A stretch of DNA of 56,691 bases from Acidobacteriaceae bacterium (lineage in GTDB: Bacteria; Acidobacteriota; Terriglobia; Terriglobales; Acidobacteriaceae): NCBI GenBank assembly GCA_027307045.1, contig DAHUXR010000016.1:1-56691 (forward strand), written 5' to 3'. The notes beneath the pieces were generated by a model. The model was given only the letters and a program-made list of their open reading frames with translations. It did no database searches and was not told the origin of the DNA. The translations under genes were made by a program, and so were the position numbers. Of this stretch, positions 1 through 56,691 are shown piece by piece. Every line of letters begins with the position of its first letter. The first letter of the stretch is position 1.

Positions 1-902
1 GGCTTCTGACCGCGTTGGAAATAGGCAATGGCTAGGTCGAGGAGGAGCGCCGTCGATTGCGTCTGGTTTTCAAGTGGGGCAAGCTTGCTCACAGCCTGAC
101 CCGGATGGCCTTCTAGCAGGTCAAGTTCGGCGCGCGGCCGCAACCACTCGGAATGGTCTGGGGTGGTTAACTTTTTAGCGATTACTTTGGCTGCTCGCTG
201 TTGCGCCTCTGGCTCGAAAAAGAGCGAACCTCCCGGTCCCCGATCCGGACTGAATTTTCCCCACTCTGCCCGTGGCCAGCGCATTTCGAACGTCCTCTGC
301 TCCGTATAAGCCTGGGCCATCCATTTCTCCGCCTTTTCCGGGGTGTCGCGTCGGGCGTACCAGACGCTGAAGGCGATTGCAGCGCAGGCGGCTGCGGCGG
401 CTGGGACCAGCGCCCATCGCCAAGAGAAGGCCCAACGCGGAGAGGGAAGAGGCACAGTCGTGCGGGCCTGCTCCAGCATCTCCCGCGCCTTTTGCCGCTG
501 CCATGCGGGGGAGGCACTGCGTAGTTGGGCGAGCGCGGTCTGCTCTTCGGGCGTAACGTCGTCGGAAAAGTCTTCCTGGTATTCCCGCAGCAGCGGGCCG
601 CAATGGCCACAGGCAGCGGCATGGGCGGTGAGTTCGGACGAGAGGGAATCGGAGCAAAGGCCTGCCGCCAGGGTGCGAAGATCGTCTTCGCTGGGACAGT
701 TCGGACTGGATACCGTATTCACCTTAGGATCCGGAAGCAATGTGAACCGGGTGCGTTGGAAGTCGAGCACGCGGCTGCGGCAGGACGGACAGTCGTCAAG
801 GTGTGTCTCCACCCACGCTTCTGTCTCCGGTCCCGCGCCGGAGGCCCGCTTTCCGAACTGCTCAATTTGAGCATCGCTCAAATGCTCAGATCGCTGGTTC
901 AC
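1..902 (-). CDS. Zinc-finger anti-sigma-like / TPR protein (CHAT-type family), 3' end outside window
   Basis: Reading the minus strand from a GTG at 902 gives an uninterrupted frame to the window edge (about 300 codons). Two H-x3-C-x2-C motifs (HLDDCPSC and HAAACGHC) resemble the zinc-binding fold of anti-sigma factors. A single membrane segment rich in Ala and Val follows near residue 160 (WRWALVPAAAAAACAAIAF). The visible C-terminal part (AYTEQRTFEMRWP, later LLLDLAIAYFQRG) looks like the TPR region of Acidobacteria proteins that usually end in a CHAT protease domain. That domain would lie off the window. The ECF sigma gene lies directly upstream in the same orientation, so a membrane-bound regulator of that sigma factor is a reasonable inference. 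The start is uncertain because no clear ribosome site is visible. Confidence 0.75.
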   Translation of the reverse strand, partial: MNQRSEHLSDAQIEQFGKRASGAGPETEAWVETHLDDCPSCRSRVLDFQRTRFTLLPDPKVNTVSSPNCPSEDDLRTLAAGLCSDSLSSELTAHAAACGHCGPLLREYQEDFSDDVTPEEQTALAQLRSASPAWQRQKAREMLEQARTTVPLPSPRWAFSWRWALVPAAAAACAAIAFSVWYARRDTPEKAEKWMAQAYTEQRTFEMRWPRAEWGKFSPDRGPGGSLFFEPEAQQRAAKVIAKKLTTPDHSEWLRPRAELDLLEGHPGQAVSKLAPLENQTQSTALLLDLAIAYFQRGQK

Positions 903-1089
903 TGCACCCGTCTTTCTCTAATATGAACGTAGAACAGGTTTTCCGTCCTTTTTATGAAATTCAATTTGTCCCTGCGGCCTGAAATATCATAGCTAAACCG
1001 CCCAGTCTAACAAATAACGTTAACTGTCTTTTTTCGCCGTTTTCAATTTTTTTCGTCTGATGGGGTTCCGGCCGGTCAGAGGCCTGCAG

Positions 1090-1728
1090 CTAAAAGTCCA
1101 GACAATCACCCACCCATTTACTCAGGCGCAGAAGCGCGCTCTCCACGCCTTTCACGCTTTTGAATCCGATATCAGGGAGTTCGGAGATCTCATTGGCCGT
1201 AAATCCCTCACGGAAGTAGAGCCAGAAGATTTTGTGATCGCGGACAAAGTTAGGTTCGTTATTCCGTTGTTGCAGGCAGGTTTCAATCTCATTCATTCTA
1301 AGATTGTTAAGCATGGAGTCGACAGCTCTGGAACGATCGGAGGGGGGTTGGAGCAGATCGTCGATATTCTCCAGCGTCTGCCCGCCGCCTTCTTTCTCGC
1401 TATTTTTTTTGCGGATATCGTCTTCTGCCACATTGGCTGCCATCACTTTCAACAAGGCACGCAAGGCGTTCTCGTGCCGAAATTCAAAGTTGCGGAGGAT
1501 TTTGAATTCGTCTTTACAAATCTTGAGAAAAGTGTCTTGAACCAGATCGTCCACCCAGCCATGATCGACCCATCGGGTATAGCGAGCGATGCGTCTCCTG
1601 ACCGTGCGGGCGATCACGGGCTGAAAGCGGCCCCAAAATTCGACCCACAATTCGGCGCGCAAGGCTTCATCTCGGGTGGCGAGAAGAAGCCGCACTAATT
1701 CTTCGTCCGTTAGCTTTCGAGGGTCCAT
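1090..1728 (-). CDS. ECF-family RNA polymerase sigma factor
   Basis: The 212-residue product has a sigma-70 region 2 at about residues 25-75 (FQPVIARTVRRRI, then DDLVQDTFLKI) and a region 4 helix-turn-helix at about 160-205 (FREGFTANEISELP, then VKGVESALLRL). Such factors direct RNA polymerase to a small set of stress promoters. An in-frame stop lies just upstream of the ATG at 1728, which fixes the start, although no Shine-Dalgarno is obvious. It precedes the zinc-finger/TPR gene by about 190 bp in the same direction, the usual sigma then anti-sigma order. The family assignment is firm; the regulon is unknown. Confidence 0.9.
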   Translation of the reverse strand: MDPRKLTDEELVRLLLATRDEALRAELWVEFWGRFQPVIARTVRRRIARYTRWVDHGWVDDLVQDTFLKICKDEFKILRNFEFRHENALRALLKVMAANVAEDDIRKKNSEKEGGGQTLENIDDLLQPPSDRSRAVDSMLNNLRMNEIETCLQQRNNEPNFVRDHKIFWLYFREGFTANEISELPDIGFKSVKGVESALLRLSKWVGDCLDF

Positions 1729-1882
1729 CGAGGAAGTGGCTGGTGCATTCTAACCTACTCACATTAAAGGGCAAATACTTTTTTGTGGGCAAAGAGAATT
1801 TAGCTTCTGATCGGCCCCAAGTATTAGCAAATTTTTAGGAATGATGGCGCGGAATCCAGGGTCGGCTGTTGGCGGGCGTCCG

Positions 1883-2578
1883 CTATGGATGTTCTGAGCT
1901 CGGACTGAAGCGTTGGCGCAGTGTTTGAGTGAGAGCCCTGTTGGCGGGCTGGGATACAAGCTCCAGCGGGGAAGCAGAATATCTCCAGGCGATCCAGAAT
2001 GTGGCCACAAGAAAAAAGCCGGTGATCACAAAGTTCTGCCAGCCGTTGAGCGCCCACTGGCCGTGCCATGCCAGTTGGACTGAATTGGAGAATGGCTTGA
2101 GGTAGGGAATGGGCCACTGGTCGCCGTCGGGGCCGCGAGCGCCGATGAGGTCGCACAGCAAGTGAAGATGGAAGCTGATGAAGACCAGGAGCGCGGTGAA
2201 TCCTGGGTGCGAAGGGGAGCGGCGGATTGAAGGTTGTGGCCCACGAATGGCCGGGCCGAAGGTGAAATCAGAAATAGGGCCGGATGTAACCAAAGGACGG
2301 GCGGGGGCCAGTGGGCCGGCAATCAGGTAAGCGGCAAGGGTACATACCAAGGCAAATGCCAAAGTGTGTAGCGAATGGTGATACTCAGAAAACCACAGCA
2401 ACGGATGCGATGTGTTGCGAGTCAGCAGTTCAGGGATGATGCCAAGGCCGTCGATATCAGGCGCGACCGCTGCGGCCACGACGAGCGCTTTCTCGCGGCG
2501 CGTAAGCGTGGTGGGGCGGCCCGTCGGTGAGACCGAGGCCAGTAGCCATCCGGCAAAGAAATGGGTTACGGGACTCAT
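1883..2578 (-). CDS. Membrane-bound metal-dependent hydrolase (YdjM/DUF457-like)
   Basis: A 231-residue polytopic membrane protein beginning MSPVTHFFAGWLLA. It carries the family's scattered metal-binding residues: His6 in the first helix, APDIDG at about 54-59, EYHHSLHTL at about 85-93, and HLHLLCDLIG in a later helix. This pattern matches the YdjM / LexA-regulated inner-membrane hydrolase-like family (DUF457), whose substrate is not established. The gene stands alone on the minus strand, with divergent non-coding DNA on the 5' side shared with the beta-propeller gene at 2806. Confidence 0.75.
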   Translation of the reverse strand: MSPVTHFFAGWLLASVSPTGRPTTLTRREKALVVAAAVAPDIDGLGIIPELLTRNTSHPLLWFSEYHHSLHTLAFALVCTLAAYLIAGPLAPARPLVTSGPISDFTFGPAIRGPQPSIRRSPSHPGFTALLVFISFHLHLLCDLIGARGPDGDQWPIPYLKPFSNSVQLAWHGQWALNGWQNFVITGFFLVATFWIAWRYSASPLELVSQPANRALTQTLRQRFSPSSEHP

Positions 2579-2805
2579 AGGATCATTACTGTTGTCGTCT
2601 CAATGCGCGAGAAGATATGCCGCATCTAAATGGTGCCCCAGCGTCTAAAGTAATCCACTCGCGAGTTGCGCCTGGACCTGAAATTTTGGCCTGACGCTGC
2701 CGCGTACATCCGCAGAACGTTCCTCTGACGAAAACCATGCACGCCCTGGTGGCGAGCGGCGGGCGAGGCTCGAAAGGGCTGCGCGATGCGCTAGTATGGG
2801 TCAGC

Positions 2806-3849
2806 ATGCAGATTTCGACAAGGTTACTATTGCCGACGGCGCTGGCCTTTGTGATGGCTGGAGCGGCGGTTCGTTCGCATAAAGCTCTGACGCCAAGCGT
2901 TCTGGCCCAGACTCCCAAAGAGCCTCAGCCCAAGGCTGCTGCGGAGTTTATTAAGCTTGATGCGGCAACGCTGCCAATCATCAAAAAGATACAAATTGGC
3001 GGCGATGCGGACTGGCTGGCGATCGGCTTTGGCTCGGTTTGGGTAACGGTTGCCAAGAACAATGAAGTAGTGCGCGTGGATCCGGTGCGCAACGTCGTGC
3101 AGGCCAGAATCGCCGTCGACAAAGAGCCGTGCTATGGAATTGGTATCGGCGTGGACCGCGTATGGGTTCTCAACTGCCAGGGCAAGACGTTGACGCGCAT
3201 CAATCCTAAGACGAACGCAGTGGACATGCGCGTGCCGGTAAAGATTGACGACAGCGGCGAAGGGTCGATTGCCGTGGACGAGCGCTATGTTTGGTACGCC
3301 AGCAGTGAGGATGGCCACGCCAGCACGCTGTCACAAGTAGAGGTGAAGACTGGACGCAAGTTGAAGGGCATTGCCGTGGGCAAAGATACCGGCGTGGTCA
3401 AGCTCGCGTTTGGGTCAGTGTGGGCCGTGAGTTCGGGAGAAGGGAACGTCTACCGGGTTGATCCGGCGACGAAGAAAGTTACGGCCATGATCACCGTGGC
3501 GGAAGGCCCCCGCTTTACCACTGAGGGAGCGGGGTCGCTCTGGGTGCTTACGCAGTCGGATGGCAACGTGTCGCGCATTGATCCGGCAACGAACAAAGTA
3601 GTGGCTGTGATCCCGGTGCATGTTCCGGGCAAGGGCGGTGAAATCTGCTTTGGCGGCGGATTTATCTGGGTCACCATGGATGGAAATCCGGTGACGCGCA
3701 TTGATCCGGCGACGAATAAAGTGATCGACCAGTATGGCAATTATCCAAAGGCAGACGGCATCCGCTATGGCTTTGGCTCAGTCTGGGTGAGCGATCACGG
3801 CAAGGGCGAGCTGTGGAGGATTGATCCGGAGAAGATGCGCGGGCATTGA
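2806..3849 (+). CDS. Secreted seven-repeat beta-propeller protein (Vgb/YncE-like)
   Basis: The ATG at 2806 is preferred over a 23-codon longer start because it begins directly with a signal-peptide-like stretch (MQISTRLLLPTALAFVMAGA). About seven repeats of roughly 40 residues follow, each with a [FG]GS[VL]WV strand and a VxRIDPATNKV strand. The clearest are GNVYRVDPATKKV, GNVSRIDPATNKV and NPVTRIDPATNKV. Seven repeats suit a seven-bladed propeller of the virginiamycin B lyase / YncE type. The repeat pattern alone does not show enzyme activity, so a periplasmic binding or scaffold role is equally possible. A 1.2 kb gene-free stretch follows. Confidence 0.75.
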   Translation: MQISTRLLLPTALAFVMAGAAVRSHKALTPSVLAQTPKEPQPKAAAEFIKLDAATLPIIKKIQIGGDADWLAIGFGSVWVTVAKNNEVVRVDPVRNVVQARIAVDKEPCYGIGIGVDRVWVLNCQGKTLTRINPKTNAVDMRVPVKIDDSGEGSIAVDERYVWYASSEDGHASTLSQVEVKTGRKLKGIAVGKDTGVVKLAFGSVWAVSSGEGNVYRVDPATKKVTAMITVAEGPRFTTEGAGSLWVLTQSDGNVSRIDPATNKVVAVIPVHVPGKGGEICFGGGFIWVTMDGNPVTRIDPATNKVIDQYGNYPKADGIRYGFGSVWVSDHGKGELWRIDPEKMRGH

Positions 3850-4601
3850 GCTAGGCGCCATCATCGGCGAACCGCTTTACCGCGGATTGACGCGGATGGA
3901 CGGATGGGGCAGAGAAATTGCCAGAACCGGTAATTGCCAAAGAATCCAAATTGAAAGGCTGTTGTGATTGATGAGCTTCCCATCGGGAAAAGAAAATTGC
4001 CCGTCTTGCGTCGTCGCGGTATCTCTCGAACATAGTATTGGCCGCAGAGCATTATAGTCAGGCGGCTGCCGGCAAGTAGGGGGGACTCGCGTCGTGTCCC
4101 AGAAGACAGCATTCGAGTCAGTCACCAAAGCTTGATGATTAGCAATTCGGTTATGCATTTTAGGTTTTAGTGTGCCTTTTATCCTGCGGAGCACGTTCCT
4201 GGCGGGTCTCCGCTGCATATTGGGGCGGATATTCTGCTGAAGCAATTCATAGGACTTTCAGAGCAGCGGAGCAGACCCCTCTCCTCGCACCAACGGCACA
4301 GGTGGAATCAGAAGCGGCGTTGCTCGGTTCGGGGTGGCGTCTCGTAGGAATAGAGGATGGCTTGCCCACTCAATCCTTCAAAGGGTAGGCACAGAAAAGC
4401 TAAACTGGCGCGACAAATAATTCTCTGTTTCGTACTTTATTTGCTATAATAAAGCGGTGCACGGCACGTCATTCTTAGACGGGGGCCATTGGGGTAACAG
4501 CGATGGATTGATCCGCAACGGGACACCGTTGCGTTTTGTGCTTTTAGAGCTTTTGCGACCCTCTGCCTGCTGGGATTGGGATTGGGTCTGGGGTTGGGAG
4601 A

Positions 4602-4661
4602 CCCTTGGGTCACCCAAGGGTCACGCAAGGGTCACCCAAGCGTCGTCCAAGGGAGGCCCAA
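4602..4661. repeat. Five 11-bp tandem units with an embedded 9-bp perfect palindrome
   Basis: Five consecutive 11-bp units of the type GGGTCACCCAA run from 4607 to 4661 (GGGTCACCCAA, GGGTCACGCAA, GGGTCACCCAA, GCGTCGTCCAA, GGGAGGCCCAA). The first unit also forms the right arm of a perfect inverted repeat, CCCTTGGGT-C-ACCCAAGGG, at 4602-4620. Seen directly in the sequence; function unknown. Confidence 0.8.
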
Positions 4662-4847
4662 GCGACGATTGGGGAAAACGTCTTTGTTTGCAACAAAAAC
4701 AAGAAAATGGCGGGGTGGGGTGGGTTACTCGGGCTGGGAGCACAGGCAGAGGGCTGCAAGATCGCCGAGATCGCGCGTGATCGCCGACATCGCTGTCAGC
4801 GGAAGGCAAGCCCGATCGAGCTGTCGCAGGCGAGGGCTGCCTGCGCT

Positions 4848-4895
4848 CCACAAACTTTATGATCCACAAACCTTGTGATCCACAAATGTGGTTGC
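4848..4895. repeat. Three 16-bp tandem units
   Basis: Units CCACAAACTTTATGAT (4848), CCACAAACCTTGTGAT (4864) and a diverged CCACAAATGTGGTTGC (4880) are arranged head to tail about 150 bp upstream of the ABC transporter start. They could be binding sites or a decaying repeat. Confidence 0.6.
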
Positions 4896-5044
4896 ACTGG
4901 GGTCCAGTCAGAAGTCGCGGTCAACAGGTTTGAGGGACACCGTGCACGGCACGCCTTTCGTCCTAAGGTGAATGGCTGGAGTGAGGGAACGGAATGGGAA
5001 CTTGCGTAGTAACATGCGGATAGAAGGATTGGAGAGATCTGATT

Positions 5045-5779
5045 GTGGCAACAAACGGCACAGAATTTGAGTCGGTAAGAACGGTTTCCGTGGTGCGCCA
5101 TTACAGGCTGGGGCGCTCACTGATTCCCGCAGTCGATGGCGTGAGCCTGGCGGCGGGACGCGGAGAGTTTATCGCACTGCTTGGAGCGTCTGGATCCGGC
5201 AAGTCAACGCTGCTGAACCTGATTGCCGGGCTGGACCGGCCGGATTCCGGCGCGATTGTGGTTGAAGGCTCAGACCTGGCTACGATGACGTCCGAGCAAC
5301 TGGCGCAATATCGGCGGCACACGGTAGGAATGGTTTTCCAGTCATTCAATCTGGTACCGACCATGACGCTGTATGAAAACGTTGAGCTGCCGATGCGTTT
5401 TGCCGAGGTGAAGCGCAAGGAGCGCCGGGCGCGAGTGACTGAGGCGCTGGAGCGCGTGGGACTGAGCGACCGCATGAAGCATCGGCCAAGCGAGATGTCT
5501 GGCGGAGAGCAGCAGCGGGCCGCGCTGGCGCGAGCGCTGGCCAACCGTCCAAAGCTTTTGCTGGCGGATGAACCCACGGGCAATCTGGATTCGAAAACCG
5601 GCACAGAAATTATGGACCTGATTCGCGAACTGAACCGCACGCTGGAGATGACCGTAATCATGGTGACGCATGAACGCTCGCTGGCGGAGCGCTACGCCAA
5701 TCGGCTGGTATTTCTGGGCGACGGCAAACTGGTAGGCGAATCGATTAATGAACTGGAAAAGATTGGAGCGGCGCGGTGA
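5045..5779 (+). CDS. ABC transporter ATP-binding protein (MacB/LolD type)
   Basis: A 244-residue ATPase that would power the membrane partner encoded immediately downstream. Visible motifs are Walker A GASGSGKST at 47-55, Q-loop Gln99, signature MSGGEQQR at 151-158, Walker B LLLADEPTGN at 171-180 and a switch His in MVTHE. The GTG start at 5045 is supported by GGAGAG about 7 bp upstream. The stop overlaps the next start (GTGA at 5776-5779), so the two are translationally coupled. The LolD/MacB subfamily works with FtsX-like permeases in lipoprotein release, macrolide export or peptide export. The cargo cannot be told from this pair. Confidence 0.93.
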   Translation: MATNGTEFESVRTVSVVRHYRLGRSLIPAVDGVSLAAGRGEFIALLGASGSGKSTLLNLIAGLDRPDSGAIVVEGSDLATMTSEQLAQYRRHTVGMVFQSFNLVPTMTLYENVELPMRFAEVKRKERRARVTEALERVGLSDRMKHRPSEMSGGEQQRAALARALANRPKLLLADEPTGNLDSKTGTEIMDLIRELNRTLEMTVIMVTHERSLAERYANRLVFLGDGKLVGESINELEKIGAAR

Positions 5780-7218
5780 GAGCATACGACCTGATTGAGC
5801 TTGCCGGACGCAACCTGCGCGAAGCGGGCTTGCGAAATTCGCTGACGACGCTGGGCATTGGCGTGGGCGTGGCATCGCTGGTGGCCATGTTGTCTCTGGG
5901 AATCGGGCTGCAAAAGCTGGCGACGCGGCAACTGGGACGCTCAGGATTGTTTGACACTGTAGTGGTCACGTCACGCCAGGATTCGCGCGGACCGCGCTTT
6001 GCGCAAGCGGCGCCAGTCACGGCGCAGACCAAGCCTTTGGATGACGTGGCCCGCCACAACTTTGAGCAGATGGCCAACGTTGCGGAAGTTTATCCCAATT
6101 TCAGCGCTGTGGGCGATGTGCGGCTGGAAACAGACAAGACCGGCAATCATTTTACGGTTGTGGGAACGCTGCCGCAGTCGGCGCGAACCGGTGAAGCGTT
6201 TGATGACGTGCAGGGAAGTTTTTTTTCTTCAGGGACCGCGGAGGAAGCGATCATCCTTGGCGATTTTGGGCGTGACCTGTTGAACCTGCCGCGTGAGCCG
6301 CGCGGAACGGACGTGAAGCTAACTCCGGACCAGGCAAACCAGCTACTGGGTAAATACATTGTGTTGCGCTACCACAAGCGTGAAGCTGGTGAGAGCGCGC
6401 CGCTGGCCGGCAACACCACAAAGAAAGGCCAGGCTGATCCGGATGACGTGGACAGCGGGGACGATATCAAGGCAGAAGACGCGCAGTCATTTAACCTAGT
6501 GCCCAAGACGTTGAAGCTGAAGATTGTGGGCATTGTTTCCAGCGAGCCAAACAGAGGATTGCGGCAAGGCCGGACGCCGATGTTCCTTCCGCTGCAATTG
6601 GCGGAATCTTTAGATATGGTGCAGGCGGGCGAACTGTGGAGCACGCTGCGCCCGTCAGAAAACAAAACGTATATCGCACTGATTGTGCGCGTGGCCAAAA
6701 GCAAAGCCGTTTCACAGGTGGAAGACGAGATCCGCAAGCAGGGATTCAGCACGTTTTCCATTCTTGACGCTTCTAAAGGCATTACGCGGTTCTTTACCTT
6801 CCTCGATCTGTTCCTTGGTATCTTTGGCAGCTTGGCGCTGGCCGTGGCTTCACTGGGCATTGTGAACACGCTGGTAATGGCCATCCTGGAACGCAGACGC
6901 GAGATTGGAATCATGAAGGCGCTGGGCGCGAGCGACGGCGACGTGAAGCGAATCTTTTTTGTTGAAGCCGGGTCCATGGGGATTCTGGGAGGCGCGCTGG
7001 GCGCCGGTCTGGGGTGGACGATTGGTCGCGCCATTAACTTTGCCACCAATATTTATTTGCAGCGGCAGGACATCAAGCCGGAAAATTTCTGGGTGGTGCC
7101 AATTTGGCTGGTGGCGGCCGCGTTGGGATTCTCAGTGTTCGTAAGCATGTTTGCCGGGTTGTATCCGGCGTCGCGCGCGGCCAAGCTCGATCCGGTGCAG
7201 GCGCTGCGGCATGATTAG
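5776..7218 (+). CDS. ABC transporter permease (MacB/FtsX family)
   Basis: A 480-residue protein with the MacB layout: an N-terminal membrane helix (LTTLGIGVGVASLVAML, about 24-40), a large periplasmic domain (about 50-330), and three C-terminal helices. The first of these (LGIFGSLALAVASLGIVNTL) runs into the FtsX loop RRREIGIMKALGAS. The end, YPASRAAKLDPVQALRHD, is typical of the family. The periplasmic domain holds a charged stretch (DPDDVDSGDDIKAEDAQ) that may be a loop. The start overlaps the ATPase stop by 4 bp. No membrane-fusion protein or outer-membrane channel lies next to it, so this is a minimal two-gene operon. Confidence 0.92.
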   Translation: MRAYDLIELAGRNLREAGLRNSLTTLGIGVGVASLVAMLSLGIGLQKLATRQLGRSGLFDTVVVTSRQDSRGPRFAQAAPVTAQTKPLDDVARHNFEQMANVAEVYPNFSAVGDVRLETDKTGNHFTVVGTLPQSARTGEAFDDVQGSFFSSGTAEEAIILGDFGRDLLNLPREPRGTDVKLTPDQANQLLGKYIVLRYHKREAGESAPLAGNTTKKGQADPDDVDSGDDIKAEDAQSFNLVPKTLKLKIVGIVSSEPNRGLRQGRTPMFLPLQLAESLDMVQAGELWSTLRPSENKTYIALIVRVAKSKAVSQVEDEIRKQGFSTFSILDASKGITRFFTFLDLFLGIFGSLALAVASLGIVNTLVMAILERRREIGIMKALGASDGDVKRIFFVEAGSMGILGGALGAGLGWTIGRAINFATNIYLQRQDIKPENFWVVPIWLVAAALGFSVFVSMFAGLYPASRAAKLDPVQALRHD

Positions 7219-7604
7219 CAAGCACTCAGCAGTCAGCACTCAGCATTCAGCCAAACGGAATTTACCGCAAAGGACGCAAAGAGCAATTAGCAACTGGCAA
7301 TTAGCTTTTGTCGCATGGTCGTATGCTTTAAGGCAAGGGAAGACTTAACTGCAAAGGATGTCAGGCGGGCAAAGGTTCTGAGTTTCTGGTTCGGAGGTTC
7401 TTGGCGAAATATTTCTCGCTGCGTTCATTGCGACGTTCTGCGACAAGTGCTTTTACAAATAATCAAGCGCATGGAGGGTCACAGATCCTGGGGTTCGAAG
7501 TTGGGTCTGCGCGATAAAGTCAGTTTTTCTTAGCGTCCTTGGTGACCTTTGCGGCGAATCGGGCTTGGCTGAGTGCTGACCGCTGACTGCTATTCTTAAC
7601 ATTC
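7219..7604. repeat. Composite inverted-repeat element (dispersed modules D and A)
   Basis: This gene-free stretch has mirror-image ends. The left end carries CAGTCAGCACTCAGCATTC (module D, about 7232-7252), then TTTACCGCAAAGGACGCAAAG (module A, about 7261-7281). The right end carries the complements in reverse order, GCGTCCTTGGTGACCTTTGC (about 7532-7551), then GGCTGAGTGCTGACCGCTG (about 7567-7587). Between them are AATTAGC repeats and an imperfect module A (near 7350-7375). The arms could pair into a long hairpin in RNA or single-stranded DNA. Similar modules occur elsewhere in the window (39541-39624). Confidence 0.7.
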
Positions 7605-8459
7605 ATGTCGAAATATCTGCTGGCATTTTTATTTTTTGTTTTTACAGTCAATGCTTTTGCGGCGCCGCGGACGCAATGCGGCGCAATGAAAAGCAAATAC
7701 GTGCCCGGACGCATTGGCTATTGCGCCATGCTGCCGCCCGGTTATGACGCGCACCCGGGCAAACGCTTTCCTGTCCTGTATTTTTTGCATGGGCTTGGCG
7801 GCGATCAGAGTTTTCTGGCTTCGAGTGGCGCATCCAGCGGGATCGAGGAAGCGTGGGAAGACAAACGGCTGGGCGAATTTGTGATCATCACGCCACAAGG
7901 CGAGAACAGCTTTTACATCAACTCGCGCGATGGCCACATTCTTTACGAAGATTTCTTTATCCGCGAGTTTGTGCCGCAAATGGAGCGGCGTTTCCGGCTT
8001 ACTGGTAATCGAGCGGGCCGGGCGATTGGTGGAATTTCCATGGGGGGTTATGGAGCGCTGCGGTTTGCCTTCAAGTATCCGCAGATGTTTGCGTCAGTGG
8101 CGGTGCATATGCCGGCGTTACTGGAAGAGCTTCCGCGCGGATCGGGGGACGTGGGCCTGACGGCGTTTCTGGGAAACGCATTTGGCTCACCACTGAATGA
8201 ACGCTTCTGGAAGGAAAATACTCCATTTGTTTTTGCGCGCACAGCGAACCTGCAAGGTCTTAAAATTTATTTTGATTGCGGCGACCAGGATAATTACGGC
8301 TTTAACGCCGGTGCACGCCAGCTCGATAAGCTTTTAACCGCGCGCCATGTACCGCACGAGGCGCATATTTATCCCGGCGGACATGATATGCAATTCGTGT
8401 CGCAACATTTGGAGGCGTCCATGGCGTTTCAGTCGCAAGCGCTGGGGCTGACGAAGTAG
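7605..8459 (+). CDS. Exported esterase (esterase-D / S-formylglutathione hydrolase-like fold)
   Basis: A 284-residue alpha/beta hydrolase of the putative esterase family (PF00756-like). Residues 1-20 form a Sec signal peptide (MSKYLLAFLFFVFTVNAFAA). The nucleophile elbow is GISMGG with Ser145. The acid is probably Asp227 or Asp229 (FDCGDQDNYGF), and the base His260 (YPGGHDMQF). The oxyanion region LHGLGGDQ is at about 61-68. The export signal argues against a cytosolic formaldehyde-detoxification role; feruloyl- or acyl-ester hydrolysis in the periplasm is more likely. The VKOR-like gene follows 30 bp later in the same direction. Confidence 0.85.
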   Translation: MSKYLLAFLFFVFTVNAFAAPRTQCGAMKSKYVPGRIGYCAMLPPGYDAHPGKRFPVLYFLHGLGGDQSFLASSGASSGIEEAWEDKRLGEFVIITPQGENSFYINSRDGHILYEDFFIREFVPQMERRFRLTGNRAGRAIGGISMGGYGALRFAFKYPQMFASVAVHMPALLEELPRGSGDVGLTAFLGNAFGSPLNERFWKENTPFVFARTANLQGLKIYFDCGDQDNYGFNAGARQLDKLLTARHVPHEAHIYPGGHDMQFVSQHLEASMAFQSQALGLTK

Positions 8460-8488
8460 GTCTAAACGAAGGGAAGAGTTTTGGAATT

Positions 8489-8992
8489 ATGAGATGGTTG
8501 ATTGCGTTTCTGGCTCTGGCTGGCATGGTGGCGGCGATTCTGGCGCGGCGAGAGCACTATCGCACAGAGGGACAGTCACCGTGCAGCGTCAATGAACGAT
8601 GGGACTGCGGGGCCGTGAACAAAAGCAGGTTTGCTTCCATGGGGGGAGTTTTTGACAAGCTGACAAACCGGAACACTATACCTTCAGACGATGCCAAGCC
8701 ACGGTTCGAAGCGATCCGCGAAATTCCTGTGGCCGATGTTGGTATTGCCGGATACATCCTTCTTGGGTTGCTGGCATTGATGAGAAGGTGGCGGTTGCTG
8801 GCTGCGGCTGCAATCGTTGCTTTTGCCTTTTCGTGCTACCTGGCTTACATCGAAAAATACATCCTGGAGAAATGGTGCATTTATTGCGTGATTTCGCTGG
8901 GAATGATTACGGCGATTACATTGCTTTCATTGATCGCGCTAGGGATGGATTGGCGGCGCAGTCGACGATCACAGGCAGAGATCGCGGCATAG
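8489..8992 (+). CDS. Vitamin K epoxide reductase (VKOR)-like disulfide oxidoreductase
   Basis: A 167-residue membrane protein with four or five helices. It has the VKOR pairs of cysteines: loop cysteines Cys32 and Cys40 (PCSVNERWDC) and the active-site CxxC Cys130-Cys133 (EKWCIYCV) at the periplasmic end of a helix. Bacterial VKOR re-oxidises DsbA-like proteins using quinone and replaces DsbB. No thioredoxin-like partner is fused or adjacent, so its DsbA must be encoded elsewhere. The exported esterase just upstream has at least two cysteines (Cys25, Cys40), but a functional link is only a guess. Confidence 0.88.
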   Translation: MRWLIAFLALAGMVAAILARREHYRTEGQSPCSVNERWDCGAVNKSRFASMGGVFDKLTNRNTIPSDDAKPRFEAIREIPVADVGIAGYILLGLLALMRRWRLLAAAAIVAFAFSCYLAYIEKYILEKWCIYCVISLGMITAITLLSLIALGMDWRRSRRSQAEIAA

Positions 8993-9018
8993 TCAAGACG
9001 CGAGCTGACACCTTGCTG

Positions 9019-9408
9019 CTAGGCCGCGGCTGCGGCCGCAAGGGCTTCAATGATGGCGATGTTCTGGATCAAGTCATTGGGAAGCGCGTGACGTTGCTGG
9101 AGATATTGCGGGCTGTTGTATGAGATTGAGCATTTGCCGTTCGCGTCTTCCGCGACGAGGAGTTTCAGCGGAAGATCGATGGCGATAGATGGCGCAGCGA
9201 GCATGAGTGGCGTGCCGCCCTTGGGATTGCCGAAGATCAGGAGTTTGGTGTCCGGCATCTTCATACCGACGGTTTCGGCTTCACCGCTATGGTCGATTAC
9301 CGCAAAAAGCGTGACGCCCCGGATGACCAATAACGATTTGATTTTGCTGACGGCTTCTTCCACAGTGCAGTTTGCGGATTTGGTGATGATGCCATTGGCT
9401 GAATTCAT
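9019..9408 (-). CDS. DUF302-family protein
   Basis: The product resembles the DUF302 family, whose members are small proteins of about 130 residues: CTVEEAVSKIKSLLVIRGVTLFAVIDHS near the start, then TKLLIFGNPKGGTPLM and LPLKLLVAEDANGK. The ATG at 9408 is chosen over an ATG 7 codons upstream because GAGGA sits about 6 bp before it. DUF302 proteins have no settled biochemical role. The tail ends in a run of alanines encoded by GCNGC repeats near 9020-9040. The start lies just after the stop of the upstream hydrolase, so the two could be co-transcribed. Confidence 0.8.
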   Translation of the reverse strand: MNSANGIITKSANCTVEEAVSKIKSLLVIRGVTLFAVIDHSGEAETVGMKMPDTKLLIFGNPKGGTPLMLAAPSIAIDLPLKLLVAEDANGKCSISYNSPQYLQQRHALPNDLIQNIAIIEALAAAAAA

Positions 9409-9429
9409 TTTTGTCCTCACGCAAAGCAT

Positions 9430-10239
9430 TTAGCGTCGAGTAAGAGAGATGAAAGTGTTTTCCACCTGCTTCCACACGCTCGAGCCGGGACTGACGATTT
9501 CAAAGTGTCCTATATTTTGAAGCGTGATGAGTTCAACGTGTTCGCCGCCCTTTTTCTTTTTGGCGGCATAAGACTCGCTGATCTCGTAAGGAACGTCCCG
9601 ATCGGCAGTGCCGTGGATGAGCTTTTGCGCGGCCTGCGGAATGGAACGCTCTGCAGGAGAGGCTTCACGGTAATGGCCGGGTACGTCAGCGGGTGAGCCA
9701 CCGAGAAAGGCCGCAGCTGCGTCATTACTCAGGCGCAGATCCCAGGCGCGGCGCAGATCGAGAACGCCGGCAAGTGAAAGCACATGCGTGACGGAATGGT
9801 CAAACGCGGCAAGACAAAGAGCGAGATGGCCGCCGGCGGAGTGTCCTGCGACGCAGAGCCTCTTGAGATCGAGCCGCGCGATGGAATCATTTTTGTGTTC
9901 GCGCAGCGCACGATAAGCGCTGCGGACATCCTCAAATGTTCCGGGCCATCCGCCGCCGGGATTGCCGACGCGACGGTACTCGATGTTCCATGTTGCGATG
10001 CCAGCTTGCTTGAGCGCGTGGCAAAGATGCCCGGCATAAGTCAGGTCGTACTTGGCGCGCCAGTAGCCGCCGTGGATGAAGAAGACGATAGGATGCGGCC
10101 CTTTGCCTGCGGGAATGCGAACGTCGACGAATTGATTTGGGTCCTGGCCGTAAGGGAAACGCAGATCAGGCTGAGGTGGTTTTTGTTCTATGCGGTCTAC
10201 GCTTTGCACGCAAAGCAGTATAGAACGGCGGCGCAGCAT
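9430..10239 (-). CDS. Alpha/beta hydrolase (BD-FAE / kynurenine-formamidase-like)
   Basis: A 269-residue hydrolase with an HGGYW oxyanion motif (FFIHGGYWRA, about 53-62), nucleophile elbow GHSAGGH (about 131-137), a probable acid Asp in HGTADRDVPY, and a catalytic His in NIGHFE near 246. The HGG motif places it in the hormone-sensitive-lipase / BD-FAE group that includes kynurenine formamidase and small carboxyl-ester hydrolases. There is no clear signal peptide, so a cytosolic location is assumed. The start at 10239 gives an N-terminal extension of about 15 residues before similarity to the fold begins, and a slightly later start is possible. Confidence 0.82.
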   Translation of the reverse strand: MLRRRSILLCVQSVDRIEQKPPQPDLRFPYGQDPNQFVDVRIPAGKGPHPIVFFIHGGYWRAKYDLTYAGHLCHALKQAGIATWNIEYRRVGNPGGGWPGTFEDVRSAYRALREHKNDSIARLDLKRLCVAGHSAGGHLALCLAAFDHSVTHVLSLAGVLDLRRAWDLRLSNDAAAAFLGGSPADVPGHYREASPAERSIPQAAQKLIHGTADRDVPYEISESYAAKKKKGGEHVELITLQNIGHFEIVSPGSSVWKQVENTFISLTRR

Positions 10240-10251
10240 TCAGACGATTTG

Positions 10252-11277
10252 TTACGCAGCTACCTTGCCGCGAAACATTCGGTAGATAAAAACAAAGTAG
10301 CCCAGAGCCAGCAGCATGCCCGAGATCCACCAGATCAGACCGTAAGAAAGAGAATATGAACCCGCAGCAGCGTTGTAAACAGTGATATTCAGTGCAGGAT
10401 CAGTGGTCGATACAAGGAGATTGGGATAGACAGCGGCAGCCGCGCCGACGAGCATAAAAATCAGGTACGCGCAGGACGCAAGGAACGCGCCTTTATCCTG
10501 ATTGCGGCGGCGATGCAGATACATGGCGATGAGGCTCAAGGCAACAGCAACGGGAATGACATACAGCATTGGAAATTTGCGATAGTTTGTTAGCGCGTCT
10601 GGCCGGATGGAGAGCGTGGCCCAGAGACTCACGAGTGTTACCAGAACCAGAGCAGGCCAGAGCAGGGAAGCCACGCGGCGGGCGCGAAGGTTGAGATCGC
10701 CGGAAGTTTTGACTGCGACATAGTGCGCGCCGTGGATGGTGAGAGCAATCAACGCGAGCGCGCCGGCGATTACGGTGTACCAGTCCAGAATTCCTGGGTC
10801 GGCGCCGGTGCGCCAGTTGGTCCAGAGAGGAAGAAAAAAGTAGCCTTCTTGATTCAGCGGAACGCCGCGAACCACATTGCCCAGCGCAGCGCCATAGAAA
10901 ATCGCAAGCAGAATGCTGGAGAGCGCGAAGCAGCCGTCAAAGAAGCCGCGCCACACAGTTCCTTCAAGATGCATGCGCAGTTCAATGCCGATACCGCGCA
11001 GGATGAGGAGCCACAGAACGATCATCAGCGGAAGATAAAAACCGCTGAAGCCAGAAGCGTAAAGGAGTGGGAAAGCGAAGTACAAAGTTCCGCCACCGGC
11101 CAGCAGCCAGACTTCATTGCCATCCCAAACCGGGCCGATGGTGCGGATGACAATGCGGCGTTCCTGATCAGTCTTGGCGATGAACAGATGCAGAATGCCA
11201 GCGCCGAGATCGAAACCATCGAGGACTACATATGCGGTGATCATTACCGCCACGAGCCAGAACCATATGAAAAGCAT
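10252..11277 (-). CDS. cydB: Cytochrome bd ubiquinol oxidase subunit II
   Basis: A 341-residue membrane protein starting MLFIWFWLVAVMITAYVVLDGFDLGAG, the diagnostic CydB N-terminus, with eight or nine helices. With CydA it forms the high-affinity quinol:O2 oxidoreductase of the inner membrane, used under low oxygen and during nitrosative or sulfide stress. The start lies 13 bp after the cydA stop, so the genes form an operon (cydA then cydB). No cydCD or CydX-like small ORF is evident next to it. Confidence 0.95.
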   Translation of the reverse strand: MLFIWFWLVAVMITAYVVLDGFDLGAGILHLFIAKTDQERRIVIRTIGPVWDGNEVWLLAGGGTLYFAFPLLYASGFSGFYLPLMIVLWLLILRGIGIELRMHLEGTVWRGFFDGCFALSSILLAIFYGAALGNVVRGVPLNQEGYFFLPLWTNWRTGADPGILDWYTVIAGALALIALTIHGAHYVAVKTSGDLNLRARRVASLLWPALVLVTLVSLWATLSIRPDALTNYRKFPMLYVIPVAVALSLIAMYLHRRRNQDKGAFLASCAYLIFMLVGAAAAVYPNLLVSTTDPALNITVYNAAAGSYSLSYGLIWWISGMLLALGYFVFIYRMFRGKVAA

Positions 11278-11290
11278 TGTTCGATTTCTC

Positions 11291-12652
11291 CTAGGCTACC
11301 GTGTACGGATTGCCGGCATTCACGTTTTCAGTGGCTGCGCTTGGTCCATGCGCGATCTCGCGATTGACCAGCACCAGAAACAGAATCGCCAGCACGGTAT
11401 AAAGCCCCATGAAGCCCAGCAGCGTAAACAATCCGTTGCCGGCGTGAACGTATTTCGAGTAGCCCGCGCTGGTGCGCATGAGTCCATAAACCAGCCAGGG
11501 CTGGCGGCCAATTTCAGCCGTCATCCAGCCGGCGGTGTTGGCGATATACGGCAGCGGCAGGCAGAGCATGATGATCCAGAGCAGCCAGCGCGATTCATAC
11601 AGCTTCTTGCGCCACAGGAGGAAAGCAGCCGCAGCCATTACAGCGATGAAGATTGTCCCCAAGCCCGCCATGATGTGGTAGCTGTAATACAACAGCGGGA
11701 TATTTGTGGGCCATTGGTCTTTGGGAAATTCGTTCAGGCCCTTGACTTCAGCAGTGCTGGTGCCGTAAATCAGGAAGCTCAAGACCTTGTTGACGACCAG
11801 CGGATTGTCAATGCGCTGATGCTCTTCGTCGGGCTGGCCCAGGATCACCATGGGCGCGCCATTCTCGGTCTTGAACAGGCCTTCCATCGCCGCGGTGGTC
11901 ACAGGTTGGTAACGCGCCATGTATTTTCCGTGAAGATCGCCCGTGGGAAAAATTTGCAGCGCGGAAAAGATAAACCCAGCGATTACGCCGACGCGCACAA
12001 ACACGCGCGCATGGTCAGTAAACTTTCCTTCCAGCAGGTAATAGGCGCCCACACCAGCCATTACAAACGCTCCGGTAATCACTGCACCGCTCATGTTGTG
12101 CGCATATTGCAGAATTGCCCACGGGTTGAGCAGCAGTCCCCAGAAACTGATTACCTGAAAACTGCCGTCGGCAGCGCGCTGGAAGGCGACAGGATGTTGC
12201 ATCCATGCGTCGGTAACGATGATGAAATATCCGGAGAGCCACGATCCGAAAAAGACGAGGAAGGCGGCCCACCAGTGCCCTTTGGGGCTGAGGCGCTTTT
12301 CTCCGAACAGAAAAAGTCCGAGGAATGCCGATTCGAGAAAGAACGAAAATACGCCTTCCATCACCAGAGGCTGGCCGATCACGCCTCCCGTAACGCGCGC
12401 AAAGTGGGACCAGTTGGTGCCAAACTCAAATTCCATGGGAATTCCAGTGACGACGCCAAGAATGAAATTGATGCCAAAGATTTTTGCCCAGAATCGTGCA
12501 GACTGATTGTAGATTTCATTGCCTGTACGCAGTGCCAGCGTCTTCAATACCACAATCAACAGCGCCAATCCCATGGTGAGCTGCGGAAACAGATAATGAA
12601 ATGTTGCGGTAAAGGCAAAATGAAGCCGGTGAATCAGCAGCGCACTATCCAT
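11291..12652 (-). CDS. cydA: Cytochrome bd ubiquinol oxidase subunit I
   Basis: A 453-residue subunit that binds the hemes. His19 (TATFHYLF), a ligand of heme b595, is in place, as are ESAFLGLFLFG (about 105-115) and the signature GWMTAEIGRQPW in the second half, which is near the quinol site. The length (453 versus about 520 in E. coli) fits the short Q-loop type. Upstream (12653-12808) lies about 155 bp, presumably with the cyd promoter, before the ChrA gene; no FNR-like site was confirmed. Confidence 0.96.
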   Translation of the reverse strand: MDSALLIHRLHFAFTATFHYLFPQLTMGLALLIVVLKTLALRTGNEIYNQSARFWAKIFGINFILGVVTGIPMEFEFGTNWSHFARVTGGVIGQPLVMEGVFSFFLESAFLGLFLFGEKRLSPKGHWWAAFLVFFGSWLSGYFIIVTDAWMQHPVAFQRAADGSFQVISFWGLLLNPWAILQYAHNMSGAVITGAFVMAGVGAYYLLEGKFTDHARVFVRVGVIAGFIFSALQIFPTGDLHGKYMARYQPVTTAAMEGLFKTENGAPMVILGQPDEEHQRIDNPLVVNKVLSFLIYGTSTAEVKGLNEFPKDQWPTNIPLLYYSYHIMAGLGTIFIAVMAAAAFLLWRKKLYESRWLLWIIMLCLPLPYIANTAGWMTAEIGRQPWLVYGLMRTSAGYSKYVHAGNGLFTLLGFMGLYTVLAILFLVLVNREIAHGPSAATENVNAGNPYTVA

Positions 12653-12808
12653 TCATGCTCCCTTGTCGTATGGCCTGCGTGCAGCTTGCGAGTGAACACA
12701 CAATCGTATGGCGCGCTGCACGCGCATGCAATGGCCGTCTCCAAAATTAAATGGGACTTGATAACCAACGCTGTGATTTATCTCACACCGGCCACGCGGA
12801 ACTCTTAT

Positions 12809-13969
12809 TCATCGATGAATAAGCAATCCGGCGATCGCGGCAGCGGAAATCAGCAGCGGCTCAGGAATCTTCCATTTGAAAAGCAGCAGGAGAGATATGA
12901 CTGCGATGAGTATCGTCGGGCCATCCGTTACGGATCGCCGTGCCAGAACGATAATGGCGCCCGCGATAGCGCCGGTCGCCGCAGCCGTAACACCTTGCAC
13001 AAAGGCGCGCAACTGCGGATTGCCGGCAAATTTCTTGTAGAACGGCCCCGCAATCACAACCACCAGATAGACAGGAAGAAAAACGCCCAGCGCGGCAGCG
13101 ACGGCCCCGCTCCAGCCGTGAACGATGTAGCCAATGAATCCCACCGTGATCACCACGGGGCCGGGAGTGATCATGGCCACGGCAACAGCGTCAATAAATT
13201 GTTGTTCGGTAAGCCAGTGGCGTTCCAACACAATGCCGCCATGGAGAAAAGGCACAATCGCCAGTCCGCTGCCAAATACAAACAGGCTTGCCTTGGTGAA
13301 GAAGAGCAGGATCTGGAAAAACAAAGACGTGCCTGCGCTTACGCTGCCGCCAGTCAGCACTGCAAAACTGCTGAGAGAGGGTGAAAGCTTTGGCCGGGCT
13401 TTTACGATCAGCGATAGCAATCCTCCCGCAAGGAATAGCCAGACGATTTCGCGTTCTGTAATTGCTGTTGCAGCCAGCAAGACAAGAAAGATGCACCACA
13501 GCAATTTGTCCTTGCCGATAGCGGTCTTGACCAGTTTGATGGCTGACCGAGCGATGATTGCAACCACCGCGCCGCCTACTCCATAAAATGCAGCCTGCAT
13601 CCAAGGCAGTCCGCCAAATCTCACATAGAAAAATGAAAGCGCAAGCACCATCAGGAATGAAGGCGCAATGAAAGCTACGGCGACCAGCGAGGCGCCAATT
13701 GTCCCGCCCCGCAGCAGACCAAGATACATTGCCAATTGCGCTGCAAGCGGGCCGGGAGCAAGCTGGGCAAGCGCAAGGCCATCAAGAAATTCCTGTCTGG
13801 TGAACCAGCGTTTTTCGTCCACTAGATCACGCTGCATGTAGCCTGCCAGCGCAATGGGGCCGCCGAAACCCCACGTTCCCAAGCGCAGAAAATACCACAC
13901 AAGTTGTGGCAGGACGCGCGCGGGCGGCGCGGCCTCAGCCCTGGATTCAGTGGTTGCCAGTTGGCTCAT
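12809..13969 (-). CDS. chrA: Chromate transporter family protein, two-domain
   Basis: A 386-residue membrane protein made of two homologous CHR domains. The first (about 20-190) has FLRLGTWGFGGP, and ALAQLAPGPLAAQLAMYLG. The second (about 215-385) has FFTKASLFVFGSGLAIVP, and AVAMITPGPVVITVGFIGY. Long-chain ChrA proteins expel chromate by coupling to proton motive force, although many homologues have unknown substrates. The ATG at 13969 is preferred over a TTG two codons earlier. It overlaps the end of the upstream beta-propeller gene by 23 bp, implying co-transcription. Confidence 0.9.
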   Translation of the reverse strand: MSQLATTESRAEAAPPARVLPQLVWYFLRLGTWGFGGPIALAGYMQRDLVDEKRWFTRQEFLDGLALAQLAPGPLAAQLAMYLGLLRGGTIGASLVAVAFIAPSFLMVLALSFFYVRFGGLPWMQAAFYGVGGAVVAIIARSAIKLVKTAIGKDKLLWCIFLVLLAATAITEREIVWLFLAGGLLSLIVKARPKLSPSLSSFAVLTGGSVSAGTSLFFQILLFFTKASLFVFGSGLAIVPFLHGGIVLERHWLTEQQFIDAVAVAMITPGPVVITVGFIGYIVHGWSGAVAAALGVFLPVYLVVVIAGPFYKKFAGNPQLRAFVQGVTAAATGAIAGAIIVLARRSVTDGPTILIAVISLLLLFKWKIPEPLLISAAAIAGLLIHR

Positions 13970-14993
13970 ACACAATCATCCGCGCTACCGGTTTGCCGTC
14001 TTCTTCTTGTTCCGGTGCGTACACGCGATGGGTTCGTTCATCCACGGCAAGACTATGCACTTTGTGCTGCACGCGAAAGTCTTCAACCTTACGGAAGTGA
14101 TCAGGATCGTCTTCCTGAAAAATCGAAATGGCGCCGCTGTAACAGGCCACATAAATGCGTTTAAGACCGGGATCGTATTTGATGACGTCGCCGCCATCGG
14201 CGATGGGTAGAGTTGTGACCACGCGGTGTTTTTCCAGATCGATCACCGCCATCAGGTTGTTGTCTTCACAAACCAGGAACGCGCGGCGGTGTTCGGCGTC
14301 AAGCGCCATGCCATGGTTGCCTTTACAGGGATGGACTTCGTACACCGGCGTTTTGACTCTGTCCGTTGCCGGATCGATCACGGTCATCGTATCGAGCTCC
14401 TGAAGGTTGACATAAACAAGTTTCGCCACGGGATCGTACTGCGGCATTCCCGTCTCACTTTTGAAGCTCAGCGTGTTTACGACTTTGTCAGTCTGAACGT
14501 CCACCACAATTTCCGTCTTTGCGCGCTCATCGGAAACGTAAAGTTTGTGAAACGGCGGAGCGTATGCGCTGCCGTCGGGCTTCTGCTGCGCGGGAAGCTT
14601 GGCGATGACCTTGCCCTGGCGCAAATCAATCACGCCGATCTTCTTTTCATGCCAGTCTGACGTGTAAATCTTCTTGAGCTCCGGAACGTACTCCACGCCC
14701 TCCACACCGGGCAGGTCGGGGATGGTCATTACCACTTTGTTGGTTTTGAGATCGATCACGTATAGCAGTCCCGCCCCAAGATGGGCGGAAAGAAGATAGC
14801 CATCGTCGTAATCGATGGTGAGATAGTCGAAGCGTTTGCCCGCAGGCCCGGGCAGGTCAATCGTTGCAACTTGCTTCAGCGTGGTTCCGGCAGGTGGAGG
14901 AACCGCGGCTGCCGTTGGATGCAGCATCTTCGTCCCGAATAACGTAAGCCCTGCCATGGCCAGCAGAACTGAAGCGAATGCTGTTCGTCTCAT
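13947..14993 (-). CDS. Exported YncE-like beta-propeller protein
   Basis: A 348-residue protein with a signal-like N-terminus (MRRTAFASVLLAMAGLTLFG). It has repeated blades of the form [LI]YVIDLKTNKVVMTI, IGVIDLRQGKVIAKL, TEIVVDVQTDKVVNTL, MTVIDPATDRVKTPV and MAVIDLEKHRVVTTL. This is the YVTN/YncE propeller family of periplasmic proteins with no fixed enzyme activity. The 3' end overlaps chrA, and the 5' end lies 33 bp after the DUF1259 gene, so it belongs to a run of minus-strand genes. Confidence 0.82.
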   Translation of the reverse strand: MRRTAFASVLLAMAGLTLFGTKMLHPTAAAVPPPAGTTLKQVATIDLPGPAGKRFDYLTIDYDDGYLLSAHLGAGLLYVIDLKTNKVVMTIPDLPGVEGVEYVPELKKIYTSDWHEKKIGVIDLRQGKVIAKLPAQQKPDGSAYAPPFHKLYVSDERAKTEIVVDVQTDKVVNTLSFKSETGMPQYDPVAKLVYVNLQELDTMTVIDPATDRVKTPVYEVHPCKGNHGMALDAEHRRAFLVCEDNNLMAVIDLEKHRVVTTLPIADGGDVIKYDPGLKRIYVACYSGAISIFQEDDPDHFRKVEDFRVQHKVHSLAVDERTHRVYAPEQEEDGKPVARMIVYEPTGNH

Positions 14994-15026
14994 CGGTTGT
15001 CCTCCACCACATTCTAGGCGCAGCGT

Positions 15027-15935
15027 TTATTTCTTGGCTGAGTTGATTTGATCCAACGCTGCTCGCAGACCCTTGGCAAGTTTCACCGCGTCATCATTGG
15101 CCCAGAAGTGCATAAAGAAAAGTCGCGGTTGCTCTTGGAGCATGTGGCTGTGCAGCGCTGTCACGGCAATGCCGTTTTCGCGCAACGCCTTGATCGCGGG
15201 ATTAACCTCTTTAGCCACCAGCACAAAATCGCCGGTGATCGCAGCCTTGCCGCCGCCCGTCGGCTGAAAGTTCAGCGCGGTCGCCACGCCCATGGAATTG
15301 GGAATTGCCATGCCGCCTTCGGTAATGTGTTCGGCTCGCGGCACGCCGACCTGGTAGATTCCGCCATTGTTTTTGCCGGCGTGGCCCAGGATTTGGTCAA
15401 TTTGCTTGGTGTCGATATCGAGGTCTGGCGGAGCAGATGCAGCTCCGGCGTCAGGCGTCTTGGTCTTTGCGATCGCTGAATGAATTGCTTTAGCCAGGTT
15501 TGCCGCATTACCCATGCCGTGAATGTGCATGTACATCACGCGCGGCGACTCGCCAATCAGGTGGTTGTGCAAAGCTGTGATCTCAATCCCGCCCGACTGC
15601 AACTCCGCCATCACCGGCCCTACTTCATCCTCGGCGAGCACAAGATCTCCCATCGCCATGGCGTTCCCTTGAGACGTCGCTTTGAATGCCACCCACGATC
15701 CCAGAGCCAGGCCGGCTTTGATCTGTACGCCATTCACCGTCACGTTCATGTCCTTGCGCGGGAGCGCGTATTTGTGTGTGCCGTCGGGCTGGTCCTGCCC
15801 GGCGCGGCCCATGGCGGCGTCCACATCTTTCCAATCTGCGGATGCGGGAGCTTTCGCTGATTTATGAGTTTGGGCCCAGATGGGAAGAGATGAGAGAAGA
15901 AGAACAACCAGAAAAAACCGGAACTTTGCAGACAT
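15027..15935 (-). CDS. Secreted protein with tandem DUF1259 domains
   Basis: The ATG at 15935 is chosen because AGGAAAGGGG lies just upstream; a 9-codon longer start is less likely. A signal peptide (SAKFRFFLVVLLLSSLPIWAQ) precedes two homologous halves of about 130 residues. Matching segments are ALHNHLIGESPRVMYMHIHG in the first and ALHSHMLQEQPRLFFMHFWA in the second, each followed by a helix of the AKAIHSAI / AKGLRAAL type. DUF1259 (LppY/LpqO family) has conserved histidines here (HNH/HSH and MHIHG/MHFW) that could bind a metal, but the family's function is not established. Confidence 0.85.
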   Translation of the reverse strand: MSAKFRFFLVVLLLSSLPIWAQTHKSAKAPASADWKDVDAAMGRAGQDQPDGTHKYALPRKDMNVTVNGVQIKAGLALGSWVAFKATSQGNAMAMGDLVLAEDEVGPVMAELQSGGIEITALHNHLIGESPRVMYMHIHGMGNAANLAKAIHSAIAKTKTPDAGAASAPPDLDIDTKQIDQILGHAGKNNGGIYQVGVPRAEHITEGGMAIPNSMGVATALNFQPTGGGKAAITGDFVLVAKEVNPAIKALRENGIAVTALHSHMLQEQPRLFFMHFWANDDAVKLAKGLRAALDQINSAKK

Positions 15936-16022
15936 AACAACCCCTTTCCTGTTACCTGCCATGCTTCGAGCTATTAGATTCTATCCAACTTTATAGGATG
16001 GCGGCCAGAGTGCCTCGCAGAC

Positions 16023-16748
16023 TTACTTTGCCACGTGGGTCAGCATCACAATTCCCAGGGCAAAAATCAGTAAGGAAACTATTTTTCTGAAATAGTTTTC
16101 AGGGATGCGCGCCAGGACGCGGCCTCCGGCCAGCGTGCCGATGGTGACGCCCGCTACCATAATGACGATTGAAGCGGCTAGTCGATGGACAGTCTCCGGG
16201 CTGCTAAAGAAATAGATTGGCATGCGCGTGCCGTCCACGATCAGCGCGATCGCCGTGGCCGTAGCGACAAAGGTCTTGGCTTCAAGATTGAAGCCGAGCA
16301 TGGCCGCGGAACGGACGCCGCCCTGATTGCCGACGAGTCCGCCCAGCAAGCCGGATAGCGCGCCGCCAAGCCACGCTATTTTCTTGCCAAAGCGCATCTT
16401 CTTCGAAAGTCCGGTGAGTCCCATGAATCCGGCAAACACCAGAAGTCCGCCAAGAATGTAGGCCAGAATCGGACTGCTGAAGCGCGAGCCCAGCCACGCG
16501 CCCATTAATCCTCCAGCGGCGCTGGCTATGCCAAAATTCTTGAGCAGATGGCGGTCGATCTTGTGGCGCAGGTTCCAGAAACGAATGGCCGTTGCAACCA
16601 GGTGAGGGATTGACACCGCGACCACCGCTGGCTTTGTCCCCACGCTCAAGGCCAGCAGCGGCGTGAGCACGCTGCCGATACCGAAGCCAGAGAGCGCTGC
16701 AATGGCCCCACCCAGAATCGCCGCAACAAAAAGCAGAGCAGAGGTCAT
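16023..16748 (-). CDS. TSUP-family (TauE/SafE) membrane transporter
   Basis: A 241-residue protein with about eight hydrophobic helices and the family's duplicated glycine-rich motif (AALSGFGIGSVLTPLLAL near 17-34 and GLLGGLVGNQGG near 134-145). TSUP proteins move sulfite, sulfonates or related anions across the inner membrane. Its ATG overlaps the stop of the upstream hemerythrin gene (ATGA at 16745-16748), so the two are co-translated. The substrate cannot be predicted. Confidence 0.88.
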   Translation of the reverse strand: MTSALLFVAAILGGAIAALSGFGIGSVLTPLLALSVGTKPAVVAVSIPHLVATAIRFWNLRHKIDRHLLKNFGIASAAGGLMGAWLGSRFSSPILAYILGGLLVFAGFMGLTGLSKKMRFGKKIAWLGGALSGLLGGLVGNQGGVRSAAMLGFNLEAKTFVATATAIALIVDGTRMPIYFFSSPETVHRLAASIVIMVAGVTIGTLAGGRVLARIPENYFRKIVSLLIFALGIVMLTHVAK

Positions 16749-17455
16749 TTTGTAGGCGGAATGGACGGAGTGAACTGGGCGATATCGTAGATGCCGAATT
16801 GCTTTTCCAGTTCCGTCACCTTGTCCACGGCCATATCAAAGCCATCGCCTCCAAAGGTCTTGCGCTCAATGCCCTCAAACTGCTCACCCATGGCGTCATA
16901 CTCATGCTTGCTTACGACTTTGTGCAACGCCGGGAAGAGCACCGTGTCTTCGCGGGCTTCGTGCGGCCGGTACATCCGGTTGAATGCAGCCAGAGACGTT
17001 TGCAAGGTTTCATTGTCCCCGCTCTTGGCCGCCGCCGTGATTCTTTCTGTCAAGCGCCGCCCCATGGCGTGCTGCGCGCGCAGGTTCGTGGTTAACTCAA
17101 TCAGCTTGCCGGCCTGTTCAAAGCGCGGAAAGATATGGTCTTCTTCCAGCTTCTCGTGGTAGTCCTCAATGAAACTCTTGATGATGCCGGCCGCGTTGCT
17201 CACAACAGCAGGATCGAATTTCTCATTGGCCTGTATGCGGCGGAGTGTCTCGTCATAAATCAGCAGAACGCGATTCAGCACTCCATGCTCGCGCATCAGG
17301 TCTTCATTGGTGGAAACGTCTTCTTCAGCTTCCTCTTTTTTCTGGGTGGCTTTCTTTGGGGCTTTCTGTTGAGACAGCCCTGCAAGCGGCACGATCAGGG
17401 AAGATCCGGCCACTACGGAAGTTCCAATAAGAAAATCACGGCGTGATGTTTTCAT
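16745..17455 (-). CDS. Tat-exported hemerythrin-like (HHE) protein
   Basis: The ATG at 17455 has GAGGA about 6 bp upstream and begins a Tat signal (KTSRRDFLIGTSVV). A Lys/Glu-rich linker follows, then a four-helix HHE domain. Its likely di-iron ligands are His in REHGVLNR, His and Glu in DYHEKLEEDHIFP, His in AQHAMGRRL, and His/Glu in YRPHEAREDTVLFP. Hemerythrin-like proteins bind O2 or NO or protect iron centres. Folded export by Tat fits a cofactor inserted in the cytoplasm. The gene is coupled to the TSUP gene downstream and nearly abuts the outer-membrane protein gene upstream. Confidence 0.88.
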   Translation of the reverse strand: MKTSRRDFLIGTSVVAGSSLIVPLAGLSQQKAPKKATQKKEEAEEDVSTNEDLMREHGVLNRVLLIYDETLRRIQANEKFDPAVVSNAAGIIKSFIEDYHEKLEEDHIFPRFEQAGKLIELTTNLRAQHAMGRRLTERITAAAKSGDNETLQTSLAAFNRMYRPHEAREDTVLFPALHKVVSKHEYDAMGEQFEGIERKTFGGDGFDMAVDKVTELEKQFGIYDIAQFTPSIPPTK

Positions 17456-17463
17456 TGTTGTCC

Positions 17464-18840
17464 TCAATGAGAATGTGCGTTACCTGTTGGGCGCACCCGT
17501 AAGAACAATATAACCCCCACAGGATGCTGCGAGTAAATGGGCGTAAGAAAATCAGGCTTACCATAAAACGTAACCTGCGCGCCCAGCGCGGTTGAGAGGC
17601 CTGGAATCACGGGAAAGTCGTGGTCGTATCCCGCAGTGTACGCCTGGATTCGAGCAAGAAACTGTTCGTCGAATCCCGGCGGCTCAGCCTGCTTGCCCAG
17701 CAGCAATTCGCTGCTGCGGTCCGCGCTTTCGATTCTGGTCCAGACATGGTTGTGTTCGGCAAATTGCAAAGTAGATTCAGCCAGGTAGCTGTTGGCGATT
17801 TGCCCGCCCTGCAATACGCGATTGCGGCCCCACAATAACGTGGAAGTCCAACGGCCTTTGGACAACGGACGGTTGTAGCTGACCGATGCCGTCATGCGTT
17901 GAACGTCGTCCGCAGGATGCAATTGTTCCGGACTGCTGAGGTGGGCGAACGAATATTGTGCACTCCAGTTCTGCCCCGGCTGCACAGTCAGGCGGCTCGA
18001 CCATGAATCGATTGCGCCAGAATCTATGTCCCAGCGAAACTCGTCCGGCTCGCGGCCGTGAAAACCTGAGAACTCAATGCGAGCAATTTTAAAAGCGATG
18101 CCGCCGGTGACCACGTCATTCGCTATGTGGGTGGAATCCTGAAGGTGATGTCCCAGCGATGCCACCGGATCTTCGGAAGCGGAAGCGCGATGCGCATAAG
18201 CGCTTGGCCCCATGGCTGGATCGCCCACGGGCGCTGCGTAAAACGATAGCAGCGCATTTTCGCCGAGCCGCAAATCGTACAGCGCGGCCAGCTCCATGAT
18301 GAAGTCATGTGGGTGCTGTCCATCATTGATCGGCTTGCCAAACGCCGTTTCGCCCTGTTGGAAAAGCAGTGGATAGAAGCGCTGGGTCACCGTGGCGGGC
18401 TCCAGGCTGAGCATGGTCCTGAAGGTAAGCTCCCCCCGGCCTATCTGCCGCTGCGCCATGGGCATGAACCAGTTGGTGGAGAAGACCTTGTCATAACCGC
18501 GTGGGCCGCTTTGCTGTAGCGCGTTCAGGAATGCCGTGCCATGAAACATGAACATCCATTTGCCCCGCATGCGCATGATCATGGGTTCGTTGGTTGAGTT
18601 TGGCTGCGCGGACGTGCCTGCCGTGGCGTGGTGCAAAATTTCGTCGATGAACGTCACCGGCTGTTCGTGCTCTGAGGCATGCTGCATATCCGGCATGTCT
18701 TGCATGGAGTCATCCGGTTTCGGAGTCGCAGTTGGGCTGGCGCCGTGCTGGTGTTGAGAAGGCTGCGCGCTCTGGCCGAAGACCATGGCCGAAAACACAA
18801 GAAACAAAATAATTAAGAAAGATACAAACCAACGTTTCAT
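17464..18840 (-). CDS. Outer-membrane beta-barrel-like protein with His/Met-rich N-terminus
   Basis: A 458-residue protein with a signal peptide (MKRWFVSFLIILFLVFSAMV). The mature N-terminus is rich in potential soft-metal ligands: QHQHG, then DSMQDMPDMQHASEHEQ. The rest is rich in alternating hydrophobic and aromatic residues (LSFYAAPVG, WSAQYSFAHLSS, VGVILFLRVRP at the end), as in beta-barrels. I do not recognise a named family. The His/Met segment is of the kind seen in copper-handling proteins; that link is inference. It is the first gene of an apparent three-gene operon with the hemerythrin and TSUP genes. Confidence 0.7.
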   Translation of the reverse strand: MKRWFVSFLIILFLVFSAMVFGQSAQPSQHQHGASPTATPKPDDSMQDMPDMQHASEHEQPVTFIDEILHHATAGTSAQPNSTNEPMIMRMRGKWMFMFHGTAFLNALQQSGPRGYDKVFSTNWFMPMAQRQIGRGELTFRTMLSLEPATVTQRFYPLLFQQGETAFGKPINDGQHPHDFIMELAALYDLRLGENALLSFYAAPVGDPAMGPSAYAHRASASEDPVASLGHHLQDSTHIANDVVTGGIAFKIARIEFSGFHGREPDEFRWDIDSGAIDSWSSRLTVQPGQNWSAQYSFAHLSSPEQLHPADDVQRMTASVSYNRPLSKGRWTSTLLWGRNRVLQGGQIANSYLAESTLQFAEHNHVWTRIESADRSSELLLGKQAEPPGFDEQFLARIQAYTAGYDHDFPVIPGLSTALGAQVTFYGKPDFLTPIYSQHPVGVILFLRVRPTGNAHSH

Positions 18841-18939
18841 GTCGATCCCTTACCGCTCTGCTTGAGCCCTATATGAAAGTGAACAACTGATGTCCACGCT
18901 AAAAGTGGATATACCTGAGGACATTGCCGAAGCCAGGAA

Positions 18940-19314
18940 TCAGATACGAAGAGGGAGCAGTCCGGGCGGTGGAGAAAAAACAGCAAAGAAGTCACTAGAG
19001 GACGGTTCGAAATAGCAAGTGGCCGAAGCCGGACTCAGGGTGCATCGGTCGATAACGAACGGCGCAGGCGTAACATCAGCAGCGCTCAAAAGCGCGTCAG
19101 GAGGATGATTTCCGCTACAGCAGATGTGGCTGGATTCAGGGGCGTTTGGATCAGGTGGTGCGGATTCATGACAGCCTAAATTCCCCTGCGTCGCAACCTG
19201 CCCGGATGTGAGATGTGGAACGCCAATGGCGCAAGCACCTTGCAGCAAGAGGGATGCTATCGCAACAAAGGCGACAACTCGCAACACCCACTGAACCATC
19301 GAACTAAAACCCAT
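18940..19314 (-). CDS. Small secreted Cys/His-containing protein
   Basis: A 124-residue protein with a hydrophobic export signal (VVAFVAIASLLLQGACA). The mature part carries GCHESAP, SSHICCSGNHPP, a later Cys pair (RCTLSPASATC) and a C-terminal PPPG stretch. GAGAG precedes the ATG at 19314. I know no named family, but the layout resembles the protein at 26310 (CHA..., CCTPGH..., RGPP end). The two bracket the RND efflux operon, this one divergent from it. A periplasmic metal-binding or sensing role is plausible but unproven. Confidence 0.6.
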   Translation of the reverse strand: MGFSSMVQWVLRVVAFVAIASLLLQGACAIGVPHLTSGQVATQGNLGCHESAPPDPNAPESSHICCSGNHPPDALLSAADVTPAPFVIDRCTLSPASATCYFEPSSSDFFAVFSPPPGLLPLRI

Positions 19315-19440
19315 GTGCAGCTCTCACACGCATGTCTCGAATCTTGATTCTACTGCATGGCGGCGGTCTGGCGCCTGGGCAGCGGTTCTATCTTCAGGTT
19401 TTCGAAAACGTATACTGTTGGCGCTAGCAGGAGGTCACCT

Positions 19441-20769
19441 TTGTCCACCGCGAAATCGATCACGCGCTTAGCGATTTTTGTCATGGTGCTCTTTACGATC
19501 ATTCGAGTCCCCGCGCAGGAAGCGCAACCCGCGACTTCCACCCAGGCGCCGTTAACGCTCACGTTGCAAGACGCCTTAAATCGTGCGCGAGCAAATAGTG
19601 TCGCGTTCCAGGCCGCGCTTACTGACCAGGGAATCGCACATGAGGACAAGGTGCAGGCACGCGCCGGACTGCTGCCTAGCGTGAACTATAACAACGAGTT
19701 TATTTATACACAGCCCAACGGCACGCCCTCAGGTGTATTCATTGCCAACAACACGGTGCATGAGTACCTCAGCCAGGGCAATATTCATCAGGTAATCGGG
19801 TACACCAACTATGCCGATTATCGGCGCGCACGGGCGCTGGAGGCGGTGGCGCGCGCAAAGGCGGAAGTCGCCAAGCGCGGGCTGGTGGTGGCCGTGGTGC
19901 AGGGCTATTACGGACTCATAGCTGCGCAGCGCAAGTACGCCAACGTGCAGCAGGCCGCGTCTGAATCGCAGCAGTTTCTCGCACTGAGCCAGAAGCTGGA
20001 AAACGGCGGTGAAGTGGCCCACGCAGATGTGATCAAAGCCCAGATACAGTTCAACGATCGCCAGCGCGATTTGCGTGAAGCCCAGCTTGCGATGGACAAG
20101 AGCCGGCTGGACCTGGCGGTATTGCTCTTTCCCGACTTCAACCTGAATTTCACCGTGGTCGATGATGCTCAGCTTGCTCCGCCGCTCGTAAGCTTTGACG
20201 AATTCGTGAAGGTGGCACAGAACCGCAACCCCGATGTTCGCGCCTCAGGCGCCGGTTTTCAGGCGGCCAAATTTGAGGTCGCGTCCGCTCAGAGCGCCTA
20301 CTTTCCCACGCTCACCTTGGATTATTTTTATGGCATTGATGCACCACACTTCTCCGCGCACGAACCCGATGGAACACGCAACCTCGGCTATGCGGTGGCT
20401 GCTACGTTGAACATTCCTATATGGAATTGGGGCGCGACGCGCAGCAAAGTTGTGCAAGCTAACTTGAGACGCAAGCAGGCCCAGCGCGAACTTACCACGG
20501 CGCAACGCAAACTCCAGGCAGACATGCGGGAACTCTATGCGGAAGCCGAGGCTGCCCATGCGGAACTGGAGTTGCTGAAAAGCTCAGCCGACCTGGCAGC
20601 AGAGAGTCTGCGGCTGACGATTTTGCGTTATCAGGGCGGGGAATCGACGGTGCTGGAAGTGGTGGACGCGCAGAATACGCTCACCCAGGCACGCAACGCG
20701 TTCAGTGATGGCGAGGTCCGCGCGCGCACCGCCGTGGCGAACCTGCAAACGCTAACAGGTACAATGTGA
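19441..20769 (+). CDS. TolC-type outer-membrane efflux protein
   Basis: Start chosen at TTG 19441, which follows a near-perfect AGGAGGT at 19429-19435; a 28-codon longer ATG start lacks such a site. The product (442 residues) has a signal peptide (TRLAIFVMVLFTIIRVPAQ) and two OEP repeats. Each has long helical segments (VAKRGLVVAVVQGYYGLIAA; YAEAEAAHAELELLKSSA) and a YQGGESTVLEVVDAQNTL motif near the end. It is the outer-membrane channel of the tripartite pump whose adaptor and RND genes follow directly. Confidence 0.92.
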   Translation: MSTAKSITRLAIFVMVLFTIIRVPAQEAQPATSTQAPLTLTLQDALNRARANSVAFQAALTDQGIAHEDKVQARAGLLPSVNYNNEFIYTQPNGTPSGVFIANNTVHEYLSQGNIHQVIGYTNYADYRRARALEAVARAKAEVAKRGLVVAVVQGYYGLIAAQRKYANVQQAASESQQFLALSQKLENGGEVAHADVIKAQIQFNDRQRDLREAQLAMDKSRLDLAVLLFPDFNLNFTVVDDAQLAPPLVSFDEFVKVAQNRNPDVRASGAGFQAAKFEVASAQSAYFPTLTLDYFYGIDAPHFSAHEPDGTRNLGYAVAATLNIPIWNWGATRSKVVQANLRRKQAQRELTTAQRKLQADMRELYAEAEAAHAELELLKSSADLAAESLRLTILRYQGGESTVLEVVDAQNTLTQARNAFSDGEVRARTAVANLQTLTGTM

Positions 20770-20781
20770 GTGTCAGGTTCT

Positions 20782-22167
20782 ATGAATAATAAGCGTAACG
20801 CTGGCCGCGTAGTCTCGCTCGTCGCACTGGTGCTGGCTGTTTCTTGCCTCACCACAGGCTGCGGCAAAGGCGAAAAAGAAGAAGCGCCAGAGGTCAGCGT
20901 GCAAGCCGCGACGGCTGCGACCACCGACATCTCTCGCGTGGTGAACACTGAAGGCATTATTTTTCCTGTTGCGCAGTCCGCAATCACGCCCAAGATCAAC
21001 GCGCCGGTAAAGAAGTTCTATGTAGTACGCGGACAGAAAGTAAAGCAGGGACAGCTGCTGGCGACGCTCGAAAATCGCGATCTCTCAGCCGCGGCGCTGG
21101 ATAATAAAGGCGCTTACGAGCAGGCTGAAGCCGCTTACAGCACCAGCATCGGCGCGACCTTGCCGGAAGAGAACGCAAAAGCCGAGCTTGACGTGCAGAC
21201 AGCCCAACAGGAACTCGATGCTCAGCAGAAGCTCTATAACAGCCGGCAGGACCTCTTTAAGCAAGGCGCGCTGCCGCGCAAAGATCTTGACGCTGCCGCC
21301 GTGTCTCTGGCCCAGGCCAAAAGCGCCTACAACATTGCCAAGAAACATCTGGACGGATTAAATGCAGTCGGCAAGCAGGGCGCTATCAAGACAGCCAACG
21401 GGCAGTTGACATCGGCAAAAGGGAAGCTGCTGAACTCTGAAGCGCAGCTCAGCTATTCTGAAGTGCGCAGCCCGATTGCCGGCTTCGTTACGGACCGCCC
21501 GCTCTATCCCGGTGAAATGGCTTCCACATCCGCCCCACTGCTCACGGTGATGGACATTTCGCAGGTCATTGCCAAGGCGCACATTCCGCAGAGCGACGCT
21601 CTGCAACTTCACAAAGGCGATGCTGCCACCATTTCGCTGGCAGGACTGGAAAAGCCAATTAACGGTAAGGTGTCTCTCATCAGTCCGGCGCTCGATCCCA
21701 ACAGCACTACGGTTGAGGTCTGGGTGCAGGCGCCCAATACTGACCAGCTTTTGCGTCCCGGGACCACGGCGCAGATTGCCATCACGGCGCAAACTGTCAA
21801 GGATGCATTGGTGGTGCCCGCCGCGGCGCTGCTCAATGCCAAAGGTGACGCAGCTCAGGTGATGGTGGTGGACTCACAAAGCCAGGCCAGCAGCCGCGAC
21901 GTGAAGACAGGCATCGCAACCGGCCAACAGGTGCAGATTGTTTCCGGTCTCAAACCTGGAGAAACGGTGGTGACTGAAGGGGCATACGGCCTTCCCGACA
22001 AGACGAAAGTCAAAATCGAAAAGCCGGAAACAGAAGCTTCCGGCGCAGATGCCAAAGACAAAGATACAGATAAAGACGATGACGAAAAGTCGAAGCCTGA
22101 TGCCGGCAGCAAGAAAGCCGCGCAACCCAAAGCCAACAGCAAGAATGGCGGCGGCTCAAAGGATTAA
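20782..22167 (+). CDS. RND efflux periplasmic adaptor lipoprotein
   Basis: A membrane-fusion protein of about 460 residues; a GTG at 20770 is an alternative start. The N-terminus has a lipobox (LTTGC). Next come a lipoyl-like barrel (APVKKFYVVRGQKVKQGQLL), a coiled-coil hairpin (about 115-205), the second barrel half (YSEVRSPIAGFVTDRPLYPG) and a beta-barrel domain (GTTAQIAITAQTVKDALVVP). The last 40 or so residues are an unusual low-complexity tail of Lys, Asp and Glu. It couples the RND pump to TolC and starts almost at the stop of the channel gene. Confidence 0.92.
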   Translation: MNNKRNAGRVVSLVALVLAVSCLTTGCGKGEKEEAPEVSVQAATAATTDISRVVNTEGIIFPVAQSAITPKINAPVKKFYVVRGQKVKQGQLLATLENRDLSAAALDNKGAYEQAEAAYSTSIGATLPEENAKAELDVQTAQQELDAQQKLYNSRQDLFKQGALPRKDLDAAAVSLAQAKSAYNIAKKHLDGLNAVGKQGAIKTANGQLTSAKGKLLNSEAQLSYSEVRSPIAGFVTDRPLYPGEMASTSAPLLTVMDISQVIAKAHIPQSDALQLHKGDAATISLAGLEKPINGKVSLISPALDPNSTTVEVWVQAPNTDQLLRPGTTAQIAITAQTVKDALVVPAAALLNAKGDAAQVMVVDSQSQASSRDVKTGIATGQQVQIVSGLKPGETVVTEGAYGLPDKTKVKIEKPETEASGADAKDKDTDKDDDEKSKPDAGSKKAAQPKANSKNGGGSKD

Positions 22168-22173
22168 GTCCAG

Positions 22174-25100
22174 ATGGCGGATGAACCTAAGGTCACGAAC
22201 CATACCGACGTGAAGGGCATCGCGCCGCGCCGCCACTGGCTGGCGCACAACTCCGCTACGATAATCTTCCTCATTATCGTGATCGCGCTTGTTGGCGGCT
22301 ACCAGGCTTTTAATATTCCGATCGCAGTTTTTCCTTCCACGGATTTTCCCCGCATCGTGATTGGCATTGACAACGGCGTGATGCCAATCGATCAAATGAT
22401 GGTTACCATCACGCGACCCGTTGAGCAGGCGGTAAACAGCGTGCAAGGCCTGGAGATGGTGCGTTCCATCACCAGCCGCGGATCAGCGGAGGTCGACTTG
22501 TTCTTTAACTGGCAAGTTGACATGTTTCAGACGCTCCAACTGGTTGATTCGGCCGTGTCAAAAGTTGCAACCGAACTGCCGCCCGGCGCAAAGGTTGAAA
22601 GCCATCGGCTGACCTTTGCGTCATTTCCCATTCTTGGCTACAGCCTCACGTCAGATTCGGTGCCGCAAAATCGGCTATGGGAGATGGCGACCTATGACAT
22701 CGCTCCGCGTCTGAATCGCATGACCGGCGTCGCCACGGTAATTGTGCAAGGCGGACAGGAGCCGGAATTTCAGATCACTCCCAGCCCAGCCCGGCTGCTG
22801 GCGACATCCGTGACGGTAACGGACATCTTGAATGCGGTGAAAGCCACGAATCTTGTGGATTCTCCCGGACTGTTTGAGCGCAATCATCAACTGGTTCTTG
22901 GCCTGGTAAGCGGGCAGGCGCGCAACGCCGACGATCTGGCAAATACTGTAATCAAAAACACGCCTGCGGGGCTTCCGGTGCGCGTCGGCGACGTTGCTAC
23001 AGTCCAGCAGTCGGTCAAGCCGCTATACACCATTGTCCGGGCGGACGGGAAGCCTGCCGTGCTGCTGAACATCAATCGCCAGCCAGACAGCAATACTGTG
23101 GCGGTGGCCAATGAAGTGCATGACGAAGTGGCGCGCATACGCAGCACTCTGCCTCCGGGAATCCGAATTACGCCTTTTTACGATCAGTCCGGCCTTGTGA
23201 AGGATTCCATCGGTAGTGTGCGCGATGCCATTCTGCTAGGGCTGATTCTTTCTGCCATTGTGCTGGTAGTTTTTCTGCGCGATTGGGGAAGCTCGATTGT
23301 GGCCGGGTTGGTAATTCCGGTCACGATTTTTATCACTTTCATGGTGCTCAAGCTGCTGGGCCAGAGCTTTAACCTGATGACGCTGGGCGGCCTTGCCGCC
23401 GCCGTGGGACTGGTAATTGATGACGCGATTGTCGTGGTGGAAAACATTGTGCTGCATCGCGATGCAGGCGAAGGAAAGGTTGAAGCCATGCAGAGCGCGC
23501 TTTCTGAGATTACTGTCCCGTTGATCGGTTCCACGCTTACCCCAATCGTTGTGTTCCTTCCGCTGATTTCCATGACGGGCGTAAATGGAACGTTCTTCCG
23601 CGCGCTGGCCGTGACCATGTGCGCTGCGCTGTTGACGTCGCTCATTCTCGCGCTTACATGGACGCCAACCCTGAGCCTTTTTCTGCTGCGCCGCAAGAAT
23701 GTGGTCGAAGTTCAATCTGCAGAAAATGGCGATGTGGACTCTGAGATTCGCAAGCTCATGGCTGCGGAAGAATCTTCCATGAAAGGCTTCTTCGGCCGGA
23801 TCATCGAGTTTTACGAACGCTGGCTGCGTCGCGCGCTGGAGCACCCAAGGACATTGCTGGCGGGCGCGGCGGTACTCATCCTCATCTCATTTGGAGCCTT
23901 CTATTTCCTGGGCTCGGACCTTCTTCCGGAAATGGACGAAGGCGGTTTCATCCTGGACTACCTGACGCCGCCCGGCAGTTCTTTGCAGGAAACGGATCGC
24001 ATCGTGGGCCATCTGGAAAAGATGCTGCAGGAAACGCCGGAAGTGGAAAGCACCTCTCGCCGCACGGGCTTGCAACTTGGCCTGGCGGCCGTGACTGAGG
24101 CGAACCGTGGCGATATCTCAGTCAAGTTAAAAGCGAACCGCAAGCGAGCGACGGACGACGTAATTGCGGACCTGCGGGCGCAGATAAAGCGGGAGGAGCC
24201 TGCCGTAGATGTGGATTTCCCCTTGATCTTGCAGGACATGATTGGCGATCTGACCGGCGCGCCGGAACCAGTGGTCATTAAACTGTTTTCTGAGGATTCC
24301 AAGCTGCTGGAAGAGCAGGCTCCGCGCGTGGCTGACGCTATCGAAAAAATTAAAGGCGTTGTTGATCTCAAAAATGGCATTGAGAACACCATGAGTGGTC
24401 CGGCAATGGAGTTCCGTGTGAACACCACCGTGGCTGCCAAAGCTGGATTTACCGCGGAAGAGGTTTCCACCGACGCAACGGCGGTCTTGGAAGGCGCCAC
24501 AGCGGCCAATCCGCTGATTGCCAACAACCGCGCTTACAACATACGAGTGCGCTTCCCGGAACAGAACCGGGCGTCCATGGATGCGATGAGCAATACGCTG
24601 CTGGTCAGTTCGTCCGGCAGGACGGCGACGCTGGGCTCACTGGCGCAGATCAATGAACTTCCTGGGCAAACCGAAATCACGCGGGAGAACCTGCAACGGC
24701 TGGTGGAGGTCACCGCGCGCCTGGAAGGCATGAGCCTGGGTACCGGCGTCGCCAAAGTACAGAAAGTTGTTTCTGGATTGCATCTGCCATCTTCCATCCG
24801 GGTGAGTTATGGCGGTCTTTATGCACAGCAGCAGAGTGATTTTCATGACATGGCCATGGTGCTGTTGCTGGCGATCGTCCTGGTCTTCACCGTGCTGCTG
24901 TTTGAATTCCGTAACTTCTCCGCGCCGGTGGCGATTCTGAGTTCTGCTTTGCTTTCGATCTCCGGTGTGTTTCTGGCGCTGTTGGTTACGGGCAAGACCG
25001 TGAATCTGGCGTCACTGATGGGGATGATCATGGTGATCGGCATTGTGGCCAAAAATGGCATCCTGTTACTGGATGCGAATCAGAAATTTGCGCATGCCAA

Positions 25101-25341
25101 CTTTGAGCCGGAAGAAGCGATGGTCCAGGCGGGCCGTCGCCGTTTGCGTCCTATCTTTATGACCGCGCTGGCGACCATGGCTGGCATGTTGCCGCTGGCA
25201 TTTGCGCTGGGCGCAGGATCAGAAATGCTGCAACCGCTGGCGATTGCAGTAATCGGCGGAATTCTGGTCTCGATGGTGCTCTCTCTCATCGTGACGCCTG
25301 CCGTTTATTTCTATCTGGGAAAACATCGCGCCCAAGGCTAA
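22174..25341 (+). CDS. RND-family inner-membrane efflux transporter (HAE1-like)
   Basis: A 1055-residue, 12-helix proton-driven pump. The fourth helix carries GLVIDDAIVVVENI at about 411-424, with the Asp pair used in proton relay. The MTLGGLAAAVG and ALATMAGMLPLAFALGAGSE motifs and a closing TPAVYFYLG are typical. The DDAIVVVEN form is that of the drug-type HAE1 group; heavy-metal HME pumps usually have a different pattern here, so the substrate is uncertain despite the metal-flavoured surroundings. It starts 6 bp after the adaptor gene. Confidence 0.93.
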   Translation: MADEPKVTNHTDVKGIAPRRHWLAHNSATIIFLIIVIALVGGYQAFNIPIAVFPSTDFPRIVIGIDNGVMPIDQMMVTITRPVEQAVNSVQGLEMVRSITSRGSAEVDLFFNWQVDMFQTLQLVDSAVSKVATELPPGAKVESHRLTFASFPILGYSLTSDSVPQNRLWEMATYDIAPRLNRMTGVATVIVQGGQEPEFQITPSPARLLATSVTVTDILNAVKATNLVDSPGLFERNHQLVLGLVSGQARNADDLANTVIKNTPAGLPVRVGDVATVQQSVKPLYTIVRADGKPAVLLNINRQPDSNTVAVANEVHDEVARIRSTLPPGIRITPFYDQSGLVKDSIGSVRDAILLGLILSAIVLVVFLRDWGSSIVAGLVIPVTIFITFMVLKLLGQSFNLMTLGGLAAAVGLVIDDAIVVVENIVLHRDAGEGKVEAMQSALSEITVPLIGSTLTPIVVFLPLISMTGVNGTFFRALAVTMCAALLTSLILALTWTPTLSLFLLRRKNVVEVQSAENGDVDSEIRKLMAAEESSMKGFFGRIIEFYERWLRRALEHPRTLLAGAAVLILISFGAFYFLGSDLLPEMDEGGFILDYLTPPGSSLQETDRIVGHLEKMLQETPEVESTSRRTGLQLGLAAVTEANRGDISVKLKANRKRATDDVIADLRAQIKREEPAVDVDFPLILQDMIGDLTGAPEPVVIKLFSEDSKLLEEQAPRVADAIEKIKGVVDLKNGIENTMSGPAMEFRVNTTVAAKAGFTAEEVSTDATAVLEGATAANPLIANNRAYNIRVRFPEQNRASMDAMSNTLLVSSSGRTATLGSLAQINELPGQTEITRENLQRLVEVTARLEGMSLGTGVAKVQKVVSGLHLPSSIRVSYGGLYAQQQSDFHDMAMVLLLAIVLVFTVLLFEFRNFSAPVAILSSALLSISGVFLALLVTGKTVNLASLMGMIMVIGIVAKNGILLLDANQKFAHANFEPEEAMVQAGRRRLRPIFMTALATMAGMLPLAFALGAGSEMLQPLAIAVIGGILVSMVLSLIVTPAVYFYLGKHRAQG

Positions 25342-25494
25342 ATCTCCGGCTCTTTGGTGTAACCAATTTCACACTAAAAGGCTCAATAGAGATGTGCAGA
25401 GGATATCGCCCCTTTACGTTACAGACTCCTCAATCATGGCGCGCCAGAATTACTGAACCCAATGGACTCCCATGAATGATCGGGAACGGCCGAT

Positions 25495-26148
25495 CTAAAG
25501 CCACAAAGTCAATAGATCTCGCATTTGGGCATAGCCAGAATCATTGGGATGTATGCCGTCAACTGTGTAGTCAGATTGTCCGTTGAACAAACCGGAGAAA
25601 TCGACGACGGTCACTCCGGGAATCAGGCCAATGTTGTTATTCAATGGCGTGCGCCACATGTCATAGAAGGTGACGGGCGCGTCGCCTGTAGGCAACATCC
25701 ATGGAGCCGGGTGCGCTGGATCGTACGCATAAACGGTGCAGATGATAACTTTAACGCCTTTGGCGGTGGCCATGGCCGCCATACTTTGTAGATCGTCGGC
25801 GGGATTGCCAAAATTGTCCTGAAAAAGATTGTTCCACCCAGCCATAATCACGATGGTCTTGGGCGGCGTGACGCTAACGCAAGTAAGCGGGAAAGTTGAA
25901 TTGCCATCCAGCCCGTGGCAAACCTTATTGCCTGACAAAACGTCCGGCAGGAGTGCTTTTAATTGATCGGTGCGGTAGCCGAACATGCCGCCATTGACAT
26001 ATTGCTTGCCGAGGAAATAACCATCCAGGTTCCAGGCGCCGAAGATGGAATCGCCAAAGAAGATCGTGGACGGCTGGGGTGATTGAGGGCGAGTCGTTCC
26101 GCCGCACCCAACTAAGAGCAATAGCAGGGCAATCGTCGTGATTTTCAT
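25495..26148 (-). CDS. SGNH/GDSL-family lipoprotein hydrolase
   Basis: A 217-residue lipoprotein (lipobox LLVGC at about 11-15). It has the SGNH blocks: GDSIFG with Ser34 (block I), NGGMFGYRT (block II Gly), GWNN (block III Asn) and DGIHPNDSG with the catalytic Asp and His (block V). Such enzymes cleave acyl or acetyl esters, often on carbohydrates. It lies convergent to the RND operon and divergent from the small Cys/His-rich gene at 26310. Confidence 0.87.
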   Translation of the reverse strand: MKITTIALLLLLVGCGGTTRPQSPQPSTIFFGDSIFGAWNLDGYFLGKQYVNGGMFGYRTDQLKALLPDVLSGNKVCHGLDGNSTFPLTCVSVTPPKTIVIMAGWNNLFQDNFGNPADDLQSMAAMATAKGVKVIICTVYAYDPAHPAPWMLPTGDAPVTFYDMWRTPLNNNIGLIPGVTVVDFSGLFNGQSDYTVDGIHPNDSGYAQMRDLLTLWL

Positions 26149-26268
26149 CGTCGCATAGGGTTAAATCAGACTTGCTGAAAATGGGAGATGAAAATAGTCC
26201 AGCGTCTGTAGTGCTGTGAAAATTAAAAGTTTTAACGTAGCAAAGCCGTTCAGCAACTCTGAATCTGA

Positions 26269-26298
26269 TTGATTTCAGGGCAAAAATAAAGGTATAGT
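26269..26298 (+). promoter_or_regulatory. Putative sigma-70-type promoter giving a near-leaderless transcript
   Basis: TTGATT (26269-26274) and TATAGT (26293-26298) are separated by 18 bp. Transcription would begin about 5 bp before the ATG at 26310, which itself lacks a Shine-Dalgarno. This suggests a leaderless or near-leaderless mRNA. Prediction by eye only. Confidence 0.4.
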
Positions 26299-26309
26299 GC
26301 CTCTGTAAT

Positions 26310-26693
26310 ATGCGGCGATCTTTAGCCATCACGGTTATTCTTGCTTTGTTTTCATCCATGCTTTCGCCGATGATGGCGGCGGCGTGCACCGGAACAGGCA
26401 AGGCAGTTTCCTGCCACGCGGTGGCAATGGACCATTGTGATCGCCCGATGCACCAGCATCACCACCATGCGGCCGCGCCAGAGTCAAAAACGGCTTTCTC
26501 CGCGGCGCCCGATGACGCCCAGTGCCCCATGGATTGCTGCACTCCCGGACATCTGCGGAGCGGCGCAGCAGTTTCCACGAATCCCAATCTTCCTCCACCG
26601 GCAGTGAGCGACCGCGAGATTCACCTGGTTGCGGTTGTGTTCACGGTTGCCGGCTTTTCTTCCCATACTGATCGTGGTCCTCCCCTCATCTAA
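26310..26693 (+). CDS. Small secreted His/Cys/Met-rich protein
   Basis: A 127-residue protein with a signal peptide (RRSLAITVILALFSSMLSPM). The mature part is dense in metal ligands: SCHAVAMDHCDRPMHQHHHH, then QCPMDCCTPGHLRSG. It ends in a short hydrophobic stretch and DRGPPLI. I recognise no named family. The cysteine and CCxxGH layout echoes the protein at 18940 on the other side of the RND operon. A periplasmic copper, zinc or nickel binder is a reasonable guess. The TonB-dependent receptor gene follows 200 bp later on the same strand. Confidence 0.65.
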   Translation: MRRSLAITVILALFSSMLSPMMAAACTGTGKAVSCHAVAMDHCDRPMHQHHHHAAAPESKTAFSAAPDDAQCPMDCCTPGHLRSGAAVSTNPNLPPPAVSDREIHLVAVVFTVAGFSSHTDRGPPLI

Positions 26694-26893
26694 GGCACGG
26701 CCCAAAGCAGAGAAGTAATAGCTGAGTTAGTTCTCGGCATGTTTGCTGCATTGTCTTTGCCTCCAAGCTTGCTCTAAAAGCGCGGCCATTTGTTCCGGCT
26801 CCTTTGCAAACTATCTGCTCAGGGAGTGAAGCCGGTTTGCTGTTTGCCGAGGAAAATCCTGGAACCTGATTGCGGTTCCTCCGGGGAATCAAG

Positions 26894-29116
26894 ATGTCAA
26901 AACGATTTATCGCGATCATAAGTTTGCTGGCGCTGCTCTCATGCTTGCCGGCCACAGCTTCAGTGTTTGGAACAATCAAGGCCATCGTTCACGATCCGCA
27001 ACATCGGCCTGTGCAGGGCGCCCAGGTTGAAGCGAGGAGCCGCACGTCGGACTTTAAAACGTCCGGCACGACAAATGAAGAAGGCATGGCGCTTCTTTCC
27101 AACGTTCCGGTCGGCGAATATGACGTTACGATAATCTCGCAGGGATTCAGTGGCGCGCAGCAATCCGTAACAGTGAGTTCCGGCAACGTGCAGGAAATGC
27201 ATTTTGCGATGGCACTGGCGCAGCACCAGGAGACGGTGGAAGTTTCGGGAGCGCCGGAAACGGTGGACCCTTCTTCGCCGGTGCCCCAGACGCTGGTTAA
27301 CAGGAGTGATATTGCCCAGACACCGGGCGCTGACCGCACCAACTCCATGGCCATGATCACGGATTATGTTCCCGGAGCTGCCATGGTGCATGACCAATTG
27401 CACGTGCGCGGCGGACACCAGGTAACGTGGGAGATTGACGGAGTGCCTGTTCCGAACACCAATATAGCCACCAATGTGGGGCCGCAGTTTGATCCTAAAG
27501 ATATCGACTACATGGAAGTGCAGCGCGGCAGCTTTTCGGCTGAATCAGGTGATCGCACGTTCGGCGTGTTCAATGTGGTTCCGCGCACCGGCTTTGAGCG
27601 CGCTCACGAGGCCGAGCTTGTTACCAGCTTTGGCAGCTTCAACTCCACTGACGACCAGTTGAGCTTTGGCGACCATAATGATCGCTCAGCATATTACGTG
27701 AGCCTGAGCGGCAATCGCACGGACCATGGGCTGGAGACGCCAACCACGGCCAACCTGCACAATCAAGCTGATGGCGGCGGCGCATTTACTTCCCTGATCC
27801 TGAACGCAACGCCCACAGACCAGCTTCGCTTTGTAGGTTCGGCGCGCACTGATTTTTTTCAGGTACCGAACGATGCCGATCTGCAAGCTGCGGGCGTCCG
27901 TGACCGCGAACGCGAGCAGGACATCTTTGGGAACCTTTCCTGGATCCATACCTTTGGCCCGGGAGTGTTGCTGACGCTGGCTCCTTCATACCACTTTAAC
28001 CGCGCGGCGTTTGAGGGACTTGGAGCCGCCGACCAGCGGCTGGTAACAACAGACAATCGCGCATCATCCTATCTGGGCGGGCAGGGTTCACTCAATGTGG
28101 TTAAGGGCCGGCACAATGCCAGTGTTGGATTTTATGGCTTTGCCCAGCATGACAATACGCTGTTTGGCCTGACCGGCACAAATGATGTGGGCGATCCGGT
28201 GGATGCCCATCCACCTCGGCAAAAAGTCAGCGGCGACCTTGAAGCCGTCTGGATCCAGGACCAGTACAAAGCGTCCTCATGGCTATCATTGACAGCGGGG
28301 GTGCGCTTTACCCGCTTTGCCGGGCTACTAACGGAAACAGTGGGCAGTCCCCGCTTAGGAGTGGCCATCCAGGTCCCGCATCTGCAGTGGATTTTGCGGG
28401 CCTCTTATAGCCGTTACTATCAGGCGCCTCCACTGGATACGATTTCTCCTGACATTCTTGGTGTCTCGCCTGATCAGGGATTTCTGCCATTGCGCGGCGA
28501 GCGTGACGAGCAGCGCGATATTGGGTTGACTATTCCCGTACGCGGATGGGTGCTGGAGTTCGACCAGTTCCGCACCGGAGCGCACAACTTTTTTGACCAT
28601 GACGCTCTGGGAAACTCAAGCTTGTTCATTCCGCTTACGATCGCAGGCGTCCGCATTGTGGGTTATGAGGCCACGGTGCGCTCGCCCAAGTTATTCAAGA
28701 AGATTGATCTGCATCTGGCGTACTCACATCAGTCCGTGGAAGGCTCGGGCGGAGTCACCGGGGGACTTACGGATTTTGCTCCGCCTGCCGCACGTTTCTT
28801 CTTCCTGGACCACGACCAGCGCCAGACGCTGAGCACTGGATTTACGGCTGTACTGCCGCATAAAAGCTGGCTTTCCGGCAACGTGAGCGCCGGCTCAGGT
28901 TTTCTGGATGGCAATGGCCCTGGGCATCTGCCGGCGTACGCGACAGTTGATTTGGCGTTGGGGCATTCGTTCGGCGAGAACTGGTCTGCCAAGCTTACAG
29001 GAACGAACCTGGCGGACAATCGCTATTTCATCGACCACAGCAACAGCTTTGGCGGATCGCACGTAAGCGATCCACGAATGGTGAGCGTGCAATTGCGGTA
29101 TAGGTTCCACTATTAG
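26894..29116 (+). CDS. TonB-dependent receptor with N-terminal carboxypeptidase-regulatory-like domain
   Basis: About 740 residues from the ATG at 26894 (GGGGAA lies upstream; a longer start 8 codons earlier lacks support). Signal peptide, then a beta-sandwich carboxypeptidase-regulatory-like domain (about 25-110; FGTIKAIVHDPQHRPVQGAQ, ending VPVGEYDVTI). The plug domain follows (about 130-230; LHVRGGHQVTWEIDGVPVPN, VQRGSFSAESGDRTFG), then a beta-barrel ending with VQLRYRFHY, whose terminal aromatic is typical of Omp85-inserted barrels. These receptors import scarce ligands across the outer membrane using TonB. The ligand is unknown. Its stop overlaps the convergent peptidase stop. Confidence 0.92.
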   Translation: MSKRFIAIISLLALLSCLPATASVFGTIKAIVHDPQHRPVQGAQVEARSRTSDFKTSGTTNEEGMALLSNVPVGEYDVTIISQGFSGAQQSVTVSSGNVQEMHFAMALAQHQETVEVSGAPETVDPSSPVPQTLVNRSDIAQTPGADRTNSMAMITDYVPGAAMVHDQLHVRGGHQVTWEIDGVPVPNTNIATNVGPQFDPKDIDYMEVQRGSFSAESGDRTFGVFNVVPRTGFERAHEAELVTSFGSFNSTDDQLSFGDHNDRSAYYVSLSGNRTDHGLETPTTANLHNQADGGGAFTSLILNATPTDQLRFVGSARTDFFQVPNDADLQAAGVRDREREQDIFGNLSWIHTFGPGVLLTLAPSYHFNRAAFEGLGAADQRLVTTDNRASSYLGGQGSLNVVKGRHNASVGFYGFAQHDNTLFGLTGTNDVGDPVDAHPPRQKVSGDLEAVWIQDQYKASSWLSLTAGVRFTRFAGLLTETVGSPRLGVAIQVPHLQWILRASYSRYYQAPPLDTISPDILGVSPDQGFLPLRGERDEQRDIGLTIPVRGWVLEFDQFRTGAHNFFDHDALGNSSLFIPLTIAGVRIVGYEATVRSPKLFKKIDLHLAYSHQSVEGSGGVTGGLTDFAPPAARFFFLDHDQRQTLSTGFTAVLPHKSWLSGNVSAGSGFLDGNGPGHLPAYATVDLALGHSFGENWSAKLTGTNLADNRYFIDHSNSFGGSHVSDPRMVSVQLRYRFHY

Positions 29117-30069
29117 CGGCGGGCGGTTGCGGAAGATGGCGGCGCGGTAATGGCCTTGCGGATATTTGATTCCGGCGCTTTGTCGTTAAACGCAACGGAA
29201 CCATCTTTCATCTGGATACCCAGCTTGGTCCAAAGCTGGTCCAGATCCACGGGAGCGGGCTTATCGCGCATGGATTGATAAAGATCGCGGAGAACGGTTG
29301 TGCCGGTGGCTTTGTCGCCCATAGCCAGCGTCTTCTGAATGTCCCAATCTTCATTGATGTTTCCGCCGCCGCGGTTGATTCCGCGCAGAGCGTCTTCAAG
29401 TCCTTTATGACTCTTGGTGCGCTCGTGGATGCGCACGTCAGCGAGCAGGCAGAAGATTGCGCCGCCCCAATAGGTGCGTCCCCAGGTGTGCGTGTTGTCC
29501 AAGCCGTGGTCATCCGGCCCCGGTTCGCCCTTGGGCATGTCGCGGACAAAAGTTCCCCAGACTTCTTGCACCGCCATGCCGCCTTCGCGCGCGCGAGCCA
29601 CCGGCTCAACGTAAGTTGATATGCCTTCTTCAATCCAGTGCTGATCGTCTTCCATGGAGGGGAACGCGAGGTGGATCATCTCATGGACGAGCACCCAGTC
29701 TTCCTTGGTGGCGGCGGTATCAGCATCGCGGCCGACGCTGATCAAAATCAGCCCACCATTCCTGGGATAGGTGACGCCGTGGCGTATGCCGGCGCCGTTT
29801 GTGCTGCGCATTTTTAACGTGAGATGGGGAACGGGGAAGTGCCCGTAGTAGTCGGCGACGGTGGAAGCAGAGTTTTTTACCCAGCCCAGCAACTGGTCGT
29901 GTGAGAGTTTCATTGGGCCATCAGGCAACGTCACGTCGATGGTTGCGCCGGATATTTTCAGTGTCGCGGCGTCGGCGTTGTTCTCTTGTGCAGGAAAGAG
30001 CTTAAGCGGGAACGCCAGCAGAGCGACCGCCGCTATTGGAAGAACCAGGCTAAGACGGCGAAATCCCAT
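29113..30069 (-). CDS. Secreted gluzincin-type metallopeptidase, last gene of the bufferin-like operon
   Basis: The ATG at 30069 gives a 318-residue protein starting with an export signal (GFRRLSLVLPIAAVALLAF). The zinc motif HEMIH is at about 129-133. The third ligand is probably Glu148 in HWIEEG, 14 residues after the second His. The motif pair is gluzincin-like, with weak M1-type features (WIEEGISTYVEP), but the protein is short and lacks the M1 N-terminal domain. It begins 22 bp after the DoxX stop, so it is probably co-transcribed with the precursor-peptide genes. A role in trimming the peptide is possible but only inferred from position. Confidence 0.75.
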   Translation of the reverse strand: MGFRRLSLVLPIAAVALLAFPLKLFPAQENNADAATLKISGATIDVTLPDGPMKLSHDQLLGWVKNSASTVADYYGHFPVPHLTLKMRSTNGAGIRHGVTYPRNGGLILISVGRDADTAATKEDWVLVHEMIHLAFPSMEDDQHWIEEGISTYVEPVARAREGGMAVQEVWGTFVRDMPKGEPGPDDHGLDNTHTWGRTYWGGAIFCLLADVRIHERTKSHKGLEDALRGINRGGGNINEDWDIQKTLAMGDKATGTTVLRDLYQSMRDKPAPVDLDQLWTKLGIQMKDGSVAFNDKAPESNIRKAITAPPSSATARR

Positions 30070-30091
30070 GGGTGACAGATTACCATCTGCT

Positions 30092-30595
30092 TTAGTTGGA
30101 TGCAGCCGCAACAGTAGCCGGAGCGTGCTTCTTACGATAGGCAAGGATCAACGTATCGACGGAAAACTTGCCGGGGCCAAAGATCAAAACCAGCAGCGAT
30201 ACCAGCAGGAATGGAAATGGGTCTGCCGCGAAAAACTTTCCCGACTCGGAAAAGAACGAGGTAAACGCCTCCCGGTCAGCGGTGATATAGGCCACGATCA
30301 TGTTGATCAGCAGCGGGACGGCGATCAGCCGCGATGCCAGCCCAAGAATCAAAAGAATGCCGCCAATGGTTTCGAGCGATGCGTTGAAGTAGGCGTTTAA
30401 GGTTGGGGCGGGAATGCCGAGGTCGGTAAAGAAGCTGACGACCTTGTCAATGTGCCCAAACTTGCCGATGCCGCTCTGGAGGAAGAGCCATCCCCAATAA
30501 ACGCGAATCAGCAGCAGAAAAGGAGATTGCAGTGAGTTCACTGCCTTAAGAAACCAGCCGTAAGCGACTTCACCTTTTTGTATTAAGCCATTCAT
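30092..30595 (-). CDS. DoxX-family membrane protein (bufferin operon)
   Basis: A 167-residue four-helix protein with the DoxX pattern (LLLIRVYWGWLFLQSGIGKF, then LETIGGILLILGLASRL and PLLINMIVAYI). DoxX proteins accompany many MNIO/DUF2063 operons and are thought to act as small quinone-linked or redox membrane proteins; the exact role is open. Its ATG overlaps the stop of the DUF2063 gene (ATGA at 30592-30595), so translation is coupled. Confidence 0.88.
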   Translation of the reverse strand: MNGLIQKGEVAYGWFLKAVNSLQSPFLLLIRVYWGWLFLQSGIGKFGHIDKVVSFFTDLGIPAPTLNAYFNASLETIGGILLILGLASRLIAVPLLINMIVAYITADREAFTSFFSESGKFFAADPFPFLLVSLLVLIFGPGKFSVDTLILAYRKKHAPATVAAASN

Positions 30596-31524
30596 GGTTG
30601 AGATTCTTTTTCCGGCGGACGGCAGAACCAGCCCAGCTGCGACCAGTTGGCAAACCAGTCATGCAGCTGCTCCATCACGCGCTCCAGCTTTTTGCCAGAC
30701 CAGTTGACGGAGGTTTCAATCGCCTGCGAAAGAGGCTGGCCCTGTTGCAATGCGCGCAGCAGCGCAAAGCCCTCCGGCTTTAGACGCTTGAAATAAACGA
30801 TGTTTTCCTGGCGATGAACGGCCAGAAAGACCTTCTTGCCTTTGGGCAGCGGAAGCTGCTTGCGAGGTGCGGAATCGGAATGGTCCATCATGACCACGTT
30901 GCTGGAGATATCGGTTTCCGGATCTTCAGTTTCGCGCACTTTGAGCAGAAGTTCGTCGACGGGATAAGAGAGATCGAGCAACTGAAGATAGGGCTGCAAA
31001 TGAAAAACTGGATCTTCGCCCAGGCCGGCCAGCTCGGCCTGCGAAAGGACAGGGAACTCAGCGGCGTCAAAGGCTTCAATGTCGGCCCACTCCAGCCGCA
31101 CCATGTCGAGCGCCATGCGCTCGTTGCTGGAAATAAACTCCGGGTGCGCGCGCAGCCAGGCTTCCAGACGCGAGCCGAGATCGCGCAGCGTGTATGACAC
31201 CGAGGGCATTTCGGTGAGGTAACCGAGAAGGACTTTGTCAAAAGCTTCCTGCCCGATGACGGCGCGGAGGCCGGGAAAATCGTCAGCAAGGGAAGAGAGC
31301 AGCCGGAACCAGTAAACGCGATTATAGATTTCAAGGCGCTCGACCGAGGTCAGCCGGTCATTCGGCTTCACGATTTCTTCCGCGATCTCTTTGGTCGAAC
31401 GGCCGTCGAGCGTGTGCTCACGCATGCGCTCGTTGTCAGTCAGCGGCTGCCGCACCACGTCAAAGACCGCGCGCTGGAGTTGGTCCAGATTCATACGCAC
31501 CGGATTCACGTTGCCCGCGCTCAT
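30592..31524 (-). CDS. bufC: DUF2063 (HvfC/BufC-type) partner protein of the MNIO enzyme
   Basis: A 310-residue protein. The N-terminal domain (about 10-120) has the DUF2063 signature LDQLQRAVFDVVRQPL, then RLEIYNRVYWFRLLSSLADD and FPGLRAVIGQEAF. The C-terminal domain (about 130-300) includes FHLQPYLQLLDLSYPVDELL. In characterised systems this protein recognises the precursor peptide for the MNIO enzyme. Its ATG overlaps the bufB stop (ATGA at 31521-31524). The name is by family and context; no experimental evidence is available here. Confidence 0.88.
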   Translation of the reverse strand: MSAGNVNPVRMNLDQLQRAVFDVVRQPLTDNERMREHTLDGRSTKEIAEEIVKPNDRLTSVERLEIYNRVYWFRLLSSLADDFPGLRAVIGQEAFDKVLLGYLTEMPSVSYTLRDLGSRLEAWLRAHPEFISSNERMALDMVRLEWADIEAFDAAEFPVLSQAELAGLGEDPVFHLQPYLQLLDLSYPVDELLLKVRETEDPETDISSNVVMMDHSDSAPRKQLPLPKGKKVFLAVHRQENIVYFKRLKPEGFALLRALQQGQPLSQAIETSVNWSGKKLERVMEQLHDWFANWSQLGWFCRPPEKESQP

Positions 31525-32369
31525 GATGCCACCGCCGAACTGGCCGGAATATATTGTTTCGCTTTTAGCGCTTCTTTGTGGACTTCATCGAAAGATGGGA
31601 TGTGATCGTCCCACTCGAGCAGCGTGGCCGTTGGTCCGAACATCTCAATGGCCTTGGCGTAAAGTTGCCACACAGGATCGAGCACGGGATGATCGTGCGT
31701 ATCGAGAATATATTTCTCGTAGTTGGAGTGGCCAGCGATATGGATCTGGGCCACACGCTCGGCGGGCACGCTGCGCAAATACTCAAACGGATCAAAACTA
31801 TGATTGCGCGATGACACGTAGATATTATTCACGTCAAGCAGGATGCCGCAGTCCGCTTGTTCCACCACTTCGTTGAGAAACTCCCATTCCGTCATTTCAG
31901 AAACGTGATATTCGGCGTAACTGCTCACGTTTTCCACGGCGATGGGCACTTCCAGGAAGTCGCGGGCTTCACGGACTTTTTGCGCGGTGCGCTTTGCGGC
32001 TTCAAAGGTGTAGGGCATCGGCAGCAGGTCGTGGGAATAACGCCCGTCCACGCTGCCCCAGCAGAGATGGTCAGTAAGCCAAGGTGTGTTGGTGCGGCGA
32101 ACAAGTTTCTTCAACCGGCGCAGGTGTTCCCGGTTCAGCGGTTCAGCCGAGCCAAAATACATGGAGACGCCGTGTTGCACCACACGATAACGCTCCAGTA
32201 TCTGGTCCAGGACCTGAAGCTGGCGGCCGCCTTCCACCATGTAATTTTCCGAGATGATTTCAAACCAGTCGACGACAGGCTTCTTTTCAAAAATATGATT
32301 GTAATGAGGAACGCGCAGCCCGATTCCTACGCCGAAGTCTTTGTATCCGTTGAAACGATTTGCGGGCAT
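31521..32369 (-). CDS. bufB: MNIO (DUF692) multinuclear iron oxidative enzyme
   Basis: A 282-residue TIM-barrel enzyme with the DUF692 metal-ligand set in order: E41-N42 (ISENYM), H66 (QHGVSM), D100-H101 (LTDHLCW), E146-N147 (VENVSS), D179 and N181 (LLDVNNIY), H210 and H214 (QIHIAGHSN), D223-H227 (DTHDHP), E252 (LEWDDH). Members modify cysteines in ribosomally made peptides, for example to oxazolone or thiooxazole groups. Here the substrate should be the five-cysteine peptide encoded directly upstream. All ligand positions I can recognise are intact. Confidence 0.92.
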   Translation of the reverse strand: MPANRFNGYKDFGVGIGLRVPHYNHIFEKKPVVDWFEIISENYMVEGGRQLQVLDQILERYRVVQHGVSMYFGSAEPLNREHLRRLKKLVRRTNTPWLTDHLCWGSVDGRYSHDLLPMPYTFEAAKRTAQKVREARDFLEVPIAVENVSSYAEYHVSEMTEWEFLNEVVEQADCGILLDVNNIYVSSRNHSFDPFEYLRSVPAERVAQIHIAGHSNYEKYILDTHDHPVLDPVWQLYAKAIEMFGPTATLLEWDDHIPSFDEVHKEALKAKQYIPASSAVAS

Positions 32370-32412
32370 AAAGCTGATAAAGAGAGAAGAGATTCCTGAA
32401 ATATTTTGAAAT

Positions 32413-32459
32413 AGAGGACCAGCGGCGATCCACCGGTCCTCTTCAACTGAGAGGACCGG
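32413..32459 (-). promoter_or_regulatory. Mutually exclusive hairpins between precursor and MNIO genes
   Basis: A perfect 10-bp stem (CCGGTCCTCT at 32433-32442 with AGAGGACCGG at 32450-32459, 7-nt loop) lies just after the peptide stop codon. A second AGAGGACC at 32413-32420 can pair instead with GGTCCTCT at 32435-32442. No T-run follows either stem. On the minus-strand transcript this could stabilise the short peptide mRNA, set the ratio of peptide to enzyme, or act as a switch. Confidence 0.6.
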
Positions 32460-32462
32460 AAA

Positions 32463-32744
32463 CTATTTGCTGTCGCCCTCTTTTGGCATGGGCTTGCCGT
32501 CTGTCCGGCATTCGCCTTTACCTTTGCAATCATTCTTGCCTTTGGTGGATCCGCAGCCGCCTTTGCCTTTGCAGGAATTCTGTCCCTTGCAGGCATGCTT
32601 ATCTTTCTTTGACTTGGTGGCCTTTTTGCCGCTGGTGGCCGCTTTGTCCTTATCGCCGCCAGTGTCCTGGGCAAGTACGGTTTGTCCGGCCATAAATCCT
32701 GTCAGAGCGGCACCCATAAGCAGTAAACGAACTGATTTCGTCAT
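32463..32744 (-). CDS. bufA: Bufferin-like cysteine-rich precursor peptide
   Basis: A 93-residue peptide with a Sec signal (MTKSVRLLLMGAALTGFMAG, cleavage probably after VLA at about 25), a Lys-rich spacer and a glycine-rich core. Five cysteines (C52, C58, C64, C73, C79) are spaced x5, x5, x8, x5 in repeats of the form ACKGQNSC, CKGKGGC, NDCKGKGEC. GGAAGGGAG lies 8 bp before the ATG. Bufferins are exported RiPPs whose cysteines are converted by an MNIO and which bind copper in the periplasm. Assignment rests on composition plus the adjacent DUF692/DUF2063/DoxX genes. The odd cysteine number is noteworthy. Confidence 0.83.
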   Translation of the reverse strand: MTKSVRLLLMGAALTGFMAGQTVLAQDTGGDKDKAATSGKKATKSKKDKHACKGQNSCKGKGGCGSTKGKNDCKGKGECRTDGKPMPKEGDSK

Positions 32745-32890
32745 TGGTAAATCTCCCTTCCGATTTTTTTAAATGTCTGCCGAAAGCATTATCCAGGCCG
32801 CTTATACAGGGCCCTTAACCACTTTCGAACAGCGTCCTTTGAAGTACGTACAGCAGTGTAAAACGGATTGTTTCTTGTGGAGCTTCAATG

Positions 32891-32908
32891 CGGCGGCACG
32901 CGCCGCCG
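32891..32908. other. GC-rich hairpin between the polyprenyl synthase gene and the bufferin operon
   Basis: CGGCGGC-ACGC-GCCGCCG forms a 7-bp stem with a 4-nt loop. On the minus strand it lies downstream of the synthase stop and upstream of the precursor peptide. There is no T-tract, so it may be part of a long leader rather than a terminator. Confidence 0.45.
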
Positions 32909-32919
32909 GTAGTGGGTGA

Positions 32920-32947
32920 ATATTACACACATGTTCCATAGGGACAA
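32920..32947 (-). promoter_or_regulatory. Possible promoter of the bufferin operon
   Basis: On the minus strand TTGTCC (32942-32947) and TAATAT (32920-32925) are 16 bp apart. They would give a leader of about 170 nt that includes the hairpin at 32891-32908. Identified by eye; other promoters are possible. Confidence 0.3.
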
Positions 32948-33028
32948 ATATGCGAGGGAATACTAACATGCGGGTACACGGGGAATGAAGTACTTTTCAC
33001 TTCGTCCCAGATGGCACCTTAGGTTCGG

Positions 33029-33910
33029 CTAATGTTTGCGCTGCACCAGAAAGTGGGCCAGGTCCTTTAGCGTTTGGGCGCGCTGGGCAAATGAATCGAG
33101 CGCGCTACAGCCAGAGGAGACAAGCGAATCGGCCCGGCGCAAGGATTCATCGATTCCAAACAGAGAGGGATACGTCGCTTTTTCTGAAGCTGTGTCTTTG
33201 CCGGCGGTCTTACCCAGTTGTTCTGAAGACTGAGTAACATCAAGGACGTCATCCACGATTTGGAATGCCAATCCAATCGAGCGGCCAAAATCGCGCAGGC
33301 GCTGGATTTCAGCCAGCGATCCGTTCGCGTAGATCCCTCCACTCACGAGGCTGGACGTGATGAGCGCTCCGGTTTTGGAGCGATGAATATATTCCAAAGT
33401 CGCGGCGTCCGCAGGCTGGCGTTCCGCTTCAAGGTCTTTGACCTGCCCGCCAATCATTCCATCAATCGTGCCAGTGCCACGGGCAATTTCTTCGATGATT
33501 TTCACTCGCGCTTCCGCTGGACACTTCAGCCGCGCCAAAACTTCATAGGCCTGCGTCTGGAGCGCGTCGCCGGCAAGGATGGCGAGCGCCTCACCAAAGA
33601 CCACGTGGCAGGTTGGCTTGCCGCGGCGCAGATCGTCGTTATCGAGCGCGGGCAGATCGTCATGAATGAGTGAATACGTGTGCAGCATTTCCAGAGCGCT
33701 GCCAAGCTCTTCAACGCCGTCCGGCAGGCGTCCAGCGATCATGCGCGCGGCTTCAAGGCACAAGATGGGACGCAAGCGCTTTCCTCCGGCAAAAACGCTG
33801 TGCCGCATCGCCTGATGGATGGAGTCCGGCCGCTGGGTGGCGGCGGGCAAAAGCTTTTCCAGCGAAGCGTCAATGGTGCGCTGGCCTTGCGCAAGGATCT
33901 CATTCAGCAT
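33029..33910 (-). CDS. ispA: Short-chain polyprenyl diphosphate synthase (FPP synthase-like)
   Basis: The ATG at 33910 is preferred to one 19 codons upstream, because the upstream part is not typical of the family. The product (293 residues) has GGKRLRP for pyrophosphate binding, the first Asp-rich motif DDLPALDNDD at about 84-93, and the second DDVLDV at about 215. It condenses isopentenyl diphosphate with DMAPP or GPP to make C15 or C20 prenyl diphosphates. The family usually lies next to xseB; here the two are separated by a receiver-like gene and a gene-free gap. Confidence 0.93.
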   Translation of the reverse strand: MLNEILAQGQRTIDASLEKLLPAATQRPDSIHQAMRHSVFAGGKRLRPILCLEAARMIAGRLPDGVEELGSALEMLHTYSLIHDDLPALDNDDLRRGKPTCHVVFGEALAILAGDALQTQAYEVLARLKCPAEARVKIIEEIARGTGTIDGMIGGQVKDLEAERQPADAATLEYIHRSKTGALITSSLVSGGIYANGSLAEIQRLRDFGRSIGLAFQIVDDVLDVTQSSEQLGKTAGKDTASEKATYPSLFGIDESLRRADSLVSSGCSALDSFAQRAQTLKDLAHFLVQRKH

Positions 33911-34149
33911 GAATACTGAGTATAAAACAAGAGGGACCGCCATCAGCACGCGCGAGCGGAAAAGCAAAATTCACCGCGGAGGCGCGGAGTTCCGGAGGAA
34001 GTGATCGAACAATTCGCTCTTCGCCTTGATCATCCTGGTCTTCCGATCTCATGCGATCGGGCGATCCTTGCCCAATCCGTGTCATCCGTGTTGAGGTTTT
34101 CTTTTCCGATGGGGCGCGTTGGGGGCGATCACGGTAATTCCGACGATTC
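33911..34149. repeat. Gene-free stretch with dispersed repeats
   Basis: Contains CACCGCGGAGGCGCGGAG (about 33973-33990) and AATCCGTGTCATCCGTGTTG (about 34076-34095), both members of the dispersed intergenic families seen elsewhere in the window, plus GATC/GCGATC-rich sequence. No ORF is convincing. Confidence 0.55.
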
Positions 34150-34177
34150 AAAAAAAGGAGCATCTTTTCGATGCTCC
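34150..34177 (-). terminator. Rho-independent terminator of the receiver-like gene
   Basis: On the minus strand GGAGCATC-GAAAA-GATGCTCC is followed by seven T residues. It lies about 30 bp after the receiver-like stop codon. Confidence 0.85.
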
Positions 34178-34207
34178 CTTTAGACGGAGGAGGGTACAAC
34201 AGATATT

Positions 34208-34579
34208 TCAGGCGGCGTGCGCGTGAGAAAGCGGTTTGGTGTGGCTGGCCGCCAGGACGATAGCGCGCACATCAGAGGCATAGCAACAATCGCCGGCGCC
34301 GGCTGCCAGCGCAATGGCCCACATTGTTTCATCGGCCAGGCGATGCGTGCAGACAATGGTGGTGGACGCAAAGTCGCGCTTGAGTTGCTGCACTTCACTC
34401 AGCGCGGCCAGCTCAAGGTCAATGATAGCCACATCGGCGCGGAACCTGGGGATGGCTAAACGCAATGCATCCACATCTCCGGCCAGATGCACCACGCGGA
34501 AATGGTTATAGAGCGATTTCTCCAACATTTCCGCAGTCTTGCTGTTGCTTTGGGCGACAACTACACTCAGCGGTTTCAT
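34208..34579 (-). CDS. Degenerate receiver-domain protein (pseudo-receiver)
   Basis: The ATG at 34579 has GAGG 9 bp upstream. The 123-residue product has the alternating pattern of a CheY-like fold. Asp54 sits at the phospho-acceptor position (ADVAIIDLE), and a Thr lies at the end of strand four (IVCTHR). The acidic pair expected near the N-terminus is replaced (VVVAQSNSK), and the conserved Lys after strand five is missing (GAGDCCYASDV). Normal phosphorylation is therefore unlikely, and a phosphorylation-independent regulator is the better guess. It lies between xseB and ispA, with its own terminator. Confidence 0.65.
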   Translation of the reverse strand: MKPLSVVVAQSNSKTAEMLEKSLYNHFRVVHLAGDVDALRLAIPRFRADVAIIDLELAALSEVQQLKRDFASTTIVCTHRLADETMWAIALAAGAGDCCYASDVRAIVLAASHTKPLSHAHAA

Positions 34580-34671
34580 GAAAGACATCCTCATTTCGCC
34601 GTGCGAAAACACGTCGGTTCTTTTCGCTTGAGACTTTCACGGCTGCTGGATTTCCGCAGGCTTTGGGGGAA

Positions 34672-34911
34672 CTATTTCTTGACGGTCTGGGCCCGATCGG
34701 CAGGTTCATAGGGCTCAGGCTGTAACTTTCCATTCTGCCGCAGCAGAATCTCAACTTTGCCTTCAGCCTCTTCCAGTTCCTTGCGGCAGGAAGACGAGTG
34801 CTTCAGGCCTTCTTCAAAGAGTTTCAATGCCTGTTCGAGCGGGACATTGCCTCTTTCCAACTCATCGACGATTTGTTCCAGACGTTGAAGGCAATCTTCA
34901 AACTTAGGCAC
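34672..34911 (-). CDS. xseB: Exodeoxyribonuclease VII small subunit
   Basis: The 79-residue protein starting at GTG 34911 (PKFEDCLQRLEQIVDELERG) matches the compact two-helix XseB, with PLEQALKLFEEGLKHSSSC and a C-terminal helix. The frame continues upstream, but that part does not look like XseB. GGAG about 10 bp upstream supports the GTG. XseB binds several copies per XseA to form a single-strand-specific exonuclease. xseA is not visible in this window. Confidence 0.85.
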   Translation of the reverse strand: MPKFEDCLQRLEQIVDELERGNVPLEQALKLFEEGLKHSSSCRKELEEAEGKVEILLRQNGKLQPEPYEPADRAQTVKK

Positions 34912-35140
34912 CGAGCCAAAACTCCATGGCCATATTCTACAGCGACAATCAGCCGGCGCTCTGAATATTTTTCCACAGAAAATGCTTATTAATGAAAACC
35001 ATTCAGCGCTTTTCAGGAGATCCAGGGCCATCCAAACCCGGGCTGGCCGGGTCATCCTGAAGGACTCTCCGACTCCGTCGCGGGATACCGCCAGGAGAAA
35101 AATAGTTTGGCCACGGCAATCGCTCCACCGCCATAGCAAA

Positions 35141-35590
35141 TCACTGTGCCAGCGGCACACTGTATTGCGCGGCGATCAACCGCCACTGGCCATCGATTTT
35201 CATCCACACGTCGGTCAGGCGGTCACGATATTCATAGCGCTTGCCCTTGGAGGTGCCAGTCTCGTGATAAGCGCCGGTCACCACCGCCACGTTTCCGTGC
35301 ATCCGAACTTTCAGTTCTGACTCTTCCGCCACGTCCACCTGCGTCGAGGTGTCAGCGGTGTGCGCCATGTATCCCATTTTTCCGTAGATGTTGCCGTCCT
35401 CAACGGTAATGATGAAGTCTTCCGCCAGCATTGACGTCATTAGGCTGATGTTGCGTAGCTTGTAAGCGTCAGTCCATCTCTTTTCCTGGGCGAGAATCGT
35501 CGCCTCCGGTAAAGCCTGCTGCGCCATGGAAATCGCGGGGAGGCAGCAAGCCAGCCCGAGAATGATTAGTCTTAGAGCGTACATGGCCAT
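35141..35590 (-). CDS. Exported SnoaL/NTF2-like protein (DUF4440 type)
   Basis: From ATG 35590 a signal peptide (YALRLIILGLACCLPAISMA) precedes a 120-residue NTF2-like cone fold. Its features are EKRWTDAYKLRNISLMTSML, AEDFIITVEDGNIYGK, and the closing strands YEYRDRLTDVWMKIDGQWRL. The pattern fits DUF4440/SnoaL-like domains, which serve as ligand-binding or isomerase scaffolds. No partner gene is adjacent. The start is uncertain (ATG at 35584 is also possible). Confidence 0.78.
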   Translation of the reverse strand: MAMYALRLIILGLACCLPAISMAQQALPEATILAQEKRWTDAYKLRNISLMTSMLAEDFIITVEDGNIYGKMGYMAHTADTSTQVDVAEESELKVRMHGNVAVVTGAYHETGTSKGKRYEYRDRLTDVWMKIDGQWRLIAAQYSVPLAQ

Positions 35591-35757
35591 GTTTATGGCA
35601 TAGTCCGCTGGTGGGCAACAAGCCATTTGGCGGCTGCCGAGGTTGCCAAAGTAACGTGACCTTGGGAGTGCCAAAATGGAAAGCGAAGGCCTTGTCACGA
35701 AGAACTGATTCCCCGATGGCCTGTCTGTCGATATGCCTAAAACCTTAAAGTAACAGT

Positions 35758-37638
35758 TTAACCTGCTGCCGTGGCAGATCCACCAATCCCATCCAGCACG
35801 TCGATGGCGGAGCTGTAACGCCCCAACGGGGCCGCTACCTGCGCTCCCTGCACCAGCCCACGGACTTTGTGCAGCATCTCGCGCGCAATCAGGATTCCTT
35901 CAGCTCGGGCCGCATCGGCATTTGGAGCGCGGGCCATGCGTTCCAGGATTGCGTCCGGCACGGAAACGCGCAGCTCGTTTTTCATGAACTCCGCGTTGCG
36001 CACGCTGGTAAGCGGCCAGATTCCCGCCAGCACCGGAATGCGATGATGGTCCACGCGGCGCAGGAACTGCTCCAGCAGGGCAACGTCAAACACTGGCTGC
36101 GTTACCGCATACTCTGCGCCGGCTTCCACTTTGTACTCAAAGCGGCGCACTTCTTCGTCAATATTCACAATACCGGGGTTCGCGCCCACGCCAATCAGGA
36201 ACTTTGTTCCTGAGCCAATCGGATTGCCGCCAACGTCCAGGCCATGATTCAGGTTGCGGACAATGTTCACCAGGCCGATCGCGTCCACGTCAAAGACCGC
36301 AGTGGCGTCAGGATAGTTCCCTAGCTTGGGCGGATCGCCGGTGATGCAAATCAGGTTATGCAATCCCGTGGTGAAAGCGCCCAGCAGCTCAGACTGCATG
36401 CTCAGCACGTTGCGATCACGACAGGTAAAGTGCAGCACCGTTTCAATCCCGGCCTGCTGCTGCACCAGCAGACACAGCGCCATGTTGCTCATGCGGGCAG
36501 ATGCGCGCGGGCTGTCCGGGATATTGATGGCGTCAATGCCTGCGGCTTTTAGAAACTTTGCTCCTTCCACTTCCTTGCGGAAGTCGATTCCCTTGGGCGG
36601 AACGATCTCTACCAGCGTTACAAACTCGCCGGTCGCCAGCTTTTTTCCCAGATTCGACCGCTGTGCCAAAGGCGGCGGCGTGATGCTGGATTCGCGCTTG
36701 GCTTCAGTGATTACCCGAAAGCCTCCCGGCTTGCCCTTGGCATCGGACATGCGCAGCGCTGATTTCATTGACTTGGTATGCTCCGGCGTTGTTCCGCAGC
36801 ATCCGCCCACCAGGTTCACTCCGGCATTCACAAACTTGCGCGCGTAGCTGGCCATATATTCCGGCGAGCACAGATAGATGTTGCGGCCTTCAATGCTGCG
36901 CGGGATTCCGGCGTTGGGTTGCGCGGCCAGCGGTTTGTCCGTGAGCCGGCGGATACGCTCAATCGCTTCCAGCATTGCAACGGGGCCAACGCTGCAGTTG
37001 CAGCCAATCACGTCCACGCCCCAGTCATGGAGTTTGCTGGTAAACGTCTCCGGGCTGGCGCCGTCCAGGCAGTTGCCATCTTCATCGATGGTGACTTGCG
37101 CCACCAGCGTCTTCTCTGGAGCAACTTCCCGCGCGGCCAGAATCGCCTGGTGCAGCTCTTCCAGATAGCCGAACGTCTCCAGCATGAGAACGTCAACGCC
37201 TCCGGCTACCAGCGCGGTGATCTGGTCGCGAAAAGAAGCGCGGGCTTCCTCACGCGAAGTTTTGCCCAGCGGCTCAATGCGCAAGCCCAGCGGACCAATC
37301 GATCCCGCCACCAGAATGTTGGCGGCTTTCTTCAGGTTGAAAGCGTCCGCGGCCTCGCGCGCCAGTTCCGCTCCCTTGCGATTGACTTCCTCTACCTTGT
37401 CCGCTAAACCATGGCGGGCCAGCCGAAAAGAGTTGCCGCCAAAAGTATTGGTTTCAATAATCTCCGCCCCGGCATTCATGTATTCCTGGTGGATGCCGCG
37501 GATCAGGTCCGGCTGCGTAAGATTCAGCTCGTCATAACACTTATTGATGAACACGCCTTTGGCGTAGAGCAGCGTGCCCATTGCGCCGTCGCAGAGTACG
37601 GGACCCTGTTTCAACCGGGTTAGAAGATCGTTCGGCAT
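35758..37638 (-). CDS. Fused homocysteine S-methyltransferase / methylenetetrahydrofolate reductase
   Basis: A 626-residue two-domain enzyme. The N-terminal half (about 1-300) is a Zn-dependent homocysteine methyltransferase barrel: LCDGAMGTLLYAKGV at the start, VIGCNCSVGP, and GGCCGTTPEHT with the paired zinc cysteines. The C-terminal half (about 330-610) is an MTHFR flavoprotein barrel (FVTLVEIVPPKG, ICITGDPPKLGNYP, VTQPVFDVALLEQFL). This fusion (as in Bacillus YitJ) joins methyl-folate production to methionine synthesis. It stands alone on the minus strand. Confidence 0.92.
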   Translation of the reverse strand: MPNDLLTRLKQGPVLCDGAMGTLLYAKGVFINKCYDELNLTQPDLIRGIHQEYMNAGAEIIETNTFGGNSFRLARHGLADKVEEVNRKGAELAREAADAFNLKKAANILVAGSIGPLGLRIEPLGKTSREEARASFRDQITALVAGGVDVLMLETFGYLEELHQAILAAREVAPEKTLVAQVTIDEDGNCLDGASPETFTSKLHDWGVDVIGCNCSVGPVAMLEAIERIRRLTDKPLAAQPNAGIPRSIEGRNIYLCSPEYMASYARKFVNAGVNLVGGCCGTTPEHTKSMKSALRMSDAKGKPGGFRVITEAKRESSITPPPLAQRSNLGKKLATGEFVTLVEIVPPKGIDFRKEVEGAKFLKAAGIDAINIPDSPRASARMSNMALCLLVQQQAGIETVLHFTCRDRNVLSMQSELLGAFTTGLHNLICITGDPPKLGNYPDATAVFDVDAIGLVNIVRNLNHGLDVGGNPIGSGTKFLIGVGANPGIVNIDEEVRRFEYKVEAGAEYAVTQPVFDVALLEQFLRRVDHHRIPVLAGIWPLTSVRNAEFMKNELRVSVPDAILERMARAPNADAARAEGILIAREMLHKVRGLVQGAQVAAPLGRYSSAIDVLDGIGGSATAAG

Positions 37639-37914
37639 TGTCAGCTTCAGAATACCTTAGCCCGCTCCTTCAACGCCATGCGTCCGCAGGGAGTGGCAAG
37701 ATTTCCTGCATGGAGCGCATTCCGGTGCGTTCTTTGGATTGCCCAGGTAGACCCTGGGGATTGCCGGGGAGATCCTCGTCCGCGCGCGCAATGTGCGGTA
37801 AATGCACGATCAGCAAGCGGATGGAGGCTCCAAAGCACTTAAAGTGGCTCTGCTATAATCGCGATTTCAATATCATTTCGCGCGGCTCGTAAGAGGAAAC
37901 GGTCTAATTAAAGA

Positions 37915-39159
37915 ATGCGGCGAAACAGCTATCTTTCACACTTCTTGGTTGCAAGTCTTGCCCTGGCAATGGCCGGTTGCGGTTCCAGCACCAGCAATAA
38001 CGCGCCCCAGCCAACCGGATTGAAAAAAAGAGTATTGCTTTCCAATACGACCGCCGGCACGGTGACCGTGATGGATGCGCAAAAAGACCTGCTTAGCACG
38101 AAAGTTCTGGGCGTCTCTTCTCCCACCAAAATGCTTACAGCCGGCGGGACCACCATCGCCATGGACAACTCCAGCAGCCTGATCACGGTCATTGATGACA
38201 CAACTGAAGCCGTAACTTTTATCTCGCCCATCGGCGACCAGCCTTTTGACATTGCCATCAGCCCCGACGGCAAAAATGCCTGGGCAGCCATGCGCAACTT
38301 TGGCTTTGTGCAATCCGTTGACACCACCACCGGCGTCGCGCGCCCTGTCCTTCGCATCGGCAATGCCCGCCGTCTGGTGATGAGTCCCAACGGGACCAAG
38401 TTGCTGGTTTTCCCCGATCCGCAAGGCCAGGTTCCGCCCAACACCCATACCTTTTTTGTGGTCGATACCGCCACCTCGGCCGTCCAGGTTGTTACCGACG
38501 CCGTGAATCTTGACCAGCCTGTTACTGCCGTATTCAACGGCAGTGAGACGCAGGCGTTCATCCTGAACTGCGGCGCTGAATGCGGTGGCGCCAACTCCAG
38601 CGTGACCTTTGCCGATTTTACAAATCCCACGGCCACCTTCGCTCCAGTACTGCCGATTTCCGTTCCTGGTGCGACCGTGGGGCTCATCAACGGCACGAAC
38701 CTTTATGTAGCTGGAACGCCGTCGCAGACACCCCAGGTCCCGGGCTGCCCGTTTTCCCGCTGCGGCGTGTTAAGCGTCATTAATACATCTGCGCTCGCAG
38801 CTGGGACCTTCATTCCCATCACTGACGGCGACCATGAAAAGATGTCCTTTGCCAACAACCGCGTTTATATCGGCGCTCAAGGATGCACGGTGGAACCCGG
38901 CGCGGCGGCCGATACCGTCCGCGGCTGCTTGTCTATCTTTAATACCGGCACATCCGCCTCTGTCTTTCCCGCGGAGTCATCCTTCCGCCAGAACTTTGAC
39001 GTAACAGGCTTCCAGCCTATCTCCGGCCGCAGCATCATTTACATCGTCCAGGGAGCGGAACTCGATATATTCGATACCAACACTGACACGCCTGCTCCCA
39101 ACGTCACCCAAATCGACGTGGTGGGCAAGGCGTTTGACGTGGTGCAGATCGATCCGTAA
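37915..39159 (+). CDS. Lipoprotein with YncE-like beta-propeller
   Basis: A 414-residue lipoprotein: signal with lipobox ALAMAGC at about 17-23, followed by a Ser/Asn linker. The remainder has propeller strands such as GTVTVMDAQKDLLSTKVLGV, SSLITVIDDTTEAVTFI, QPFDIAISPDGKNAWAAM and HTFFVVDTATSAVQVV. The family (YVTN/YncE repeats) has no defined reaction. Several cysteines lie in one region (NCGAECGG, CPFSRCG, GCTVEPG, GCLS) and may form disulfides. GAGGAAA is upstream but far from the ATG. Confidence 0.8.
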   Translation: MRRNSYLSHFLVASLALAMAGCGSSTSNNAPQPTGLKKRVLLSNTTAGTVTVMDAQKDLLSTKVLGVSSPTKMLTAGGTTIAMDNSSSLITVIDDTTEAVTFISPIGDQPFDIAISPDGKNAWAAMRNFGFVQSVDTTTGVARPVLRIGNARRLVMSPNGTKLLVFPDPQGQVPPNTHTFFVVDTATSAVQVVTDAVNLDQPVTAVFNGSETQAFILNCGAECGGANSSVTFADFTNPTATFAPVLPISVPGATVGLINGTNLYVAGTPSQTPQVPGCPFSRCGVLSVINTSALAAGTFIPITDGDHEKMSFANNRVYIGAQGCTVEPGAAADTVRGCLSIFNTGTSASVFPAESSFRQNFDVTGFQPISGRSIIYIVQGAELDIFDTNTDTPAPNVTQIDVVGKAFDVVQIDP

Positions 39160-39540
39160 ACGCTTGGTCCCGAGCGGAGCGAGGGATCCCTACTTCAACC
39201 AGAATGCATTTCGCAATCGGCGCAGGCTTTTGCTTTCGCTCACCTGATCACGCGCGATCACCCTATCTTCGGGGTACCCCTACCCCTATGTTCATCCCAC
39301 TGCGTCCCATGTCGTCCCAGCGTGTCCCAGATTAGCGCAGGTTTGAGCGATGACCGTGGAGCGCAGCCGCCCTCGGCTGCGGCTTCTTCCGATCACGCGC
39401 GATTCCGGCGATTCCGGCGATCTCCCTACCCCCTCCCCCCTGGCCTCAACTAGGATTCCAAAAGATTTAGTCGAGGCAATCCCAAGGCATCCCAGATTGG
39501 CGTCGGTTTCAGCGATACCACTCCAGTTTGGCTTAGGGTT

Positions 39541-39624
39541 GTGAGGTTCCCCTTGTGTTCCTTCGTGTCCCTTCTGGTTAAGATTCTTTTTTGGCTGAAC
39601 GCTGATTTGCTGATTGCTAAGTGC
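39541..39624 (-). repeat. Second copy of the composite D-A dispersed module
   Basis: CCTTGTGTTCCTTCGTGTCC (about 39552-39571), then TGGCTGAACGCTGATTTGCT (about 39592-39611), are in the same order and spacing class as the right end of the element at 7532-7591. Only one arm is present here. Confidence 0.6.
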
Positions 39625-39704
39625 TATTTTTCAAAGATCAAAACATTCCACCCCTTGGGGCTGCCTTATCTTAGCGTCATCCATTCGAACAATCACGCGC
39701 GAAC

Positions 39705-40001
39705 TAGTGTAGTGCGTCATGCAGAATGCGGATTATTCAGCGCGGCGCGAGCGCGCTTGACCTTTTCCAGGATGTCAGATGCTTTGGCTGTCCAGATAAA
39801 CGGTTTGGGGTCTTCGTTGTGGTGATCAATGTGGTCGAAGATGGCGAAGATCAGATCCTCGACACTGCCGCGCCAAGCGCTCCAGTGCTGCTTTCTGTTC
39901 GGGATTCAGTTCAACCGCGGGCGCCCTGCGCATGGTGTCGTCCTCCAACAATATAGACGCACCAGCAATATAATCGTTAGTATTTACGACGCACTACACT
40001 A
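39705..40001 (-). mobile_element. Internally deleted IS630-like miniature element
   Basis: Perfect 12-bp terminal inverted repeats GTGTAGTGCGTC (39707-39718) and GACGCACTACAC (39988-39999) are flanked by TA on both sides, the target of the IS630/Tc1 group. On the minus strand the interior starts with a transposase-like N-terminus (MRRAPAVELNPEQKAALERL). It then jumps, out of frame, to a C-terminus (HHNEDPKPFIWTAKASDILE) that resembles IS630 transposase ends. The catalytic middle is missing, so it is non-autonomous. Confidence 0.75.
39724..39929 (-). pseudogene. Transposase remnant (IS630 family), middle deleted and frameshifted
   Basis: The first 22 or so codons and the last 50 or so codons of a DDE transposase are joined with a frame change. 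The N-terminal frame runs into a stop after LRHLRPH. The C-terminal frame ends at ALNNPHSA followed by TGA. No catalytic Asp or Glu remains, so no activity is expected. Confidence 0.65.
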
Positions 40002-40039
40002 GTTATACTATTTGCCTTTTGGTTGCGCAATAAGCGCTA

Positions 40040-40073
40040 TAAAAGGCCGGTAGCTTTGGGGGCTGCCGGCCTT
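40040..40073 (-). terminator. Rho-independent terminator of the small gene at 40107
   Basis: On the minus strand AAGGCCGGCAGC pairs with GCTACCGGCCTT (one mismatch), followed by TTAT. It lies about 35 bp after the stop codon of the 85-residue gene. Confidence 0.75.
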
Positions 40074-40106
40074 GATTGTTGTGAAGAGATGAATTGGTCC
40101 GGGGGC

Positions 40107-40364
40107 CTAGCGGTTCATATCCTGCCCGCGAATTGAAATGATCGGCTTGCGCGGTTCGTCCGACGAAGGCTCTGGCACATCCTGATCCAGGTTGATTCGT
40201 CCGACGCCAGCCGCGGCAGCCTTTTGTTTATGTGGATAGATACGCATGCGCTGTCGAATCCGGCGTTCAACATCAGCCCATTCTTCGCGGGCTCGATCCA
40301 CGCCTCGCCGAATACGCATGACGCCTTTTTCTTCAGCTTTACGGAGATTGTCTACCAAACGCAT
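40107..40364 (-). CDS. Small charged hypothetical protein
   Basis: An 85-residue protein with a strong ribosome site (GAGGAG 5 bp before the ATG) and its own terminator, so it is very likely expressed. The first 45 residues form a highly charged amphipathic helix (LRKAEEKGVMRIRRGVDRA, EEWADVERRIRQRM). The tail is Pro/Asp-rich (QDVPEPSSDEPRKPI). I do not recognise a family. It has no membrane segment. Confidence 0.7.
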   Translation of the reverse strand: MRLVDNLRKAEEKGVMRIRRGVDRAREEWADVERRIRQRMRIYPHKQKAAAAGVGRINLDQDVPEPSSDEPRKPIISIRGQDMNR

Positions 40365-40785
40365 TGCATCTCCTCTTTTTATGCTGTTTTGTGGTCATGG
40401 CACATTTGGACGCACCACGGCCAATTAGTGTGATGCCGATTCAATGGGGTTGGAAACTGCTGCTGGCCAGCAGCTTTGCTTTTGTTGCTGCGCTCCAAAC
40501 CGCTTTTGCAGCCTGATGTGGCGGCACACTCCAGCCCTGCAGCAGGCGGCTCGGCGCGTGGTCGGCCTCGCCGCTTTAGGCCAGTTGTCGCTGCGCTCCA
40601 AACCGCTTTGCAAGTTGGTGCTGGCAGAGTGTTTTCCGCCCTTATCGCGAGGTGTCCTTTCGCCGTCGCTGCTCGCTTCGACGCTTGCGAATTTCCGCCA
40701 TTTCAAACCATTTTTTTTCCATGACGCTTCAGACTTACCTTCTCGAAATAGTTCCGACTGTCCCCAGTTCTCGGTTATTGATCTT
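40365..40785. other. Gene-free region with a 24-bp direct repeat
   Basis: No convincing gene; a 143-residue frame across it has poor composition and no ribosome site. GCTGCGCTCCAAACCGCTTT occurs at 40487-40506 and again at 40590-40609, so the two copies are 103 bp apart. Sequence between them is GC-rich and palindromic in places. Confidence 0.5.
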
Positions 40786-41886
40786 CTATGAAAGATTGAG
40801 CGTATAACTTGTGCTGCGTCCGCCTTGCGCGCTACGTACAAGAACTCCCTTATCAACCAAATACATCATGTCTCTGAGGGCGGTGTCTTGCGATGATTTT
40901 GTGAGTTTCGCGTACTTCGTTGTCGTTAGTTTGCCTTCGAACCCGTCAAGCAGCTTGTCTAGGACAAGCCTTTGACGGTCGTTCATGGCAACACTACGAA
41001 TGCGCTCCCAGAATTTCGCCTTGTCAAGAACGCCTTGGAGCACTGTCTGCGCTCCGTCGATTGCCCTGCCTAAGCATGCAAGAAACCACTCCAACCACGG
41101 CGTGACATCCATATCAGCCTTTTGTGTGCGCTCAAGAACCTCGTAATAGGCATTGCGCTCCTGACGGATTTGAGTCGACATGCTGTAGAAGCGCTGGGTA
41201 CTGTTTTCAGAACGTGCAAACGCCATGTCGACGATAGCTCGTGCGATGCGCCCATTGCCATCGTCAAACGGGTGAATGGTGACAAACCACAAGTGCGCGA
41301 GCCCTGCCTTCATGACCAGGTCGATGTCACGATTGGCATTGAACCAATCGAGGAATGCGTTCATGTCCTGATCGACGCGGGGAGCAGCAGGCGCCTCAAA
41401 GTGGAGTCGCTCCTTGCCAATGGGACCGGAGACAACCTGCATTGGCCCGTCTCTGTCGTCGCGCCATGCTCCTACGCTGATTTTGCGCATGCCGCTGCGG
41501 CCGGTGGGGAAAAGCGCTGCATGCCAGGCAAACAACCGATCAGCTGTAAGAGGCTGGTCGTAGTGACGTGTCGCGTCAAGCACCATCTCAACGACGCCTT
41601 CCACGTTACGGTCCGCGGCCTTGAGTCCTCCTATATCCATTCCCAATCGTCGGGCGATTGAAGACCGCACTTGTTCAGCGTCAAGTTTTTCACCTTCGAT
41701 CTCGCTGCTTTTTAGTACATCAGAGGTCAGAGTCCGCAGCACGGCTTCCTGGCGGAGATCAAAGCCCAGTGCTCCCATGTGGCCGATCAGCAGACCCTGA
41801 CGATGACGGACTTCGGCCAGAGTCTTGGCAAGAACCTTGTTGTTCCAACGAAAGCGGGGCCAATCGGCTAGTTCATGGATGTACAT
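40786..41886 (-). CDS. Fic-domain AMP-transferase with N-terminal inhibitory motif and C-terminal winged helix
   Basis: The ATG at 41886 (GAGG 9 bp upstream) gives 366 residues. The N-terminal domain has the auto-inhibitory helix SSEIEG at about 60-65, a class II arrangement. The catalytic motif is complete, HPFDDGNGRIAR at about 205-216, so it should transfer AMP (or another nucleotide) to a target hydroxyl. The C-terminal 80 residues resemble a winged-helix module (NDRQRLVLDKLLDGFEGKLT, TKYAKLTKSSQDTALRDM). A DNA-binding C-terminus and palindromes at the promoter suggest autoregulation. No separate antitoxin gene is adjacent, as expected for the self-inhibited class. Confidence 0.9.
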   Translation of the reverse strand: MYIHELADWPRFRWNNKVLAKTLAEVRHRQGLLIGHMGALGFDLRQEAVLRTLTSDVLKSSEIEGEKLDAEQVRSSIARRLGMDIGGLKAADRNVEGVVEMVLDATRHYDQPLTADRLFAWHAALFPTGRSGMRKISVGAWRDDRDGPMQVVSGPIGKERLHFEAPAAPRVDQDMNAFLDWFNANRDIDLVMKAGLAHLWFVTIHPFDDGNGRIARAIVDMAFARSENSTQRFYSMSTQIRQERNAYYEVLERTQKADMDVTPWLEWFLACLGRAIDGAQTVLQGVLDKAKFWERIRSVAMNDRQRLVLDKLLDGFEGKLTTTKYAKLTKSSQDTALRDMMYLVDKGVLVRSAQGGRSTSYTLNLS

Positions 41887-41889
41887 TCT

Positions 41890-41983
41890 CCGCATCCTCT
41901 GCGGATATTATAGCCGTTTTCACTGCATTCAACAGAATATTGACCGCACAATATGCGGAGAATAATGGCGCTATTCGCCGCAT
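41890..41983 (-). promoter_or_regulatory. Fic promoter with paired CCGCA-N5-TGCGG palindromes
   Basis: Two copies of CCGCA-N5-TGCGG occur at 41890-41904 and 41944-41958. The second overlaps a longer inverted repeat, ATGCGGAGAATA with TATTCGCCGCAT (41953-41983, one mismatch). On the minus strand a perfect TATAAT (41907-41912) lies between them, with TGTTGA 16 bp upstream as a possible -35. The first palindrome would cover the start of transcription, so the sites look like operators for repression. Confidence 0.65.
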
Positions 41984-42231
41984 GAGACACGGAGAAGAAT
42001 CCGAAGCCAGAAACTTACCACTGATTAACAGTGATCGCACTGATTGGAAGACCTCGTCCAAAATCGCAGAAATTGAAAATCGGAACCACAGAGGACACAA
42101 AGGAACGAGGACACAGAGGAACACGGAGGAGATAAAAACAATCGCTGGCATCGCCATGATCGCGCGACATCGCTGACATCGGAAAGAAACCCCAAGGCTT
42201 TCTGAAGAGCCAGTTTTACCTGGGCCTGAGT
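41984..42231. repeat. Gene-free stretch made largely of dispersed repeats
   Basis: Contains ACCACTGATTAACAGTGATC (about 42017), ACCACAGAGGACACAAAGGA (about 42085-42104), then GGACACAGAGGAACACGGAG (about 42109-42128) and GCTGGCATCGCCATGATCGC (about 42145-42164). These belong to the same intergenic families as at 3878, 7261 and 4757. No gene. Confidence 0.6.
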
Positions 42232-42957
42232 TTATGTAGCCGTATTCTGCTTGGCCAGCCATTGCAGGAACATCTGTTCAATCGGCTTGTCCTTGGCGCG
42301 GATCAGATGGCGAATGGTATGCCCGGTGGCCAGATGGCAGAGTTCCTCCGCCATGTTTTTGATGTGGTCGCCGGCGCGTTCCAGCGAGTTGGCCATTGCC
42401 AGCACGTGCAGGCTTTCAGGCCCCTTAAGTCCTTCCGCATTTTCAGTATGGCGCACCACAATCAGGTTGCGCAGGCGGTCGATTTCAGAATCAGTACGCA
42501 GGACGTGAAGGGCCTCCTCAATGTTGCGGCCGGCAAAGGCCTTGACCATGGTGCTGAGCATGTTTTCCAGCAGGCAGCCCATGCGGGTGAGCTGCTCAAT
42601 ATCATCCATATCAATGCGGTTGCGCACAATGGCGGAGCGCTCACTGAAGCTGGCTATTAAGTCTCCCACGCGCTCAAGATCGAGCATGAGCTTCATGCAC
42701 GCCAGCAGCTCACGCGCCTGCGGTGGCGTTACCTGCGTGATCACCGTGGCAAGCTCTTCATCCATTTCGCGGTCCATGCTATCGAGCCGCTCTTCACATT
42801 TGCGGACGGCCATCAGCGCCAGTTGCGATCCCTTGATCAAGCCATCAATGGCATGCGTGACCTCGTCTTTGGCCACGGAACAGGCGTTTAACGTGAGGTC
42901 AACCAGATGGGATTGCACGGTGGAACCCTGCGGAAGGAGAGTTGCCGGGGTAGTCAT
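42232..42957 (-). CDS. phoU: PhoU-like phosphate-regulation protein
   Basis: A 241-residue helical protein of two PhoU domains. The metal-binding motifs are recognisable as ELLACMKLMLDLERVGDL near 84-101 and HVLAMANSLERAGDHIKNMA near 191-210. PhoU curbs the Pst phosphate transporter and PhoR signalling. No pst or phoR genes lie in the window, and the next gene upstream is a second, diverged PhoU-like protein. No Shine-Dalgarno is apparent. Confidence 0.9.
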   Translation of the reverse strand: MTTPATLLPQGSTVQSHLVDLTLNACSVAKDEVTHAIDGLIKGSQLALMAVRKCEERLDSMDREMDEELATVITQVTPPQARELLACMKLMLDLERVGDLIASFSERSAIVRNRIDMDDIEQLTRMGCLLENMLSTMVKAFAGRNIEEALHVLRTDSEIDRLRNLIVVRHTENAEGLKGPESLHVLAMANSLERAGDHIKNMAEELCHLATGHTIRHLIRAKDKPIEQMFLQWLAKQNTAT

Positions 42958-43291
42958 AACTGCACGTGCCTTGTCCGCCGCGCTTAACTTTGCGCGATCG
43001 TTATTCTGAGGGATCGCTACTGTGGCAAAGAGCGGCTTGATGCGACATTCGTTCGTCTACCCCCGAGTTATAAATAAGAATTGTGAATGCAGGGTTAAAG
43101 AGCCGTGAACGTTGTGCAAATTCTGAGTGGAGGGGATTCTTGGCGCAAAAAGCAAATCTCACCACGGATGAAACGGATTTACAAATTCAAAATGGTCCTA
43201 TTGAACTTTTTTGATCTGTGTAATCAATGTGATCAGTGTTATCTGTGGTGAGGTTTGGTCTTTTATGCAAAGCCGTGGACGGATCTGGGCT
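42958..43291. repeat. Gene-free region with an inverted-repeat element
   Basis: Outer arms CTCACCACGGAT (about 43158-43169) and ATCTGTGGTGAG (about 43240-43251) flank GAAACGGATTTACAAATTC on one side and TTGATCTGTGTAATCAATG on the other. It is a roughly 95-bp hairpin-capable member of the dispersed CCACGGAT family, between the two PhoU-like genes. No ORF. Confidence 0.6.
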
Positions 43292-43963
43292 TCATGAAGC
43301 CATGCTTTGGCTGTCGTCCCGCTCATCCTGGCCTTCAAGGAAGATGACCAGGTTCTCTGCCAGATGGATCGCGTTGTCCGCCAGTTGCTCAAGACAGCGC
43401 GAGGCAAAGATCAGGTGCAGATCCTGCTCGTCCCTGGCTTGAGATTCCGGGCGGCTCAAGCCGCGCAGAACATAGTCACGATAGGCATCCACTGAGGCGC
43501 CACCATGCGCGGCGTTGCGCGCCAGCACCGGATCGAGACGCACCAGCGAACGCAATGTTTGCCGACAAAGATGAGAAACAGCAATGGCCAGCGGCTGGAG
43601 CCGGGAAAAGTCCTCATGCTCATGATGTCTTCCCACTTCGCTCACCTTGCGTCCCAGGTTGGCGGCGAGTTTGCCTAAGCGCGACAGGTCTTTGCCGATT
43701 GCGACCGCCGATGTGAGGCGCTTGATTTCAGCAGCTTCAAGGTAGCACCCTTCCAACGCGGAAAAAACGGTTTGATCCAGCGTGCGTTCCAACTCCTGAA
43801 TTGCCACTGAGCTTTCAAGCACGCCCGCAACCACGTGAGAGTCCGTGTGCAGAAGCGCCGAAATCGCGCTGCCTACGGCTTCATCCACTTTCACGCCCAT
43901 GGCTGCGAGCAAATTGTTGATCGTGCCTTTCGCTGTTTGCGCCTTTACTGCCTGAAATGCCAT
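43292..43963 (-). CDS. Second, diverged PhoU-domain protein
   Basis: A 223-residue helical protein with PhoU-like motifs: SAVAIGKDLSRLGKLAANLG near 84-103 and FASRCLEQLADNAIHLAENL near 188-207. It keeps the E/D-R-[LI]-x-D-style spacing only in part, so metal binding may be reduced. AAAAGG lies 8 bp before the ATG. It is separated from the canonical phoU by a repeat-bearing 330-bp gap, so it is probably a separate transcript. The role is inferred from the fold only. Confidence 0.75.
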   Translation of the reverse strand: MAFQAVKAQTAKGTINNLLAAMGVKVDEAVGSAISALLHTDSHVVAGVLESSVAIQELERTLDQTVFSALEGCYLEAAEIKRLTSAVAIGKDLSRLGKLAANLGRKVSEVGRHHEHEDFSRLQPLAIAVSHLCRQTLRSLVRLDPVLARNAAHGGASVDAYRDYVLRGLSRPESQARDEQDLHLIFASRCLEQLADNAIHLAENLVIFLEGQDERDDSQSMAS

Positions 43964-44037
43964 TACAACACCTTTTTTCTGTAGCGTTTACTCTATTAGA
44001 CGAAAGCTACCATGGGCCGGTTAACGCGCAATGAAAA

Positions 44038-44158
44038 CTAAACACAATTTCCGTGAACGCCGTAAAGCGCTTGTTTTCCTAGGTATAGATGAGAAGGGAG
44101 GGGACACGATTCACTTTTTCGGCGATCCCAGACGGTATCCTGCGCCGCGGACTGTGCG
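44038..44158 (-). pseudogene. Fossil copy of a response-regulator 3' end
   Basis: On the minus strand 44111-44158 encodes RTVRGAGYRLGSPKK followed by TGA, nearly the same as the end of the response regulator at 50428 (RTVRGAGYRFEAPKK). Similarity continues beyond the stop in both places: CAATTTCCGTGAA occurs near 44044 and near 50362, followed by a similar AGG.ATAGAT stretch. The rest of the gene is absent. This is a partial duplication or recombination scar. Confidence 0.7.
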
Positions 44159-44261
44159 TACAGGGGAAGCGCAGACCTGTCCAATGCCGCGGACGAAGGA
44201 ACCCAGCGGCTTTTTTTTAAGAATCACTGTTTTCAAGGCGGCAGACAGTCGGCGGCGGAGG

Positions 44262-46196
44262 TTAATGGTCCAGGTTGACCCGTGCCAGCAACGCCTGGAA
44301 CCGCTGGTCTTTGCGAAGATTATCGTACCTGGGATCTACTTTGATGTTCGTGAGCGCCGGGGAGTGCTCCCTATAAGCCTGCTCCAGAAGCAGCATGGAT
44401 TTCCCCTCCTGGGTTGATCCATTGTAGGCGTAGAGACGGGTGAGAATGGCATCGCGGCGCAATGTCGTTGGCAAGGCTTCGAATTGCGCCAGTGCATGCT
44501 GCGCCTGGGCCAGAGCGCCTGAATGATTGTAAATGTAGGCCCTGGATGCCCAGTACCACTCGGGATTCTGCGCATGTCCCATAAGGTCATTCTCCTTGAG
44601 CGCCTCGGGGAACTTTCCCTGTTGCACGTAAGCGGCGACGATGAAGGAGCGTGCATTGTTGAAGCCCGGATCCATCTCCAGTACGGCGCGAAGTTGGTCG
44701 ATCGCGCGGTCATACTGCCTTGCATAATAGAGGATCGCGCCGCGGTCACTAGCGATGATCAGCGACATGGGATCGAGCTGACGGGCCCGGTCGCTTTCAG
44801 CCAGGGCTTCATCGAAACGCCCCTGCCAGGCGAGGCACTCGGCATACCACTGGTGCGCGGTTGCGTAGTCGGGATTCAATTGAATGGCACGCCGAAACTC
44901 CTTCTCGGCAGTTTGCCAATCATAGTCATAGTTTTCAGCCACCAGGGCCAGCGACACATGTGCCTCAGCCAGAGAATCGTCCAGGCTCAGCGCCTTCAGA
45001 GCGGCAGCTTTGGCTTTGGGCATGAACTCCTGTTGCGGCGCTACATACCAGGTACTCATCAATCCAAAGGTGTCCGCCAAGCCCGCGTAAGCACTCGCAT
45101 AGCCTGGATCTTTTGCGATGGCCTGCTGGAAATAACTCGCGGCTTGCCAGAAGCCGGCGCTCGTCCGCTTATTCCAGAAGTACCGGCCCTTGAGATAGAG
45201 ATCATAGGCTTCATAGGAAGCCGTGGAGTGGGTGGGGCCAGGATGATTCGCGGCTTTCGCCCCATTGACGTCACCAAGGCTGATCTGAATCTCATCGCCG
45301 ATCTCCTGGGCTATTTCGCTCTGCAGCGCCAGCGAATTTTTCAGTTCGCGGTCATACTCCCGTGCCCAAAGGTGCGACTGGTCTTTCACCTGAATGAGTT
45401 CCGCGGTGATGCGTACCCGGCTTGAATCGCGCCGCACACTGCCTTCCATCACATACTGCACTCCCAATTCACGCCCGATCTGGTCCAGTGGCTTGGGGCT
45501 CTGCTTGTAGAGCATGACGGATGTTCTGGCAATGACGCCCAGACGGCCCTGATTCAGGCGAGTCAGTTCCGCGATCATCTCTTCGGTCAGCCCGTCACTG
45601 AAGTAGTCCTGCGCGGGATCTCCCGTGAGGTTCTGGAAAGGCAAAACGGCCACCATGACCCGCGACGCTGGAGAACTACTTTTCGAGGTCTTGCGCACCC
45701 ATTGGAAGTAACCGGCCACGAGGACAGACACAATCAGAGCTATTCCGGCAACGAGCTTCCATCGGCCTTTAGGCGGCGAGGCTATAGTAGCCGCGATGAC
45801 GGGAACTTCCGATGGTTGCCGCTTTGCGGGTTGAGAAGCAGCAGATGGGTGAGAGGGGATTCGTTTCACATCGGCCAGGAAGCGGTAACCACGGCTGCCC
45901 ACAGTTTCTATAAAACGGGGATTGCTCGCCGAGTCGTTCAGTACGGTCCGCAGTTTGTTGATGGCGCTGCTGATGTTGTGGTCAAAATCAACAAAGGTGC
46001 CATCCGGCCATAACCTCTGGCGCAGTTCATCCCGGCTAATGATTTCGCCTGGCCTCTCCAGCAAACAAACCAGCAGCTGAAACGGCCTTTCCTGTACCTT
46101 GAGCCGCACACCATTTTTGCGGAGTTCACCCGCGGTGACCTCAACCGTGAAGACTCCAAATTCATAGCTCCGGATGGGCTCGGCAGCGGTTGCCAT
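44262..46196 (-). CDS. Winged-helix / transmembrane / TPR regulator (CadC-like)
   Basis: A 644-residue protein. Residues 10-110 form an OmpR/PhoB-like winged helix (YEFGVFTVEVTAGELRKNG, LWPDGTFVDFDHNISSAINK, RFIETVGSRGYRF). A single membrane helix lies at about 145-165 (KLVAGIALIVSVLVAGYF). A TolB/FlgO-like domain follows (about 180-300; VAVLPFQNLTGDPAQDYFSD), then TPR repeats to the end (about 330-640). AAAGGG precedes the ATG. Such membrane-anchored regulators bind DNA on the cytoplasmic side and sense through the outer domain. Targets are unknown; the divergent gene at 46419 is a candidate. Confidence 0.9.
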   Translation of the reverse strand: MATAAEPIRSYEFGVFTVEVTAGELRKNGVRLKVQERPFQLLVCLLERPGEIISRDELRQRLWPDGTFVDFDHNISSAINKLRTVLNDSASNPRFIETVGSRGYRFLADVKRIPSHPSAASQPAKRQPSEVPVIAATIASPPKGRWKLVAGIALIVSVLVAGYFQWVRKTSKSSSPASRVMVAVLPFQNLTGDPAQDYFSDGLTEEMIAELTRLNQGRLGVIARTSVMLYKQSPKPLDQIGRELGVQYVMEGSVRRDSSRVRITAELIQVKDQSHLWAREYDRELKNSLALQSEIAQEIGDEIQISLGDVNGAKAANHPGPTHSTASYEAYDLYLKGRYFWNKRTSAGFWQAASYFQQAIAKDPGYASAYAGLADTFGLMSTWYVAPQQEFMPKAKAAALKALSLDDSLAEAHVSLALVAENYDYDWQTAEKEFRRAIQLNPDYATAHQWYAECLAWQGRFDEALAESDRARQLDPMSLIIASDRGAILYYARQYDRAIDQLRAVLEMDPGFNNARSFIVAAYVQQGKFPEALKENDLMGHAQNPEWYWASRAYIYNHSGALAQAQHALAQFEALPTTLRRDAILTRLYAYNGSTQEGKSMLLLEQAYREHSPALTNIKVDPRYDNLRKDQRFQALLARVNLDH

Positions 46197-46418
46197 TTCT
46201 TTCCCTTTAACGCTTGGCGCTGATGGGGGCAGCCGACAAGTCTAGCACACGTCAAGGCTGATGATTCCGGCCGATAAACGCCATTATTTGAGCAACTTGG
46301 GTGATGATTCACAAATGGGTAAAGGATGAACCCCAAACTATTGACCTTATATGCAGCTCCAGACTAGAAACCTGATTGTCCGGAGACTTAGAGGAGCTCC
46401 AAAAAAAGAAAGGTAACT

Positions 46419-46877
46419 ATGAAGTTGAACGCCAAGTCCTACTGCTTTACGTTGCTGTGGCTGATGATGGTCGCAGTTCCTGCTGTCGCCCAGTTTGAAG
46501 TCAGCCCTGATCACTTTGATGACAATCCTTCCAGCAGCCGGCAAAGTGACCATTCCAATTCCGTGACAGGTCTTAAACTCAAGATCGCGGAACAGAAGAA
46601 GCTTCTGTCCGGCTACCAAGACCGGCTGCAACAGAAATCCGCTCTGATGGCAAAAGCGCGGCAAGCTCTCGGAAGTTCGGAGAGTACCGCTGCACGGAAC
46701 GGCTACTTGAGGCAAAAGAGCGAGCTGCGGGAATTACGCCAATCCCTGGCAGGCCCGGTCCGCAATGCCCAGCTTGCTTTGGCCCGGCTTGAACGACAAC
46801 AGCAGGCTTTACGCGCGCTGGCTGGTGGCCGCACCGCCAGCGGCAGCACCGCCGTGGCACTTTCCGCCGCGAAATGA
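46419..46877 (+). CDS. Secreted coiled-coil hypothetical protein
   Basis: A 152-residue protein with a signal peptide (CFTLLWLMMVAVPAVAQ) and an AAAGG ribosome site. The mature part is mostly one long charged helix (GLKLKIAEQKKLLSGYQDRL, RQKSELRELRQSLAG, LARLERQQQALRALA), likely a coiled coil. It ends LSAAK. No family is recognised. It is divergent from the winged-helix/TPR regulator. Its last codons and 3' flank recur at 47330-47385. Confidence 0.65.
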   Translation: MKLNAKSYCFTLLWLMMVAVPAVAQFEVSPDHFDDNPSSSRQSDHSNSVTGLKLKIAEQKKLLSGYQDRLQQKSALMAKARQALGSSESTAARNGYLRQKSELRELRQSLAGPVRNAQLALARLERQQQALRALAGGRTASGSTAVALSAAK

Positions 46878-46912
46878 CACTTTTCGGATGAAACGGCTGC
46901 CGCGCATTTTCA
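46869..46912 (+). repeat. 44-bp direct repeat, copy 1
   Basis: GCGAAATGACACTTTTCGGA begins a 44-bp segment that matches the segment at 47342-47385 at 37 of 44 positions without gaps. This copy overlaps the stop codon of the coiled-coil gene. Confidence 0.75.
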
Positions 46913-46971
46913 AGACGGCAGAGTCATGCAATACATGGGATTTGTGCGGAGAGGATGAAGGGCTTCTTAAG

Positions 46972-47262
46972 ATGAATGCGCGGACAAAGTTGATAGCACT
47001 TGAACCTGCCGCCTTGGTTATCGTTTCTGCTGAAGCGGCTGGCGGTGGCGGACGCTCGCAGACAGAGAAATGGGCCTTATTGCAAAAGAAGCTCAAACGA
47101 ATGCTGCTGATCTTACGATCGCCCATAGGCTCTTTGCGCTGGGCGCGGGCCAAACATAAAGCACTGGCGAAACTGAAACAGAATGGCGTTTCCGGCTGGC
47201 AGGGCCGCCGGAGCAACAGTCTTGCCGAATGTGAGCGAGACGGGATTGTGATGGGCTTTTGA
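46972..47262 (+). CDS. Doubtful small basic protein
   Basis: A 96-codon frame from ATG 46972, with AAGGG about 9 bp upstream. The product is basic (KWALLQKKLKRMLLILRSPI, RWARAKHKALAKLKQN) with an Ala/Val-rich first third. No family is recognised, and codon-level support is weak. It may be chance coding between the two copies of the 44-bp repeat. Confidence 0.3.
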   Translation: MNARTKLIALEPAALVIVSAEAAGGGGRSQTEKWALLQKKLKRMLLILRSPIGSLRWARAKHKALAKLKQNGVSGWQGRRSNSLAECERDGIVMGF

Positions 47263-47341
47263 TGCATCACAGCCGATCACCATGGTCCGACGAACCAGAC
47301 AAAAGATCCGGCCCCGTGAGCTGATCCCGGTATTTTCGGCT

Positions 47342-47385
47342 GCGAAATGACGCTTTTTGGATGAAACGATTTCCGCACGTTTTCA
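47342..47385 (+). repeat. 44-bp direct repeat, copy 2
   Basis: Second copy, upstream of the cytochrome c gene. The preceding codons read V-F-S-A-A-K-stop, matching L-S-A-A-K-stop of the coiled-coil gene, so the duplicated unit includes a gene 3' end. Confidence 0.75.
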
Positions 47386-47420
47386 CTACAGTACTGAGGT
47401 ACTGACACAAGGAGTTGGGG

Positions 47421-48869
47421 ATGAGGAAGCTTTACAGGAAGACGATACAGAGAATGACTAACCCACGGCGCCGCGCCCTGGTGGCCGTAATACTGGGCGC
47501 AATATTTGTTACGACTCTGGTTTCAGCCGATAGTCACCTAAACAATCTCAGGCCATTCGACGATCCCACAGGCCGGGTGCGCACCGTGAGCACGAGTGGC
47601 GAAACTGAGGTCAGCAATGCTTTCTTTCAGAGCCTGGGCAGCAACGGCCGCAGCTGTGCAACCTGCCATCAGGCAAGCGACGCATGGACGGTTACGCCGG
47701 AGCACATTCGCGCACGGTTCGCTGCTTCAAACGGAACCGATCCGATTTTCCGAACCGTGGACGGAGCCAATTGTCCCAGTGCCGACGTAAGTACATTGAG
47801 CGCCCGGCACGGGGCCTACAGTATGCTGCTGAATAAGGGACTGATCCGCGTCTCAATCGGCGTGCCCGCAAAGGCGGAATTTGCCGTAACGGGGATCGAT
47901 GATCCACACAACTGCGCCGAGACAACACCGGCGGGGCTGGCCCTATTCCGACGTCCGCTGCCATCTACCAATCTGCCCTTTCTCACCACAGTCATGTGGG
48001 ACGGACGAGAATCCTTCAAAGGCCAGACGCTTAACTTCAACCTGAGTGACCAGGCGGTCGCGGCGACGCTCGGCCATGCACAGGCCAGCCAGGCACCAAC
48101 CAGCCAACAGGTTGCCGAGATCGTAAAGTTTGAACTATCGAACTTTACTGCCCAGATTGATGACGATAGGACGGGCAACCTGAACGCCGACGGCGCGCAA
48201 GGCGGACCGAATGCCCTGGCTCTACAGCCTTTCTCGGTTGGAATCAACGACCCGCTCGGAGGGACGCCCCCTGGCGTGGATTTCAATCCGGTGGCCATGA
48301 CATTGTTTTCAAAATGGGGAAGCCTGAAGAGTGAAGATTCCGATGAAGGACGAAATGCGGCGCGCGCAGCCGCGGCTCGCGGAGAGGCGCTGTTCAACAC
48401 ATTCCCAATCCCGATCTCAGGCGTGAGCGGGCTGAATGATCTGCCCGGAGTGCCTGCTTCCTTTGTCGGAAGTTGCACAACGTGCCATAACACACCGAAC
48501 GTCGGCAATCATTCGGTTCCGCTGGCCATTAACATTGGAGTAACGGAATATCCGCCGGTTCCTGCGCTCGATATCACCGGCCTGCCGGTTTACACGATTC
48601 ATTGTGCCGCCGGCGCGCAGACGCCAATTAACCACGATTCGACGATCCAGACCACAGATCCGGCGCGGGCGCTGATCACCGGGAAATGCGCCGACATAGG
48701 CAAAACCAAGGGGCCAATACTGCGCGGACTGGCGGCACGCGCACCATATTTTCACAACGGCTCGGCGGCCACATTGAGAGACGTGATCAGTTTTTACGAA
48801 CAACGTTTCCAGCTTAGCTTTACGGAAGAGCAAAAGAGCGATCTTGAGGCATTTCTAAGGAGCTTGTAA
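47421..48869 (+). CDS. Di-heme cytochrome c (cytochrome c peroxidase / MauG-like)
   Basis: The ATG at 47421 with GGAG 6 bp upstream gives 482 residues. An N-terminal signal anchor (ALVAVILGAIFVTTLVSA) exports the protein. Two heme c sites are visible: CATCH at about 79-83 and CTTCH at about 352-356. A late GPILRGLAARAPYFHNGSA segment is typical of the C-terminal domain of CCP/MauG proteins. It is longer than classical CCP (about 320-350), with inserted loops, so the reaction (peroxidase or oxidative modification) cannot be fixed. A terminator follows. Confidence 0.87.
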   Translation: MRKLYRKTIQRMTNPRRRALVAVILGAIFVTTLVSADSHLNNLRPFDDPTGRVRTVSTSGETEVSNAFFQSLGSNGRSCATCHQASDAWTVTPEHIRARFAASNGTDPIFRTVDGANCPSADVSTLSARHGAYSMLLNKGLIRVSIGVPAKAEFAVTGIDDPHNCAETTPAGLALFRRPLPSTNLPFLTTVMWDGRESFKGQTLNFNLSDQAVAATLGHAQASQAPTSQQVAEIVKFELSNFTAQIDDDRTGNLNADGAQGGPNALALQPFSVGINDPLGGTPPGVDFNPVAMTLFSKWGSLKSEDSDEGRNAARAAAARGEALFNTFPIPISGVSGLNDLPGVPASFVGSCTTCHNTPNVGNHSVPLAINIGVTEYPPVPALDITGLPVYTIHCAAGAQTPINHDSTIQTTDPARALITGKCADIGKTKGPILRGLAARAPYFHNGSAATLRDVISFYEQRFQLSFTEEQKSDLEAFLRSL

Positions 48870-48929
48870 AGAAGCTTGCCGGGCGAGCCTGCCTCTCACT
48901 CAGGCAAGGAGAAAGGCGGATGTTGAGCC

Positions 48930-48960
48930 GCGGGTAAGAGGGAACTCTTGCCCGCTTTCT
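48930..48960 (+). terminator. Rho-independent terminator of the cytochrome gene
   Basis: GCGGGTAAGAG-GGAA-CTCTTGCCCGC (one G-T pair) followed by TTTCTT, about 60 bp after the stop codon. Confidence 0.8.
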
Positions 48961-48963
48961 TGC

Positions 48964-49146
48964 TTAGGATTGGCGGGCTGCTGGAAGCAGTACACAATCC
49001 TCGTCCCAAGACGCAGGCTTCTCTGTCATTGCTCTCCGGATGAGGTTAGTCTCGCGCGGAGTGTAAAGAATGTCCGCAGCAGTTATGCTCTTAGCCTTTT
49101 TGCGCTTGAGGGCCGGAAATCTTCCCCGCCGCTGCCCTGAACTCAT
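48964..49146 (-). CDS. Possible small gene overlapping the HEPN gene 3' end
   Basis: A 60-codon frame from ATG 49146, with AAAAGG 7 bp upstream inside the HEPN gene. The product has a basic N-terminus (SGQRRGRFPALKRKKAKS) and an acidic C-terminal part (MTEKPASWDEDCVLLPA). It overlaps the HEPN gene by 56 bp in another frame. No family is recognised. An antitoxin role would fit the position but is speculative. Confidence 0.35.
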   Translation of the reverse strand: MSSGQRRGRFPALKRKKAKSITAADILYTPRETNLIRRAMTEKPASWDEDCVLLPAARQS

Positions 49147-49762
49147 CCACTTGCCTTTTAAATTCGTCAAAGGAGTGACGCTTCATGAAGGCTGCATGAG
49201 AGACACAGAACATGAAGAGCATTGTTATCGCCATTCCCGCCACGACTTCACCTGCTGTAATGGTTTGCAAACCTTCACCTGTTTTGTCCTTGTCAGCACG
49301 ATGTACGATATGGTGGCGTCTGCGCATCATTTTCTCTAAGACCGGAAGCATCGCGGGATCGAACGGAGGCACAAGAGGCGAGTTCTCGTCTTTCTTACTA
49401 GCCAACTTCAGGCCAATACTCTCTAAGAATGACATGGTTTCGGTCACACTGTTGAACGTGGAGCGTTCCATGTAAGCTGAGACTGATTCTTTAATGAGGT
49501 CATTAACTGTTTTACCTCTATGTCGGGTGAGCTTTCCAAGTGAAAACTTCTCTGCTCTTTCGAATTGTCCGCCTGCAAGCGGTATACCGTCTAAAGCTTT
49601 TTCGTCTGCGATGGGCAGGAATGTCAAGGCCAACGTTCGGAGGAAATCTTCCAAGTAGGCGTGGTTGGCGACAACAGCCCGAAGTATCTCATTCGATAGC
49701 TCGTTCTTCATCCTATCCGCTTCTTGAACAAGACCCATTGTTCTATCGAAACTCTCCGACAT
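49091..49762 (-). CDS. HEPN-domain protein
   Basis: A 223-residue helical protein with the HEPN ribonuclease-type motif R-x4-H at about 149-154 (RHHIVH), preceded by a long helix. Helices before it (NELSNEILRAVVANHAYLED, LRTLALTFL) fit the HEPN four-helix bundle of the type seen in RiboL-PSP-like proteins. HEPN proteins are often RNases in toxin-antitoxin or defence systems. No MNT nucleotidyltransferase partner is next to it, only very small frames on each side. Confidence 0.7.
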   Translation of the reverse strand: MSESFDRTMGLVQEADRMKNELSNEILRAVVANHAYLEDFLRTLALTFLPIADEKALDGIPLAGGQFERAEKFSLGKLTRHRGKTVNDLIKESVSAYMERSTFNSVTETMSFLESIGLKLASKKDENSPLVPPFDPAMLPVLEKMMRRRHHIVHRADKDKTGEGLQTITAGEVVAGMAITMLFMFCVSHAAFMKRHSFDEFKRQVDEFRAAAGKISGPQAQKG

Positions 49763-49771
49763 CAGTTTTAG

Positions 49772-49867
49772 CTATGGCTTTAGATCACGTTCGGCTGCTT
49801 GTTCCAGATACTTCTCCATGAATGCATGCATCGCAGCATCTCTGTCTGTGATAGGTTCGTCGGGCAT
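49772..49867 (-). CDS. Possible 31-residue leader peptide upstream of the HEPN gene
   Basis: ATG 49867 to TAG 49772 encodes an acidic helical peptide (ITDRDAAMHAFMEKYLEQAA). It ends 9 bp before the HEPN start. No ribosome site is seen, so it may be chance or a leaderless start. Confidence 0.3.
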   Translation of the reverse strand: MPDEPITDRDAAMHAFMEKYLEQAAERDLKP

Positions 49868-50427
49868 GTGGGAATTGTAAGCTCGTCTAGACAAAACCCA
49901 CATACGAATGATGTGGGCTTGTGCCTAGCGTTTTATAGCTGGCTTCGGTTGTAGGCCTGTTTGTTTCACGCTCACGTCTTTTTCATTCGGTATCGTGTTC
50001 CGTTAGCGCAGCGGAGCAGATCCCTCGCCTGCGCGGCCAAAGATTGTGGATGACGGTTCGGTCGCTGAAGAGCGCTCGGCTCGGGATGGCACGTCGTGGG
50101 GACGGATATGGAGAGATTCCTGAATCGGTATGAGGAGGCAATTGTCGGATTCAAATATTCCGTCGACTGCGTTCTCAATTTGTCAGTCCGTCGCTGTTTA
50201 GCGGGCTAAAGCGGGTTTTAGCGTTACCCTAAATCCATAGAGAAACTCTCAGGGGCTAAAGCCCGACAATCTATCGACGAGTACCGCAGGCATGAATGCC
50301 TGCTCCACCCCGTTACGGTCTACACTCATACTGAAAATGGGCTATGAGATAGGGCTTTTAAAAACAATTTCCGTGAATACCGCGGCGCTAGTTTCACAGG
50401 GATAGATATGAACAGATTCAGAAGGAT
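49868..50427. repeat. Gene-free region with palindromic dispersed elements
   Basis: Contains GCGCAGCGGAGCAGATCCCT (about 50006-50025), TTTAGCGGGCTAAAGCGGGT (about 50197-50216), CAGGGGCTAAAGCCCGAC (about 50250-50267) and a perfect palindrome GCAGGCAT-GA-ATGCCTGC (50286-50303). These look like short REP-type elements. No gene is supported. Confidence 0.6.
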
Positions 50428-51198
50428 TTACTTCTTCGGCGCTTCAAAGCGGTATCCTGCGCCGCGAACTGTGCGCAGATATCGGGGCTGCTCCGGGTCA
50501 ACTTCAATCTTTGACCGCAGCTTTCTTACATATACGTCCACGGAGCGCGGACTGACGAACGCGGTGTCCTTCCAGACAGCATCAAGAATCTGGTCACGGG
50601 TAAAGACGCGGCCGGCGTGACGGGCAAGATAATGCAGCAGCCGAAATTCCGTTGCCGTGGCGGTGGTTACCATGCCACGCACGGTGAGCACCATGGAGAG
50701 CGCATCAATTTCCAGGTCGCCCGCGCGGATCACTGCCGGGGCGGGAGGCGCCTCACAGCGCCGCAAGACCGCCTTTACGCGCGCCACCAGTTCGCGGGGA
50801 CTGAATGGTTTGGTAATGTAGTCGTCGGCGCCGATTTCCAGGCCACGTATGCGATCGGCTTCACTGGTCCGCGCAGTCATAAAAACAATTGGCGTGCCGC
50901 GCAGCGTTTCTCCCGATTGGCGTATCTGGCGGCAGAGTGCAATTCCATCTCCGCCGGGAACCATGATATCCAGCAGCAGCAAGGCAGGGCGCTCTTTCAT
51001 CGCGTCTGTCAGCACTGCATTCGTGGTGGAGTAAACGCGCACACGATATCCCGCAGCCTCAAGATGATGACGCACAAGTCGCGCAATGTCAGCATCGTCT
51101 TCAACGACAAAAAGCTTTTGCCTGTCGTTTGCGGCGATGGCGGTTTCTTCGTTGGTGGGCTGGTCCACCCGCGGAAGCGTTCTGTTGAGGCCGCCCAT
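50428..51198 (-). CDS. OmpR/PhoB-family response regulator
   Basis: A 256-residue protein. The receiver domain (about 28-145) has the acidic pocket EDD at 33-35, phospho-acceptor Asp77 (LLLLDIMVPGGDG), Thr108 and Lys130 (YITKPFSPREL), so it is complete. The winged-helix domain (about 160-254) has EFRLLHYLARHAGRVFTRDQ and YVRKLRSKIEVDP, ending RTVRGAGYRFEAPKK. It is a PhoB-type transcription factor. No sensor kinase gene is adjacent, so it is an orphan. A fragment of its 3' end is duplicated at 44038-44158. Confidence 0.92.
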   Translation of the reverse strand: MGGLNRTLPRVDQPTNEETAIAANDRQKLFVVEDDADIARLVRHHLEAAGYRVRVYSTTNAVLTDAMKERPALLLLDIMVPGGDGIALCRQIRQSGETLRGTPIVFMTARTSEADRIRGLEIGADDYITKPFSPRELVARVKAVLRRCEAPPAPAVIRAGDLEIDALSMVLTVRGMVTTATATEFRLLHYLARHAGRVFTRDQILDAVWKDTAFVSPRSVDVYVRKLRSKIEVDPEQPRYLRTVRGAGYRFEAPKK

Positions 51199-51311
51199 AC
51201 ACGTTCAGCGTACAAGGCCAATGTTAATGGAGCGTGAAAACTGGCGAAAAATGATGCTGCCGGCCACACGCATGGCGGACTCTTGACGGGCGGCCAGCCG
51301 CTGGTAGTTCG

Positions 51312-51641
51312 TTATTGTTCGTCGCGCGTTGCGCCGAGTGGAACAAATTTCACAGTCGGTCGCGGCGAGACCTGTCTTTGCTGCAGCACGCTTGCCGGGG
51401 TGCACGTAGTCATGCCTGCGGGCACAGGCGCCAGACCATCCTGGCGGCGGAAGAAATAGCTGCGCATCGTGTAACAGGTGTAGCGACGGCTTTCTTCCAA
51501 CCGCTTGCTGTACGTCTTGTCATCAAGCTGCCAGTGCTGCATGGTGGGCAATGCGAGAGTGCGAAAATCGTGGGACACGTTGAGCGGTTGCTGTTGTGGA
51601 GCAGCGGTCGCAACAAATAAGAAAATGCTTAGAGGCCACAT
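51312..51641 (-). CDS. Small secreted hypothetical protein
   Basis: A 109-residue protein with a short signal (MWPLSIFLFVATAAPQQQ) and a near-perfect ribosome site (AGGAGG 6 bp before the ATG). The mature part has several Tyr/Arg residues and three cysteines (RYTCYTMRSYFFRRQDG; TTCTPAS). It resembles short Acidobacteria exported proteins with a Tyr-x-Arg stretch, but I know no function. Confidence 0.7.
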   Translation of the reverse strand: MWPLSIFLFVATAAPQQQPLNVSHDFRTLALPTMQHWQLDDKTYSKRLEESRRYTCYTMRSYFFRRQDGLAPVPAGMTTCTPASVLQQRQVSPRPTVKFVPLGATRDEQ

Positions 51642-51886
51642 GGTAGTCCTCCTGCTGGGAATTATAGACCTCCAGGCTGCAAGAATCTCAAATCCAAAGT
51701 GGGAAAAGTTGTTGATCGACGCAAAAGAAATCGTGGCGGAGTTATTTGCAATCTTGTCACGCTCAGGCGTAGGCTTATGGGGTTCAACAGGCGCGAATGG
51801 CAGATTAGATGATTGTCATTCGTTCAAAATAGCAATCGAATGATCGCCCGTAGCTAGGCGCCTGCACTCCAGCAAAGAAGGATCGC

Positions 51887-52279
51887 ATGAAGAATATTTA
51901 TGTAGGCAATCTGGATTTTAACGTCAGTGAAGATGAGCTTCGGCAGGCTTTTGCAGCTTACGGGCAGGTCGAAAACGTAACAGTTTTGAAAGATCGCGAT
52001 ACCGGACAGCCGCGCGGCTTTGGCTTTGTGGAAATGGCAAATGACGAAGAAGCCGAAAAAGCGATAAGCGCGATGAACGGATACCAACTGGGATCGCGCG
52101 CGTTGAACGTGAATGAAGCACGTCCCAAAACCGGCGGCGGCGGAGGAGGATTTAGTCGTGGTGGTGGCGGAGGCTTTGGCCGTGGCGGCGGTGGTGGTTT
52201 TGGCCGCGGTGGCAGTGGTGGCGGCGGTGGAAGAGGCGGCAATCGCGGTGGCGGTGGGGGCGGCGGACGCAGATACTAA
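51887..52279 (+). CDS. Glycine-rich RRM RNA-binding protein
   Basis: A 130-residue protein. Residues 1-80 are one RNA-recognition motif with RNP2 (KNIYVGNLDF) and RNP1 (PRGFGFVEM). The tail is Gly/Arg-rich (GGGGFSRGGGGGFGRG). Such small RRM proteins, common in cyanobacteria and some other bacteria, bind single-stranded RNA and often respond to cold or stress. AAGAAGG precedes the ATG. A clear terminator follows. Confidence 0.93.
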   Translation: MKNIYVGNLDFNVSEDELRQAFAAYGQVENVTVLKDRDTGQPRGFGFVEMANDEEAEKAISAMNGYQLGSRALNVNEARPKTGGGGGGFSRGGGGGFGRGGGGGFGRGGSGGGGGRGGNRGGGGGGGRRY

Positions 52280-52296
52280 AAAATTGCAAACGCAAG

Positions 52297-52332
52297 AAAG
52301 ACGCAGATCTTCATCCTGCGTCTTTTCTTTTT
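52297..52332 (+). terminator. Rho-independent terminator of the RRM gene
   Basis: AAAGACGCAG pairs with CTGCGTCTTT across a 9-nt loop, followed by TCTTTTT. It may also serve the convergent mqnD gene. Confidence 0.9.
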
Positions 52333-52342
52333 GCTGCGACGT

Positions 52343-53197
52343 TTACACAAACTCTACTTGCGGTTTATGCGGAATAATCCCGGCTTTGTAGCCCATATCC
52401 AGAAGTTTCACCACGGCTTGTTTTCCATCTTCGCCGTAATTCAGCGTCCGATTATTTACATACATGCCGACAAAGCGGTCGGCCATCTGCGGATCCAGAT
52501 CGCGCGCAAATTGCATGGCATACGCCAGCGCGGGCTCGCGATGGTCAAGCGCGTACTGAATGCTGTCACGCAACGCCTTTGTCACTTGCGCAATCAACTC
52601 CGGCCCCAGTTCGCGACGAATCGCATTTCCGCCCAGCGGCAGCGGCAATCCTGTTTGCTCGTGCCACCATTTTCCTAGATCAAGAATGCGTTTCAGTCCT
52701 GAGCGTTCATACGTGAGCTGCCCTTCATGGATGATCAGCCCTGCTTCATACTTCCCCGCCATAACTTCCGGAATGATTCGATCAAACGGCACCACTGCGG
52801 TTTCGATTTTCGGCGCAAAGAGTTTCAGCGCAAGATACGCCGTCGTCATCGTGCCTGGGACAGCAATCTTCATGGTCTTAAGTTCTTCCAGTCCGACCAT
52901 CCGTGGGGAAATCACCATGGGGCCGTACTGTTCGCCCACGCTTCCGCCGCACGCCATCAGCGCGTATTTATCTTGGACGTACGGATACGCGTGGAAGGAA
53001 ATTGCGCTCACGTCATAAAAGCCTTCCATGGCTTTGCGGTTCAGGGTCTCGATGTCCGTCAGCGTGTGGGAAAATTTCAGGCCTGGCACGCGGACTTTGT
53101 TTGTGGCCAGCGCATAGAACATGAAAGCGTCGTCAGAGTCAGGGCTATGAGCGACGCTGATTTCGCGAACTGCGGAAGAAACAGACGAAGATGACAT
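52343..53197 (-). CDS. mqnD: 1,4-dihydroxy-6-naphthoate synthase (futalosine menaquinone pathway)
   Basis: The ATG at 53197, with AGGA 8 bp upstream, gives 284 residues. The MqnD signature AHSPDSDDAFMFYAL lies near the start, with DIETLNRKAMEGFYDVSAIS and GLIIHEGQLTYERSG later. MqnD converts cyclic dehypoxanthine futalosine to the naphthoate core of menaquinone. No other mqn genes are in the window. The fold is periplasmic-binding-protein-like, but there is no signal peptide. Confidence 0.93.
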   Translation of the reverse strand: MSSSSVSSAVREISVAHSPDSDDAFMFYALATNKVRVPGLKFSHTLTDIETLNRKAMEGFYDVSAISFHAYPYVQDKYALMACGGSVGEQYGPMVISPRMVGLEELKTMKIAVPGTMTTAYLALKLFAPKIETAVVPFDRIIPEVMAGKYEAGLIIHEGQLTYERSGLKRILDLGKWWHEQTGLPLPLGGNAIRRELGPELIAQVTKALRDSIQYALDHREPALAYAMQFARDLDPQMADRFVGMYVNNRTLNYGEDGKQAVVKLLDMGYKAGIIPHKPQVEFV

Positions 53198-53314
53198 ACT
53201 TGAAATCCTACAACAGTCTGAGCGTTCCTGCGGGCACAGGAATAATCTCTTTGCTCGTGTAAAAGTTTTCACACCAGCCTGAAGCTGGCCTTCACATTGG
53301 GACCAGAATCGTAA

Positions 53315-53491
53315 TCAGGTTAAGCTTTTTTCAACCGGTTCCTCTTCGGGTGTCACGTCAGGAACAGCACTCGGCGGAGTGACGTGAGGCCGTCGCAAAT
53401 GCCAGCGCAGACGCCAAACCATGGCGCCCACCGCCGCCACAATGGCCACGATGGAGAGCGCTAACAGGACGTACAGGGTCTTCATCAACAT
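53315..53491 (-). CDS. 58-residue single-pass membrane protein
   Basis: A frame too short for usual ORF cut-offs: ATG 53491 (or 53485) to TGA 53315. It encodes one hydrophobic helix (LYVLLALSIVAIVAAVGAMV), a basic flank (WRLRWHLRRPH) and an acidic Pro-rich tail (TPPSAVPDVTPEEEPVEKS). This inside-positive layout is typical of a small membrane protein. It lies between the GT2 gene and mqnD on the same strand. No function is known. Confidence 0.6.
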   Translation of the reverse strand: MLMKTLYVLLALSIVAIVAAVGAMVWRLRWHLRRPHVTPPSAVPDVTPEEEPVEKSLT

Positions 53492-53541
53492 TCGCGGGTA
53501 GCATACCAGAGCTGCACGCCGGGCTGCCCCTGAAAAAGCTC

Positions 53542-55179
53542 TTAGACGCCCACGGGGAAAGGCTTAGTATGCGGCTCCTGCGCAGCCCTGCCACGCCGTT
53601 CAAACCGCCCTTGCAGCAATGACATCAGCCCGGTGTACCAGTATCCCAGCACAAAAAGCAGCAGGAACGGGATCGTCCAGTAATTCCCGCTGCTAAAGGC
53701 GTACGTGCACATCGCCACAAAATACGTTCCCACCAGCAGCTCCAGCCACGGAACAATCCCGAGCCGCCGCCGATATTTCTGTCCCTGCGCCTTATCGGCT
53801 TTCGACTGCACAGCATACTTGGGCGTGCGTTTAAATGACGATTTGATCCCTAGCAGCGCTTCAATCACCGCGCGTGTGTTCGTCAGCGTTAGTCCGATCC
53901 CCAGCGCCATGAGAAATGGAAGAAATAAAAAGGTGCGCGGCCAGCGCCGCGGAAAAAGTTCCTTCTGTGACACCAGATAAAAGCTGGAAATGGAAAACGT
54001 GGACGCCATGAACAGTGGCAGGTCGATCACCAGCATCTGGAACCAGCCGCCAAACGACCGGATAATCATGGCCGGCATGAGCAGCGTGGAAAGAACGATC
54101 ATCAGCGGATAGCTCAGGTTCGCGCTCAGGTGATAAAACGCTTCCACCTTTACGCGGAACGGTGCTTTGCTCTTGAAGACCTTGGGCAGAATTTTCTTGC
54201 CTGTCTGGATCAGCCCTTTGGCCCAGCGTGCCTGCTGGGTCTTGAACGCCGTCATCTCAATGGGCAGTTCCGCCGGGCATTCCACGTCCTGCAAGTATTT
54301 AAACTTCCAACCCGCCAATTGTGAGCGATAAGAAAGGTCCGTGTCTTCGGTCAGCGTGTCGTGTTCCCAGCCGCCCGCGTCCTCGATGGCCTTCCGCCGC
54401 CACATCCCCGCCGTGCCGTTGAAGTTGAAAAACACCTGGCTGCGCGACCGTCCACCGTGCTCCAGCACAAAGTGGCCATCCAGCAAAATGGCCTCGACCT
54501 CGGTAAGGAAAGAATAATTCCGATTCAGGTGCGTCCACCGCGTCTGCACCATGCCGATCTTGGGATCGGTAAAGTGGTGCACCACGCGCATCAGCCAGTC
54601 TTCCGGAGGAACAAAATCAGCGTCAAAAATGGCGACAAGGTCGCCCTTGGCCGTGAGCAGGCCGTTTTGCAGTGCGCCGGCCTTGAACCCTTCGCGGTTG
54701 GTGCGATGAATATAAGTAATCGGATGGCCCAGCGCGGCGTATCGGTCCACCACTGCTTGAGCCACTGTCACTGTCTCGTCGGTGGAATCGTCCAGCACCT
54801 GGATATCGAGCTTGTCTTTGGGATAGTCGAGCTTGCAGATGGATTCCACCAGGCGGTCCACCACAAACTGCTCGTTGTAAATCGGAAGCTGCACGGTCAC
54901 GCGCGGCAGCTCTGCGAACTTTGCCGCTGGCTCGGTCGTCCGGTTCTTGCGGTTGCGGTAATACATGTACACCAGCGCGTAGCGGTGCATGCCGTACCCG
55001 GCGAGGATGACCATCACAATGAAATAAGGAATGAGCAGCGCCAGGTCAAAGCCATTGGGAGAGTAGAGGCCCTTAAAGGTCCTGTCCATAAACTGGCTCT
55101 TGAAATAATGGACGATCCCCTTCTGGGAGTTGACCAGAAGAAACATCACCAAACCGGCGCAGACATTCAACGTATACAC
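53542..55179 (-). CDS. Membrane GT2 glycosyltransferase (cellulose/glucomannan synthase-like)
   Basis: A 545-residue processive-type glycosyltransferase. An N-terminal membrane helix lies at about 45-65, and the GT-A catalytic domain at about 90-330. Its motifs are LDDSTDE at about 129-135, DAD at 186-188, TED at 277-279 and QQARW at 315-319, followed by four or five C-terminal helices. The layout and the Q(Q/R)xRW motif match the CslA-like synthases of beta-linked polysaccharides. No PilZ domain or cellulose cluster is present, so product and control are unknown. The small membrane protein and mqnD follow on the same strand. Confidence 0.92.
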   Translation of the reverse strand: MYTLNVCAGLVMFLLVNSQKGIVHYFKSQFMDRTFKGLYSPNGFDLALLIPYFIVMVILAGYGMHRYALVYMYYRNRKNRTTEPAAKFAELPRVTVQLPIYNEQFVVDRLVESICKLDYPKDKLDIQVLDDSTDETVTVAQAVVDRYAALGHPITYIHRTNREGFKAGALQNGLLTAKGDLVAIFDADFVPPEDWLMRVVHHFTDPKIGMVQTRWTHLNRNYSFLTEVEAILLDGHFVLEHGGRSRSQVFFNFNGTAGMWRRKAIEDAGGWEHDTLTEDTDLSYRSQLAGWKFKYLQDVECPAELPIEMTAFKTQQARWAKGLIQTGKKILPKVFKSKAPFRVKVEAFYHLSANLSYPLMIVLSTLLMPAMIIRSFGGWFQMLVIDLPLFMASTFSISSFYLVSQKELFPRRWPRTFLFLPFLMALGIGLTLTNTRAVIEALLGIKSSFKRTPKYAVQSKADKAQGQKYRRRLGIVPWLELLVGTYFVAMCTYAFSSGNYWTIPFLLLFVLGYWYTGLMSLLQGRFERRGRAAQEPHTKPFPVGV

Positions 55180-55269
55180 TCCCCAAGCAGTAACTAAGAA
55201 TCTTACATTTTAACTCAATTTACTATTGGCCATCGGAGGGAGGCACTACCCCTCCGGGCTCATCCCAGC

Positions 55270-56085
55270 TCATCCCATTTTGGCGTGGCTTTGACCCGGA
55301 AGTTCCAAATCCCTCGTCAGGATCGGGTTCATTACCATTCGCTCGACATCCTCTCCTATCGGTCCGCGCTCATCCGTCTTGATCCGCGGCAAATTCTTGT
55401 TTTCCTCTGCGTTCTCTGCGGTAAAAGATGTGTAGTATTCCCTCAACCCCGGAATGTCCCGCGTAAATATCGGCCCGGGAGTCTCAACAGCCGTCTCCTC
55501 TTGCATCGCGACCTTCTCTTCCACTGTATCCGTCACTAGGTCGTCGTCCGCAGCCTTTCCAAACGTTGTCTGCCCCACGTTCGTCATCGCCAGCTGCATC
55601 GAGTACAACAACAGCCCGGCCTTCTTCGTTGAGATCGTGTCGTCAATCAGCGCCTTTTGTATTCGCATCAGTCCCATCTGGATAGAATTGGCGTCCTCCG
55701 CCGCGGGCAGCCGCAACGCCAGCGCACGCGCCTCCATCATCTGCCTGTGAGCGTAGCAATAAATATGGTTCCGCATCTGCGGTGACCCGCAGCTCGTTCC
55801 GTCCTGCCTCACCCACCGGCAGCGCGGAGCATCGTTTGCCCGCCGCAACCCTTGCTGCAACTTCTCATCAAAGGCCCGCTTCCGCTCCCGGTCTTCGGCA
55901 TCCATCTCCTGAGTGAGCCAGGGATTCTGCTCCATCAGGCTCCTGAGCGCGCTGTAGCCCTCGGCTACCCGCTTCACCAGCGCTGACGCCTCTTGCCGGA
56001 TCTGCTCCCGTGCCAAATCCTGCCGCATAACTTCGTTGTTTTCATTATCTGAAATCCTGTTGCCATTCATCGATCCAATCGTCAT
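55270..56085 (-). CDS. Cys/His-motif hypothetical protein with a repeat-derived C-terminal tail
   Basis: The ATG at 56085 (AAGG 9 bp upstream) is preferred to a TTG 20 codons earlier; the product is 271 residues. The centre has RCRWVRQDGTSCGSP, then YCYAHRQMM, a C-x8-C...C-x2-H arrangement that may bind zinc; similar proteins are, to my knowledge, common in Acidobacteria, without known function. Helices flank it. The last 50 or so residues (FTAENAEENKNLPRI onward) are encoded by sequence matching the intergenic ACCGCAGAGAACGCAGAGG and CCGCGGAT-type repeats, so the tail looks like a recent extension. Confidence 0.72.
   Translation of the reverse strand: MTIGSMNGNRISDNENNEVMRQDLAREQIRQEASALVKRVAEGYSALRSLMEQNPWLTQEMDAEDRERKRAFDEKLQQGLRRANDAPRCRWVRQDGTSCGSPQMRNHIYCYAHRQMMEARALALRLPAAEDANSIQMGLMRIQKALIDDTISTKKAGLLLYSMQLAMTNVGQTTFGKAADDDLVTDTVEEKVAMQEETAVETPGPIFTRDIPGLREYYTSFTAENAEENKNLPRIKTDERGPIGEDVERMVMNPILTRDLELPGQSHAKMG
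55380..55430 (-). repeat. Dispersed repeat inside coding sequence
   Basis: On the minus strand TTTTACCGCAGAGAACGCAG, then AATTTGCCGCGGATCAAGAC, place two repeat-family members in tandem within the reading frame of the gene at 55270. Confidence 0.65.
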
Positions 56086-56691
56086 GTCGCACATCCTTTT
56101 TTGCGCGTTTTCCGCCACTGACCGGCCGCCGTAGGCACTACTCAAAATCCGTTTTTGGCGAAATCAATCAACTTTAGTATGGATTACCTGTACGAATCAA
56201 TTGCGAAAGAGGACATGCGATGAGGTTTGTTGGCCAATGAGGACACGCGAGAAACTCTCATCGAAACTGAGCAGCTAGGCAGTGCTCTCTCGGACGATGT
56301 GGTGTCACCCGTTATCAGACTTTGTAAACTCACCGAATTATGGAAGCTCCGCTAAAAATCTCATCGGCTTCCATGCACGTGTGGCGCAGCCCGGGGTCCC
56401 CGACGAGCCCGGTTTTGGCTCGTTGGGGTGGAGGCGCCCTCGGCTGTGACGGGCGATGCCCACTCCACAGACAGGCGCAATCGCTGAAACCTTACAAGGT
56501 ACCAGTCCCGCTCCAGCGGGACGGCTGATAATAGCCCGGCATGTTGCCGAAGCGCGTAGCGCGCGCCGAGGCATAAATGCCGGGTAAGCAAAAGAACCGC
56601 TCTCCTCCACTCTGCCGAAGGCTCACGCGCAGCGCAGCGGAGCAAGCAGGGAAATACAGGAAAATAGATGATGTTCCACAAAGGCTATTGC
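56086..56691. other. Gene-free end of window with palindromic elements
   Basis: No gene is supported. It holds GAGGACATGCGA (about 56210) and GAGGACACGCGA (about 56239) as near-direct repeats. A strong hairpin CCCCGACGAGCC-7 nt-GGCTCGTTGGGG lies at 56398-56428, and a palindrome GTCCCGCT-CC-AGCGGGAC at 56505-56522. GC-rich REP-like sequence follows, with CCGGCATG and ATGCCGGG (about 56537-56583). Confidence 0.6.

Follow-up and report, generated by a model that had tools for sequence, protein, structure and literature searches.

Bufferins form a young and very large group of copper-binding peptides. For the Buf2 type (“Buf_6/12Cys”), a published survey gives 6 or 12 cysteines per precursor, and the bufferin core as stated there contains no peptidase (PMC12452194). 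The Cys-Lys group of captophorins is characterized by an MNIO with a PME1/DUF2063 partner, by Cys-Lys motifs and by an Asp at the FonB-Phe250 position, which marks Cys-Lys MNIOs; this group, likewise, is not known to include a peptidase (PMC13097082). The locus considered here shares these captophorin features and adds a peptidase.

The analyzed window comprises positions 1-56,691 (forward strand) of a contig of an Acidobacteriaceae bacterium (DAHUXR010000016.1, assembly GCA_027307045.1), and all coordinates are positions on this contig. At 29113-32744 on the minus strand, this soil Acidobacterium carries genes for a Cys-rich precursor, an MNIO (formerly DUF692), a DUF2063 partner, a DoxX protein and an exported HExxH peptidase. 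We consider it likely that this is a Buf2-type (captophorin, Cys-Lys) operon, compact and cysteine-reduced as in part of the Acidobacteriota and extended by an exported M1/M61-like metallopeptidase. The initial annotation had described five minus-strand genes in one bufferin-type RiPP unit, and its layout was reproduced: the open reading frames are those of the bufA-like precursor (32463-32744, 93 aa), the MNIO maturase gene bufB (31521-32369, 282 aa), bufC for the DUF2063 partner of PME-type 1 (30592-31524, 310 aa), doxX for an HvfX-like membrane protein (30092-30595, 167 aa) and the peptidase, with a longest frame of 343 aa (29113-30144). ATGA overlaps are present at bufB/bufC and bufC/doxX, and the claimed 22-bp gap between doxX and the peptidase gene fits an ATG at 30069, which is followed by a hydrophobic signal-like stretch and leaves a peptidase of 317 residues plus stop (29113-30069). 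The gene order is that of the published core, with the DUF2063 partner and DoxX in A-B-C-D arrangement. Relatives, too, have A-B-C in this sequence, which, like the profile matches over cut-off given below, speaks against a chance arrangement.

Both the MNIO (PF05114/DUF692) and the DUF2063 partner were matched over their cut-offs in the profile searches that had been proposed as a check. The MNIO scored 362.6 bits against PF05114 (E 1.4e-108, above cut-off) and 350.6 bits against NCBIfam MNIO_BufB (NF050167, cut-off 310), which identifies it as BufB. The claim that its ligand set is recognizable agrees with an alignment to solved DUF692, TglH and MbnB chains, which spans the conserved His, Asp, Glu and Asn positions that we take to be metal ligands. 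Counting from D254, the proposed catalytic base, D255 aligns with FonB-Phe250; an Asp occupies the equivalent position in 96 of 121 loci and a Phe in none. BufC matched PF09836 (DUF2063) with 52.8 bits (cut-off 27.2, E 4.9e-14) but remained under the thresholds of NGO1945_C (21.6 bits, cut-off 27) and HvfC (47.3 bits, cut-off 142), and a PDB sequence search with it gave no match of note. DoxX matched PF07681 with 76.7 bits (cut-off 23.6, E 2.2e-21), its HvfX score of 71.2 bits being slightly below the cut-off of 80. These HvfX- and HvfC-like proteins, both below cut-off, resemble those of HvfA/EGKCG oxazolin-type systems; membership in that group was rejected, as there is neither an EGKCG motif nor an HvfA match.

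The precursor consists of a Sec-type signal, as claimed and here judged by eye, a Lys-rich linker, a first module, HACKGQNSCKGKGGC, and a truncated second module, GKNDCKGKGEC. Its five cysteines (52, 58, 64, 73, and 79) are arranged as previously described, C-x5-C-x5-C-x8-C-x5-C. Lys directly follows Cys 52, 58, and 73, yielding three Cys-Lys-Gly motifs, while Gly follows Cys 64 and Arg follows Cys 79. The outcome of the proposed precursor search was mixed: NCBIfam BufA2 (NF050166) matched with an E-value of 8.6e-5 but with 22.7 bits against a cut-off of 60, and no Pfam family, DUF2282 included, matched at E<=10. Membership among the Buf1 (DUF2282) bufferins, which share an MNIO, DUF2063, DoxX and an exported precursor and differ in layout and cysteine number, was rejected accordingly. 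A grouping of the precursor with Buf2/“Cys-Lys” is supported by the profile E-value, the Cys-Lys-Gly motifs and the MNIO Asp. Shared with Buf2 are the signal peptide, the C-x5-C-x5-C start, the CKG motifs, the bufA-bufB-bufC-doxX order and a BufB over cut-off; the five cysteines in place of 6 (or 12), the last gap of x5, the low BufA2 score and the added peptidase set the locus apart.

It is highly improbable that the peptide is simply a Cys-rich metal binder, with the MNIO acting on some other substrate. Lys adjoins three of the five cysteines, a motif that FonBC was reported not to process (PMC13097082), which would fit such a peptide; FonBC belongs to a different specificity group, however, the Cys-Lys MNIO marker is present here, and the linkage of bufA and bufB is immediate and conserved.

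The initial annotation had further suggested that the odd cysteine layout may represent a distinct MNIO substrate class. Several observations seem to favor this: the BufA2 cut-off was passed in none of the 61 genomes of acidobacterial relatives searched, as opposed to five of five proteobacterial plasmid copies (88.5-105.6 bits); the compact type has a final cysteine gap of x5, proteobacterial Buf2 one of about x12; and of the alignments to known bufferins that had been called for, a MAFFT alignment with proteobacterial Buf2 alone places Cys 73 opposite the fourth cysteine, not the fifth. The alignment with acidobacterial six-Cys peptides, on the other hand, succeeded: the precursor corresponds to them save for one 4-residue gap, which takes the fourth cysteine. 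Because these six-Cys intermediates exist, come from the same family and score 34-39 bits for BufA2, and given that the MNIO is BufB by cut-off, a distinct class is improbable and the suggestion was rejected. The curated BufA2 model, passed by none of the 61 genomes, under-detects the acidobacterial branch.

Judged by this alignment, the odd cysteine number goes back to a local deletion from an ancestral layout with six cysteines. Among relatives, 79 of the 93 rows of a tree whose deep forks are weakly supported could be classified, leaving out six without a precursor and eight odd layouts (of which L102 is six-Cys and L128 four-Cys). Two C-x5-C-x5-C modules, i.e., six cysteines, were present in 54 of the 79 loci, five cysteines in six and four cysteines in 19, the four-Cys forms being a loss of two cysteines. 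From this natural 6-5-4 series one can read which cysteines the peptide can do without, which helps to locate the modified ones.

The 93-bp gap between bufA and bufB holds a strong stem-loop (32413-32459, minus strand) that was absent from the initial annotation. Its second arm (32433-32442) can pair with either the first (32450-32459) or the third (32413-32422), the pairing of arms 2 and 3 being the version conserved in relatives. Folding stability exceeded that of all 200 shuffled sequences (z -3.07). In 80 loci, the mean z was -3.46, with 61 below -2 and none above 0, vs. a mean of 0.02 and none below -2 for a coding control. Pairing was complete (10/10) in each of six loci, with changes on both sides at two positions. 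No Rfam match was obtained within 26800-34600, and no shared motif upstream of bufA was seen in seven loci compared by eye.

The new and most informative part of the operon is the peptidase, which had been listed without comment. At the sequence level it matched no Pfam or NCBIfam family at E<=10, and a phmmer search of the PDB returned nothing (best 0.13). Its HExxH motif and E148 are nevertheless invariant in all 29 aligned sequences. Foldseek matched an AlphaFold2 model (pLDDT 89.8, pTM 0.85) to 104 PDB chains (E<=0.001), M61/M1 chains among them. The best hit was 7xyo (M61; E 1.1e-8, probability 1.00); TM-scores are moderate, that of this hit being 0.55 to the peptidase model. The enzyme is therefore predicted to be M1/M61-like, with HExxH and a downstream Glu in a gluzincin fold. 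It differs from M1 and M61 aminopeptidases, whose catalytic-domain fold it is predicted to share, in the missing sequence match and in being a single small domain with a signal peptide.

The peptidase is confined almost entirely to genomes that encode the MNIO. In a draw from the phylum, all 24 peptidase genomes, spanning eight families and 13 genera, contained an MNIO (E<=1e-20; base rate 99/396). In a draw from the family, BufB was present in 46 of 48 peptidase genomes (base rate 70/200), and all 20 peptidase genera fell among the 27 BufB genera (79 genera in total); exceptions were the 24 of 70 BufB genomes without peptidase and the two peptidase genomes without BufB. The Fisher p-value of the co-occurrence (6e-25) ignores shared descent, genera and families being non-independent draws. 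It is rather unlikely that the peptidase is a mere lineage marker of larger-genome lineages, serving general periplasmic peptide turnover and captured by chance into some operons. Such a marker would be in keeping with the 33 of 46 genomes in which peptidase and BufB are not within 2.5 kb and with counts made without a species tree. It is at odds with co-occurrence at this level over eight families and with at least three separate placements beside bufB, where the 13 linked copies lie downstream on the same strand (10), upstream on the same strand (2) or on the opposite strand (1). The adjoining TonB-dependent receptor shows no such link (52/70 BufB genomes vs. 157/200 overall, p 0.29); although it converges on the peptidase gene, it was rejected as a system part. 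Two other controls among the 200 family genomes were too rare (GDSL lipase, 2/200) or too common (homocysteine methyltransferase/MTHFR fusion, 188/200).

The co-occurring peptidase is thus a direct candidate for the processing or turnover of exported bufferin, which, on this comparative evidence, it probably trims or recycles. It is found downstream in five of six five-Cys, 11 of 54 six-Cys and none of 19 four-Cys loci, an unevenness indicating that it is not a fixed operon part. A Fisher test on precursor types gave p 0.013, using 19 of 26 genomes, with types classed by eye and the 15 peptidase-free genomes being a chosen subset. Outside the family of this contig, one peptidase genome had a KCG-type precursor and one had none found.

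In the proposed working of the operon, the stem-loop would protect or terminate most transcripts after bufA, so that bufA would be translated in excess. BufB and BufC would oxidize some of the Lys-preceding cysteines (possibly 52, 58, and 73) to 5-thiooxazoles in the cytoplasm, and the modified peptide would exit via Sec to bind and buffer Cu(I) in the periplasm, while DoxX, in the inner membrane, would assist the pathway. The peptidase might then trim the exported bufferin, or break it down for the recycling of metal and amino acids. By analogy with described systems we infer the 5-thiooxazole chemistry and copper buffering, and the product is probably an exported copper-binding peptide.

A bufferin for another metal or for redox stress is unlikely, even though bufferin-like clusters have been described next to mercury- or gold-related functions and the presence of DoxX points to other stresses (PMC12452194), and the related cluster mmr, found not to be copper-induced (PMC12538549), counts against the copper reading. 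Moreover, no copper gene adjoins the operon, and no clear heavy-metal type can be assigned to the RND pump at 19357-25341, which lies below both cut-offs; ambiguous and below all permease cut-offs listed, it was rejected as a copper pump. Copper is, however, bound by the captophorins tested so far (PMC13097082), and the proteobacterial plasmid copies adjoin copper genes (multicopper oxidase).

More tentatively, the enzyme may be a peptidase dedicated to bufferins and, as such, the first protease to be linked with an exported metallophore of MNIO origin; it would trim or recycle the metal-loaded peptide in the periplasm and be paired with precursors of the compact CKGKGGC kind rather than with long-tailed Buf2. 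Cysteine number (4, 5, 6, or 12) might then be tuned by module loss and gain, and distant acidobacterial precursors may carry Tat-like signals, which would permit modification before export. HExxH proteins of similar length also stand beside MNIOs in Adjamnio-III; by their description, these are encoded ahead of an MNIO-nitroreductase gene and contain 3 to 4 cysteines (PMC12452194), whereas the peptidase gene here follows doxX and encodes one.

The operon at 29113-32744 (minus strand) is genuine and of a known kind, a compact Buf2 operon in which the precursor has lost one cysteine and with which a putative peptidase is strongly associated; its newness is that of a variant, through these two features. 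The five minus-strand genes proposed in the initial annotation (bufA, encoding the precursor, bufB, encoding the MNIO, bufC, encoding the DUF2063 partner, doxX and the gene of an exported HExxH peptidase) were borne out by an ORF check, both claimed ATGA overlaps are present, the claimed 22-bp gap between doxX and the peptidase gene fits an ATG at 30069, and translation gave the expected precursor layout C-x5-C-x5-C-x8-C-x5-C. Signal peptides were assigned by eye. The MNIO scored 350.6 bits against the NCBIfam bufferin-maturase model (cut-off 310) and 260.9 bits against the HvfB model, under its cut-off of 360; the profile search confirmed the DUF2063 partner, which like DoxX exceeded its Pfam cut-off. 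The precursor matched nothing in Pfam at E<=10, and its sole meaningful NCBIfam match was the Buf2 precursor model BufA2 (E 8.6e-5, 22.7 bits, well below the cut-off of 60). Among 61 genomes near the window, nine had a BufA2 match at E<=0.01 and none exceeded the cut-off, and five proteobacterial plasmid precursors adjoining related MNIOs scored 88.5 to 105.6 bits. Since proteobacterial precursors score high and that of the window low, the model fits its own group and misses the window's.

The BufB-bearing loci compared came from genomes and from named contigs, of which the 80 best among at least 543 confirmed were used; several contigs are labeled Verrucomicrobia. The closest named relatives among those listed are the soil Terriglobia/Acidobacteriaceae assemblies L088 and L089, with MNIO identities of 95 and 85%. 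Removal of duplicates left 93 loci. Of these, 79 were classed, six lacked a precursor within reach and eight showed odd layouts, including the single-module, three-cysteine precursors of L118 and L165, which may represent the minimal form of such peptides. The layout C-x5-C-x5-C-x6-C-x5-C-x5-C was found in 54 of the 79 classed loci (one with a seventh cysteine), four cysteines in 19 and five in six. For Buf2, the published survey reports 90% with six cysteines and the remainder with 12 (PMC12452194). Full modules numbered two in 53 of 88 precursors, one in 14, none in 20 and four in one. Aligned with its relatives, the window precursor differs from six-cysteine peptides by a 4-residue gap removing DNGC, including the fourth cysteine; a four-cysteine example lacks five residues at this site and has its third cysteine replaced by Gly. 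A MAFFT alignment with proteobacterial Buf2 alone places Cys 73 opposite their fourth cysteine; the alignment with closer relatives, which suggests deletion of the fourth cysteine, is preferred. On the MNIO tree, a quick search with weak deep forks, four-/six-cysteine states need at least five changes and five-/six-cysteine states at least three. Outside the window's family, L076/L132 (G058) carries a five-cysteine precursor core almost identical to the window's, its MNIO being only 79% identical and located in another part of the tree; this mismatch may reflect either precursor gene exchange or a misplaced long branch. In L037 (G321), a 158-aa precursor with 17 cysteines, mostly in ASCKGEK repeats, adjoins the MNIO, and no peptidase homologue was found in this genome.

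An Asp at the position of FonB Phe250 is described as a marker of Cys-Lys specificity in a 2026 paper (PMC13097082). By alignment, D254 of the window MNIO is the proposed catalytic base and D255 follows it. All 121 loci (a few being present twice) have Asp as the base; the residue after it is Asp in 96 and Phe in none. In the window precursor, Lys follows Cys 52, 58 and 73, which are, judged from sequence, candidates for modification; Cys 64, followed by Gly, and Cys 79, followed by Arg, may stay thiols or pair.

The peptidase matched nothing in Pfam or NCBIfam at E<=10. Its HExxH motif and the Glu of W-x-x-E-G are invariant in 29 aligned relatives, and its structural model (pLDDT 89.8) matched M61 and M1 aminopeptidases, best 7xyo (E 1.1e-8, probability 1.00, TM 0.55 by the model's length). 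An in-frame TGA, either an assembly error or decay, interrupts the gene in the congener L065 (G004) and in a small number of other genomes, G169 and G455 among them; the relatives in L099 and L103 bear N-terminal RRS-x-L signal-like stretches resembling Tat signals.

At thresholds of E<=1e-10 for the peptidase and E<=1e-80 for BufB, 48 of 200 family-draw genomes encoded the former, 70 the latter and 46 both (Fisher p 6e-25, shared descent ignored). In the phylum draw (n = 396), 99 genomes had an MNIO at E<=1e-20, and these included all 24 peptidase genomes, which cover eight families and 13 genera. The two genes lie within 2.5 kb in 13 of the 46 family-draw genomes, with the peptidase downstream on the same strand in ten (five belonging to the window's genus, the window included), upstream with matching orientation in two and on the opposite strand in one; in the remaining 33 they are farther apart or on separate contigs. 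By layout, the peptidase is downstream in 5/6 five-cysteine, 11/54 six-cysteine and 0/19 four-cysteine loci (12 contigs being too short to tell). Outside the window's family, it occurs in 8/12 genomes with compact multi-module precursors vs. 0/7 with long-tailed Buf2 (p 0.013, from 19 of 26 loci, with precursor types assigned by eye), in two more genomes with other precursors and in one where no precursor was found.

As a control, the TonB-dependent receptor gene at 26894-29116, convergent with the peptidase gene and overlapping its ORF by 4 bases, was considered. Homologues occur in 157 of the 200 family-draw genomes, without enrichment among BufB genomes (52/70, p 0.29) or peptidase genomes (39/48, p 0.69). 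In five g250 genomes (G450, G506, G532, G548 and G574), a homologue sits downstream of bufB at a distance of about 3.4 kb. On an Asticcacaulis excentricus plasmid (L087), Buf1 and Buf2-type operons stand back to back, and a TonB-dependent receptor gene follows the Buf1 operon.

The survey, in its available text, defines the bufferin core as precursor, MNIO, DUF2063 and DoxX, and the word “peptidase” does not occur in its main text (PMC12452194). The Adjamnio-III HExxH proteins described there differ in that they are followed by an MNIO-nitroreductase and contain 3 to 4 cysteines; for the mmr cluster, the accessible text reports no proteases encoded nearby (PMC12538549). Neither a bufferin peptidase nor acidobacterial bufferins were the subject of any paper among the open-licence literature matches listed. 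RRxF signals, presumably Tat-like by their motif, start 10 of 115 precursors examined, at nine distinct places (L037 equals L082), all in distant acidobacterial relatives (L037, L039, L042, L075, L169, L170, L171, L172 and L185). The survey text available states that Sec export must wait until modification is done, and Tat is not mentioned in it (PMC12452194).

Across 80 loci, the bufA-bufB gap folds more stably than dinucleotide shuffles, with a mean z of -3.46, values below -2 in 61 loci and no positive value (a 25-nt gap being excluded); same-length control segments within bufB gave a mean z of 0.02 with none under -2. The stem-loop, which matched no Rfam family, likely acts as a stabilizer or partial terminator giving precursor in excess of enzyme. 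Its sequence varies from clade to clade; all six loci tested in the window's clade retain a 10-bp helix, in which two positions have changed on both sides, and the window gap is able to form two mutually exclusive helices.
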